From Sanghuangporus weigelae (lineage: Eukaryota; Basidiomycota; Agaricomycetes; Hymenochaetales; Hymenochaetaceae), in the NCBI GenBank assembly GCA_033182465.1, contig CP137318.1, forward strand, positions 3,286,001 to 3,350,000: 64,000 nt of DNA, written 5' to 3'. The position numbers and the translations under genes are program-made. The notes beneath the pieces are model-generated. The model had not been told where the DNA came from and did no database searches. It was given only the letters and a program-made list of their open reading frames with translations. Shown piece after piece: positions 1 to 64,000 of the stretch; the stretch's first letter is position 1, and each line of letters starts with the position of its first letter.

Positions 1-1477
1 CTGGAGATCCCCGTTGAACTTGATACGCCCCGTGCCATCTCAGTCCTGACGAACAACCTGCTTGTCAACTCACCGGGCAATGACTCATCGATTTCTTTGT
101 CATACTTGCCTCATATCATACTCGGCCTGCAGCTACCTAATGGATATCCTACGGATTGTCCACCCATCGTAGCATCTCTGCGCGCAACTCATTCCTGGCT
201 TCCTAGTGAAGCACAACTCGCGTCACTTCTTACGGGAGCATGGACAGAAGGAGAGAGTGTGTTGTGTTACTGGGTCGAGCTCGTGCGTAGCGGAGAATTC
301 CTGGATCGATTACACTTAGTCGATCACTCTGGTCACATACGGTAGGTATGCATCTTCCGAATATCCAGACCAGTATCCCAATCATCTAAGGTCAGGCTCC
401 CACACACAGGATCGCATTCGCTGTTACCACAGCGTCTCATAGAACATGACGCCAGAGTAGCGGCAAGAAAGTTCGCGCAGACCTCCTATCCTTGTTCGAT
501 ATGCTTCACTTCCTTGAAGGGTGCCCGATGCATCCAACTGGAATGTTCGCATGTCTTCTGCCGTGATTGCTTACGGGACTTTTGGAGTTTGTGTATCACA
601 GAAGGCTCCGTAGAACGAGTAGGCTGCGCAGATCCAGCCTGTGTGAAAAGGGGAAGAGCAGCTTCTGAAGAGGAAGTAAGACGTGTCGTGAGTGACAGAG
701 AGATCATAAGATGGAAATGGTTACGAACCAAGAAGGAGATCGAGAAAGGTGAGGACCTTGCTAGTATGTCAAAGTGCAGAACTTGAAGGCAATCAGACCC
801 GACCATTGTGCATTGTCCAATACCAACATGTCAGGCAGCGGTTCCGAAACCAAGTGTGGACCCCAATGCTTCAGCTGCATGGGACAGATTTCGGAGCTGT
901 CCTGCGTGTGGTTTCAACTTCTGTTCCTTTTGCAATCACACTTGGTGAGCGTCTATTATCAATCTTTTCTTCAGTCGCATCGTACTCAATTGTTGATAGG
1001 CACGGCCCTATATCGGCGTGCCCGAAGTCCGTGACGCTCACTGCAGTTATGGAATATCTAGATCTGCCTGAGGGCTCGCCAGAGCGCGCGGCACTAGAGA
1101 GACAGTTTGGGAGAAGCACTTTATTGAAGCTCGTCAAGGAGTATGAGGAGGAGAAATCGACTGCGGAGTGGTTACAGATCTCGACGACAGCATGCCCGGG
1201 ATGTAGCGTCCCGGTAGAGAAATCAGTGGGTTGCAATCATGTATGTAATTGTTTCAATCTCTTTCGAATTACTGAATCGGAACTGCCATTCTTATAGATG
1301 ATGTGTGCTAAATGCAATCAGCATTTCTGTTATCGGTGTGGAGCCAAACTAAGTGCGAGCAATCCTTATGCACATTTCTCCGCTAGGGGCGCAAAGTGCT
1401 ATGGGAAGCTATTTGACTTCAACAATAACTCAGAAGAAGATGGATGGCAACGTGTTGAATGGTTTGAGGCGTTGTAA
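1..1477 (+). CDS. RBR-type E3 ubiquitin ligase, RNF14/Itt1-like (5' end outside window)
   Basis: A RING-between-RING ubiquitin ligase, which passes ubiquitin through a cysteine thioester on the enzyme. The window opens inside an N-terminal RWD-like domain (about 1-340; PNGYPTDCPP fits RWD). After an intron comes RING1 (from about 498, CSICF, then ECSHVFCRDCL and GCADPAC), then the in-between-RING (from about 806, CPIPTCQ and CPACGFNFCSFC). A helical linker leads to RING2 (from about 1,195, CPGC..CAKCNQHFCYRCG). The Cys of VGCNH at about 1,233-1,240 sits where the catalytic residue of the family lies. RWD plus RBR is the RNF14/Itt1 layout. At least four short introns are needed to join the parts. 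The stop TAA is at 1,475-1,477. The family assignment is secure; the substrate is unknown. Confidence 0.88.
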
Positions 1478-1957
1478 AGATCATAGAAGTCGTATGCTAT
1501 GTAACTTGCTTTGAATATATTAACACTAGAATTGACCTCGCTGCGATGACTTTCGCGTTGCCTATATTGACAGACTGTTTCATGGGTTCTCGTTAAAACT
1601 TTGGATGCTAGTGTCTCGGTTTCTAATGTCACGTGATGCTGTACTTGACTTGAAGTGAAGTGAGACCGGGTTGAAGTAGAGACAGACTCATTGCAACTTG
1701 TTCCTTTCCCTCATCGTCGACAGTTGCTGCATGCCCGCACTTGTGCACTGAGCGGTGCTGAGTGTACTTTTTTGTCGTTGTTCTTGCTTTTCTTTCTTTC
1801 TTGTTGCTAGCGCTTTCCTTCACATCGTCGGTATTTTTCAAGCTTTGAGGCGTTAGCACTATATCCTCTTTGCTATACCCCTTGTCTTCCATACCCGCTC
1901 AGCAAGGCAACTGGCGATTAGTAGGCGCAGCGACCTTCCTTATCCGCGTTCACCGAT
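1478..1957. other. Intergenic region between ligase and KH gene
   Basis: 480 bp holding the 3' end of the ligase transcript and the promoter and leader of the KH gene. The part just before 1,958 is C/T-rich, as is common upstream of fungal starts. I see no gene or RNA. Confidence 0.5.
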
Positions 1958-4900
1958 ATGGATATCTACACGACTTCGTTCACTTATCCTCGTATTCCCC
2001 CAACCTCGTTTCCAACATCTACCCTTAATTTTGCCGATCCCTATGCAGCGGGCTTGTTTGCTAATGATTCGCAGGCTGCGAGCTCACTTGTAGCAGACGC
2101 CGATGCCGTTCAGAAGGTCGTTTTGTCTGCGTCGGCGAACCATGGCTGTCTTGTGTCATTCACCAAGGCAGCTCATGGTAGAGGCTGGAACTTTCATTTG
2201 TCAGGCTCTTACCAACAGGTCATGGCCGCCCGTGGAATGATTCTACGCGAGTGTCCAACTCAGGTTTGTCTCTAGCATCTGAAACACTCTCCTTCCGGCT
2301 AACGTAGGTTTCTTAGCACCGGGCATCAATCCGCCTAACGCGTTCCGAAATCCTTGATCTGCCTTCGACTAATCCAGTTGTGAAGCCGGAAGTACGCACT
2401 CGTCTCGATGAAATCGCCGCGCAGACCAATGTGCGCATTGCAGTTGTTAACAGTCCTGGATCATCGTCTCTTGCACCGCCTGATGCTGTGGGTGCGGATG
2501 GAAGCTGGGCAGGACTTGAGACGGAGCGTGTGTGTGAGCTTGCGATATCTGGCAACGGTGTTGACTGCGTAGATATCGCTCGGGTTCGCCTCCTCGTAAT
2601 GCTAGACGAACTGAGCGGTCTTCATTCGGATAGCTACGACATAGATCCGAAACTTCACCCAGTCTTGTCAGGACGTCGTCGTTGTGCCATTCAATCTATC
2701 CAAGAGGAGACCGGGACGAACATTTACTTCCCTTCTCCTTTGCAGGGTCTCGTTGGTCCCGGTGTAGGGCAGTCTCAATCTCCCATCGGAACACCACGAC
2801 AGAACAACAATAGCATCTGGATTACGGGCGAGTTCTTCGGAGTTCAGCGAGCAAAGGACATGCTGAACAAACTTGCTATGCAAAAGGTATAGTGATTGTT
2901 GATCAATTCTTCTTCACATTCTTAATAAATCGACAGAGCAACCAATTAATCCCGAGAGACACGGCAATTCTTCCTCGCAAACTTGATTGGATGCTGACAG
3001 ATCGCATGGACGACCTGAAGACTATCATGAACGATAATGCAACATTCATTAGCTTTCCTCCCATCGGCAGCTCAACTAGCTTAATTACTGTCTACGGCGA
3101 TAATAAAGTCAACATACAACGCACTATTCGATCTATCATGCAACTGGCTTGTCAGTTTTACGTGGCGTCGCTCTGGCTTTTGCCAGTTCAGTTCAATGTG
3201 CTTCTCCCTCCCTCGACTCTCAATCCGGCACAGATGACCACTGTTTTGAAACAGACTTCGGACGTTTCTGGTGCGGAAGTTGTCTTTAAAAGTATGTGCT
3301 TTGAAATGCATGGGCTTGAACACGAAGTACGGGCAGCAGTTTCGATGGTTCTAGAACTTGAGGTAATAAAGGTTAGTCATTCCGTGTTTCCATACAAAAT
3401 CAAACTTATGCCTCTCTCTGTAGGCCTTCCAACACGAGATCCGCTTCCAAATAGAACTCGCCAACGAGCACCGTGATTTCATCAGCGGGAAGAAGAATGG
3501 CAAAATCAACAAAATTATGCAGACGTCGAACATCAAAATCAAGTTTGAAACATTCAATGAACACAACTTTCTCATAGACATCGCAAGCAACGACGTCGGC
3601 GCATTACAGGGACTCAGTCTTTTGCAAGAGGAACTCCCTGCGGAAGTCTCCTTTCATGTACCAGAAGCATATCATAAACGTATTATTGGTGTTGGCGGCA
3701 AGAGTATCCAGCGGATCATGAAGAAATGGGGCGTTTACGTGAAGTTTTCGAATGCGGAAGAGTTCGCGTCACTCGGAGGATATTTGGACAACGAGGACAA
3801 CGTGGTCGCTCGTACGCCAGCGAAAAATGCCATGAATCTAGAAAATCTGAAAGCCGCGGTGATTGAATTGGTGAACCCGAAGGTATGACTTGATTCATGA
3901 TTATCTTTGGGTGGGACGGTGAATTGGCTTTTAGGACCGAGATTATGTTACGGAAAAGATAACTATCCCTCGCAAGTATCACAGGACTTTGCTTGGTGAA
4001 AAGAGCATTTTCATTCATGATATCGAGGGGAAAACGAACTCCAAGTTCCGTTTCCCAGACAAGGAAACGGCTTCAGACATTGTCTCCATTTTCGGACCCG
4101 AGTCTCAGGTTCACATCGCAGCCACGATGCTTCTTGTACGTTCTTCGTACAATATGTATTCTTCCCTCCTAACTCATTGTTTTAGGACCACGTTCCCTTC
4201 GAAGTTGAATTCGCTCTTCCGCCGAGCTCTGATGTGGGTCGCGTGTGCGGCTCTTCGGACTTTATGGCGTTTACGGAACGTATCAAACGCGATTTCCAAG
4301 TCTCCATTGTCCCGATCGTCAGGAAAAAGCCGAATAATTCGCCGTCCCTCTCCTCTGATGAATGCTCAATCAAGTTTGTTTGCCAGCGTAGCAATAGCGA
4401 TTTCCTCGTAACGGCACGCGAACATCTTGAACAATTTCTTATATCGCAAAATGTTCCGGTTTACCCTACGTACAGGACGCACCGACGCGCAGACTCATTC
4501 CAGGAATCGTTGCCACATTTTGACAGCAAGCTTCTTTCCGCTGCGCACAGTAACAAATCCGCGTCTTTCAGCCTTCCATCTCGCCATCTTACGACTAACA
4601 TTCCTCCGGCTCCAGCCGAGACGTCGGTGGACAGGAGATTGAGATTGGCTAGTTCTACGCCGGATGTCAAGGCATTGTTTGACAATCATAGCCGCGGGCA
4701 TGTTCACAGCCATTCCGCACAGCACACCTCTTCGTTCTTGTACAATATTGAACAAGAGGATAACGCGGAAACAGATTCTGTTTATGACTCACCCTCTGCT
4801 GACTATTGGACACCGCTCCCCACGATTGTGAGTATCGTTTCCGTATCGAAGTTTCTGTGTAAAATTCACACCTTTTTTTGTAGAGTACTCAACCGCCATT

Positions 4901-5288
4901 AGCACGGACACATCAATCAGAGGATGCTATTAAGCGCGGCTCAGATTCGCTCTTACAGGAGAAAATCAAGGAGAAACTCAATAAGCCACGATCAGTGCAA
5001 AGTCGTGCTCAGTCGCTTGATCTTACCTTCCAGCTTTCGCGGATAACAGAGGCAGGATCTGGTCAACCCGAGTCACCAAATAGCTCCATACCTGATGAAG
5101 ATGTTTCTCGTCCGACATCCGCGACTCTTCCGAACTTCCCGAGCGTGTATGCTCCTCCTGCATCTGCGAACGCAGGCATGGGTATGCCTTTACGTGCAAA
5201 CACTCTTCAGGCCAGCAGAGCCGCTCGTATATTGGACGATGAGAGTGTTGAAGAAGTCAACCGAGTCATGTCTAACCTTGGTCTGTAG
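1958..5288 (+). CDS. Multi-KH-domain RNA-binding protein (vigilin/Khd4-like)
   Basis: A large cytoplasmic-type RNA-binding protein with several K-homology modules, spread over about seven exons with short introns (for example near 2,264-2,316, 2,888-2,935, 3,885-3,934, 4,136-4,184 and 4,828-4,883). The best KH module is at about 3,650-3,890, where HKRIIGVGGKSIQRI carries an intact GxxG loop. Others are degenerate: HPVLSGRRRCAIQSI at about 2,656-2,710 and YHRTLLGEKSIFIHDI at about 3,978-4,030. Further KH-like folds probably lie at 2,100-2,260 and 2,400-2,620. The C-terminal 300 residues are Ser/Pro-rich and look disordered. The architecture recalls the vigilin/Scp160 family and Ustilago Khd4 (family resemblance, not proven orthology). 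A likely role is mRNA stability or localisation. The start is the first ATG of the KH-containing frame, and the stop is TAG at 5,286-5,288. Confidence 0.82.
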
Positions 5289-5738
5289 AGATCGAAGAGC
5301 ACACTGGCGTTTTTGATCTATTTTTTTCAACCATTTCTAAAAAAAGAGCGCATCACAGTCCAGGGGTTTATCGGAGAACACAAAACACATCCTTATTTCA
5401 TCTTGCTTATTGTTGCAATCTCTACTCCAGACTGTTCTTTGTCTAGTTGTCGTTTCTTCTATCATGCACAAAAGATTCTGTTTTACGCTGTCTTTTTTGG
5501 TCAGGCTACATCAATATTTTAGACGATCTGCTCGCGCAATATCTACACTACTTTGTTTTTCTTCTCTGTGTTCCGCATCTTCTATTGTAAAATGTACATC
5601 ACTGATATGGCACAGGAGGTCAGTTTTTACAGCCCAATCTCATTATTTTTATCGTCTTCCATTCTGGAGGGTTCTGATGTATTACCCAATAAGCTGCGTC
5701 CCGCGAAGTGTCTTATATTAAATTAATACAGAAGATCA
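5289..5738. other. Convergent intergenic region (3' ends of KH gene and VMA5)
   Basis: 450 bp between two tail-to-tail genes. It is AT-rich with T-runs and must hold both 3' UTRs and poly(A) signals. I see no gene in it. Confidence 0.5.
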
Positions 5739-7376
5739 TTAATTCACAATCCATGGCACGTCAAACACTACGAAATCAAGGAACTCCTGCTCCATGAGAG
5801 TCTGGTATTCACCGAGAAACTCTTCGCCTCCACCTCCGGCACTCACTTTCACCCGGACGCTATTAGAACGAGGCGCTAAATACGCAAAGTGTGCGTTTAG
5901 GATAGCGAGAATTTTCTTCTGTGTTTTAGGCTGGGGCTTATGATCAAGGAAACCAGATAAGTCAGTGTACTGGCGTCCTGTTAAGGGGAAACATGTCTCA
6001 CCAGAATAGTGATTCCGATATAGTTGGCAGGAAGACCGTAACGAAGCACGCTCTCCACGAATAACCTCAAAACTTTCAGATGCACAAGGAGCTTGAACGC
6101 TTCGGAGAAGTTTGTCCTCGAGATACGTAGGAGTTCGGTCTGATCGATAAGATTAGACAATATCTAACAACTAGGAAATTGAGAGACGAACCCAGAGCTC
6201 TCTCTCTGTTGTCCCGGCCAGCTCAAGCTCTTGCTGATGTTTCAAGGCGAGTTCGTCTGTGTACATGAAATCCCGTACAATGAACCTATTAGTGATAATA
6301 TTGTTAGATATAAGCGCCTGAACGCAATGCTCTAAATTGTATACTTGTTTTCTCGGCATTTCTGTGCAAACTCGTCCCGTACTCTCTTGAATATAATTAC
6401 GGCAAATAGAGAATATTCATCATCAGATGCGACTAGTCTGACAGCATTTCAGGTCTAAATAACGAATAAAGGAAGCAAATCGGGCTCACTTTGAAGATCG
6501 AGGAACAACCATGGATGAAAGACGTTCATATTTTGAGTTCCAACCCTTCACAAGTGCTCTACCGTAGCGTCAGGGACGTTGAATTAAATCTTATTGGATG
6601 CAACGAACTTCGGAACAGCAACAAATACGGTCTCCATGTATTCCGAATCCTCTATAATGTCTTCTTTTGAAACGACTTCCACTAGTGAGCGTACGGATAG
6701 GTTGCCTCTGAATGATAGCAAATGAGGGTTGCACTTCTGATAAAGGTGACAGTGAACATACGTTCGCTTTCTCTGCATCTGTATTAATTGGCCCTTCGCT
6801 ATGTTGTAGTTGTTTAACTTCGCCTTCATGACGTTATCTATAGATGTCACTTCCTGTATACCAATAGCATACAATCAGGTGACTGCTGATGCATTGCAAC
6901 GTAATTCCTGCCGCTCACTTTGTTGAGGACATCCGCAATCTCCTTCGAACTCTTCTGAACGCTATATCGGCCCTCGTTCCACTTCCAATCTTCTAGAATG
7001 TAGTTCTCCACAGGACATTCATCTACTAAGGTATGTTGACTTAGTTTCTGAGGGTCATTGTTGAGGAGGTTCCGGAGCGTGTCGACAATCTTCGCCACAA
7101 CCGAGGTAAAGTACGCGTCTTGCTTTGGTAGATCTTCAGATAGAGAAACCAGGAGATCCAGGGTCCCTGTCTTGATACGCATAGTAAGAGTTATCGGTTG
7201 TATGTACATTAGTATGCCTATAATACCTTGAAAGATGGGATGGCGAATTCATTGATATTTCTTCTGGAGAAGGAGCGCGTCTGCTGTTGAATTTTGGACG
7301 CTAATTCTTCGACGACGCCTTCTGAGTCTCCATCATGTGGCACAGAAACAAGCCAAGTGCTTTGTTCGGAGGGCAT
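5739..7376 (-). CDS. VMA5: V-type proton ATPase subunit C
   Basis: Subunit C of the vacuolar H+-ATPase, the peripheral-stalk subunit that bridges V1 and Vo and is released when the pump disassembles. The N-terminal exon reads [16 protein letters not shown] (start codon at 7,374-7,376). After an intron with a TACTAAT branch point comes [20 protein letters not shown]. Later exons give [56 protein letters not shown] and [14 protein letters not shown], ending in FDVPWIVN at stop 5,739-5,741. Order and spacing match the family along its whole length (about 390 residues). At least six introns are present. The upstream region is short: a repeat-arm boundary lies 124 bp before the ATG, so the promoter may be partly transposon-derived. 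Confidence 0.93.
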
Positions 7377-7514
7377 TATCCCTTCGAAATGTCAAGTCCA
7401 ATGCAAGCAAGAAACAGAATGAGGATGGGTCGTGTGTCGAGAGTGCCTCCAAGTCCAAGCCAGTGGGTGATGCACGTGACTTTGGTTTTTGTTTGTTTAC
7501 TGCCTTTTTCATAA

Positions 7515-8019
7515 GGGCCTGTTCGGCTGCAGCGTGATCTGAGATATTCCCTGCCAAAAAATGCCGCGTGATTTGAGATGATGTAGAGGTGTGATCTGAA
7601 GTTGAGGTGAGCGTTCGGTGCACTTTCAGAAATCACGTTCTCACATCACTTCCCTGCCAAATGGACCTCTATCTCAAAAACAGCTCCGACCTGTTTTTCA
7701 GATAGCGGTATCTCACATCATCTGCCACTATCTCATCCATACACGACAACTCAACCACAAAAAAATTAATTAAAAATCACAAAAATAATCTATCCATACG
7801 GGCGCACTGCTCCCCAGTTGAAATTGAATTTTTACATGCCTGCAATGTGGTGCTATGGGCTCTCAGAAAAAGTGAGGGTTTGGGACCAGCCGCGAGATGG
7901 GGAGTGCAAAACCATTCCCACACGGTTGAGGTACTCAACTTGCCTCAACTCTTGCACACTTGCATGTTGCAATTGAGGGAAATCACGATCTCACATCACG
8001 CTGCAGCCGAACAGGCTCT
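7515..8019. mobile_element. Tourist-like (PIF/Harbinger) MITE in the left arm
   Basis: 505-bp non-coding element. The left terminal repeat starts GGGCCTGTTCGGCTGCAGCG. The right end, reverse-complemented, starts AGAGCCTGTTCGGCTGCAGC. It is flanked by TAA at 7,512-7,514 and 8,020-8,022. The right arm (around 24,233-24,241) reads through the same site with a single TAA, so it is an empty-site control. A 3-bp TAA duplication and GGGCCTGTT-type ends are typical of Tourist/PIF-Harbinger MITEs. The interior has further subterminal copies of the CACATCA/TGATGTGA-type motif and no transposase. Confidence 0.85.
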
Positions 8020-8136
8020 TAAGTATTGTCACACCCGCGTTTCATGTGCTCTGACGCGTCCGAGCCAAAACAGCAAAAACTCAAGTAAATGGCGATTTTC
8101 TCTGTCAATTCTGCATGTTTCATGCCCAATTAGCAC

Positions 8137-9717
8137 TCAAAAAAACGAGCTAGTTCGCCCATGTAGATGTATGTAGAAATATTTGTGATTTGTTGCCTGT
8201 GTGTGTCGGAACAAAACAAACAACTTCACCGAGCCGTGCTCCAAAGGGATATCTGGACTGCTCGCAATATTATTCCTCCTCGCACAAGCCATAATATATT
8301 TTCCCTCTGATCCGTAAATTAAGTCTATAAACATGGCACTGCTCTGGCGAAGTTTCGTATCGTTTTGTACAGTGTTTGTGTGGGAAACACCAGGCAATTT
8401 CGTCAATCCTTGTTCCAGTGGGTCATCTGGACTGTTCAAAAAATCATTCCTCTTCACACAAGCCAGTCATAGTTTTTCTCTTGATCTGTAAATTAGGTCT
8501 ATATGCCTTGCAATGCTCTGGTAAGGTTTCCGATATGTTCCGTGCAGTATTTGTGCAACAGTGCAAGTGTCTTTTGTCTCTGCAGCATTCTCAGAACCCC
8601 TTTCTAGTGCTGCAACTGCCTCAGGACTATCATTTGAAGGCAACAAATCCCAAACTTGCTTGTATCTAAAGAAATCATTATAGTATTCATTCCCTATGCT
8701 CGATGTGATGCTTCTATTTATGCAATCTACGAGAGGCTGTGGCTCACTCCTACCTGCATCAATTTCCGCACCTTTCCAATACATCCTGCTTCATCACAAT
8801 GCTTCTCTGTCGCAGCCAGATAGTATCTCTAGTATGCATGAGCAGAACGAGAGGCAGTGAATGCCATGGTGCTATGGGTGACAATATGGGATCAATGCAG
8901 TCCAGAGATGTAGTCAGACAGCAAATCTGGCAGACCCACCGTCAATTCCGCTCACAATCACAGGCTGCACCTTGACATACTTCTCTTTTCTTCCCCGTTG
9001 TCACCACAGTGGGTCATCCCACCTATCTGACCTTATTTCAGCTGCACCAAAGAGGTGAGAAGCAGCAAGCCAGGTAAGTAGCACGTATCTTAGCGTTTGC
9101 GACTGTACCGTATCCACTTACCATTCAATGGTCAAGCAAGTGATGGCGCCAATAGTACCGCTATATCCTGTGCAAACATTGTGGCCATTGCAATCGAACT
9201 TTCTCTAACAGAGCCTCTGAGTCCAATCGCCGCATATTCCATTGGCTGTAAGTCGATCTTCTATTTCCACAGGCCTCTTGGGCCCTCACGCATGCTCTGC
9301 CCAGAATAAAATCTGCAGCAAATGAACCATTGCCGTTATGGTCGTCTGCTTTCTCCATTCAATTTGCCAAGTAGGCCTTCTTTGTCTGTGACAGAGATGC
9401 TCTTCTGATGCTCCTGGAAGAGTTGGATGTGTTGCAAATAGCGACAGCTTACCAGGCTCCGCACGTCTTCGTGCGATCTCAGATACAGGGACAGGAAGTC
9501 TGCATCAGCACCGATAGTGGAGAGATGAGATAGGGATGAGAAGAGACATACCGAAACTGATGAAGCAAGAGGATGCCACAGGGACACGAGACAGCAACAA
9601 ATTCAGTGCATGCAAAGCACCTGGATTGAGCCACACAGGAGCTAGCTCATGGTTTTCGTAGACGCACTTAGCTGCCCTTGTCTGCAATGAACGAAAAGGT
9701 GTATCTGGACCAGTCAA
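8137..9717 (-). other. Unrecognised ORF group in left arm
   Basis: Mirror of 22,541-24,121. Five short open frames on the minus strand (8,137-8,457; 8,467-8,784; 9,161-9,358; 9,336-9,587; 9,505-9,717) may be exons of one transposon-borne gene. Typical segments are TPFRSLQTRAAKCVYENHEL, WLNPGALHALNLLL and HIDLIYRSREKL. I do not recognise a family. The frames survive in both arms with only a few amino-acid changes, which may simply reflect how recent the duplication is. Confidence 0.3.
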
Positions 9718-9996
9718 AGCCGCCTGAGCATATGCATCATCATATATGTAACTTCACCTAGGTTCCCACTAGCCAGATATCATTCTGTTTTGTATCTATT
9801 GCCGCCGGGAATCTGTTCAGACCTACAGGAATAATCCATTTGAGCCACCTCCAGAGCTGCCAACAGTGCATGGAGGAGCCAAAAGACACACGACAGACAA
9901 ACATGGATGTAAACCAAAGAGAAGTGATGATTACGGCACATGCGTCATGCTGTGAGTGTAAGTGTGTGACGCCTTTCTGCTTTTGGCATAACCACC

Positions 9997-10380
9997 ATGA
10001 CTCGCGGAAAGCCTCTCTCAAATGATGCCCGACAGATCATACAGAATCTGTTTGAGGCCAAGGAGTTTAGCGCAAATCATCTTTCTGCTCTAACGGGCAT
10101 CAACCGCCGGACAATATTCCACATTAACCAGCAGGTTCAGGAGACTGGCAGCATCAAGAGAGACGGTTTGTGGACAGGAAGGCCAAGGATACTGGAATAT
10201 CCGAATGTCCATGTGAGCCCTCTGAGTGTATTGTCGCCTGCTGAGCTGCTCATTATGCTGTCAGTATCTACTCAGTGCCGTCAACTTCTGTAGGGATCTG
10301 TTTCTTGATGAACTTAAGAACATGTTAGGCGAAGCATCTGGTAAATTCGTCTCGGATTCGATGGTATGGCGGACACTAGA
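9997..10380 (+). pseudogene. Truncated Tc1/mariner-like transposase, left arm
   Basis: The N-terminal DNA-binding part only. MTRGKPLSNDARQIIQNLFE and FSANHLSALTGINRRTIF form a helix-turn-helix, followed by the GRPRIL linker motif typical of Tc1 transposases. An apparent intron (about 10,213-10,276) leads to DLFLDELKNMLGEA and VSDSMVWRTLERA, the second HTH ending. The DDE catalytic domain should start next, but the frame runs into unrelated repeat DNA at about 10,380. The copy is therefore inactive. It extends 49 bp further than its partner in the right arm. Confidence 0.78.
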
Positions 10381-10383
10381 GCG

Positions 10384-10704
10384 CGCTGTAGCACACTGGC
10401 CCCTCCTGTGCCAGTACACTCATACTATGACTCCCTCCCACTGCAGATACCATATCCCAGTGCCGCCTACACCTCAGAGTGTGAGGGCATACTCCTACTG
10501 CACTCAAGACACCATTTGAGTATGTTTCTACTGATTCCAGCACATGTACTGTACTGCGGTGCCCTCCTAAGGCCCAGATCGATCTGCCGATGGCTCCCTG
10601 GCACTCAGACATGTCTGCCAATGACTCCTACCTAGCACCAGGCACTATAGGACACATCCCTCAGTGACTACAGGCTGCCGATCTTATAATTTACCATACA
10701 TACT
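10384..10704 (-). repeat. Old inverted fragment of the LTR end
   Basis: About 320 bp that match, in reverse complement, the last 320 bp of the direct repeats ending at 15,288 and 21,918. Roughly one base in eight differs, mostly C/T or G/A. It is thus much older than the near-identical repeats inside the island. The match stops exactly where the LTR-element 5' edge (TGAAAGGATC, 10,705) begins. Confidence 0.65.
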
Positions 10705-10769
10705 GAAAGGATCTGGTCAAAAACTCGCATCAGGATCGACACGATCAGCTTTCCAAATGCTGAAGAGTA

Positions 10770-12075
10770 AGACTAAAGCTTGGGAGCGTACGAAGTCGTT
10801 ACGACCAGTTCCGCGGTATTTCGACTGGTTTCGCCCGGTTCCGACTGGTTTCGCTGGAGCGAGGGGACTTAGCAAGAACGCCATAGTCTAAATGGCACGT
10901 GCACCGTTCCGTGATCGGCCATCATATAAGACACGGCGGAAGAATCACGCGACAATCCTACACGCGTCAATCACAAGTCTCCGGATCCCGGATCCGTACT
11001 CCTGACAAAGAGATTTGACCCTGCAGCGTCATCCACAGTCCCTCTCCCATTCAAAATGTCGCAGATTGCCCTGTAAGGCTAGCCGAGGTCTTTTCAAGTC
11101 TTTTCCCCAAGTTCCGACTTGTTCCGCTCAAAGACACCCGGTTCCGAAGGCTTCGCTTATGATCTCACCTTTCTATATGTGTCCCGTTTATTTCTTTATG
11201 CTCTCGTTCCTACCATGCTTAGTATTGTTTCTTTCTGTTTTATGTGTCCCTTAACCATTCATATGCGCCCCTCTCCATGGTGGATAAGTGATATGCGTTC
11301 CCCTTTTTTCTTATGGCTTATGTTTTCTGACCGATGGGAGGCTCAGTTTGGACGCTTAGTATAAATTTAGCACGACTCTCGTAGTGGAGAGGGGGGGAGT
11401 TCTCACACCGTCTCTAGTCCCCCAGCTTCGAGTTCTTCTTGTTCGTAGAAAACTCTCTCGTCTCTAAAGCATAATATACGATATTTCGTGTTCTGTACAG
11501 TCGATCGGTGACCTCTCTTTGCAGCAGAGCCGTTCGTACGTTCGTATAGTTCGCCTGGTTCATATAAAGGACCCATCCTGTCTCTGTCATCCGGATCGAA
11601 ACTTCATTGCGTGTTCCGATCGGTTTCGCTGGTTTCGCTCGTAACCCAGTTACTTAGCGTGCCACGTGCTTTCGGTCTCGTAACACCTTCCTCTCTCCAC
11701 TGTCGTCGGAAAAGGACACCATATTATCCCTTTCCATCACCGTAAAGTCCCTCCGTCTCTTGTATCACGTTAAGGTCGCTCAGCTACCGTCCCCGTCCTT
11801 CATATCACGTTTCGAATCGTTACGCCGCGTTCCGACACTTTAGACTCCAAGTGAGATCGGCTGCCGTCGCTTCCCAGTGAGTTAGCACGGTCGATTAGTC
11901 ACGTTCAAGTTGGTGGTTCGACTAGCGTAGCCTTAGTTAGATTAGTTCTCGTGCCTTGTGTAAGTCGGCTTTAGTCCAGAGCTCGCAGTTGAGCCGGAGA
12001 GTCGATTTAGCCTTTGCACCGCCACCATCAATCTCGGGAGAAGCCCATCCTCGGAATCCTTCCTCGAGCGCTTCC
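10770..12075. other. Left-only insert within the long terminal region, possibly a solo LTR
   Basis: About 1.3 kb present only in the left terminal region. It has repeated GTTCCG/GTTTCGCTGG words near 10,805-10,865, a TATAA near 11,360 followed by a G-run and C/T-rich leader-like DNA, and no convincing coding frame. A promoter-like centre without genes would fit a solitary LTR of another family, but I cannot find a target duplication. The identity is an inference. Confidence 0.3.
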
Positions 12076-12519
12076 CACGCTGTCGGTCGGCGGTGTCGTA
12101 TCTGAAGGTGCTACAGATGTCCGTCCTACTAAGGGTGCTGAATGTATGAAGGGACCTCCAAAAATGGGATGCCGACGCTGTAGACTATCAGACCCTCTTA
12201 AGCAGCGGCGAAGGCGACGGCGTTCGACCACAGAGAGGCGTCGGCGGTGTCAAAGATTGGAGAGGTAAGAAGGGATCCAACTCGTGGCTAGACCTCCTGG
12301 ACAGCTTGGTGCCGTGGCGGACAATTTGACCCGGAAGCACTGCCGCCGATCGGGATGCGCGCTCAGTCGTGGGGAGAGCTCAATCGTAAGGGCTATGATA
12401 TGATCCGCGTATAAAGGGGACGCCGCCGATAATGTACGAGACAAAGCCGCCGATGAGTCAAGATGTCGGCGTCGCGAATAAGCAATAGAGCGACGGCGCT
12501 GTCGGGTCCTGCGAGCGGC

Positions 12520-12722
12520 GGCGATTACTAGTAGAGCGACGGTACCGCCGATTACCAGGAGAGCGACGGTGTTGCCGATTACCAGGAGAGCGACGGTGTC
12601 GCCGATTGTCAAGAGGGCGATGGCGCTGCCGATTCCCAGGAGAGCGGTGGGGTCGCCGATTACCAGGAGAGCGACGGTGTCGCCGATTGTCAAGAGGGCG
12701 ATGGCGCTGCCGATTCCCAGGA
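12520..12722. repeat. 27-bp GC-rich tandem repeat array
   Basis: About 7.5 head-to-tail copies of a 27-bp unit of the type GCGACGGTGTCGCCGATTAC plus CAGGAGA. A higher-order period of 81 bp (three alternating variants ending CAGGAGA, CAAGAGG and CAGGAGA) is visible from about 12,580. Because 27 is a multiple of three, open frames run through it on both strands; these are by-products of the repeat. The array is missing from the right terminal region. Confidence 0.85.
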
Positions 12723-13594
12723 CGGGGGATAGCTCTGCCGATCACTTGCGCAGTGGCGAGTGAGCACGTGCCCCTGTTATTCCCTTAAACGGGGGCGGCG
12801 TCTTGTGTCGGCACACGATCTTCGGCGGAGGCGATAGAGAGCAAAAGGGCTAATAGAGACGAGAGGAGTGCACTGAGATCTATTCTGAACTACTGCTTCT
12901 GAACACTACATACATGAGGTCTATATATACTGGGGAATGCTGGGGAAGAGCGTCACAGAGGCGGCGACAGTGACGGCGCGTCACAGGCGCGCAATCGGTG
13001 CGGACCCAAAGATCGGGGCGCGCCGCGAAGCTGCCAAGACACGGGCGCGCGCTGATCGGGCTGGCGGTGATTGGCGCGGCGCATCATCATCGGGCGCGCT
13101 CGGATCGCTAAGTGGTCGCACCACACGAATATGAAACGTCAGGGGAGGCAATAATACTAAAAGGGGAATACGCGAGTGGCCGCCGCGTCCGACAATCGGA
13201 CTCGGCGCACGAAGCAGCATAGTATGAACATGAAACGTGGTACCTGGGACCTTGTAAAACCACTACCCGACGTCGGATAAGCCAATCAACAGGAGCCGAC
13301 GAATATTCCATCGGCTATACGGTTCGATATCCTTCCGCCGCCGTAGCCGATACATCCGTTGCAACGTTCCAGGCGCCCGTGTATCAGAAAGTGCGGCTGG
13401 CCAAGCATACTCGGTTTGGGAAGTCTTCGAAGGACGGGAGGCGGCGGACGTATTGGTTGAGCCGCGAATCAAGGAGTGGCGGTTTGGAAGGTCTTAAGGA
13501 GCGGCGGAGGTGTAGCGGTCGCCGCACGATGGTATACTGTACGGAGTACTGAGGGGCCTGTACCGACGTACCGGTATAGGCAAGTGCGGCGCAC

Positions 13595-15288
13595 TACAAC
13601 GCTATCAGACTCTCAAAGACCTACTACCCGGCAGGTGCCAGGAACCGTCGGAGACGTAATGGATGGGTCTAGGGATGCCGCTGGATAAAGGGAATAGGAT
13701 AACAGGACCGCCGCTCAAAAGGGGGGATCACAAGAGGCTGCCGACGTGGTATAAACTCGGCCACAGGAAGGTATGAAGTGTATAAGATGAATATAAAGGA
13801 TAAAATGGAGTGAGTGGCTGGAGAAGGCGCCGCTGGGTCGTCTGATAGGATGCCTGGGTCGTCGGATGGCCGCCGACGTCGAATAGAGGGGTGCCGGACT
13901 GAGGGGGAGGCCGCAGGAATCCGCCGCAGTAGCGTAAACGCGATAGATGAAAGGAAAAGACCATATAAGATCAATATATGGGATAAACTGGAGTGAAAGG
14001 CTGGAAAGGACGCAGAAGGGGAGTCTGATGAGATGCCTGGGTCGTCAGATGGCCGCCGACGTCGAATAGAGGGGCGCCGGATCACTGAACGTCAGAGCGG
14101 CAGAGGCGTACCGGAGGCGGCGAAGGCAAGTAGAATGTGGAGTCAAACAAGAGGAGATGTCAAGGATAGTATATAGTCAAGGGGGAGGCTCAGTACATGA
14201 GGGGAGACTCAGAGTGAGGGATATCTCGAACTCTGGCGCTCGGTCTGGTACATGCTCTTGGAACCCTCGCTAGGCTTGGAATCCTTGCTAGGCTTGGAAT
14301 CCTGTCGTCTACAAGCTAGTATAAGCTCTATATATACTCTACTGCTGTCGCCGACACATCCTACTGTCTGACAACATCTCCTGAGTCATCTGGGTCGCCA
14401 AGGGCCGCTGCCGGAGCGCCCAGGTGAAATCTGAGAGCGGCAACGTGAGGGGGGCATCCAATCACATGAAATATTGAGTATCTGCAATAACACGGGCGCC
14501 GGCGGAGTTGGGCTTGGCGGCGCGAGTCGGTGGCTTGGCACGCCGATGTACCACATGCCTACCTTCCATACATGGTCTAATGGGGGCCGCCGCGTTGGGG
14601 GGAAGTCGGGAAACATCGGAACTGATGATTGGAGGCTGATATCGCGTATATGAGACAAAGGGCACATCAGCCGATGACCCTGAGGTGTCTGATGCATCGG
14701 CGGCACTCAATACAGAGTGTGGGCGATCCCTAGTGACTAATATGAGTGGCCGGAGCGGCAGTGCTGTGGGGGACTGCCGGACTGGTGGCAGATACATCGT
14801 AATGAGGCATGTAAGCACATATGACAATATATAGCTCCCTAGACAATGGGGGACTGCTTGGTAAGCTGTAGGAGGCATCGGCGAGGGTACCTGAGGATGT
14901 CTGAGTGTCCGCCGCATTGATCGGCGCCAAGGGGGGCCGACTCGGAGGCATCCAGAGTCGCCGCACGGCTGTACGTATGGTAAATCATAAGATCGGCGGC
15001 ACGTAGTCACTGAGGGATGTGTCCTATAGTGCCTGGTGCTGGGTAGGAGCTGTCGGCGGACCTGTCTGAGTGTCAGGGAGCCATCGGCGGATCGATTTGG
15101 GTCATAGGAGGGCGCCGCAGTACAGTACGTGTGCTGGAATCAATGGATACGTGCTCAAATGATGTCCCGAGTGCAATAGGAGTGTGCCCTCACACTCTCA
15201 GGTGTCGGCAGTGCTGGGATATGGTATCTGCAGTAAGAGGGAGCCATAGTATGAGTGTACTGGCACAGGAGGAGCCAGTGCGCTACAC
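13595..15288 (+). repeat. Long direct repeat, left copy (LTR portion)
   Basis: 1,694 bp matching 20,365-21,918 in the same orientation, 6.6-6.8 kb apart. Aligned parts differ by about 1%. This copy has two tandem versions of a block of about 170 bp (13,727-13,900 and 13,905-14,080); the right copy has one. Long minus-strand open frames here are G/C-rich repeat shadows, duplicated with the DNA. Confidence 0.8.
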
Positions 15289-17163
15289 CGCGGACTACCA
15301 CTCTAACGCCGCCGACCAAGCAACCAGAGTGACCTCGACCCAAAGAAGCGATCAAACTTCTTAGAAGTCCAGAAGCACAACTACTAAAGCCTAAATGCTA
15401 AAAGGCTAAAGGCTATTAAGGTTTATGGAGACCTCACTGGCATTTCAGCACTGTCAAGTCTGTGCACGAGTTTACATGGTCCTTTACGAAGTATACTATT
15501 TAGTATGCACGGCAACAGTTGGTACACGTGACTGTCACATCGAAACCGAGCAACACCTTCAAGATACAATGCATTCCAATCCACCAAACCCAATAGTACC
15601 CAAGAAACGAGAGGAACTCACGATCACAACTCGGACCCCTCGAACTGTGAACCCGATAACTTGGAGAATGATTGGATGGTATAGACCGGAGTTGCACACA
15701 CCATGTCCAGCATCTACGATACAGGCAAACCTTTATTTACCAAGAGATGCGAACCTGGAGACCAAGCAATTACAACTCCTTATACAACGAAGGATATGGC
15801 ATTACATTCGAGACATACGATATGAAGGCAAAGCATGGCTAGTCACCAGAACCCAGCAGAACCCACCAGCAGAGCTTATGCAGTTCATGATATGCCTTGG
15901 ACCATACTCTACACCAACCTGACACCTTAACACTGACGTGCGAGTTATGCTTACCCTCGCTGGACCTCAAGATGAATTCCGACGAATCACATACCGAGCA
16001 GCCTACATCGCTCCAAGAGCAAAGATGCCACTCAATGACGGCAATGACATCGTTATGGAGTACTGACAGTGGAGCATTCCACATCGGAACACCACCTCTA
16101 TTGTCTCAGTCAGCAACTCCACAGAATTCTGTCATAGTGGAGACGACCTTACAAAGATTGGAGCAAAGTGGAGCGAAGCGCAGCAGGATGACAAAGGAAC
16201 AGATGTAATGGTGGAGAAAAGTGGAGTAAAGTGGAGACAGGATGAGTAAGAAACAGGACGGAAAATGGAATATCTGGGAGCATAAATAGTTGTAGGATTA
16301 GGCCCTCATTTCCCCATCTTTCGATCCTCTTAACACACTGGTGTAAAGTCCTAACTAGACTATTACTGTGTGCTTTGTACTATCACGCCTCTTGGAAATC
16401 CCAATCTGCTTTACTATTACCTCATATCTGAAAGCATCCATAACTCGGACCGCGACTAAGAAGGCTAGTAAGGGACTGCGTGGTACAGCCAGACGTGGGT
16501 AGATAAGATCACCTCTGCACAACACACCGCTGCTTAGGCAAAAGGATCGAACCGGTGTAACCCCGGGCCTACTTCCTAACATTGGATCGAAAGATCACTC
16601 GCTAGTTTTACCACCACCTCTCACGGGCAAGGTTCTTGGCTAGTGTTTTATCGAGGCGAGGACCGTCGACCTCAAGTCCCTATCGACGTCACTAGTTTCG
16701 AGACTAGTACCCATATCGAATCCTCAGGACAAGTGCACATCCTGGAGAACGACAAACCCGATTCACTTAAATCACACATCTACTATCATAACCCCTACAA
16801 TGACGAAGTGTACCTAATAGCAAAGGCATCTGGTAGCCCTGCAGTTGGGAGCACGCAAACAACAACCACGAAAGTAGCAGCAGTCCCTTCCACTATTGCT
16901 ACATTCGACGAGAAAGGAACTACTTGGTTAACAGCACCAAGGAACCATAACCCTGAAGCATCAGGCGAGAAACGAAGTTCATGAACTGATCAGGAAACGC
17001 CAACAACAGAAGTAACGGTCATCGAACGAACGAACGGGCGAACAATAATCAAACGAGATTTACACCTAGATCCCTCGACGAACAAGTTCAACATATCACC
17101 AACAGGCTACATAGTCTGGAAAGCGATTACGACATACTATACGCAACAACAAACCATAGCATA
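15289..17163. other. Internal leader of the LTR element
   Basis: About 1.9 kb between the left direct repeat and the gag-like part. It contains open stretches (15,425-15,922 and 16,643-16,984) without a recognisable domain. No primer-binding site complementary to a common tRNA 3' end was evident directly after 15,288. I see no host gene. Confidence 0.4.
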
Positions 17164-19033
17164 TTGTACCCACCAGTGATCAGAAGGCTACAAGAAAGGG
17201 TTGAACAACTGGAAGAACGAACTGCAAACACGGGGCAGTCAAACAGTCTACCAACCGGAGCATACGCGACAGCAGTAGGAGATCGATTCGAAGCACTCGA
17301 AGCAACTACTCGAAGAATTGGAGCACAAGTAGCAGCTCTAGAGAGATATACTCTGGAATTGGATCGAGCAGCAGGAGCACTCAATCAACGAGTCATAGAC
17401 GGAAATGGAGTACTTGACCAAGAGCTCAACGCTATCCGAAACAGGATTACTGCTCAGGAACAACAACTACAGACGATTGAGACAAGAGTCGGAGAGCTTA
17501 ACAGGACAGCTCTAGATCAACCAAGGATTGTTCAAGACATCCATAACCTACGAGAAGCCCTACTCCAACTAGGACAAACAATCGAGTCGAGTCAACGTAC
17601 CTACGTGGCTATACTCACATTGGTACAGACAACCAAAACTACCTCGAGGAACATACTCGAACACGCTCAACGAATTCAAGAAGTAGCTCAGGCAGCACAA
17701 CGCTGGGAATACTTTCTACCAAGAGAGAGAGCCCAACAGGAACAGAGTTCTGACGAATCAGTGTCCTCAGACAAAGAAGCATCATGAAGGCCATTCTTAC
17801 TCAGAACCCCACCTCGAACGGTTATCATCCAAGTACCAACAGTACCTGCAGTACCAGCAAGTGGTTCAGTAGCAACCCAAGCACCAGAGAATCCACCACC
17901 ACCATCCTATTCACCACCAGCAGTGCCCATAAGCACATACGATCATGTCGACAACCGACCAGAAGGTGCGAGCACTGGAGCAGCAACTACAGACTCTTCA
18001 GACACAACTCTCTAAACACAGCATCAAGCTTCCGAAGTACTATGGCAAGCGAAGCGAAGATATTGATCTGTGGATTAGTTGATGTATCTCGAAGTTGGCA
18101 CAGCATGGAGTCAAGGATGAGGAGGAGATCGCAAAGAGCCTATTTGCGGCACTAGAAGGCGACAGCTACGATTGGTTTGCAGAAAAGAATACCCTAACAT
18201 CATTCGATGCCAATGGGAAACTGAAACTGGTACCTGCAATTATCGCTGCAACAAATGGAATGTTCGCATCACTCAAGGATATGCTGAACTGGATGAGGAT
18301 CCGAGCAGGACATCCGATCATTGGAGAACAGGAAGCTCTATTCCAACTACTATGCATCCAGCAGAAAGGAGCAAGCATTAGGGCGTACAACGACAAATTT
18401 CGATGACTCAAAGCACGAGCACCAGACATGATGGATAAGCAAATGCTCAAGTACATCTATGTCAAAGGACTAGACATGTGGGTCAAACGACGAGTCAAAT
18501 CTGTACAACCCGATGCTTTCGAGAAGAACGACCTCGATGCATGGATGGAATGGACAAGCAACCTAGCAAACTCTGATGCCAGGCAAAGGCTCATGGGTAG
18601 TCAAACATACACCCCAAGATTCAAATCGAACAGACAGTCATCTTTCCGACCACCAGTACAAACAACGAAACGAGATCCAGACGCCATGGATGTAGATGCA
18701 CTCCGAGGCTTGCTGAAGAAGGGAGGCAAATACTACAACTGTGAAAAGTCAGGACATTACACAAAGGATTGCAAGGCACCAAGGAAGCAAAAGGGTCCTT
18801 CCTCTAGGAAGCCGAAGAAGACCAATGGTGTAAAACGAAGGACAATAACAACACGAACAATTGATTTCAAGGAAACATGTCCCGATCCACATTGCCAAAG
18901 GCCAGTCCACTACGACCACGTAGCATGGGCTAAAGGCGACGAATCAGCCGGATGGACTTGCAAGCATGATGAAGAATACCGAAACAACATTCGCAAATCC
19001 CTAGCAAGTAAAGAGCAACAGGGAAAAGATTAA
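17164..19033 (+). pseudogene. Gag-like region of fossil Ty3/Gypsy element
   Basis: The N-terminal part is rich in heptad-like coiled coil. The middle resembles the capsid segment of Gypsy gag (around EALFQLLCIQQKGASIRAYN). The C-terminal part has the linker DAMDVDALRG followed by one CCHC zinc knuckle (YNCEKSGHYTKDC). Order and motifs place it in the Ty3/Gypsy family. It is broken. Confidence 0.75.
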
Positions 19034-19041
19034 GACCTCCA

Positions 19042-20211
19042 TTGAACGAGACTGCGCGATGGGAGTGTAATAAGGGTGACGAGAAAGGTTTCAACAACCA
19101 GTGTTTCAAACCTCCTGGGTTCAACCCCAGTGAAGCGATATACAATAAGCGATTGCCAATACAAGCATTGCATCCCCGATTACCTATTCGAGTGAAGGTT
19201 GGAACAAAGACCCTAGCAGTCAAAGCATTAATCGATTCTGGAGCTACATGCAGCACGATACACCCCAACTTGGTACGACACTACAGCCTATTCAAAAAGA
19301 GGCTTGATCACCCTCGACCTTTGAATAATGCGGATGGAAGCCCCAACCAAGGAGGAGCAATCACGCACAAGGTCTACACATTAATTTTTGATGGACCTAA
19401 ACCGCAGCCACAAACGTTGGCAGTAGCAACCACAGGACAGGATCAAGTGATCCTAGGAATTGACTATTTGGCCAAAGTCAATCCTGAAATTGATTGGAAG
19501 AATCAAGTATGGAATCGGAATGGTAAGTCGATACCATTCGAGCTCAACGTCATACGAGCTACCAAGAAGCGAAAGCGCAGGAAGCGCAAATGGAAACGGC
19601 AAATGAAAGGCAAACCTGACAAGACAAGACCTAGGCATAACACGAAGCAACAGGCTCAGGACAGAGACAACTATCGACACTCTGGAGCACCAGGAATAAT
19701 ATTTGCACCAAGGAGAGACAACAACGGACACTCTCACGAAACAAAGCCACAAGCGAAGCCGGAAACAAGACCAGCAACACCAAGACTGGAACAGGCAAAA
19801 CAGACGCCAGAAGCAAAGAGTCCGAGCATGGAAAATATACCAGACTCTGCAACGAAACAGCCACAACAGGAAACGGCAAACAAGCATCATCGAGATGAGG
19901 AGGAAATAAACTACACTCCCAAGCGATGGAAGAAACAGGCACCACAAGGAACGAGTATAGTGCAACGACGACCAAGGCACATACCAAGACGGATGATCCC
20001 AGCACGGCAATTGTACCAGACATCTGAAGGCAAAACAGAAGAGATAACAGGCAAGCATAGCCTAGACGAACAGGAGGAAATAAACGACTCTCCAAAACGT
20101 TGGAAGAAACAACCACCACCGAAGATACTGAAAGGATCCGTTCAAAAACTCGCATCAGGATCGATGCGATCAGCAGACCCACACAATCAGCTTTCCAAAC
20201 GCGACCAGTAA
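19042..20211 (+). pseudogene. Retropepsin-like aspartic protease region of the fossil element
   Basis: The first third has the DSGAT active-site motif (around ALIDSGATCSTIH) and the downstream VILGIDYLAKVNPEIDW signature of Gypsy proteases. The rest is a Lys/Gln/Pro-rich tail with internal repeats (INYTPKRWKKQ and INDSPKRWKKQ) and no polymerase motifs. The right terminal region begins inside this stretch, at about 20,147. Confidence 0.7.
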
Positions 20212-20364
20212 CCAAGCCAGCTATCACAGGCCCAAGCGATCGAGCGGCCTAGGCAACAGTAACCCGTTGTCGATCGGCGGTGTCGTATCTGAAGGTGCTA
20301 CAGATGTCCGTCCTACTAAGGGTGCTGAATGTATGAAGGGACCTCCAAAAATGGGATGCCGACG

Positions 20365-21918
20365 CTATCAGACTCTCAAAGACCTACTACCCGGCAGGTG
20401 CCAGGAACCGTCGGAGACGTAATGGATGGGTCTAAGGATGCCGCTGGATAAAGGGAATAGGATAACAGGGCCACCGCTCAAAAGGGGGGATCACAGGGGG
20501 CTGCCGACGTAGCATAAACACAATAGATGGAGAGAAAGGACCGTATAAGATGAATATATGGACTAAGCTGGAGTGAAAGGCTGGAAAGGACGCCGAAGGG
20601 GAGTCTGATGAGAAGCCTGGGTCGCCGAAGGGTTGCCGACGTCGAATAGAGGGGCGCCGGACAGGTATAAAGTGTGGGGAGGAGGCTCAGGGTTAAATCC
20701 CAAGCCCTACTCACTCACTGAACGTCAGAGCGGCAGAGGCGTACCGGAGGCGGCGAAGGCAAGTAGAATGTGGAGTCAAACAAGAGGAGATGTCAAGGAT
20801 AGTATATAGTCAAGGGGGAGGCTCAGTACATGAGGGGAGACTCAGAGTGAGGGATATCTCGAACTCTGGCGCTTGGTCTGGTACATGCTCTTGGAATCCT
20901 TGCTAGGCTTGGAATCCTTGCTAGGCTTGGAATCCTGTCATCTACAAGCTAGTATAAGCTCTATATATACTCTACTGCTGTCGCCGACACATCCTACTGT
21001 CTGACAACATCTCCTGAGTCATCTGGGTCGCCAAGGGCCGCTGCTGGAGCGCCCAGGTGAAATCTGAGAGCGGCAACGTGAGGGGGGCATCCAATCACAT
21101 GAAATATTGAGTATCTGCAATAACACGGGCGCCGGCGGAGTTGGGCTTGGCGGCGCGAGTCGGTGGCTTGGCACGCCGATGTACCACATGCCTACCTTCC
21201 ATACATGGTCTAATGGGGGCCGCCGCGTTGGGGGGAAGTCGGGAAACATCGGAACCGATGATTGGAGGCTGATATCGCGTATATGAGACAAAGGGCGCAT
21301 CAGCCGATGTCCCTGAGGTGTCCGATGCATCGGCGGCACTCAATACAGAGTGTGGGCGATCCCTAGTGACTAATATGAGTGGCCGGAGCGGCAGTGCTGT
21401 GGGGGACTGCCGGACTGGTGGCAGATACATCGTAATGAGGCATGTAAGCACATATGACAATATATAGCTCCCTAGACAATGGGGGACTGCTTGGTAAGCT
21501 GTAGGAGGCGTCGGCGAGGGTACCTGAGGATGTCTGAGTGTCCGCCGCATTGATCGGCGCCAAGGGGGGCCGACTCGGAGGCATCCAGAGTCGCCGCACG
21601 GCTGTACGTATGGTAAATCATAAGATCGGCGGCACGTAGTCACTGAGGGATGTGTCCTATAGTGCCTGGTGCTGGGTAGGAGCTGTCGGCGGACCTGTCT
21701 GAGTGTCGGGGAGCCATCGGCGGATCGATTTGGGTCATAGGAGGGCGCCGCAGTACAGTACGTGTGCTGGAATCAATGGATACGTGCTCAAATGATGTCC
21801 CGAGTGCAATAGGAGTGTGCCCTCACACTCTCAGGTGTCGGCAGTGCTGGGATATGGTATCTGCAGTAAGAGGGAGCCATAGTATGAGTGTACTGGCACA
21901 GGAGGAGCCAGTGCGCTA
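20365..21918 (+). repeat. Long direct repeat, right copy (LTR portion)
   Basis: Partner of 13,595-15,288. It carries one rather than two copies of the block of about 170 bp and ends with the same GTGCGCTACA. The sequence immediately before it (20,272-20,364) also matches 12,078-12,172 of the left terminal region, so the repeat is really longer and interrupted on the left. Confidence 0.8.
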
Positions 21919-21926
21919 CAACGCTC

Positions 21927-22261
21927 CGCCTAACATGTTCTTAAGTTCATCAAGAAACAGATCCCTACGGAAGTCGACGGCACTGAGTAGATACTGACAG
22001 CATAATGAGCAGCTCAGCAGGCGACAATACACTCAGAGGGCTCACATGGACATCCGGATATTCCAGTATCCTTGGCCTTCCTGTCTACAAACCGTCTCTC
22101 TTGATGCTGCCAGTCTCCTGAACCTGCTGGTTAATGCGAAATATTGTCCGGTGGTTGATGCCCATCAGAGCAGAAAGATGATTTACGCTGAACTCCTTGG
22201 CCTCAAACAGATTCTGTATGATCTGTCGGGCATCATTTGAGAGAGGCTTTCCGCGAGTTAT
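21927..22261 (-). pseudogene. Truncated Tc1/mariner-like transposase, right arm
   Basis: Mirror of the left-arm fragment, cut 49 bp earlier at LKNMLGE. The codon aligned with the left copy's ATG is ATA here (22,259-22,261 on the minus strand), so this copy also lacks the start. The apparent second exon reads VDFRRDLFLDEL. The catalytic domain is absent. Confidence 0.78.
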
Positions 22262-22540
22262 GGTGGTTATGCCAAAAGCAGAAAGGCGTCACACACTTAC
22301 ACTCACAGCATGACGCATGTGCCGTAATCATCACTTCTCTTTGGTTTACATCCATGTTTGTCTGTCGTGTGTCTTTTGGCTCCTCCATGCACTGTTGGCA
22401 GCTCTGGAGGTGGCTCAAATGGATTATTCCTGTAGGTCTGAACAGATTCCCGGCGGCAATAGATACAAAACAGAATGATATCTGGCTAGTGGGAACCTAG
22501 GTGAAGTTACATATATGATGATGCATATGCTCAGGCGGCT

Positions 22541-24121
22541 TTGACTGGTCCAGATACACCTTTTCGTTCATTGCAGACAAGGGCAGCTAAGTGCGTCTAC
22601 GAAAACCATGAGCTAGCTCCTGTGTGGCTCAATCCAGGTGCTTTGCATGCACTGAATTTGTTGCTGTCTCGTGTCCCTGTGGCATCCTCTTGCTTCATCA
22701 GTTTCGGTATGTCTCTTCTCATCCCTATCTCATCTCTCCACTATCGGTGCTGATGCAGACTTCCTGTCCCTGTATCTGAGATCGCACGAAGACGTGCGGA
22801 GCCTGGTAAGCTGTCGCTATTTGCAACACATCCAACTCTTCCAGGAGCATCAGAAGAGCATCTCTGTCACAGACAAAGAAGGCCTACTTGGCAAATTGAA
22901 TGGAGAAAGCAGACGACCATAACGGCAATGGTTCATTTGCTGCAGATTTTATTCTGGGCAGAGCATGCGTGAGGGCCCAAGAGGCCTGTGGAAATAGAAG
23001 ATCGACTTACAGCCAATGGAATATGCGGCGATTGGACTCAGAGGCTCTGTTAGAGAAAGTTCGATTGCAATGGCCACAATGTTTGCACAGGATATAGCGG
23101 TACTATTGGCGCCATCACTTGCTTGACCATTGAATGGTAAGTGGATACGGTACAGTCGCAAACGCTAAGATACGTGCTACTTACCTGGCTTGCTGCTTCT
23201 CACCTCTTTGGTGCAGCTGAAATAAGGTCAGATAGGTGGGATGACCCACTGTGGTGACAACGGGGAAGAAAAGAGAAGTATGTCAAGGTGCAGCCTGTGA
23301 TTGTGAGCGGAATTGACGGTGGGTCTGCCAGATTTGCTGTCTGACTACATCTCTGGACTGCATTGATCCCATATTGTCACCCATAGCACCATGGCATTCA
23401 CTGCCTCTCGTTCTGCTCATGCATACTAGAGATACTATCTGGCTGCGACATAGAAGCATTGTGATGAAGCAGGATGTATTGGAAAGGTGCGGAAATTGAT
23501 GCAGGTAGGAGTGAGCCACAGCCTCTCGTAGATTGCATAAATAGAAGCATCACATCGAGCATAGGGAATGAATACTATAATGATTTCTTTAGATACAAGC
23601 AAGTTTGGGATTTGTTGCCTTCAAATGATAGTCCTGAGGCAGTTGCAGCACTAGAAAGGGGTTCTGAGAATGCTGCAGAGACAAAAGACACTTGCACTGT
23701 TGCACAAATACTGCACGGAACATATCGGAAACCTTACCAGAGCATTGCAAGGCATATAGACCTAATTTACAGATCAAGAGAAAAACTATGACTGGCTTGT
23801 GTGAAGAGGAATGATTTTTTGAACAGTCCAGATGACCCACTAGAACAAGGATTGACGAAATTGCCTGATGTTTCCCACACAAACACTGTACAAAACGATA
23901 CGAAACTTTGCCAGAGCAGTGCCATGTTTATAGACTTAATTTACGGATCAGAGGGAAAATATATTATGGCTTGTGTGAGGAGGAATAATATTGCGAGCAG
24001 TCCAGATATCCCTTTGGAGCACGGCTTGGTGAAGTTGTTTATTTTGTTCCGACACACACAGGCAACAAATCACAAATATTTCTACATACATCTACATGGG
24101 CGAACTAGCTCGTTTTTTTGA
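22541..24121 (+). other. Unrecognised ORF group in right arm
   Basis: Open frames at 22,541-22,753, 22,671-22,922, 22,900-23,097, 23,474-23,791 and 23,801-24,121. Some may be joined by introns; for example GTATGTCTCT...GATGCAG at about 22,708-22,759 has plausible splice signals. Within 23,690-24,060 the DNA shows an old tandem duplication of about 180 bp: RHIDLIYRSREKL is echoed by MFIDLIYGSEGKY, and NSPDDPLEQGLTKL by SSPDIPLEHGLVKL. No family is recognised. Confidence 0.3.
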
Positions 24122-24386
24122 TTGCTAATTGGGCATGAAACATGCAGAATTGACAGAGAAAATTGCCATTTACTTGAGTTTTTGCTGTTTTGGCTCAGAC
24201 ACATCAGAGCACATGAAACGCGGGTGTGACAATACTTATGAAAAAGGCAGTAATATAAAACTCAGTTTGACAATTGAGCCACCGGGAATCCAGATTGTGA
24301 GTTTTGTGCAAGTTTTTGCGATGTAGCACTGATTACTAGATATCAATGCCCAAGTCTAACAGCAAAAGCTGTAATATCAATATTTA

Positions 24387-25470
24387 CAGCTAGTTGCAAA
24401 ATTGTTGGCAATCACGTGATTTCACCACTTTTCTCGCCATGAGAGCCTCAAAACACAGATAAAATCATATCTCACCCAAATCTCAACGGTTTCACATCAT
24501 CTAAGTTGCTAAATTCATCTTTTCGAAAGGGCTTTCGCTTAAAGAAAACTGTAGAGAAAATAGAGCGAAAAATGACCCTAAAATGGCGAAAATATCGGTT
24601 TTTGCCTCTTCCTTGCATGTGCAATTTTTTCTGTGATCCCTGCTGGTCCAGCACCTCCCCAAAGCTATCCAGAATGATAATATGATTATAAAATGAATTT
24701 ACAGACTGAGTTTGAGTTGAATTGTGTACCAGAATGTGCTGCTTTGAGGCATGCCTGAATCACTCAAAACTCATCATTTCCCCCTAGCCTCCCAGGCTCC
24801 AGGAAAAATTCTTACAGGCCAGATTCATGCATGTAAATTCATTTTAGATATAATAGACTAGGTTTATGTGCTAGCTAGGTCCTCAGCATCCACTGGTGAG
24901 CTGGGAAGATGCTGTCTAAAATGATGCATACAACCAGAATCACTTGTTCAGCCCAGCTCACCAGTGGATGCTGAGGCCTTAGCTAGTACACAAATCTAGT
25001 CTATTATATATAAAATGAATTTACATGTATGAATCTGGCCTGTGAGAATTTTTCCTGGAGCCTGGGAGGCTAGGGGGAAATGATGAGTTTTGAGTGATTC
25101 AGGCATGCCTCAAAGCAGCACATTCTGGTATACAATTCAACTCAAACTCAGTCTGTAAATTCATTTTATAATCATATTATCATTCTGGATAGCTTTGGGG
25201 AGGTGCTGGACCAGCAGGGATCACAGAAAAAATTGCACATGCAAGGAAGAGGCAAAAACCGATATTTTCGCCATTTTAGGGTCATTTTTCGCTCTATTTT
25301 CTCTACAGTTTTCTTTAAGCGAAAGCCCTTTCGAAAAGATGAATTTAGCAACTTAGATGATGTGAAACCGTTGAGATTTGGGTGAGATATGATTTTATCT
25401 GTGTTTTGAGGCTCTCATGGCGAGGAAAGTGGTGAAATCACGTGATTGCCAACAATTTTGCAACTAGCTG
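24387..25470. repeat. Symmetric foldback (palindromic) MITE
   Basis: 1,084 bp made of two 519-bp inverted arms (24,387-24,905 and 24,952-25,470) around a 46-bp loop. The ends start CAGCTAGTTGCAAAATTGTT and are flanked by TA (24,385-24,386 and 25,471-25,472), as for Tc1/mariner-type insertion. The arms have equal length and differ by only a handful of transitions. Each arm contains the same 60-codon frame (MLDQQGSQKKLHMQGRGKNR...), which is probably meaningless. There is no transposase, so any movement would need one supplied in trans. Confidence 0.88.
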
Positions 25471-25473
25471 TAA

Positions 25474-26012
25474 TCCCATGCATTTACCGATGTTTCCGAG
25501 CGTACAGAAGAAATATTCAAGTTCTCACTTTCAATCACTGCATATCAGCGAGAGTGCGTGAATTGATTTCCGCACTTTCCTTCGCTTAACATGCGTTTCG
25601 CGATGCTCGCAGCTCAGACTGGACACTCGCGGTAATGGATGGCGAGCTCTACAAAGTTCACAGAATCGAGCTTCTCCCGCAACCCCATAAATCTTTCTGC
25701 TGTAGTCCGCTCGCGAGCCAAAGCTTATTTTGATGAGTTTTACCTTCCTAATCTTTCTTGATGACTGGATACGGAAGATACAAAAGACTGATGGATTTTG
25801 TGACACTTTATAATCTAGAGAGTAAGCGGTGATGTTCAGATATATCTTGCTAGTACGAAACGTATTGGTTCATGCCCTCGTCAGTCATTCACATTTCAGA
25901 GGGCTGAGGCATGCGAATATGTGTCGCATCAAATGCAGTAATGGTGCAAAGATGATATTGCGTGGTCATCTACGAATAACACTCCGGTGCACAATGAGTA
26001 AAATACAAAGTA
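25474..26012. other. Intergenic region right of the island
   Basis: 540 bp between the foldback element and the PRP17 stop. It includes the 3' UTR of PRP17. Short open frames here show no family signal. Confidence 0.45.
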
Positions 26013-28081
26013 TCAATCCTGCAAGAGAGGTCAGTAAATTCGTGGCGAAATCTTCTTGATTCCTCACCCATAGTTTGATCAGCCCATCCCACGATGCCGT
26101 CAGGACTTTTGACTAAAAAAATTATTCATCAACGCTGAGTCATGACAGGCAACCAAGACAACTTACGGTCTCGTGTGGCAGCCATTCATGAGTAATAACG
26201 ACCTTCTGATGTGCATGAAGCCTCGACTTTATTCGACCGGTCTTCCAGTCCCAGAAGACGATATTGCCTGAGCTATCACCGCTGCTAACCCATTTTCCGT
26301 CTGGAGAGAAACCGACTTGGCAAGCGTAACCTGCAACAGTATGCCCGGCGAATCGCTTCTTACGATTCTGTCGGAAATTATCAGTGCTGTAGATGAGGAT
26401 CTGGTTGTCAAGCGACTGCGCGGCGAAGTATTTCTCTGAATAAAGTGGGTTAGAGGGTTCAGCAAAGTATCCGGGTTGACCACGTACTCGATGGGTGAAG
26501 AGTAACAGCAGGCATCGAATGCATGAAGGGCTCTGCGATGTACTTGATGACGACAGGGATGTCGAAGTCCCATGCACGAATTGTCTTGTCGTCAGACGTT
26601 GTCACGAAACGTCGGTTTTCGTCGACGAAAGTGATGGTATTTACAGGCCCTAGATGCTGATCGTATTCCTGCGCAATTTCTCCTGAATCGATATCGTACT
26701 AGACATATGTCCTCGTAAGCAATCGATTTCCTCAAACAAGCAAGAAATGAAGCACCTGGATTATTTTCTTGTCTGACATACCCGCCAGGAAAATGTTTTG
26801 CTTGTCATCGTCTGGATGGAACTTTATGCAATACGGAATCTTGCCGTTGCTGAACCGTTTTATACATTGTCCAGTCTCGGTATCCCAGAGCTTCATTTGT
26901 CGATCGTAGCCACAAGAAAGGAAGCGACGTCCATCATTTGAGAAGCACAGATCCTTCACGGCCTTTGTGTGGCCCATGAACGTGCGGAGACAATTTCCGG
27001 TTGTATAGATGTCCCATAACTAGCTGCTAGTTAGTTTCCTCACCAGGCATGCCCAGACCTACTCACCTTGATTTTGGTGTCCATTGAACCACTGAGGAAA
27101 AGGTGGGCAGTATTTGGAAAGAGTTTGATGACAGAGATGCCTTGGGTATGTCCGGTATACGTATGTATACATGCCTTCGGTATGAAACATTCTTGAGAGC
27201 CGGGCTCTGATAAAAGATGCGGTGCTTGTGCGAGTGGCGGATGCATGTATGTTCTGCCCTGGTAGTCTGTTAATGATTTCCCATGGAAAGTTGACGACTC
27301 CTGGCCCGCGGCACCATGTCTCCCTCTTGACTTTTTCTTCGTCGTGGTCTCTTCCTCTTCCTCCTCTTCCCCCCCTTCACCCTCTTCTCCAGCCTGGAAG
27401 AGCTCGTCTGGAAAGTCGTTTGTCCTGCCATCACCCTCATAAGCGGCCCAAGGTCCAACATAAGAACCTTCTCCATCGACAATATCAACGTCTCCCTTCG
27501 GTTTTCGTTTTCGTTTTAGTTCTTTCTTCTCAGAACGACTGACACGTAGCGTATCTAGGGTTGCGAGCCCATTAGCTTGCGCTTTGTCCACTGCCCCGAT
27601 TATGGCAGGCGCACTAGGGTCCATTGAAGGATTTGCGGAATAACCAAGAATCTGGTACGTTAAATGTTGTTGTCGGAAAGCATGTTCAGTCATTGCTTGC
27701 TCCTCGACGTGGCCCGCCAATGCATTCTGGTATTTAAAGCGATTACGTTCATCGAAAGGATTCTCTGGCCCCTGCTCTGGAAGTGTCATATCGCTGAATG
27801 GGATGTTTACGTTCATCTGAGTGTCTGTCGGCCGTGTCACCAGAGATGTTTGCTTTAGAGGGTCCTGTTCACAATAGCTTTAGCATCAAGCTAGACCAGA
27901 CAACAGACTCTTCACACACCTCTGCAAGGACATCAGGAGCACTTGTCCCAACCTTTGTCCCTGTCTCCGCTTCTCCGACGCGTGGTTTCTTTGTGGAAGG
28001 TAGAGCTGTGATTCCGAAGGCATCCTGGGCGTTCCCAACGGTGCCGTCCTCGTCTGACGAATAGTCTTGAACAAGAGGCAT
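26013..28081 (-). CDS. PRP17: Pre-mRNA splicing factor Prp17/CDC40 (WD40)
   Basis: A second-step splicing factor that joins the spliceosome and contacts the 3' splice-site region. The N-terminus is [13 protein letters not shown] (start at 28,079-28,081). It is followed by the Prp17 signature [21 protein letters not shown] and [12 protein letters not shown], an acidic/Lys-rich linker (about 27,300-27,420), then WD40 repeats: [67 protein letters not shown] and [12 protein letters not shown]. The last exon is tiny: after [10 protein letters not shown] an intron (GTGAGG...TTGCAG) leads to a single Asp codon and TGA at 26,013-26,015. That end matches the family's terminal KLWD. At least seven introns. 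Confidence 0.93.
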
Positions 28082-28294
28082 AGTATGACGATGGCCTTCG
28101 AACTATTTCAATCGATCTTTGCACCAGGAAAACGTTTTAAGAAGTGCGGTCAGTGTCGACTGTTACAACTTGAAGTTGCCTGCAACGTGAACCAAAGTGA
28201 CGATCGACATTTGATTACATAACGCAGTGTCTCGATTCACGTCCACTTCATTTCAAACCTTAACTTGAAGTTAGTGCACCCATGAGCAAGGCGA
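28082..28294. promoter_or_regulatory. Divergent promoter PRP17 / MYB gene
   Basis: 213 bp separating two genes transcribed away from each other. It must contain both promoters; no specific box stands out. Confidence 0.5.
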
Positions 28295-30500
28295 ATGAGC
28301 AACAACGCTAATTGCGGTCGACCATGGACACCATACGAAGATGACTTGCTTAGGGCTGCCGTTGCCATTTACGGCGATAACACAGAAAAATGGAAGGCGA
28401 TTGCACTTTCGGTGCCAGGGAGGACGAATAAAGCTTGTAGAAAGGCACGTTTGAAGTTCTCGTCTACGCCGAGTGAAGCCCGTATCACTAATCCTAAACC
28501 ATGTAGCGCTGGCTTCACTCACTCTCACCTTCCGTAAAGAAGAGCGCCTGGACTTCGGAGGAAGACCAGCTCCTATTATCGCTCTTTGAGAAGTATCCGA
28601 ATAAATGGTCTCGGATTGCTCGCGAGATCCCCGGACGAACTGACGATGCATGTTCAAAAAGGTACAGAGAGGCGCTAGACCCAAGCCTCAAGAAGGATGA
28701 ATGGACGGAGGATGAAGAAAGGCATTTGCTGGATGCTCTCATGCGTCACGGAGGTCCGACAAATCCAAAATGGGTGCTCATCGGACAGGAATTGCGCCGG
28801 AGCAGCTTAGGCTGTCGTAACAGATGGCGACTTCTCGAGAGAAAAAAGAGAGCCGCAATTCGTCGGGGTAATCCTGTAGACGGCCAGTCGAGCTCCGTAA
28901 ATGTAGATCAGCAAAGCTCTGCAGACCTTTGGATTCTTCTTGCAGAAAGTGGATCTTCATCAGACTGGGAAGCCGTGTTGAATTCTCTTGGTGTTCCGCT
29001 TGAAAGTCCCTCAGGTCCTGCAGCAAACCACGATTTCAGATTCGACACATCCTTCGGTGAACGGCCCGAAGTCTCTCACCGAGCTGTAGAATCTGTCTCG
29101 ACCGAGCCTCAAGCGACTGTTCACCAACATGCCGAATTACCTGGAGGCGCGCATGTAGGCTTTCTTTCTCAAGATCTTCCAGCGACCACGAACTTTTCTT
29201 CAGCGTCGTCTGATGTCGGGATAGAAACTCAGACTGATCAATGTACCGGAGCAACTGCAGTTACGGCGTCGTCTGCCGGTAAGAATATTTCTGAGTACTC
29301 TTTCGACATCCAGGTACCGGATCCCATTGACTACGGTGACTCGAGAGACAGCGATTCGTTTTGTGTCTATGATGTCGATGCTCAGGTTTCATGCCGAAGC
29401 GAGGAGAACAGAGCCCGCGAAACTTCTGAGGAACTACATCATGCACCGGAGACTCCTGGCAACGCGCAAACTTCGAGTGGCCTTTTTACACACGAAACGG
29501 AAAATTTGGGTTCCCTAGGTACATTGGCCCAAGCAGCGTCCACTCTATCTCCATCGCCCTTGGCTGGTGCCGACACAGGGCAGGCACAGCAAGCAGGACG
29601 TAGTATCGTCCTTCCGCCTCGGAAACGACGTCGACCCACCACGGACTCCCTTGCATATACTGGTATGCATGTAATCTCCGACGTAAGTGGAAGACCAAGG
29701 TCCGAGCCAAAATTATCGTCATCACTTCCTGTCGCTGGCGAGTGCGTCCCCGTCGTGACTGCATCTATCCTGGTCTGAATCTGACGATCTATCTTCAGCC
29801 CGTCAATTTTAGCATATGTCTGCGGAGACTCAGCTTGTTTACCCGCAGGTACCAGCGAGAGCATTTCTTGCTACTCAACGTCTGGTGAACTGTTGAACCA
29901 CTATAAGGATAAGCACATGGATGATGCGGGGACGGGTAATGAGACACCGTTCCGTTGTGGCCTGACGGGATGTAATAAGAGATGGAGGGTATGCCGCCCC
30001 TGTTACTTCCAAGCGCCACAGACTGATCTTGCCTGTGTTTTCAGAGCATAAATGGTCTTCAATATCACCTTCAAATGTAACTAATGATCCTTACCCTTTG
30101 TATGTGCTCTGCTAATTTCTTTCTGTCAGTTCCAAGGTTCATTATCAGCTCATCTGTTCGCGTGCTGCGCCCACACCAAGGCAGAATTCGGGCAGCACTT
30201 CAACGGCTTCAACGGCGGATCCAACCTGTTCCTCCGACAACGTACCCCGAGGCCGTGCGAAGCGTACACATAAGTGTCCTCATTCGGGATGCTTGAAAGA
30301 GTACAAGCAACTAAGCGGACTACGTTATCATCTACTTCATGTGAGATTTCTCATTCTCCGAGAATCAAGTTTTAATTTTGATCCTTTGTGTCCGTCGTTA
30401 GGGCCATCCGAAAGACAGTCCGACGCAATTCGACGCAGTTCCTCCCAGAATTGCGAAACAGCTCGGCATACAGCCTGCAACACTCGCATCATCCAGATAA
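28295..30500 (+). CDS. Three-repeat MYB protein with C-terminal Sfp1-type zinc fingers
   Basis: A nuclear DNA-binding protein. Three SANT/MYB repeats lie at the N-terminus: RPWTPYEDDLLRAAV, SAWTSEEDQLLLSLFEKYPN and DEWTEDEERHLLDALMRHGG, each ending in an NRW/KRY-type third helix. R1 and R2 are joined across an intron that starts with GC (28,445-28,506), giving CRK|RWLHSLSPSVKK. A long Ser/Thr-rich acidic middle follows (to about 29,775). Short exons then encode C2H2-like units: FRCGLTGCNKRWRSINGLQY and HKCPHSGCLKEYKQLSGLRY followed by HLLHGHPKD. This second unit resembles Sfp1-family fingers. The stop TAA is at 30,498-30,500. Regulatory targets are unknown. The fusion of MYB repeats to this finger type is the unusual point. 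Confidence 0.8.
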
Positions 30501-33500
30501 TCTACACCTAGATTCCGTACCTTCTTCCCGGCCGTGAACATAGATGTACATGTACATAATCGCATAATAGTCTGAATTTATCGGAAGCAATATTTTTCGT
30601 GCCGCAGTCTTCTGCCATGGAGCCAAGAAGTCAGGACGGGACCGAAGAAGGAATCATTTCCTTAAATGCTTGTTGTAACCAATTTTGCCCCATTACATAG
30701 TTACTTACTTCGTCGAGAAGTTGCAACGCCACGATAATTCATTCTTGGCGTCGATATTGATCGTCTTCGGCCCCTTCGGGGACATACCTTGTTTGGCATT
30801 CTTTAGCGGACATATAAATGTATCCAGTACAAGTATTCGGGCCGTTGGGCTCGCGACTATGCAGTATCACACTGCCGGGTTGAGAGAGACAATTTTCCAA
30901 AAAGCTCGTTTCATCCGTATCATTGATTTCTTTTAAGAAATTAAGCGTTTAATACATTTGGTTTCATGGTATGACTTGTCCATTTCGAAGCACTAGCGCG
31001 AACGCACCGGTCAGTCCCCTCGGACTAGCCTTCTCAGCGCCGGATGGTCACTACGCAAATGCATTCCCACTACACATTAGGTTTGTTTGTACCTGTATGT
31101 CCACAGAACCCGCTCATTTACCAATTCTTAATATTATCAATTGTTCTGGAAGCACTGTGACCATCTCAAGCAAGTTTTTCCGCTTCTTTCACAGTTACTA
31201 ATCGAGTCTTAAGTTGATCTATACACATCAAGTACATATTAACACTCCATTCAATCCAATTCAGAGAAGAGTAGTCATGCTAGTACCCTAGAGTTCTTCC
31301 TGGTTTTTCCTTCGCCGAGTTAGCCAGAGTCCCGTACTCCGCTATAAATAAGATGCAATTTGGGGTTCGAAGGAAATCCATAGTCAGGATGACGTTACAA
31401 ACCTGACTATCAATTGTCACTGGGTTGATAAAATTGGAGATGGCTAGTACTGCGAGCTGTACATCCGCGTATTTGAATGCGTAGGCTTTCAAGCATTGAA
31501 GGACCACATACAATGCAAAGATCTACAAAAACCACTCCGGTTTCGTTACACTGTTATACGACTCAGTTAAAGAAGCACATGTTAAAGTTGATATTTTCTC
31601 AACCATTCGTATCTAGTCTCGGAACTGAAAAATGTCTTGAACATACTCGTATGCGTATCGAAGGGCTGCACAGGGCTGCACTTGGATATTTATACTTATT
31701 TCCTATCTATGGGACGTCTGAAGGAGACCATGACGAAATCCTAAACTTGGGACCGCATTGGCCCGACTACCCAAACGTTGCCAGCACAACAGCACACAAG
31801 ACGCATTGCTCTGCGGCAAGGTGTCTCCACAGAGGAGACAGTTCAAAATCAATCGCCACGCATACATTTGTTCTTAGAGCCTCATGGGAGTAAGTAAGCA
31901 CGCTCGGCATACTCACTCTATTGACTCTTATCTAGAATCTTCCGAGGTACCACAGAGTTAATGTCCCCGAGGGATGTACGCATTGAAAAACAAATCGGGG
32001 GTTTCCCGGAAGAGGTCGTACGAGGCGTGGCTCGTACTGGTGAAAGAATTGTCACACCCCACGGCAGCCGCACGAAGGACTTACTGACGACTAATCAGAC
32101 TCGGAGTACGGTTTGCCTATTAACCTGCACGATTATCCCTGCAGCCGTGCAATCGTCCAACATCGCGTCATCCATATGGCAGATTTGGCGGACTACTTGC
32201 CTACCCATCGGATTGTATGTTCAATGATCTTTCCCAGGCTAAAGCATGTCCAAGCTCCGACAAATCACGGAGTACATAGGCTCGTCCTCCGAGTAATTTA
32301 TATCCCCTACACATGTCGACGCAGCGCTAAGCTAAGCTCCGAGTTCCGTAGAAACAGTCTACCGAAAGGATGCCTTGGTAATGCAGATTTGGTTCGACCA
32401 GATAGCACTATCAGATTAATATTGCATTTCATGGATAATGATTCCCGATTGGCGAGTCCGAATTTGGTGCCTCGGAGCCCGAACGAGCAAAAAAAAACTG
32501 CGGATTTGTTGTCGGATGCCGACGCCTTTCAACATTTCAAGGTTTTGGAAAACATTTAGATTTGATGTGAGGAAGTCGAGGAAAAGCAAAGAAAGAGAAA
32601 CGCAGGAGAGTCGCTCCGCAAATAATCCAAGCCAAGAGTTCCGACTTCTCGAAATGCAATTTAACATTGGAAGAACGCTGCGTGAGGAATTTGAGCGTTC
32701 GAATGTCAGCACGTCCAGCTGAGTTTGGCCCTCTGCTAGCCAAGTAAGATCAGACGACCACCCAATTTGCAGTCTTCTAGTGCATGGAAGTTAATAAAGA
32801 GGCCGGCAGACCAGCAACTGAACAAGGCTCGAACAGGCACAGAGCTTGTTCACAAATCACCTGCTAAACTAGGTGAAACGAACATCGCGAAAAGGGTTTG
32901 GGGAGATGAAGAGCCCGGATGAGACGAAGATGCGACGCGATATCCATATCAGATGAGCTTGATATGAAGAGAGGTGGGTTCTAGGGAGGCACCGAGGACA
33001 AGAAGAAACACAACGTCAGACCTTGAGGACTTGGGAAGAGCTAGAACTTCATACGGCGAGGCGGCGGACGCAGGTGGGCTCTTGCGTCGTCGCATCCAGC
33101 TTGACCTACTGCCTGTGAACGTCGGAGATCTATGGTGTGTCCGATAACGACAGAACGAACGTGAGCTCGGACCTCGGAAAGTTGCGGTGTCCGTTCCGGA
33201 GACATGTGACATAATGACAAAAGGAGAATATTAATAGAGCATGTTATTATAAAAAAGAATTAATGAGTAGCTGGCTTGAACAATCATTAGAGAATGAGAA
33301 TAACTGAACCTCAACTGAGATACGACGTACAAACAGCGACGTCCACTGCTCTGCTCTGTATCTCGCAACGTCATTCTTCCCCGTTCCCCGCAGCACAATT
33401 ATTACCATAGTACTCTTGTCTTGGATGATTACACACAAAGACGGAGAGCTTCTTTGTGCATCAGCGAGTTTGATATCTTCATTCATGTTTCAAGAGATCA

Positions 33501-34700
33501 GTTCTGCTCGGCACGGTGCTGCCGCGCCTCGGTGCGGGAAGGAAGCGTCCGCAGCAGCATGCGTTATTTTGATCAAGTCCGATGTGACGTGCTCTTGTGA
33601 GATTCGGCACGTCCGTGGGTAAACTCGGGATCGGAAACAAAATCAGAAGACTCAGAGCATTTGATATCATAGGCCAGAAGTAATTGTAAGTGTGGAGGGG
33701 CCAGAAGTCTCCCCGCCCCGCTTTTTGTGGTGCTTTCATAAGTATGAAGAACGGGAACGACTCCCAAGGATAATAATAGAGCGCCAACTTGATGGTCGAG
33801 AATGGACCGCCAGCGGAACGAACCGATGTAAATGGACGAAGGCGGCGCTTCACGACGAGATGGTAGTGAAGACAAACGATCCGGAGAACGAAAAATAAAG
33901 GATTAGAAACGACGGAAGCTCTCGATGCGCGTGGGCAGATGGGTACTCCGGTGATGGGTCTGTTCTCGTCGGTCGTCGTTGACACCGTAACTGATCTCCA
34001 TCCACACGGACAAAGCAAGTCTAGAGAGCTTCGGCATGCACATCGCTCAACTTTCTTTGCTGTTCCTGGAGGTCCTGCGGGAAGGGCCGATGTGGCGACC
34101 TATGATAGCGAAGATTACTCAAGAGAGAAGACAATCAGGGCAAGCATCAGAGCTGCGCCGGAAAGAACGTGAAGATTGAGAGAAGGCGAGAGGAGGAACT
34201 CTAAATTGAATATTACGGCCGATGCGATGGGCCATTGATGAGATGAATTTGGCCACTATACAAGTTAAAAATGGAATCGAAACTGACGCGATATCCGCGG
34301 GTCTTTCCAGTTCCGTCACATGTTCAGAGCAATTCAGATTTCATTCTGTCTGACTGCTAGACTGGCGTGAGCGAGGTAGCGATTTTGATGAGGACTCGGA
34401 GGTCAAATTTGAGAGAAAAGAAGATGCACGTGCAAGAAGGGGCTCAAATGCGACCCTGTCATCGCTTACACAGCCAATTTAAGGAGGAATGCCGATCACC
34501 GGGAGGGCAAATCATGATCTTTGTCACTTACATTTTACAATATTAGAGTCCGAGATAATGTATATATCTTCATCTCGGCGGGAGAAAATGGCGGACAACC
34601 CGAAGTGGAAATGAGTAGCTGGATTTGGGAAGAGATGCCGGAGCCAGGCCGTTGAGAAGATCCAGGTCCCAAAGTACGAATGAAGCACGCACGCGGACAC
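30501..34700. other. 4.2-kb gene-poor region
   Basis: No recognisable gene on either strand. Open frames at 31,477-31,893, 32,113-32,559 and 33,479-34,018 (minus) lack domain signal and splice logic. No terminal repeats or tandem arrays were seen. It could hold long non-coding transcripts, very degenerate repeats or fast-evolving genes. Confidence 0.4.
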
Positions 34701-35040
34701 TCCGGCATTTATTCTTCTCGCAGGTGCCACGGGTAACCGCCTACTTACTCCCACAGCATATATATCCCGTCCTTCCTCGAGCCCTTTATATTCCACTCCT
34801 CCCACACCCCGACAACTCTCTCCCAGCAGCACGCTCCTTTCCTCTTATCAGGTCCGCTCTTCTAGATCCTCTCAATATCTCCCTCTCTCCGTAGCCTTTT
34901 TGTGCCCTAGTGCACTCAATCAGTACATCATCATCATCATCATCAACGCGACCTGATCTTCAATTGTAAACCGCGAATCCAGGAGATTTTAAGCAGAGCG
35001 TCTCGTCGCCCCCACCCAGCAGCATCCTCTCAATATCATA
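34701..35040 (+). promoter_or_regulatory. Promoter and leader of first secreted precursor
   Basis: It contains TATATATA near 34,757-34,765, a strongly C/T-rich stretch (about 34,780-34,915) and a (ATC)n microsatellite at about 34,925-34,945 before the ATG at 35,041. A TATA-like box plus a pyrimidine tract is typical of highly expressed fungal genes; expression itself is inferred. Confidence 0.5.
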
Positions 35041-35599
35041 ATGCTGTCGTCAAGATTATTCTTCCTTTTCTCTTGCGTCTTCGTCTTCCTTACTCTCGCC
35101 TGTGCTGCTCCTGTATGTTTATACATTTTATCCGGCGTTTATCCTCATGCTCACTTATCTCTCTTCGTGTTCAGATGGTGCAGCCTGATGATCTGGCCAA
35201 ACGTATCGCCGAACCCGTGAGTGTCTCTTCCAATTTGCTATTACCCTTTTTCGACATGCATCTTAATACACATATGTCTTCGGTTCTTATAGCAAAATGG
35301 AATGGGTGGCAGCGGAAAGGATTGGAAACGTGAGGCACAAAATGGCATGGGCGGGTCTGGAAAAGATTGGAAGCGGGAGCCAGAAGCTGAAGCTGACCCC
35401 CAAGGCGGGTTTGGCGGTTTTAGCAAAGATTGGAAGCGGGAGGCTGAACCTCAACCTGTGAGTATCCGCATAGCCAATCGTTCATCAACGTTCCGTCGCT
35501 GAGACGACGCTCCTCTTCCAGCAAGGCTTTGGCGGCGTAAGCAAGGACTGGAAGCGAGAACCGCAAGGTGGTTTTGGCGGCTTCGGTAAGGACTGGTGA
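35041..35599 (+). CDS. Kex2-processed repeat precursor 1 (alpha-factor-like)
   Basis: A 118-residue secreted precursor. Exons: 35,041-35,112, 35,175-35,216, 35,293-35,457 and 35,522-35,599. Residues 1-23 form a signal peptide (hydrophobic core FFLFSCVFVFLTLAC, then AAP). The rest contains five Lys-Arg sites that would release five peptides: two copies of QNGMGGSGKDW, then QGGFGGFSKDW, QGFGGVSKDW and QGGFGGFGKDW. Each is preceded by a spacer of X-Ala/X-Pro dipeptides (IAEP, EA, EPEAEADP, EAEPQP, EP), the substrate type of a Ste13-like aminopeptidase. After trimming, all peptides start with Gln, which often cyclises to pyroglutamate. All three introns are phase 0 and the last two fall exactly at Pro|Gln. 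The architecture matches ascomycete alpha-pheromone precursors and fungal KEP proteins. Function unknown. Confidence 0.88.
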
Positions 35600-38500
35600 T
35601 CACTGTCGTCGTCAGCGGAGCAGCCAGCGTGATAAATCCAATCATCATTTTTTGGGACTTGAGATAACGGATTAGTTGGGGTTTTGTGGAGAGTACGTGT
35701 CTTTCATCATCATTGTTACCGCGAACAGGGCTCTTATCCGACATACCGCACTTCCGTAGAACGTGTACTTTTTAGCTCGAAACGGTGTTCCCCATTCAGT
35801 CCTTTCTCGCTTCACCGTGCTTTTCTTTATCTTTTTCAGATCGCCTTCGCGAAGACTAGTTATTACTCGTGCAATCTTTCCTCCATGATACTGATCTCGA
35901 CCTTACTTTACTTTACCAATCATTTTCATTTGATCGCAGATTACAATTTGTAGTGTTGCCGTGCAAGCCCTTCCGCTTTCAAAAGATCATCTTTTCTGCT
36001 TTTTGGACCTTCTCAGATGTTGCTCGCAACATGTTTTCTTCTTTTCTCCTTGTCTTTGTCTCTCCTCGCCTTGTCATCCAATACGCCGTCTTTATGACGC
36101 TCACGGTCTTTACATGCTTGTAGCTGTTTCAATCCCATATTTTTGTTCCCGTATCTGTGCCTCTAGAACTAAGCAATCCATGATGATGCTGAGCATGACG
36201 CTACTGCATATATGTTGTACAGTATGTCATCAAAAGAACCTAAACGTTGTGCTCATGTGCCTTCCGAATGTCGTCACTTCTGTTTTCATAAATATGTATG
36301 ATGTTTCATTTTTTTTCTGTTATCTAACGCTGAACAGGGTCCACGAAGTTCCGATTTGGATGCCAGTACTAGCAAGAATTTTCGTGCTTTGTTTGATTGA
36401 CGCCTGCTGCCATGCAATTCTCAGGCCCAGGAAACCGTTGACGTACACGCGCCGCTTCGTGCCCTCTTTTTCTCTTGTCACTGCTAGTGATTCGTCGGGC
36501 TATTGCTTCTCCAGTGGTTTTTCTTGCGTCGTCTTGAGCATCGCCTCGAGTTTGATGTGTGATGTATGCATATGGTCTAACTGTCCCAGACGTTGCAACG
36601 TTGAACTTGTGAAAATCCCGTAATGAATCACACATTCGCTCGAAATATGTGTTGTTTGTATCAATGTCAACAATTGACATGGACATATACTGTTTATGAT
36701 TCGTATTTGTTGAAGGCTTGGCGCATACACGCGTGTGCCGTGCAAACTGCGCAGCAGGGAGCACGTTGTGGGTCCTTGGGTGGGATCTTCCCAACTTTGT
36801 TATTCAAGGGCCGACGGATCTGCGTTTGTCTGGACACCAGTGTTACTTAACAGCATCTCGCCCTATTCCGCCCCAGCCCGACCGATTCATTAGATAAACA
36901 TAACTAAATAGAAATGAATACATTGCATACAGATCCGTCTAGAGCGCTCATATACACATCGATCGATGGCGCAGATTAGTAGCTGATATCCAAGGATCTC
37001 TCATCTTCCTGTCTTATTTTTTTCTTCACCTTCACACACACTCGGATCTGTGTGAGCGCTCGAGAAGTTTTGGAAGATTGTCATTATCATTATCGTTCAC
37101 AAAGAAAACTCACATCGCATTAAGCCTGAGATATCGGAAAATATGAGATGATTGACTTTGGTTCCGAGCGCATTCGTCATGTTCGCGACTCTGGCTGGGT
37201 CTGAAATGAGTTAAGTGTTCACAGGCGATATTTATACGTAAATGGAGCACCAGAGGGCATCCTTGTTTGGTATTGAGGCTACCAGGCCTGTCTGACCCGT
37301 TTGCTTTATTAGGAACAAAGTTACTTGGAAGGTGTCGGTTTTATCAACTTGGCGTGTCGAGATCTGTTTTTGTTTTTGTTTCGTAGTGATGTTTTCTATC
37401 TCGCAGATAATATTGATGACACAGGTATGCGATATATATACCCTCATGTTTTGATATCTCAAGCTTCTGTGGAATCCGCAGCAATTGTGAGAGTCCGATA
37501 GAGGCCAAGGTGTTTTAATTCCAAAGGTAAATCGGATGCCGTGCACTGTCGGTCTTCTATTCCCTTTTCACTGAGCCAGAGCGGAGGTTTGAAGATAATT
37601 GCGTGGGGATGCATGGCCTTTCGGTGGTTAGATTGAGGTTCAGTCTGCCGCTGGTTCACTCCTCACCGCCCAATACTAGCCAAACGATCCGACATCTTTT
37701 CCCAAGTTCTTCGTCTTCTCTGAAATATTTGCATACCTCCAATCCTATCAACGGACCTGTCCGGCCGAGGACGACTTCTGTCGGAGGTTTTCTTTAGAAG
37801 AAATGGAGTTCGACTATAGGGGTGGTCCGGAGACTGGAATAAATATCCAAATCTAGTTCTGCAAGTCAAAGGAAGAACAATTCCGTCAGTTTAGATTTGC
37901 TTCCTTGCCATACTAGTACTGCCTCCGTCGCTTCTCGAGTCCTCCCAACGTTACTCTAAGTAACGTACCGCGCAAGACCGTGGAGATCCTAATCCTGATA
38001 TCTCAGCTGATCCTGGGTTACACCGAAGAGTCGGCCGAGCGAATCTCTGCTGGATTTCAAAGTGAGTGAACCATATTATCTGAGCATGCCAGCAAGGCGC
38101 TGAGCCATATATACCACACGTACTGAATCCGTGTGGATTTGGACAGTACTAGCACCAGCTGGCTCCTTTGGTGGCTGAGCAGGATCAGCATCGTGACTGG
38201 ACAACAAAGATATCAAATGAAGCAGGCATTGAGAGTGATGCTCCATGACATGGATCGCAGATGTGCCTTTTGAAATGTGTCCGACGTCGTTCTGGCCAGT
38301 CAGGAGCGTTCTGGGGGAGACGATCGTGTCACGAGCAGCCGTATCGGGTACCTCGTCAGACGTAGTCTAGACCAATTAGTATCGCACACTAGAACTCAGA
38401 AGTGCTATGCGGCAAAGGTGTGTGATCGACGACGCTAGTACTAGTGGCGCTGACATGGTGACTATAGCTCACTCATTAGGGTTAGCCGGGCAAAGTGTCG

Positions 38501-39749
38501 TCAGCCGAGATGCCGCTTTTGTTTGCGCAGAAAACAGCACAGACATACCTCTTCTCTCACGACCCATGAAGACGAACTAGGTTCTTTATTGTCGCAACTT
38601 CTCCACTTGAGGCCTCAGCATGCGACGGAAATGAAGTGGATTGAACAAACGATCCGAGTGCAGTGATGTCGTTCGACAATTGGGCACGTTCGTGAGCCCG
38701 GCAACCCTGCAGGGCCTTGAAGGTGTCGTCCTCGAGACAGGTCGGAGGAGCCTTCGATCTGATGTCGCTCTTGTCCAAATTTTGATCTCTGCTCTTCACA
38801 AGTCACTATGAATGACGATGCTGTGATCATGAACAGCGTGTGACAGCGATAGATCCTCTTGGGCAATTGGGAAGGCGAGTCACGAACGGAGATTAATTTG
38901 AAATTCATATTCACCTCCTCTCGCGGATCGCTATTTCCAAGGTAACGTTCTTGATGTTCTGTATTTTGCTTCCTTCAATAATTCCTTTTAATAAACAGAC
39001 ATTACCCATTCGTATTCATTAAAACTGGAAATTACTCTCATTAAGACCCCACGGTACAGCCACTGGACAATAATCAGATGGAGCAAACAAGATAAGCCAA
39101 GAGCGGGCCGATATTGTGCTTTTTACATGTCCAAGAACGTGCCATAACTCATTTTGTTGATCTCGACCCTGACGAGCCTCGGTAGTCATCGGCCGACCTC
39201 GAGAGAGTCTGGCACTAACATAGGAGCGAGTCTTTGCGCCCTTCGCTCGACATACTACTGACATCGGGAGTGGAGGAGGAGACATCAACACTCAATGACG
39301 GTCCGGAAAGAAGCAGACCCGTTCCCTGCCGTTCCGAGTCAGGCTGTCGGCCGGCCCCGGCTCGGCCGCAGTAGCAATCCGATCGGATCGTCGGCAAGTC
39401 TTACCCGGTGGCCAATCAAGAAGTTCAATGATCGGGATGATTGCTTTATTTGGGGTAGTCTGCTCGGCCCATATTCAGGCCCAGGCACAACATAAGTAAT
39501 CACCAGGTACGCTCGTGCAGGAAATGCCTTAAATTGAGTTGCATAACCCACTTTTCATTCCATTCTGCACCCTCTTTGACTGCCTCGCCTACCTGCTGCA
39601 AGTTCAGTGCGTTTGCGCTCTCCTTTTGCTCTGCCAACCCGTTGCTTGTTATCCTTTGCGCATTTTTCGTGAGTTTATTGGGCACAATAAATGCTGTTTG
39701 GAGCTGACTAGCGCTTGGTGTCTGTTCAGATTCAAATCTACAGTCCCCC
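35600..39749. other. Gene-poor stretch between the two precursors
   Basis: 4.15 kb. The open frame at 35,961-36,623 is hydrophobic and T-rich but overlaps what is probably the 3' UTR of precursor 1 and has no family signal. Apart from a candidate exon at 38,076-38,366, I see no gene. A GT...AG segment at about 39,669-39,729 (GTGAGTTTAT...TGTTCAG) could be a 5' UTR intron of precursor 2. Confidence 0.4.
38076..38366 (-). other. Candidate coding exon of an unrecognised minus-strand gene
   Basis: Open for 96 codons after a good acceptor (CTAATTGGTCTAG), containing SDEVPDTAARDTIVSPRT and QNDVGHISKGTSAIHVMEHH and ending ..AQRLAGMLR. An upstream frame (38,557-38,799) could be joined by an intron with a GTATGT donor near 38,549, but the frames do not meet cleanly. 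It may be a real small gene, a decayed one, or chance. Confidence 0.25.
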
Positions 39750-40055
39750 ATGCGAGTAACCGCACTTATCGTCGCCCTCGCGGCCATCACTTTCGTCAGC
39801 GCCGCCCCCGCCCCCCTTCCCGAAGCGGAAGCGGCTGCGGCCAACGCGGATTGGAAACGCGGTCCTCCCGACTGGAAGCGTGAAGCGGATGCCGAACCTG
39901 GTGCGCCGGCTTGGAAGCGTGACGCGGATGCTGAGCCCGGAGCACCGGCCTGGAGGCGCGATGCGTCATGGGGCAGAACACCTCACTGGAAGCGTGAGGC
40001 AGATGCCTCTCAGGAAAAACGGGACCCGAGATGGGGCAACATATATACCTGGTAA
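39750..40055 (+). CDS. Kex2-processed repeat precursor 2 (alpha-factor-like)
   Basis: A 101-residue, single-exon secreted precursor. Signal peptide residues 1-18 (MRVTALIVALAAITFVSA) are followed by a short Ala/Glu-rich pro-region. Dibasic sites then cut the chain into EAEAAAANADW, GPPDW, EADAEPGAPAW, DADAEPGAPAW, DASWGRTPHW, EADASQ(EKR) and the C-terminal DPRWGNIYTW. Spacer dipeptides (EA, DA, EP, DP, GP) again suit a Ste13-like peptidase and would leave GAPAW (twice), SWGRTPHW and RWGNIYTW. Almost every product ends in Trp, as in precursor 1, but the peptides themselves differ. One site is Arg-Arg rather than Lys-Arg. Processing is inferred from motif logic; the mature products are not known. 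Confidence 0.85.
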   Translation: MRVTALIVALAAITFVSAAPAPLPEAEAAAANADWKRGPPDWKREADAEPGAPAWKRDADAEPGAPAWRRDASWGRTPHWKREADASQEKRDPRWGNIYTW

Positions 40056-41142
40056 TCGCCGAACTAGGTTTCTTTCTCCTCGTCTCCTCGTCTTATCGTC
40101 CTCGTTGCAAAATCAAGTTCGTATCCTGCGCGCTCTATTTCCGGTTGTACGCTGGTCACTGACTTTTACACTTGGTAGCTGTATCAGTCTTCTCGTAATT
40201 TCGAGCACTTTTCTGCCTTATCACCAACCCGCCGTGTGGCTGAGTTTGATCTGTCATCAGCCCTTTAATCCAGACCTGATCGACTGACGAAACCGCACTT
40301 GCCATTTATGCTTTCTCGGTGCTCTTATCTTTATACTCATCGCTCATTTTTTCTCCCGATTCTTTATCTTGGGTTCGCCTCGTCGTGCACATTATGGACG
40401 CGTTTCTTTCTTCTTACGGATCTCCTGCGCTCATTTGTTTGGCGTTTACCCTGTGTTGCGAATTGCATACCTTAACGGATGAGGTTATTGAAGACTTCCG
40501 CAAGTTTATGGTACTTTTGTAACTAAGTATTTCATCTCCTCTTACTTTCGTCTCTTTCTTCGACGAGTTGTATTATGCATGTAGGCCTCCGTTGAAGTAA
40601 AGCAAGAATATCGGAACGTCTTGCGCTATATTTCCTAAAGTGGCTCGCGCATTCAGACGTTTGAAAATGAAAACGACAGATTATTCACCATAATAATTCT
40701 GAATAATTGCATCTTGGCTGAGCGGTGCACGAAAGCTCTTGCCATGGGACTTTTCAAGCCGTCAGATGTTTGTGTCAAAGGACTGTGAGAAGTGGATTAC
40801 ATCCAAAAAGACCTCGTCCGCAGCATGCGGCTGGACGCGAAGAAGCGATGAATAGCCAAAAACCTTTCAATCATGGTGACGAAGTGGCGAGGTTCATTTC
40901 GTACGTATGCATGGTGAAATAGAAGGCACTTCCATCCATTCCACATTCCAGGGCGGTAATGGGAAGAAGATCGATGAACAGCGATTCCGTTATGTTATGC
41001 ATTATTCAAATGTATGTGCTTCTCAGGAACACTCAGGAACTAAGGCTATGCAATGAGACGTTTCCCTCATTTCGTGTGAGAGCAGGTAATTCTGTTTTTT
41101 TCTGCGATTCCAGAACATGTGTAACGCGCAGGTTTCATGCGA
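40056..41142. other. Intergenic region after precursor 2
   Basis: 1.1 kb comprising the 3' region of precursor 2 and the 3' end of the methyltransferase gene. It is T-rich and has only short frames without signal. Confidence 0.45.
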
Positions 41143-42263
41143 TCAATCAGGGTCAGAAGAACGCGAACAAGGCCTGAAGAACTTCAGGACATAGAGGTAC
41201 TCCCGGCCAGCCCGGCGTTCCAATACAATCTGTGAGAAATGCCAATGTTGGCAGAATGTCAGAACGAGAAGGCGGAAGACTGATGAAGAATCCAGGAAGA
41301 AGTTGTTATACCTTGCTTTCTAACCCTTGTTCGATCACCATGCGTTTCTGAATTGAGGAGACGTCATTTTGCTTGACGGCAACAAGATAAAAACGGCCAT
41401 CGCGTGAGAGTATATCCTGCATGTAATGGTACAAAGGTCAATCAGACGTAAACATATGCCCAGTACATGCTTTTATCCTTTCCTACTTGCCTTTACATTA
41501 GTAAGGACTTGGTTCGTGACTTCCATACCTAATCTGCCGCCTGCCCAAGCCCCCACAATGTTCGCATCGTCTTGTGCATTGACGGCTTCTTCGTCGGCTG
41601 TAGGTACATAGGGCGGATTGAAAATCAGGAGGTCGACACCACCGCACTTCCGGAACCGTTGATTGAAAGCGTCTGAAAGTGAAGATAACATGGGATCTAG
41701 TGTAACCTGCGATTGATAGTCGATCGTCCCGAGTTGGCGAATACTACGTGAGAGGGTCTCCCTTAACTGGAGTTGACTTGCCTTTTGTACGTACATTATT
41801 CTGTCGTCCGGTAAGGTAAGTGCATCGAGCTGCATGTTTGTTGATGTCCGTGCAGAGATATACTTTAACCAAGGCACGGCGTCAGATGTTTCTTGAATAT
41901 TGTTGAGAACACTGTACTTACTGCATTCGGACGGTCCAAGAATTTTTGCAGTGAAAGTGGAAACACAGCCAGAGCCTGACCTGCACCTCCAAGAGCAAAC
42001 TCAAAATCTAGAATGAAGTTGAATATACCGGCATTTCACCACACACCCAATTTCAAGACATATCCGAGGCTTCGCTTCACGAAGCTCTTCCGCATCCGCT
42101 TCTAGAGCATCGAGAAGGATGAAGGTGTCCTCTTTATGTGCCCATAGATCAGCAAGGAAGTTGGTATATTTCTACGATTAGGAGCAAAGGACGAACCAGC
42201 CGGCTCGTAGACACGCTTATAATCTTCATGGGAGAGGTGGCTCAAATCTGGTGTTGGTAGCAT
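41143..42263 (-). CDS. MTQ2: eRF1 glutamine N5-methyltransferase, HEMK2/Mtq2 family
   Basis: A class I SAM-dependent methyltransferase. Family members methylate the Gln of the GGQ motif in release factor eRF1 together with Trm112. The protein starts MLPTPDLSHLSHEDYKRVYE (42,261-42,263), then PAEDTFILLDALE across an intron. The SAM-binding motif LEIGCGSGCVSTF follows, then the acidic loop of motif II, and the catalytic signature LIFNPPYVPT with the family's downstream AGGRLGMEVTNQVL. The C-terminal strand segment reads DGRFYLVAVKQND. One intron (41,417-41,490) begins with GC (AAG|GCAAGT), which restores the frame between NQVLTNVK and DILSRDG. The stop TGA is at 41,143-41,145. Family length of about 220-240 residues fits. 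Confidence 0.9.
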
Positions 42264-42418
42264 CTATCAAAGGTAGCTAAGAAATTAAAAATAGCTCCAT
42301 TCGAAAGTCGATCGCGTCGATCAGTACAAATACACACACACAAATAGCTATACGTGGCAGTGAGAGTACAGTACAGTACAACATCAGAGCCGGGATAGAA
42401 CAGCTCAGTTTTGACTTC

Positions 42419-45400
42419 CTAGTTCCTTTTCTGCCTTGTAGATCTCCTTGCAGTCTTTGATGGCTCCTTTTCCTGCAGAGGTTGGCTTTAAAACGCCAAG
42501 AGTTAGTACTGCCCACAATCGATTACAGAACAAATACCTCTTCTTTTTGATATCAGATACAACTTCATCCTCTTCCTCATCGTCATCATCATCATCGGCA
42601 TAAAGTGACAACTCATGCAGCTTCTTTTGCAGCTTCGTTACGCCACCGGTTGATCTTTGTTCAGGAGGCCGATTCGCATCTTTGGCAGCCTTCCCCTCTT
42701 GCTTAGTCTTGGGAGTTGATTTAGGCTCTGGATCGGGAAGCCATTCCTCCTCCTCCTCCTCCTCCTCTTCCTCAGTCACGGTACTGAGCCCTGATGCTTC
42801 CTCATTCCCTTCATCCCCATCGGAGCCGGTATCGGCACCGGCAGTCATGGTCTCGTCCGCGTCCATTTCATCGATGCCCATGTCCTGATCAAGTAATCCA
42901 ATCGTCGACGAACCCTTCTTTGCTTCTGAGCGCGATTTGTGGGCCAATGGAGACTGTGTGCTGGCGTCATCATATGTTGTCTCAGCATCTTCATCTTCGC
43001 TGAAACCGGCCAAGGAGTCCTCCAGAGAATCATCTTCCTCATCTTCGTTACTGTCCTCGGTCTAAAATGAGAGGTCAAATACAGGAAACAAACTATCAAG
43101 AATTCACTGACATTGCGCGTCACATTGCTTATGATTTCAGAACCTGCTTCAGTGCTCTCAATACTCGTCTCAGCGGCGTTTGATCGAGTCTTCCTCCGCG
43201 AGTTTGCAGTGAAAGCGCCAAACTGGTGGAGCATGTCTATTTTTGCATCTGTCTTTGCTTCGCTCTGTTTAACCTGAAAGAGACTAGTTCAGCCTTCCAT
43301 TTCATTGGAACAATAATCTCGCAGAAGCTTACAGCCTTTTTGAGGCGTTCGGCGAACACGTGTTGCATGTTTAACATGCGCTCTTCCATTTCTTGCATCA
43401 CTTCTTCCCGAGTTTCGGCTTCTATGATTGCGCAACGCATCTCCGATTCGTACAGCTTCAGTATCGATGATCAATAATTTGTCCATGCACGAGTTCGTGA
43501 TGATCTGATCGTTACCTTAATACGTAAATCCTCTAACTCCTCAAATAGTGTGTCTACTAAGACGTCCACAGGTTCACCATCGCCATCAGACTCTTCGTCC
43601 TCTGGATAAACACGAGGGGTTATTGGATGTGCCCCGAAAAGAAGCAAAGAAGCTTACCTTCGATAATCTCCACATGAGCTTCACTCCGCTTCCGTGTGCC
43701 TGTGCCGCCTGTAGTAATGGTCACATTCCTCCGGTTTGGAGCTGGAGTTTTATTGGCTTTGAACACCCGCTCCATGGGTGTTGGCGTCTGTCGAATATTT
43801 GCCTTTGGCACGGTGGCAGGCACAGTTGTCACTTCTCGCGCAAGCGCCGCGAAGCGCATTACATGGCTGTTTTCATCGAAACCTGTATCATAGGGATTGA
43901 CATTCACGATCATGACGGCGTGACCTCCCTGTTCACCAGTAAAGAAGTCTTGGAAGAGTTCGGTTAACTTGCTATGCCGGAATGGGATGATAGCAAGCTT
44001 GACTCCCCGACCAGGGTTCGCGATGTCAATCTCACCCCGGCCTGGTGCAGCAAGCATGGCAGCTACCCTTCGTTGATTGCTCCGCATGGCTTCCATGCAC
44101 TGACCGAGAACCATGAGAGACTTGTTGATGTTTCCGGCTTCCTTCAATCGATCGCCTGTGTTGTGCGTGTTTTTCGTTCGCTCTGAGCCAGCTAGATCGA
44201 CGATGGAGAGACGCGAGACAGACACATCGGAAGGGTCCCCCCTGTGAATACGGACAGCGCGAAGCGTGAAGATTCCATGGCTCCGCGAAGAGACGGCATT
44301 TGTCAAGGTCCCGAACACCCGACGATTAATGTTTCCTGTGCGGAAGACGTGCTTCGCTTCTTCTGCAGAGCGCACGCGTACGCACTTCAGACCGGCAACA
44401 TACTTTCCTCCACCCTCAGGATCTTTCTTGAGTGACAGTGCTTTCCTCTTGACGAAAAGAACATCTGGCGAGGAATGCAATGAAGTAAGAGATGCCAAAT
44501 TTGACCACGTGCTGGAACTTGATCCAGGGATCCGTTTTGAGCGCGGAATACAATTAGTCGTCCCTTGGGGGGTTGCACATGTACTGTCTCTATCACTGTT
44601 AGCAGGGTCGTTGGACAGCAAATCGAAGATCTTTTCGTTGTACACTTCAACATATGAGATCCAGATAGAGTATTCATAGTTCTTGTCGACGGGAACGGTT
44701 GTTGAATCCACGTCTTGAGAGTTAATTTCTCCCAGGGCAGCTGCAATGGCCTTTTCTTCCGACAATTCTGGGAGTACACACGTAATATCATCGTCCATCG
44801 TTCGTTCAACTCCGGATATCCGTACAGGTCGGTACTGTAAGCTCGTTCAATATCAATCCAGGCAATCGGTGTTGTGACTTACAGGAGCATTGGTATGGAG
44901 ACCCTCCAAGCTGTTGAAAACGACGTCAAGAGTCCTTGGCAGAAGACCAGCGGTATCCTTTTCCGTCCCTCCTTGGATTGTATATGTCTTTCCCGAGTTC
45001 GTCACACCATATGTGAATATCAGCCCATTTTGCCCTTGAAGAAGGTCTTGGACAAGTGGTAGAGTCGTCTTCATGAAGAACTCGGACTGGCGTGTTTCGG
45101 GGGCGAAGACATGATTGAAAGTGTAGACTTGAGCTTGAGGATGTAAACGAATACGGTTGCTTCCTGAGAGATCAGTCATCTGCACTGCCGAGTCGGAGAG
45201 CTTCTTAAGATAAGGAGTCGCAGTCTGATCGTCGTCGTTAGTATCGCCATTGGGGCGGATACGCAAGTATGCCTTAGAATGATTGTCATAAAAGAAGTGC
45301 TGAAGTGTTTGTGTTGAACATCGACGTACCTTGATTGGCTCTCTGTCCGAATCATCAGTATTTAGTTGCGTAGGTGCTTTAGCCTTCCCTGTTTTCTGAT

Positions 45401-45572
45401 TCTGTGGATGGACGGCGATTCTATTAACGAGAGGTTTTCTCGGTTTAGTCTTTTCGGTCGGTGCTTTTGGTGCTGGAGCCTCTACGATCGCAGGACATCG
45501 CGCAGCAGCGGCCCGAGTGACTCTTGCAGGAGCAGCTACCTTGCGTGATGCCGCCGTCTTACGAGTCGCCAT
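42419..45572 (-). CDS. Kinesin-6 family motor (MKLP/KIF20-like)
   Basis: A plus-end motor of the group that bundles midzone microtubules in anaphase and cytokinesis. A basic N-terminal tail (about 100 residues) precedes the motor: AYLRIRPNG, the P-loop GVTNSGKTYTIQGG, VEVYNEKIFDLLS, switch I NAVSSRSHGIFTL, switch II LSIVDLAGSERTKN and RHSKLTELFQDFF. GVTNSGKT and a long insertion after the DLLS helix (about 44,430-44,600) are kinesin-6 traits. Downstream lie a coiled coil (about 43,240-43,550) and Glu/Asp-rich runs. At the 3' end a GTATTT intron with a TACTAAC branch gives a basic terminus ending QKRN with stop 42,419-42,421; retention of that intron would end at 42,405. Start chosen at MATRKTAAS; an upstream in-frame ATG at 45,632 is possible. 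Confidence 0.87.
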
Positions 45573-45745
45573 TGTGTGATCAACGCTGAGGACAGACTTG
45601 AAGAGCAGAGTGTGGCCTGGTGTGGCCTGCACGCGCGTGTTTGAACACAGCGCTCACGTGATCGCGAAACACGCGAGGCATCCGTGGTTGGGTCGCACTT
45701 CTCAACGTTGATCGACCGACACTACCAGGTCAAGACGCGCCTACC
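45573..45745. promoter_or_regulatory. Bidirectional kinesin-6/KNL1 promoter with G1/S-type boxes
   Basis: 173 bp between two divergent mitotic genes. It contains ACGCG at 45,631-45,635 and 45,671-45,675, CGCGAAA (SCB-like) at 45,663-45,669 and another ACGCG near 45,734. MBF/SBF factors of fungi bind such motifs. The short interval means one set of sites could serve both genes; that is inference. Confidence 0.5.
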
Positions 45746-48700
45746 ATGCCTCCACAGCGTCGCCGATCACTTGCCCCAACCTCAAGCTACAACGGCTCTC
45801 GTCTCGTACTGGGCAGGAAACGAGCTCAAAGCCTTGTTCCGGGCGAGGCAACCCGACACGTTGTACCGCGCAAAAGCATCCTCAAATCAACACACTTTAC
45901 CTTCACTTCAAATCCTCAGCAGAACGAGAATGACCCACCTCCGGTCATAGAAAACTCGAGCGAATCAATGATGGAAAACACTGGAATTCATTACACAGCT
46001 GAGATTTCCGACAACACAACTCGCAAGAGTTTGGGACGCCGTGTGAGTTTCGCTCCTCTTGCTAGTTTCCGGTGAGTATTTGCTGTGCCATTGCCAGTCT
46101 CTTCTTGTTGACTTTCCGTATCAGTGTATTTGAGACGAACGACAACACCAATAGTACAAATGGTCCGAGTTCTTCGCCCATTCCAGCCTCGCCGGCGGAA
46201 TCGGTTTCGTCTCCTCTACCCTCTCATCCGCTGCCGCCCATACAACTGAGTAATGAAAATGACTACCCAGGCAGAAGAAGTAACACGGGTCCGATTAGGC
46301 GCGTTTCCACAGTCTCGGACTACGGCGAAAGATCTATGTCTTTGGACATGGACCAAGAGAGCGACGACATCTCGGAACCACCCACAGACCCTATCTTCTT
46401 CCATGACGCTGCTAATGGAGGATCTGATTACGGGCCGCCTTCAACGGACTTTGACGAGGACACAGAAGAGGAAGATGACGATGACGAGGAGATGGAAATC
46501 ACAGAAGCTATCGCTATGAACATTGACAGAAAGCGCTCTTTATCGATAGCGCAACAACGTGAACTGGCCAGACGATCGTCTCTGTCCTCATTCGCTTCTC
46601 AGCGACTCTCGGCCATCAAATTCTCGCCCGCTGCGACGAGCCGACCTGCAGACGAAGAAAGAGAAGGGAACGACGCCGAAGATGTAACTACAAACACGCA
46701 AGCTACGCAGGAAAGCGAAGCACCCATGGAGTTTACTATTGCTCTTGGACAACCATTAAAGAAACCCAGACCTCCGAGTAGTGCATGGCTTGCACTAAAA
46801 GCCTTGGTGAATGGTACTTCTGGTGACGACAACGACAATGAAGACAATGAAGACGAGATGGAGCTGTCCAATGCTCTATCGAGGCTCCAACAAGCACGCT
46901 CTTCCATTGGCTCTGGTGGCCAGACCGATGGCGACGTAGATAATGGCGCATTGCAAGATGACAGTTTTACGAATACCGAATCGAGCATGGATATGAGCAT
47001 AGATGCAGGAGATCGCACGATCAATGTAACAAACCTCATGGGAAGGGTATCCAATCTTGAAATATCTGGTGACGAGTCGGAAAGAAATACGACACGCATA
47101 TTCGACGAGGACTTCGCGGGCCCGCTACCTACTGCTGATACTGCTCCACTGAATATACATAGGAAGGAGAATGGATCAGGACAGGCGACCCCCTCAAAAC
47201 CATTGAGAAGCAGCGTATTTTCTGCTCTTGTTCCCTCGCGCGCGCCTACAGCAACATCCTCCGCTTCAGAAAATGAGAGGCCTATTCCTCAAAGGTCCCA
47301 CTCACCGGGCCCATTGAAGAGTTCGGATCCATCCCGTCCACCGTTAGCACTTAAGTCATCATTGAGATCCTCTGTCTTTTCCGCGCCTCCTACGCCTTCC
47401 AGAATTCCTGTGTTCGTATCACCAACCAAGCCCAAAGCGTCTGCGCCATTATCGCCCACGAAAAAACGTCTGGCGGAAGCGCCTGATGCAACAAGCGATG
47501 CTAGCCATCCAAGTCCTGCAAAGAAGCGTCACCTCGAGAACCCTAGTAATGCCAACAACAGCTCTGAACCAAATCCCGCACCGGTGTCTACAACGGAAGA
47601 AACCGCAGACGCACCCCTAGGTGCACCTTCGGTACCTAGGGAAAGCTTGGGTGGTATCCGGCGACCATCGGGCTATTTTGCACAGAGACGAAGCCTGACT
47701 CCTGGGGTGGAAAATGCGCCAAATGCATCAAGGTCTCCACCACCCGCCGCGAATGGACTTCACGCGCTGACAGATTCTAGCAGACCGCAGAATGCAGGTG
47801 CTCCTACATTTTTATCGTCGGCGTCGCAAGATGAGAACACGAATCTGAACGCGAGCCTACGTCCGATTGACGCAGATAAGGATAAAAATACTGTATTCAA
47901 TGCAGCTTCAACAGCACCTACTGTCATCGTGACAGTCGACCACGCTCAAGAAAATGGAATTCAGAATGATGCTATGGAGGTAGAAGACGAGAAGCAATCA
48001 CTGGCTATGCAACGAAAGTCACTGGTGTCTTCCGATATGCCGCCTCCGGACGATGAATACGACGATGTTGTGAGTGATAGTATTATTCTTTATCTTTGAA
48101 ATAGTCTAATGGGTTCTATCAGCCCCCGATATCCATTCAAGAATTCTTCTTGATGACTGGAATTAAGTTCCACGACTACACGATTCCCCGTCGGTCCACG
48201 ATCCATCCATCTCAACTGCAAGGGAAGCGGCGAGGTAAACCTGTCCTGTCTTTGTACCTCAAAATGTTAATGCTTCACGTTCTTTGAAATTAGATTCAAG
48301 TGTCCCGTCTTCGATGGCCGACTATCTGATGGCAACCGTGGTGCATGTTCCGCAGCTCGAGCTATACAGGTTGATCACCAGAGATCTGCAAACCTTCATC
48401 GACAATAGTATGAAGATATATCGTGATGCAGAAGAGGAAGTCGCAAAGCTGACACCAATCCTGTTTCGCGAGTTTGTGCAGTCAAACGAGGAAGGTCGCG
48501 AAGAACTTATGGCAGGTCTTTGTCGCAGTGATATACCTTAAAGTCCTGATTATTGTGTTGTAGCATCAGCTCAAACTGATTAAGGCAAATCGGCTTATTG
48601 CCGCGAAGGAAAGATGGTACGATGTAAGGAGTCGCTGGATTCAAGGTCTCCTTGAGACCGTCGATCGTGGTTTCATCGAGGTTCAAAGGGTTGCTATTTC

Positions 48701-49989
48701 AATAGTCTATGGGGATGATTGTCAGTTCTGAGTTTGGCGTTTCCACAGGATCGAGAGACTCTCACGAGCATCATTGACAAGGCTCAAGCTCTGCTGCCTG
48801 CGTTGAGGCAACAACACGCGCAAGCCCAGGCACAGCTCGAACGAGAGCGTATCGATATCGAAGAGGTCGAAAACAGTGATCCGGCTTACCTTGAGGAACT
48901 TAAGATCACCATTGAGGAACAGAAGTACGCCTTTATTCCTTTTCACTGTGATGCAAGTTTCTAACGTTGTCTTAGTCAACTTCTTGAAGTTTACAAAACG
49001 GATGTCACCGAGGGGACCGCGAAGATTGAACGGCTTGAAGGGAAGCTTGAAGAGCTCGAAGCCCAGAGATCGGAAAATGTTCAAGCCATTGAAACAGCGG
49101 AGCGAAGAATTGTGTTGAATAAGACCAGTACTCGTGCTGAGGTATTCCGACTCAAAGGCATGCATGTTCTTATTTTCATATATTATCGTCTGATTTCTGA
49201 CCTTTAGTTTTCTTCGTTTCTAGATGAACTTGAATCTCTTCAGGCGCTGCATTCGTGGCGTCTAGCTAAACTCTCGCAACAATTGATAGAGCTCGTCTTT
49301 GAAGAGCAGCTCTTCGTCTCTATTCCATGCACGAAGTTACGTCCGGTTACGCCAAAGATCACTATCAAGCGAATACATCAAGCAAATGAATCCAAGTGTT
49401 CGAAGCGGATCGATTTACACCCTCTCTTCAGCGAGCTTGTCGTTCGTCAAGCCGAGGTATTTGCGCAAAGTTTATCGACGACCTCAATCAAGCGGGCAAG
49501 TCATGAATAGCCTTTAACATGCTCTTTCACTCACTTTTCGATTTTTGATTGACAGGTTCTCGAAGCTCTGAGTGACTTCTGGACGTCATGCGCACAGATT
49601 CGGACGCAGTTCGTCTTTCTGGGCATCAAGTATCCTCTCAAGCTCGAGCTTGTCGAGGCTGATGGGACAACAAATCTGAGGGTAGTTGCGTCAATGCTAT
49701 TTTCCAAGCGTACGACGAAGGTGCTCGTAGCCTTTGTATTTACGCCGGAGGTGCTTGCCGGCTGGCCGTTTGTGATCCGGAAACTTCAATGTGAAGTGAA
49801 GACTGTTTACGGGACGATTGAGTAAGTGATTCATTTCCCTCTCACAGGACTTCTTACTGATAAATCTGCGCACCCAGTCCTGAAGAAATACGCAGTGCCA
49901 TAATGGAACGCCTATCAGAATCCTCTATCGAGGACAACCACGCTTGCCTCCTTGATTCATGTGTCGAAGCTGCTTCTCGCTTTGAATAA
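45746..49989 (+). CDS. SPC7: Kinetochore scaffold KNL1/Spc7
   Basis: The outer-kinetochore protein that anchors PP1 and the Bub1/Bub3 checkpoint module and joins the Mis12/Ndc80 network. The N-terminus has both PP1-docking motifs known from KNL1: SILK at residues 44-47 and RVSF at 99-102. A 675-codon exon (to about 48,072) is acidic and Ser/Pro-rich and contains degenerate MELT-like Bub3 sites (MEITEAI, MEFTIAL, MELSNAL, MDMSIDA). The Spc7 domain starts ISIQEFFLMTGIKFHDYTIP and continues through LQTFIDNSMKIYRDAEEEV. Long coiled coils (48,640-49,250) and a C-terminal RWD-like region follow (about 49,280-49,980). About eight introns. The stop TAA is at 49,987-49,989. Length of about 1,200 residues fits fungal Spc7. 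Confidence 0.92.
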
Positions 49990-50310
49990 ATTTATACGTA
50001 TAGGTTTTGCTTTACAATCACATGCGGAGAGCTACTATGTACATTATGTCTATCTACGTTTGGTTAAGATACGTTGCTGTCGCAATGCAATAATTAATGA
50101 TATGATAAATATTCTTATTGTATCGTTCGTGAATCGTAAAGGTCGTGAATGCGTCAAAAGGCATATACTGTACAAAGCAGGATCGATAAAAACGAGCTGA
50201 AGAGATGATATTACACAAGGCACAAGTGGACGATGAAGGTAGAAATGGAGACAAGATAATCATGGACGCATCAGAAAGATCGAAAAATGAAGATCAAATG
50301 GAAGGTAGGT
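49990..50310. other. Convergent intergenic region
   Basis: 321 bp, AT-rich, between the tails of KNL1 and the coiled-coil gene. It holds the two 3' UTRs; nothing else was seen. Confidence 0.5.
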
Positions 50311-52626
50311 TCATGTAAGATGAAAGCGTGTAGCTACAGGAAGCGGTATGCGAATATTACGACTGATAACAAGCTGTGATTCAAACACATCGAGTGCCGA
50401 ACGCAAGACGGCCAGCGTCTCGCGATTTGCATGTATGGCCTCCATCTCACCATCAGCAATCTCGCGCACACCGGTCCATTTCTGGTGCGCGTCGCGCATC
50501 ACGAAGGCAAGCCGCTGGCGTTGCTCAACTTGCTCTAGCAATCGAGCACGCTCAGCACGCTCGCGTTCTGCCTGGCTAGAAAGTGCTTCGGATACGGCTT
50601 GATGGCGCTCGTCTTCAACTTCGCGCATACGTTCTTGGAGGGTTTGACGGCAAGCTGTATGTGTCTCCTGATTGTTCGATGTCGACATGGATTCGCTACG
50701 GGCGCTGCTAATGCTAGCAGAGCGAGAGCGTGTTCGTGCTTGCGCAGAAAGAGTTTCGTGCAGGCGCTGCTCAAGCTCGTTGACATGCGTCAAAAGGTCT
50801 CGTTCGTCTCGCTTACGCGATTCTTTCAATGTATGCATCTGTTCTTCCAGCATGGAGATCTGGGTCAGGCGTTCTTTCGCGAGATTCTCCATCGAAGCTA
50901 GCTGCAGCTTAAGCAGCGTTACAGTAGCGGATTCCGCCGAAGCATCAGACGCAAAACTAGGGCTCTTGCGAAGATGACTGGCATGGTTAGAAAGGGGAGG
51001 TGGGAAAGGTGTTACGGTTGGAAGGAGCATTTGTGAAATCGAGCCATATTTACTCGGGGATGGGAGGGTAAGAGGAGTCGGACTCCGTTCATGTCCATCA
51101 TCCGATTCCATGCGCATCATGCTCGGACTCGGGGAGACAAGACCCAGAGGAGTCGTAGGAAGATCTAATTCTTTGATCAGCCCTCCTTGAAGCTGGTCTG
51201 TGTTGATCTCCAGAGATAGGTCCGCCAACGCTTGCCATGCTACTGTCGAGTTCCGATCAGCTGTTGGTCGTCGATTGGGTGTCGACCTTCGCGACGTTGG
51301 CAAAGATAATCTCTCGCTTTGAGGGGTGTTAACACCAAGAGATAAATCAAGAATAGAAATAGGCTGGCGTGGAGGTGTAGATGCAAGCGGAGGACCTTGA
51401 TAATCAAATCCGATCCTCGGAATAGCAGGTGTGGGGGCAGAGGGCGAGGCAGCTGCTGCAAGCATCATCTCAATGTCGTCAATACTTTCGTTGCCTGGAT
51501 CCTGCTTAGCAGCAGAGTTCTGTAGTACAGGACCAGTCGGCGTATTCTGATTCGATTCGGATGGTGCCTTGACAGAGGCCTTGGTGATAGTATCCCGGCG
51601 CTTCGAAGTATTCGAACTTTTTGAAGAACGCAACGGACTTGGGCTATCGCGGCCGCCGGATAGGCCCGGCAGGTACCGCGACACGAGTTTCTTCGCCGAA
51701 GAAGGCGTGTGAGGACTTCCTGAGGAAGTATCACCTCGTGGAGAAGGACGAGGTAAACTAGATTTCTTAAGTACGGGTGAAGGAGTCGGCTTCTGAGACT
51801 TCTTGGCGCGTGGAGGGGTAGATGTAGTGGGGGGCCTGTCCATCGAACTGCGCGGTTCTCGTGGAGGCGATCGTTTACCGCTATCAATGCTGGCTGAACG
51901 CAAGCCAGCGGGTTTCGTAGCCCAACGAGGAAGTGGACTAATTGGCCTATCTCCCTTTTCCATCTCCTTGGGTACGTCACTGATACTCCTGGTCTCCAGA
52001 CTGGAGTTATCTTTTTCTTCTTCAGATGTACTGTACTTTCGTCGCGTCCCGACGCGAACGGCGGAAAAAGTTTCTTTAGGTGAGCCCTCGACAATGACTG
52101 ACTTGGGTCTGTACTTGGGGAGATTAGAAGTAGCAACGGGTGGCTTGCGAGGTCGCAATGTGTATGTGGAGTTTTTGTTGACCGTTGTCGATTGTACAGA
52201 CGTGGTGCTCGTGACCTTCACGCCGGTCTCATCAACAGATGACCTTCCAGCCCTTTGCAACGAGGAACTCGTCTTTCTCGTTGTCACGGTCTTCTCATCA
52301 GGCGACGTGCTATCTTTTGCCTGGCCCTCGGGAAGCGTATTGAGGGTTTTCACTCCTTTGGTTGATGTTAGGGTGCTGGTGCGGCGTGCAGCTGCGTCCT
52401 TTGCGTTGATGGTCGATGCCGACTTCTTGTGAGTAGAGTCTTTCTTGCGCTCAGAGTCTTTGCCTCCTTTCTCCTTATCTTTCTCCTTTTCCTTCTCTTT
52501 GTTCATAACGTCCGCGAGCGCCTTGCCGACAGACGCGAGGTTCAAAGAGTGTCGAATTGAGCTTCTGCCAAGTCGTTTAGTGGTCTTCGCCGCTTCGGGC
52601 GGTTTCGTCGGTGCTACGGTGGCCAT
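50311..52626 (-). CDS. Basic Ser/Pro-rich coiled-coil protein, family unknown
   Basis: A 771-residue intronless protein that I do not recognise. Residues 1-90 are strongly basic with a charged run (NKEKEKEKDKEKGGKDSERK). About 90-560 is low-complexity Ser/Thr/Pro/Arg with many S/TP and SP sites (SPPREPRSS, PTTSTPPRAKK, PTPSPVLKK), suggesting CDK-type phosphorylation. About 560-755 is coiled coil (SATVTLLKLQLASMENLAKE, then LTHVNELEQRLHETLSAQ and QERMREVEDERHQAV). A basic N-terminus with SP sites and a C-terminal coiled coil is typical of microtubule- or spindle-associated proteins. The neighbours kinesin-6 and KNL1 and two ACGCGT boxes upstream make a mitotic role a reasonable guess, not a demonstrated one. 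Confidence 0.8.
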   Translation of the reverse strand: MATVAPTKPPEAAKTTKRLGRSSIRHSLNLASVGKALADVMNKEKEKEKDKEKGGKDSERKKDSTHKKSASTINAKDAAARRTSTLTSTKGVKTLNTLPEGQAKDSTSPDEKTVTTRKTSSSLQRAGRSSVDETGVKVTSTTSVQSTTVNKNSTYTLRPRKPPVATSNLPKYRPKSVIVEGSPKETFSAVRVGTRRKYSTSEEEKDNSSLETRSISDVPKEMEKGDRPISPLPRWATKPAGLRSASIDSGKRSPPREPRSSMDRPPTTSTPPRAKKSQKPTPSPVLKKSSLPRPSPRGDTSSGSPHTPSSAKKLVSRYLPGLSGGRDSPSPLRSSKSSNTSKRRDTITKASVKAPSESNQNTPTGPVLQNSAAKQDPGNESIDDIEMMLAAAASPSAPTPAIPRIGFDYQGPPLASTPPRQPISILDLSLGVNTPQSERLSLPTSRRSTPNRRPTADRNSTVAWQALADLSLEINTDQLQGGLIKELDLPTTPLGLVSPSPSMMRMESDDGHERSPTPLTLPSPSKYGSISQMLLPTVTPFPPPLSNHASHLRKSPSFASDASAESATVTLLKLQLASMENLAKERLTQISMLEEQMHTLKESRKRDERDLLTHVNELEQRLHETLSAQARTRSRSASISSARSESMSTSNNQETHTACRQTLQERMREVEDERHQAVSEALSSQAERERAERARLLEQVEQRQRLAFVMRDAHQKWTGVREIADGEMEAIHANRETLAVLRSALDVFESQLVISRNIRIPLPVATRFHLT

Positions 52627-52983
52627 CGTGGTCTACAATGAAACAGATATACGTTAATAAGTAAGCCGATCGACCGTTGCACAAAACTGACCTTCAGTTG
52701 TTAGGCGGGTAGGCGGGTGTTCGGGCTGAGTTGTGTTTCACGCGCCGAGAATTTGGGAACCAAACAACGTTCAAGTTCAACGCGTAGCGAATTCCCACGC
52801 ATTCTGAACTCTATTCTACGCGTCATGCACGTGAGCGCCATTCTCTCTTGCGGAAAAAGGTAGCGGAATCAAACGCGGACCGTTCATTAATTTTACTCCA
52901 AAATTCGCGATCGAGATTATTCCAAAGGATACAGTTGTTCACCTCTATTCCCCTTGCTATGGGTTGCCTGCTTGCGTGCGGCA
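52627..52983 (-). promoter_or_regulatory. Promoter of the coiled-coil gene with two ACGCGT boxes
   Basis: It holds MCB-type ACGCGT at 52,780-52,785 and 52,818-52,823, and CACGCG near 52,738. ALG10 ends just beyond, on the same strand, so its 3' end also lies here. About 16 such hexamers would be expected by chance in 64 kb, so two within 45 bp is suggestive only. Confidence 0.45.
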
Positions 52984-54806
52984 TTACCACATAAAACGCC
53001 CTACACCCTCCCGCTCCATGTACAAGAAAATATACATACTACCCCAGTTAATAAGAGTATACCACGCCCCTTCAAGCCAGATAGCCCATTGCGGCATATC
53101 TATAATCTGCGCGCGCATTAACACGTATGGTATTAGAAAATATCGGGGCTCCAAGAGGGGAGTCAGCAGAAGAGTGGGAGCAGCAAATAACGGCAGAGCA
53201 ACGGTCTGTAAGAATGTTTGGGAGGCACCTAACAGAAAAAAAGCGAACATAAGCATATCATTGCGAGATTGTAACATAAAAAAAGCTCTAACCGATGCGG
53301 ATAAACCACGCCCATGCGCAGGCTACATACACAGGAGAAAACAAGTAGGGAACTACGGGATGGAACTGGAATACCCGACGCCAGATGTAGAACGTGAAAT
53401 GTCGATTATCCGACAATAGGAAAGGATGGTGAATACTGAATTTTGGAGAGTCAGAGTACTGATTTCAAGAAGATTGAGGAGAATGACGTACGTGAAGAAG
53501 TGCACAGTTACGGCCACCGCCGATGACAATAAAACGGTGATCGCCGTGCGTCTGAAGAGATGTGAGCACAAAATACTAGAAACTCTGCAGGGAAACGTAT
53601 CTTACTTTGTAGTTCCGAACATACGGGTTTTCACATCATTCAGTATCCTGAAGGGACCTCCCGGACCGCTGACAAGAGCAGGCCATCCGAACAATGTCGC
53701 GCAAGCAAAGAAGTAATACAGTTGCGGAATGTGTAGTACAGGAACATGGTTAGATTTATCCCCTTGGGAAATTGGTATGAGCTGAGTTTGCACTGTTGCA
53801 TATCGAGTTATAATCTTACCTAGGACTATGCCGCCATTCCAATAAACGAATATAGCAAATAGAAAAACGTCTATTGCATATGGGACCGCACTGTACACGA
53901 CGAGCGGAAGGACGCGAGGCACACTGAACAGGACTTTTAGTAGGTCCGCTAAAGAATAACAGTAAGCGGGATCTGTATAGAGAACTGAGTGTATACATAC
54001 AGGGAGCTGTCGATAAAGCCGGAGGATCATAGAGCTTCACCTCTGACTCCGAGGATTTTGTTTGATACCGTAAGGCCCTGAGTTGACTGTACGCATACGC
54101 ATACATGACCCATATAATATTGGTCTGCCTAAATGCACAACTCATGAGACCTAGCTGTGTTCAGTATAAGCAATTATTCCTTTCTGAGAGCAAGAATACT
54201 TACCAGCGCAGAAAGTGTATGGCTTCCTTGAAACGCCGAAGTGACTGATAGTAGAGCAAAAACGAGGCTCGGAACATCAGTGTAGTACAAGAATCCGAAG
54301 AACCAAGCAATTGGAAAGAGGGAGATTGACAATGCGTCGGATGTTGGTGAAAGTAACTCTTGAGGGGGACGCACTCGGCGCTGGAGACTCAGCAACCGCG
54401 TGAGTATTATGGGAAGTGATAGCAGAGAAATAAGAGGAGTCAAACGCAGGATGGATAAGTTGCATTTGAAGAGGAATAGTTTACTGAGCAAGACGCTCAG
54501 AACGTATCTGTACGAAGTATTATAAGTGAACAATTGAAGGAAAATGGAATTACTTGAAGGCCTACAGTCCAGGAGGAGTAGTAATCTTTGGGTTCCATGT
54601 GCCCCATTCTCCACGACAGTACGCTTGAGCTTGAGGGACATGGAATGGTTCATCCTGCCTCCTTTAATCATCAATACCATAGACATGTCGATGGGGAAGA
54701 CGCGCACCATATATGGCTCCGTTACGATGCTATTAACTTCTCTAAGAAGAACAATATTCGCCGCACAGAACGCGAAGTAGTAGATAGCATTCGACATATT
54801 CTCCAA
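52984..54806 (-). CDS. ALG10: Dol-P-Glc alpha-1,2-glucosyltransferase ALG10/DIE2
   Basis: A polytopic ER membrane enzyme that adds the last glucose to the dolichol-linked N-glycan donor. Exon 1 ends ..SIVTEPYM, and after an intron the chain continues [17 protein letters not shown] and [10 protein letters not shown], the luminal signature of the family (EPYMDE-FH-PQAQ). Further exons give many hydrophobic helices and the segment [20 protein letters not shown], also a family hallmark. The C-terminal exon (52,984-53,277) reads [18 protein letters not shown] and ends FMW at TAA. At least five introns. The start is [11 protein letters not shown] at 54,804-54,806. Confidence 0.9.
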
Positions 54807-55041
54807 CCGGGGAGATTTAGCCTGGAGACAGAGTAGAGATGTTGAGAAGACACGTCACGACGCGAAAGGCGCGTCTTGCTTGATCGACGCTTATTTGTCC
54901 TTATTTACAGTACTTGGATCGACGCGTAACCCAGACGCGCAAGAGGCGTTCTCATTTTCTGTGCCGGACCGCGAGGATCGCGTCACAGCACAAAGCCTCT
55001 TGTCTCCAACCGTCTGGTCTACGTCTGTATCGTGATTAAAA
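54807..55041. promoter_or_regulatory. Divergent promoter ALG10 / CSN6
   Basis: 235 bp with several GCG-rich words including GACGCGAAA near 54,859, ACGCGT at 54,922-54,927 and GACGCGC near 54,934. The same motif type occurs at the kinesin/KNL1 promoter, so these boxes are not restricted to mitotic genes. Confidence 0.45.
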
Positions 55042-56498
55042 ATGAGCAAAATGGAAACGGATGATCTTCCTGTTGTGCTCCCATCGACTACAACATCCGC
55101 TCTGTCTTTGTCTTTGTGAGATTACTTCAATAACTTCACACTCGACCAATATCCGATAATTGATTCTATGCGACGCACAGGCATCCTTTGCCCATCTTAA
55201 ACATCTCGGAACATCTAACGCGACTAAAATTGCAAAAGAATACCGACAATCCCTTTGGTGTGATACGCATATCTTCAGTAATCGCCAGGAAACTCATGAA
55301 ACAGTAGTTATTGGTGCCTTGTTGGGTACTCAGAACGGACGGGAAGTAGAGATCGTGAATTCGTTCGAGCTTGCGATGGACGATGACTCCTTACAACGGG
55401 TTGATCATGGATTTCTGATTTCACGTCGGGATCAATGTATGTGGCTACATATTCGGTCGCGTCTCACCTTTGTTACTCATCTATCTGCTCTTAGATAAAC
55501 AGGTGTTCCCGTCTCTAGAATTAATCGGCTGGTATACTGTTGCACAAGAAGCAATAGCCCAGCACATCGCCTTGCATGAGCAGGTATGTCATCCTTAAGC
55601 TCGGTCGGGTCCATACGCCACATAACTCCTGTTCAATTTCAGTTCGTAGAATACACAAGCACTCCTATTCTTCTCATCCTCCAACCAACGAGCGTATCTG
55701 GTCCAGAAGCAGGACACTCACTTCCCATAACAGCCTATGAACCTACTGTAGAGATTCGCGATCGAGTTACAAGAAATGTCTTTGTGGAAGCTAGCTATAC
55801 CATCCAGACTGGAGAGGCTGAACGAATAGCTGTTGATTGGACCGCAAAAGGTGGAGAAGGAGGGACAAGCTGTGAGTCAGTCCTTCGCATCAGGTCTGTC
55901 CTACAAGCTTAACATCTCTCCCGCTAAGTGGAATCGCACTTGCAAACGCAGCGCGCGGCTGTCAAGATGCTGCATGACCGCATACAGTTACTGATTCAAT
56001 ATGTTTCTGGAGTTGTCGCAGGTAGATGGCATTGATTATCGCGAATAGATCAAATGCTGAGAAGGCATGCTCTAGGAACATCGTCTGTGGATCATACTGC
56101 ACTTCGCTCTCTATCTGCGCTCATAGCTTCGTTGCCTGCATCCGAACATCCTGGGTTCCGGGAAGAATTTGACAATGTCAGTATTGTTAAATCCATCCAA
56201 GCTTCAACGAAGGTCATAATGCTGTTTGAACAGGAATACGAAGATGTGCAGTTGACTGCATTCCTCTCGGCTTTGACTAGCTCAGCAAATGCATTGAACG
56301 ACGTAAGTCGCGTTATTCATCCATTAGCGGCGTATTCTCACGCATCCTTACTTTCAGCTCGTCGATAAGCACAATATCCTAACTTCTAACTCTGGTCGCG
56401 ACGAAAGACTTCCAGGTGTGTTGAGACGACGCGGATTAGGTGGGCGAGGACCAATGGGTATTGGGATGATGAGCGACTGGGAGCGCGGTTTCCATTGA
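55042..56498 (+). CDS. CSN6: COP9 signalosome subunit 6 (MPN domain)
   Basis: A non-catalytic MPN subunit that pairs with CSN5 in the cullin deneddylase. Exon 1 (MSKMETDDLPVVLPS) is followed by HPLPILNISEHLTRLKLQK and NPFVVIGALLGTQNGREVEI across short introns. ELIGWYTVAQEAIAQHIALH and FVEYTSTPILLILQPTS complete the MPN fold. The catalytic JAMM residues are lacking, as expected for CSN6. C-terminal helices ALRSLSALIASLPASEHPGF and LTAFLSALTSSANALND end in a Gly/Arg-rich tail with TGA at 56,496-56,498. About six introns. Start ATG at 55,042. Confidence 0.9.
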
Positions 56499-56727
56499 GT
56501 TATGAATTATAGAAATGCTTGCATGAAGTCTTTCCGAGTCTTTGCACAAATATTGCATTTTATGTGTCTGTTAAGAGTGTAGTTTCGACGGCATAGGACA
56601 TTGGGGAATGTGTATTCGTAATTCGTAATAGAGACAGCCTAATAGAGCTGACGCGAAGAAGCACTACACGACCCGCGTTCCCACCTGCGTGTTCTTTTTC
56701 CTCTTGAACAACGACCACGACGTTCTG

Positions 56728-57543
56728 ATGACGATGGGCCAGCCTGAAGTGTTGACATTCTCGACTATCAAGGGTCTGTTTGACCTTAAGGGCGCGTATC
56801 TGATCGCGTACGCTTGGCTGTTTGGAATGTGTAAGTGCGTCTATCGTCTCATATTCACGATGCTGAGTCGCTCCTTGTGCGGCAGCTCTTTGGGTGACGT
56901 TCTTTGGAGGTACGTTCACATGCATCGCCTGCAGAGCTCTGGAACTACGAAACTGATAGCTGTCTAGGCGTTATTGCGTACAAAGCCTTGCGTTTGTGCA
57001 AATCTTCTACCCGTACAAGTCCTACTCTCTGACTTCACAATAGCGAGGCAACAATTCGGCGCTCTCCAGCACCGCACTTTCCCCGTCTATTTCAGACTTA
57101 GCATCGTACTTTCGTCCATCTTGTTAGGCCTATGGACGTGGTCGCATCCCACTGTGCTTGCGAATCCGACGTCCTTCCTGTCGGTGGACGTAGCGCAAGC
57201 CTACACGCTTCTTAGCGTCGTGCTTTTCCAAGCTGGCAACTATTTTGTCATTGGGCCGTATACGAGCAAGTACGTCGAGATTATATCTATCATTTTGTCT
57301 TAAAGTGAAGAATTCTCTCATGACTGCGTATTACGATTGTTTAGTCTTATGTTCCAACGTCACAAACTCGAGAAGGCCGAAGGAAAGCAGTATTCGGATG
57401 ACGGTGTCTCTGACGAGATGAAGGCGCTGAGCAAGAGATTCGCACAGGTCCATGGGTTCTCTTCGATCTTCAACTTGGACTCGCTTATTGCGATCGGCTT
57501 TCATGGATTGTGGATCGGACGGTATGGTCTCGGAGACTTGTAA
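56728..57543 (+). CDS. TMEM205-like (DUF4149) membrane protein
   Basis: A small four-helix membrane protein. It reads MTMGQPEVLTFSTIKGLFDL, then AYLIAYAWLFGM|SLWVTFFGG|VIAYKALPRQQFGALQHRTF across two small introns (about 56,830-56,883 and 56,909-56,967) plus a third at about 56,993-57,042. The YKALPRQQFGALQ motif and four hydrophobic spans are typical of TMEM205-like proteins. Family function is poorly defined. A last exon (57,343-57,543) ends WIGRYGLGDL. An in-frame ATG at 56,689 would add 13 residues; I prefer 56,728. The 3' end could instead contain a further intron at GTATGG (57,522). Confidence 0.8.
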
Positions 57544-57765
57544 ATACTCATGTTGAAAGGGTGCCCATGTTCTGACGGTCATACATAACTGATGTGTCTT
57601 GCTGTGCGGTGACGAACGTGGCTCACTCTTCCGCACAAACGCATGTAAACGCCATTTCTCAATAAGCTATTCTGCTCTCTCAAAAATCGAAGCTATTTTG
57701 TTCTAGTAAAGAAGTAGCAAAAACAACGTGGAAGAGTGGTGACGCAAGACGGTATACGCACAAGC

Positions 57766-58713
57766 TCAGGCTCCGACAGGGTCATTGGGTACCCACCCCT
57801 CCCGTAAACTTCGTTCCAGCTTCTGAATCTCTTCTGCACTGGTTGCAGCAGCAATAGCTGCACGCGTGCGGGCTGCCTCTTCCTTCGTCATTAAGCGTCC
57901 TGCCTTGAATTGAGTGGGCGCGGCTTTTGGTTCGTCTGCATGGACAGGAGCTTTAAGTGCATTCGCAGAAACGGTAGTCGAGAGTGTTGTAGCAAGAGCC
58001 GTCAAGAGGCCATCTGGTGTGACGAATAGCGCTTGTGCTGTTTGTCGTTCCTATTTATATTCACATCACACGACAAATTCAGAACAGAGTTGCAAAATTC
58101 GATAATATCAAGCGAACACATACCTTATCTCTAATTCTCTGAAAATCAAGTACTCTGAGTGATGGTATTCTGAATATAATCCATTCTCGATACCACTTTT
58201 TATCCTTGACGGGATTTCCTAGGAGACTGAGGTATTGAAGTGACTTGAGCTCCCTGAGCGGCTCGAGGTCACCAAGTTCGGATATGCTGTTGTTTGTGAG
58301 GACGAGAAGAGTCAGGTTGGGTACTGAGAGGTGCAGGCCAGGAGAAATTGAGGATATTCGGTTATTTGCTAGCAGAAGGGTACGCAGACGACGCAGGAGA
58401 GGAAAGTTGGCAAGCGCGACGATGGAGTTGTCCGTGAAGTCAATCGCGTCATGTTGGTCCTGCATAAATTCACCGCATGAATCTAGCCTTTCGCTACGCA
58501 TAGTGTTCAGCGTTGAAACGCACCTTGGTTACACCAAGATTTTCAATTGCAGGTATCTTGTGCCCTTTATGATTGGAGTATGATAAAAAGATGAGATGGC
58601 TTGTTTGGTCATTTGGGACTGTTTAACGACGCACCACGAAGGTCTAGCTGCCTCTCCTTGATCGGATTCAGCGCTGATGGCGATGCATTGATGAGCTCCG
58701 GTGTAAGCTTCAT
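57766..58713 (-). CDS. LEA1: U2 snRNP protein A' (Lea1), leucine-rich repeat
   Basis: An LRR protein that pairs with U2B'' on U2 snRNA stem-loop IV. It starts MKLTPELINASPSALNPIKE at 58,711-58,713, then RQLDLRGHKIPAIENLGVTK across an intron. LRRs follow: DQHDAIDFTDNSIVAL, LRRLRTLLLANNRISSI, LTLLVLTNNSISELGDL and LKSLQYLSLLGNPV. The LRR cap is WYREWIIFRIPSLRVLDFQR. The C-terminal helix region (AGRLMTKEEAARTRAAIAAA) ends NDPVGA at TGA. Four exons; length of about 240 residues agrees with the family. Confidence 0.93.
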
Positions 58714-58879
58714 TGCAGCGCACGACGACCGAAGGAACCTGAATGATATGGAGGCCCGAAATCGTCAAATAAATAAGTATCACGTGACATGCAACATGTT
58801 TTGCTGCAGCTCGGAGATCGTTGTTCCACTGCTAACTACGCGTCTCTTCCTATCTTCCTCTCAGCTAGGAATTAGAGAT

Positions 58880-61689
58880 ATGGCACCTAATCCTGCATAT
58901 AGACGTCTCAACTTGTAGGAAATCTGTCTATGCTTTGCCTAGCTTGTGCTGACAGACCACTCAGATACACCACTCCCGAAGCTTACACGTTCGTTCCTGC
59001 AGACGGTGGAGACCGCAATCTCATAGTAAATAGGACATCCGGAGAAATTCAAGTTGCATGTATGTGTCCATGAGCTTCCGGAGTCTGCAAGTCTTCTGAC
59101 TGTCCACAAGCCAAATTCCAGACCTCCATAAATAATGTCAAGTCCAAGAACACTGATATTTTCGGGATAATTGGAATCATCTCGTTAGCTATCAGTGCGT
59201 ATAGCATTTCCTTGGACGTAATCACTTCCCTAAGCATTATCTAGCGGACTATGTTGTCGTAATGACTGGACTTGAGTTCAAGAGCGAACTACTTGGCCAT
59301 GAAATCTTCCGTGCCACCAAGTTTGATTTACTGCCCGTGAACCCGGATGTTGAGCCTGAATTATACCCCGCTGAACACTACCTTACTGGTCTACTACGGA
59401 AACACTTAGAAGAGGGATTGTTTTGGTTTAGCTACACATGGGATTTGACACGTCGCCTTCAGGCACAGTGGAGTGATAGCGGCGATGGGAAACATCTCTG
59501 GGAGGTCGTGAGTATCTATTTGAATGGATTTATTCAAATCAAAGTATTAACTGACAGATATCAGGCGGATGATAGGTTCTTCTGGAACAAGTATGAGTTT
59601 TACGATACATCTGAAGGTTTAATTTTGAATTGCCACCTTCAGATTTCTGCAATCCAGGCTCATAGATGCTGCAGTTGCCGATCCGGAGAAAAAGGTACGT
59701 GACCAAGGATCGTCCGCTTTCCAGCCTACTTATTCTAGACTGCAGATTAGCCCTTTCATCCTTCCTATCACTTTCGGCAGTGAGTGGCTGCATTCTCTCA
59801 ACGCTCCACATAAGTCCAAACATTCGTTCGTAGCTTTTGATATTCGACCGACGACTCTAAATGGGCACTCCATACGATTGTGCCTCATTAGTCGACGTTC
59901 ACGATATCGCGCGGGAACGCGTTACTTTCGACGTGGTATGGACCGTGACGGACATGTCGCGAACTTCAATGAGACCGAACAGATATTACTGGTCGATAAG
60001 TCTGAAAAGACAGGGGCGACGACTGAAGCTCGGCTGAGCTTCGTTCAGGTCCGAGGTAGTGTTCCTCTCTTCTGGGCGGAATTCAACAATCTGCGGTATA
60101 AGCCTGAGTTACAGATCATGGAACTGCCTGATACGGTAACTAACGTTTTCTACTACCAAGTATAATGAAGCTGAACCAGAGTAGGAGAGTGGAATGCGTG
60201 CTCATTTGCAGGAACTCGCGGACATTTATGGCGAGTCCGCGTGCGTGTCCTTGGTAAACCAAAAGGGTCATGAATTGCCGATCAAAGAAGCTTTCGAACG
60301 ATATATAAAAAAGGTAGTGCACCCAAACACTGTCATTGTCTGAGGCTTTTAGTGAAGTTCTTTGCAGCTTGACATACCGAAAGTAAGATATGAACATTTC
60401 GATTTCCACTCGGAATGCAGTAAAATGCGATGGGACCGGATAAGTCTCTTGATCGAGAAGATCCAGGCTGACTTGCTACGAAACGGGTACGTATTAAGCT
60501 CAAGCTCAAGTCGAAGCCAGAAAAATTGATACATCGATCTTCCAGTTACTTCTATGAGGATGCTGGTAGACCTGATGCTGTCAAACTCCAGCGAGGTGTC
60601 ATCCGGTCGAATTGTATGGACAATCTTGACCGGACAAATGTTGCGCAGTCTGCCATCGCGAAATGGATGCTTAATAGACAGCTTCGAGACATCGGCATTC
60701 TCCAGGAACATGAAAGCGTGGATAAATACGAGGATTTCATGCATCATTTCCGACACAGTGCGTGTTTTCTTTGCGTTTTCATATCCCGTTGCAGGGGCAC
60801 TGAGATATTATGGGGATTTCCAGTGTGGGCAGATCATGCAGATTATATTTCGAAGGCGTACAGCGGCACCGGTGCTCTCAAGACCGACTATACGAGAACT
60901 GGTAAACGCACGAAGTGGGGTCTGCTTGACGATGGTCTAAACTCGATTATGCGATATCTGAAGAATAATTTTTTCGATGGCCCGAGACAGGTTCGTCCAA
61001 TCGGGTTCATCTACTCGAGATTCTTACTCTCTCCCTTCGCGTTTGCTCGTTGGCCGGTCGTTTACTTGGCTCATTCTTTTTCTTTTGTAGGATGGATTCG
61101 ACCTGTTTACGGGAAATTGGACTCCACGCCGGGGATCGGCGGTTCTAGGGACGCTCTGGTTGGATACTCGACCATTATTAATTCGATCTGTAAGTTTCGT
61201 CGTTGTTACCCCTCGACGCTGTCGGGACACATGCTCATTTCCTTTTCCCTGCTAAGATGCCGACGCTCGTATCACTTGCCTTATTTATGATATGTGCGGG
61301 TCTTACGCTTCCGCGATCTTCGGGTGCGTACAGCCTTTTGCCTTTTGGAGGCGATGAGTCATTTCTAATTGAATTGAAATGTGTTCAACTCTAATTCTAT
61401 TGGTCGTAAAGATTATTCGCTGTCTTATTGGTTTGCATTGTGGACCTCGTTATTGGTGCTTGCTCTCGGGTTCGTCTTCGCTCATGGAGTTGCATATGTC
61501 TCATGGCCTCGGTTGAAGCCGCTGACGGATTTGATTGAGTACAATGGACCTGGGTACAAGGGTAAGCGACACGGTCGTGGACTTGGTATCCTTGCTGCTC
61601 CCGGGCTTAGACAGGCGAATGTGATGAAGAAGCAGGTACCTACTAAAGAGATTAAAATGGGAGTATTTGAGAAGAAGAGGGTCGATTAG
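58880..61689 (+). CDS. SAC1: Phosphoinositide phosphatase SAC1
   Basis: An ER/Golgi integral phosphatase acting mainly on PtdIns4P. A short first exon ([10 protein letters not shown]) is followed by [15 protein letters not shown] and the SAC N-domain ([10 protein letters not shown] and [20 protein letters not shown]). The catalytic signature CxnR appears as [12 protein letters not shown] at about 60,610-60,645, with the expected upstream [15 protein letters not shown]. After GFDLFTGNW come two C-terminal transmembrane spans ([15 protein letters not shown] and [18 protein letters not shown]) and a basic tail ending KKRVD at 61,687-61,689. About a dozen introns. Confidence 0.93.
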
Positions 61690-62872
61690 GAGGCAGCACT
61701 GGTGTAGATTGGACAGTTTGGATAATAATTCTTATGCACTTTTCTAATCTTTCCACTTTCATTCAGCAGCTGATCGGTGTACGTGCGTGGCTCTTGTACC
61801 TGAGAGAAGCTGCTCTGGGTTGGACTTTGAGAGACTGACTGAGTGCACATATACGTCTTCTCTTCTCGACACAAAAATAGTCTGACAGTCTAGTCTGGCA
61901 CACGTCTGAGGCCGTAGTCAGGGGCTCAGTCGTTATTCATGTGCCCCGTTATATGAAGAAAATGTTCCTGGATGCCGAAAATATCGCTGCGCAGTATATA
62001 TTCTTCAGAATGCACATCAAGACGCCTCGCTGGCGAACACAACTATCAAGACTTCCCGTAAATTCGCCTTCTTGAGCAGGCGCAGGAAGTACTTCGGAGC
62101 GGATGTATCGGTCATCACTCAGCTGGAGCGAGGAACCGGACTTCTAAAGGGTGTCGACTAGCTTCTCTCGTGCTGATGGCTTGTGATTTGGGCGGATTCT
62201 TCGCGCGTCCGTGAGTGCGGAGGGCAAGGATGGAGAAACGGAGTAACTTAGGATGCAATATATGGGATTTGTATGAAATCATTAGAAGCTAGGGGCTTTG
62301 CGGCTTTGCGTCGAGATATTGATCCCGATACAGATTCCGAGGACCACACGGCGCATCGTGGATGTGGATGACCCAAACATACTGACAATCCTTTCAAGTT
62401 TCTTTACCACAGGAGGTGATATGATGTGACCGGTAACCGACACAATTTTACACAATTTTCTATTCTAGAAAGAATGAAGAAAGTAAAAAATTGTGAATGT
62501 ACCTTGCTGTTATCGATGCTTGTGGAGAATCAAGAAAGGGTAAAAAAATTGATTGGAATGAAAAAGGGAAGAGAATAGCCGATGTAGAAACTGAATGGAT
62601 GTGAGTGGGTGACGGAAGCAGCCGGAACACCGGATTTGGGTTTATCCCGTGTTTTCACTTATTTGGCACAAGCCTGGAAAAAGAAGGAGCGCCCAGCAGA
62701 GATCTCAAATTACATACTTTATCCTCTTCTCCCTTCGGTCTTTCTCCCTGCTTACCTCCACCCTCGTCTCCTGCGCCGCGCGACTCACACGACACCGGTC
62801 CTTTCGTCTCGAGAGTGTCTGTCCAGGTCGTGTCGTCGCTTCTCGGTGCCCGTCTCCCGACCAGTCTCGGTG
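61690..62872. other. Intergenic region and long kinase leader
   Basis: 1.18 kb. The left half is 3' flank of SAC1. The right part (from about 62,600) is C/T-rich and probably a long 5' leader of the kinase gene, with upstream ATGs at 62,605, 62,609 and 62,649 in other frames or extended frames. No other gene seen. Confidence 0.45.
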
Positions 62873-64000
62873 ATGGCACCTTTGGATCCCCAGTCTCAAC
62901 AGCAACAGTGCGCAAAGTATCAGTATGTCGTCACCTCGACTGGCCCAAAGATCATCCCTGTGCCTTCAGAGGTCGATTGCAGAGATGAGGAGTCGGCAGC
63001 GGATTACAATTCAGGAGGATATCTCGCTGTCAAGGTCAAGGACTCCTTCAAGGACGGCCGCTATGTCGTACTTAGGAAACTCGGGTGCGTGGCATTGTGG
63101 CTCTGGCCTATCTATTCATAATTGACTTGCCGCATATTTTAGTTGGGGCCATTTCTCCACTGTCTGGCTGATTAAGGATACTCAGTACGCCACACTTTGA
63201 GTTTTGTTGCGATGTTTTGGTGCTAATGTCTTCTCGATCAGTCTGAACCGACATTCTGCGCTCAAGGTTGTCAAATCTGCTAGTCGCTATGCGGAAACGG
63301 CACGCGATGAGATAAAACTGCTGCGCAAGGTGATGAACGCCAATCCTCAGCATCCTGGTCGCGACTTTATCGTATCTTTCCTCGATTCGTTTGCGCATCA
63401 AGGGCCGGAAGAGTTGCATATCTGTATCGTGTTTGAGCCGCTTGGTGAGAACCTGCTGGCCCTTGTTGAGCGGAACAAAACGAAGGGAGTGCCTCGCTCT
63501 CTCGTCAAGGCAATCTCCAAGCAAGTCTTGTTGGGCTTGCAGTACCTCCATGACGAATGTGACCTCGTGCACACCGATATTAAGCCCGAGAACATCAGTG
63601 AGTAATACCGTATCCCAAAATATCCGCCAAGAACTGGAATGACTAATGGCCTCGTTTCCCCAGTGATTGCAATTCCAGACGTCGAAGCCCTTATCCTTGC
63701 AGAATTATCGACATCACCTTCTCCAGCAAGTCGTCGTGTTGGCGTACCTCCCGGGAAATCGCGGACAGGATCTTTACTGATTCCCAAGAAGAACCGGGAT
63801 CGCCATGTGCAAATTTTCAACTCTCAGCCTCTTCCCAGTCCAACGTCTGCTAGTTCGAGTAGGTCGAGCAGTCCTGGAAGTCGTGGGGGGTTGCGTATGT
63901 CACAGATCATGAGCCCTCTCAATACTAACGGCGCATCCTCTTCTGAGGGAAAAGGTCTGGTCGGCTCGGCGCCTCAATCTGGTATCGAATCTATCTCTAC
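62873..64000 (+). CDS. SRPK-type serine/arginine protein kinase (3' end outside window)
   Basis: A kinase that phosphorylates RS-domain splicing factors. It reads MAPLDPQSQQQQCAKYQ, then DYNSGGYLAVKVKDSFKDGR and [20 protein letters not shown] across an intron, which includes the Gly-rich loop. HSALKVVKSASRYAETARDE supplies the ATP-binding Lys and helix C. GVPRSLVKAISKQVLLGLQY and HTDIKPENI provide the catalytic loop in its SRPK-specific form (HTD for HRD). A Ser/Pro-rich spacer that splits SRPK catalytic domains begins after the next intron (about 63,664 onward) and runs off the window, so the DFG half is not seen. MAPLDPQ was chosen as start; the same frame is open upstream to 62,609. Confidence 0.88.

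Follow-up and report, generated by a model that had tools for sequence, protein, structure and literature searches.

The gene at positions 35041–35599 (+) of the window, the stretch of 64,000 nucleotides of Sanghuangporus weigelae DNA analysed here, was termed KEP1 and is read as encoding an alpha-pheromone-like KEX2-processed repeat precursor (KEP) with a STE13 signature, whose peptides are predicted to be released by processing and to serve a secreted role outside mating. The probability of this reading was estimated as approximately 0.8, a figure that does not extend to the choice between a signal and an effector. KEP1 does not represent a new processing principle; mushrooms were already known to have precursors of this type. 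At this locus, two precursors lie close together, their predicted products are clear, selection is indicated at the codon level, and exact masses can be sought, so that the role of alpha-factor-like peptides in lipopeptide-mating fungi becomes testable in one more species. Published work is cited below from excerpts of the respective papers.

Gene structure and predicted products of KEP1

KEP1 is located on contig C1 of the genome, whose 13 contigs add up to 33.87 Mb. The gene model, built from the sequence alone, has four exons with 357 nt of coding sequence and yields a precursor of 118 residues (Table 1). Translation and the splice model reproduced the four-exon gene, the five cores, and their order as they had been reported in the sequence-only reading. 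The mean hydropathy of the N-terminus was up to 2.96 over 12 residues, and the first ~23 residues, ending in ...LACAA, were strongly hydrophobic. The signal-peptide-like start proposed earlier was recovered by this hydropathy analysis, and the stretch ending in ACAA could be a signal peptide.

Each core had been described as lying between a Lys-Arg site and a run of X-Ala/X-Pro dipeptides. Lys-Arg followed by such a run indeed precedes all five cores. At the 3' side, Lys-Arg was found after four of the five, because the last core abuts the stop codon. The spacers following Lys-Arg are, in order, IAEP, EA, EPEAEADP, EAEPQP, and EP, giving X-[AP] runs of 2, 4, 6, or 8 residues after every Lys-Arg. 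Their second positions were Ala or Pro in 11 of 11 dipeptides, and the runs were unbroken. When residues were shuffled within each inter-KR segment, 11 leading X-[AP] dipeptides were reached in 0 of 200,000 trials, which is consistent with the Kex2/Ste13 processing grammar claimed for this gene. Every run ends at the core Gln, as also claimed, and the predicted products would uniformly begin with this residue. The core centres varied (NGMGGSG, GGFGGFS, GFGGVS, and GGFGGFG), and the constant part was Q...KDW only. CAA, the codon of the core Gln, is the first codon of both exon 3 and exon 4. Thus placed, the exon borders at introns 2 and 3 fall exactly where trimming is predicted to end. Skipping of exon 3 would preserve the frame and lose three cores.

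Table 1 Positions of KEP1, KEP2, and repetitive frames in the window.
Feature	Position	Strand	Content	Basis
KEP1 exon 1	35041..35112	+	signal-peptide-like stretch MLSSRLFFLFSCVFVFLTLACAAP	hydropathy, translation
KEP1 intron 1	35113..35174	+	62 nt, GT-AG, phase 0
KEP1 exon 2	35175..35216	+	pro-segment MVQPDDLA, first Kex2 site KR, first spacer IAEP
KEP1 intron 2	35217..35292	+	76 nt, GT-AG, phase 0; core Gln codon directly 3'
KEP1 exon 3	35293..35457	+	cores 1–3 QNGMGGSGKDW, QNGMGGSGKDW, QGGFGGFSKDW; KR sites, X-A/X-P spacers
KEP1 intron 3	35458..35521	+	64 nt, GT-AG, phase 0; core Gln codon directly 3'
KEP1 exon 4	35522..35599	+	cores 4–5 QGFGGVSKDW, QGGFGGFGKDW; stop included
KEP2, second KEX2-processed repeat precursor	39750..40055	+	single intact frame, 101 aa + stop; 4.2 kb downstream of KEP1
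Repetitive Arg-rich frame	12461–12784	-	>=3 [KR]R-X-[AP] sites	six-frame scan
Repetitive Arg-rich frame	13672–14091	-	>=3 [KR]R-X-[AP] sites	six-frame scan

The following maturation is proposed for KEP1. The precursor would enter the secretory pathway, kexin would cleave it after each Lys-Arg, and a Kex1-type carboxypeptidase would take the basic residues off the fragments. A dipeptidyl peptidase IV (DPP-IV; Ste13/Dap2-like) would remove one X-Ala/X-Pro pair after another and halt on reaching Gln-Asn or Gln-Gly. At core 4 it could halt two residues too soon, because the spacer EAEPQP places Gln-Pro ahead of the core Gln. The expected products are peptides of 10–11 residues with a Lys-Asp-Trp end, in which the initial Gln is able to form pyroglutamate. 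The calculated [M+H]+ values of the pyroGlu forms are 1119.45 (QNGMGGSGKDW), 1168.51 (QGGFGGFSKDW), 1063.48 (QGFGGVSKDW), and 1138.50 (QGGFGGFGKDW), and those of the forms with free Gln lie 17.03 higher. They may be used as a secreted non-mating signal in vegetative growth or development, or as an effector toward other organisms, and are perhaps made together with those of the neighbouring KEP2.

The KEP definition of PMC6339444 asks for at least four fragments after KR/RR cutting, at least three of them alike, and repeats covering at least 15% of the protein, together with a SignalP signal peptide and no membrane protein by TMHMM. Cutting of KEP1 at KR gave six fragments beyond the signal-like stretch, five of which carry a KDW core, their similarity being judged by eye and that of the published set by a Fimo step. 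The repeats account for 54 of the 118 residues (46%). The X-A/X-P dipeptides that define the STE13 signature stand directly after the dibasic sites in all five spacers.

Chance and codon-level selection

A six-frame scan of the window detected five stop-free frames with at least three [KR]R-X-[AP] sites; in 40 dinucleotide-shuffled windows used as the control, the mean was 0.075 and the maximum 1. The five frames were exon 3 of KEP1, KEP2, a kinesin exon, and the two repetitive Arg-rich frames of Table 1.

Repeats 1 and 2 of KEP1, compared with their Lys-Arg, showed 9 nucleotide differences and no amino acid difference over 13 codons. Their Ser codons, AGC and TCT, are not connected by any single silent step. 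Nine random changes kept the 13-residue repeat unchanged in 0 of 200,000 simulations. Repeats 3 and 5 showed 8 nucleotide differences and one residue difference over 11 codons, and four of the five codons of the KDWKR units varied among repeats, all synonymously, Trp having a single codon. Because repeats 1 and 2 share 13 residues yet differ at 9 nucleotides, the peptide looks selected, in agreement with the earlier proposal that selection acts on the mature product. The repeats diverged silently while the peptide stayed nearly constant, and this codon-level constancy, which requires no comparison with a relative, makes the strongest case that the KEP1 cores matter.

KEP2 and the surroundings of the locus

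KEP2 is the one fresh element at this locus and was absent from the sequence-only reading. Its layout is MRVTALIVALAAITFVSAAPAPLPEAEAAAANADW-KR-GPPDW-KR-EADAEP-GAPAW-KR-DADAEP-GAPAW-RR-DA-SWGRTPHW-KR-EADASQE-KR-DP-RWGNIYTW. The Trp-ended segments are ...NADW, GPPDW, GAPAW (twice), SWGRTPHW, and RWGNIYTW; the exceptions to the plan are EADASQE, which has no Trp end, and the first cut segment GPPDW, which has no clear spacer. Two cores, SWGRTPHW and RWGNIYTW, have xWGxxxxW in common. ADAEPGAPAW occurs twice, and between the two copies 6 of the 30 nucleotides are changed but no amino acid is.

The two precursors appear similar in plan, with different cores. The likeness is taken as one of plan only, because the BLASTP match between them (E 8e-05) covers the repeat parts and the DNA matches between their 3-kb regions are only 12–15 nt long (E 0.87); common descent is not claimed. 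No paralogue of either gene was found in the genome: the protein search with KEP1 gave three matches, which were its own exons, and that with KEP2 matched KEP2 alone. It is conceivable, though we consider it unlikely, that KEP1 and KEP2 are a linked set providing two kinds of Trp-terminal, DPP-IV-trimmed peptides for a joint non-mating hormone system with a receptor other than STE2 or STE3.

The Pfam neighbours in the window (27043–29775, 43623–45653, and 54177–54854) were WD40 (-; just below the cut-off), Myb DNA-binding (+), kinesin (-), and DIE2/ALG10 (-), and none of these suggests a biosynthetic cluster. A gag-asp_proteas match just over the cut-off at 19012–20208 (+) marks a retroelement-like region, to which position 18668 is also assigned. 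Identical or near-identical translated stretches lie on opposite strands at 24543 (-) and 25314 (+) and at 10136 (+) and 22122 (-), which suggests that the left part of the window holds inverted repeats or mobile elements.

Genome-wide pattern searches

Further precursors were searched for in the genome with four patterns. KDWKR occurred at 8 places and at 3 in the reversed control; four of the 8 belong to KEP1, and the other four, read in context, were not repeat precursors. WKR-E-[AP] occurred at 30 places and at 23 in the control, with six in KEP1 and KEP2. Twenty of the 30 were examined, and the 14 among them outside the window, read in context, contained no KEP; two of the 20 loci (L017 and L018) were identical over 60 nt around the site.

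KR-[DE][AP]-[DE][AP] occurred at 173 places and at 46 in the control. Among the 100 places listed, 56 were one identical dispersed-repeat word, AAACGAGATCCAGACGC, which is also present at position 18668 of the window. Of the 44 others listed, 35 were read: five belong to KEP1 and KEP2, two to a KEP-like frame on contig C6, and 28 were not KEP-like. Several of these 28 were copies of a second dispersed repeat. The frame on C6 (L083; G000:C6:2618500-2621000, minus strand) is the repeated frame RRDAEPLSDTFKRDAEPLSDTFRRDVEPLSDALG, with RRDAEPLSDTFKRDAEPLSDTF and without Trp ends.

Paired W-[KR]R sites were found at no fewer than 156 places (at least 156 among the matches listed) and at 91 in the control. 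Three evenly spaced, in-register TGGARRMG sites were observed at each of C5:673115-673179, C7:1764000-1764061, and C3:1571418-1571497; these may be further Trp-ended KEPs or simple repeats. No KEP homologue was found in viral and prokaryotic contigs, which is expected because the gene is fungal.

Processing enzymes and mating genes

STE13-signature KEPs call for kexin and DPP-IV in the same organism, and candidates for both were found in this genome. P_proprotein was detected at two loci; the one on contig C4, the only one compared with the PDB, was nearest to yeast kexin (E 4.9e-27). DPPIV_N was detected at a single locus on C2, which matched dipeptidyl peptidase IV in the PDB (E 4.2e-27).

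STE3 gave 14 exon-level matches, distributed over contigs C10 and C7; 12 of them were over the cut-off. PF08015 (Pheromone), which we take to be the family holding the lipidated basidiomycete pheromones, gave three matches over the cut-off with modest E-values (8.6e-5 to 0.003). These matches agree with the basidiomycete host assumed in the sequence-only reading. The genome showed no candidate for STE2 (PF02116), a soft negative in that no control genome gave a signal either. For STE3, PF08015, and UstYa the control genomes were likewise silent, yet all three matched in this genome. A regular expression found no CaaX open frame in seven overlapping STE3 loci; this says little, because the PF08015 matches sit elsewhere, at three places. 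A pheromone response element of the ACAAAGGG type was absent from the 500 bp upstream of KEP1 and of KEP2.

Weighing of alternative functions

If KEP1 were a true alpha-type mating pheromone, it would act through a Ste2-like receptor and replace the lipidated a-type pheromones or stand beside them. Its architecture matches the ascomycete alpha-pheromone precursors as described in PMC6339444, but the STE3 and PF08015 matches disfavour a mating role, as does, more softly given the silent control genomes, the lack of a STE2 candidate. Moreover, KEP1 lies on C1, a contig other than those bearing the STE3 matches (C10 and C7), and its cores do not carry the WXW motif of yeast alpha-factors (PMC7329392). 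The precursor ends in GKDW and has no CaaX box for farnesylation, the mark of basidiomycete a-type pheromones. A mating function is considered very improbable. We regard as equally improbable a dikaritin-type RiPP precursor, the peptides of which would be further modified, e.g. cyclised by UstYa-type oxidases. UstYa genes (PF11807) are present in the genome, with 13 exon-level matches at E up to 0.001, but none of the 13 is on C1, so there is no sign of dikaritin-type cyclisation beside KEP1. Tyr is a residue cross-linked in known dikaritins, and the KEP1 cores contain none. In favour of this explanation, 17 of the 76 KEPs homologous to putative basidiomycete pheromones are near DUF3328 (UstYa) genes (Umemura 2020, PMC7329392). 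The X-[AP] spacers after every Lys-Arg, which are not expected by chance, and the same layout in KEP2 with other cores speak against a Gly-rich repetitive wall protein that is secreted uncut and whose Lys-Arg sites are incidental. Fungal walls do contain repetitive secreted proteins, but we give this explanation very little weight as well.

The more serious alternative, tentative but possible, is that the KEP1 peptides are effectors or antimicrobial or deterrent peptides toward other organisms; it is one of the two uses contained in the preferred reading. Knockouts of six KEPs of Coprinopsis cinerea had no apparent phenotype in axenic culture, on account of which Vogt et al. favoured an interaction with the biotic environment (PMC9769878); because of these silent knockouts, an essential signalling role is also weakened. 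On the other hand, the KEP1 peptides are short, Gly-rich, free of Cys, and near neutral, which would set them apart from typical membrane-active peptides, and repetition in several copies, with conservation at the codon level, suits a specific ligand. Because the peptide has been kept constant, we lean slightly toward a self-signal over an effector within the preferred reading of KEP1 as a processed precursor with a non-mating role.

Comparison with known systems

The Kex2/Ste13 grammar had been regarded as unexpected in a basidiomycete; this was not supported, as STE13-signature KEPs were already described there (PMC6339444, PMC7329392, PMC9769878), those of Basidiomycota being published in 2019 (Le Marquer, PMC6339444). 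Peptides of basidiomycete KEPs have been measured, but the cited KEP papers, in the excerpts used, report no receptor or function. A literature text search for the KDW repeat unit and KEP2 words returned no fungal paper by title, its reach being text and not figures or supplements; KEP1 itself may already be listed in published figures or supplementary tables.

The ascomycete alpha-pheromone precursors of the yeast MF-alpha type share with KEP1 a start that is at least signal-peptide-like, Lys-Arg sites, X-A/X-P spacers, and repeated cores. KEP1 differs from them in its core sequence, in having no Pfam family at E 0.1 and hence no alpha-mating-factor match, and in the lack of a STE2 candidate in its genome (control silent). 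The basidiomycete KEPs of Le Marquer follow the same alpha-pheromone plan in fungi that do not mate by alpha-pheromones, as KEP1 appears to do, with a recurring C-terminal Asp-Trp (PMC6339444). The text excerpts of that paper name the recurring motif XSDW and no KDW cores.

Qsp1 of Cryptococcus neoformans, a self-signal, resembles the predicted KEP1 products in being a secreted, Gly-containing, Trp-ended peptide of 11 residues from a basidiomycete (PMC7537855, PMC5959073). Unlike KEP1, it is matured extracellularly by Pqp1, with Opt1 serving for its uptake, and the excerpts of these papers describe no Kex2/Ste13 repeat precursor for it. The likeness would be one of functional analogy only.

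KEPs of other mushrooms also resemble KEP1. Pleurotus KEPs 1091723 and 1439342 and Lentinula edodes KEP 2599 give products that, like those predicted for KEP1, end in Asp-Trp: SGVAADW and MSGVAADW in Pleurotus, whose precursors have STE13 motifs, and SGTGEASAADW in Lentinula. These fruiting-body peptides, reported in 2022, end in -AADW instead of KDW and have no initial Gln (Vogt, PMC9769878); the NADW end of the first KEP2 segment resembles them. KEP 490115 of C. cinerea differs from KEP1 in its cores, QYKAPSW/QMRPPSW in place of Q-(Gly/Phe)-KDW, and in the use of RR instead of KR, as compared by description and not by alignment. Like KEP1, for which secretion is predicted, it is a secreted repeat precursor of an Agaricomycete with STE13 X-A/X-P motifs and Gln-initiated, Trp-ended cores, and its expression in Pichia yielded both QYKAPSW and pyro-QYKAPSW (PMC9769878).
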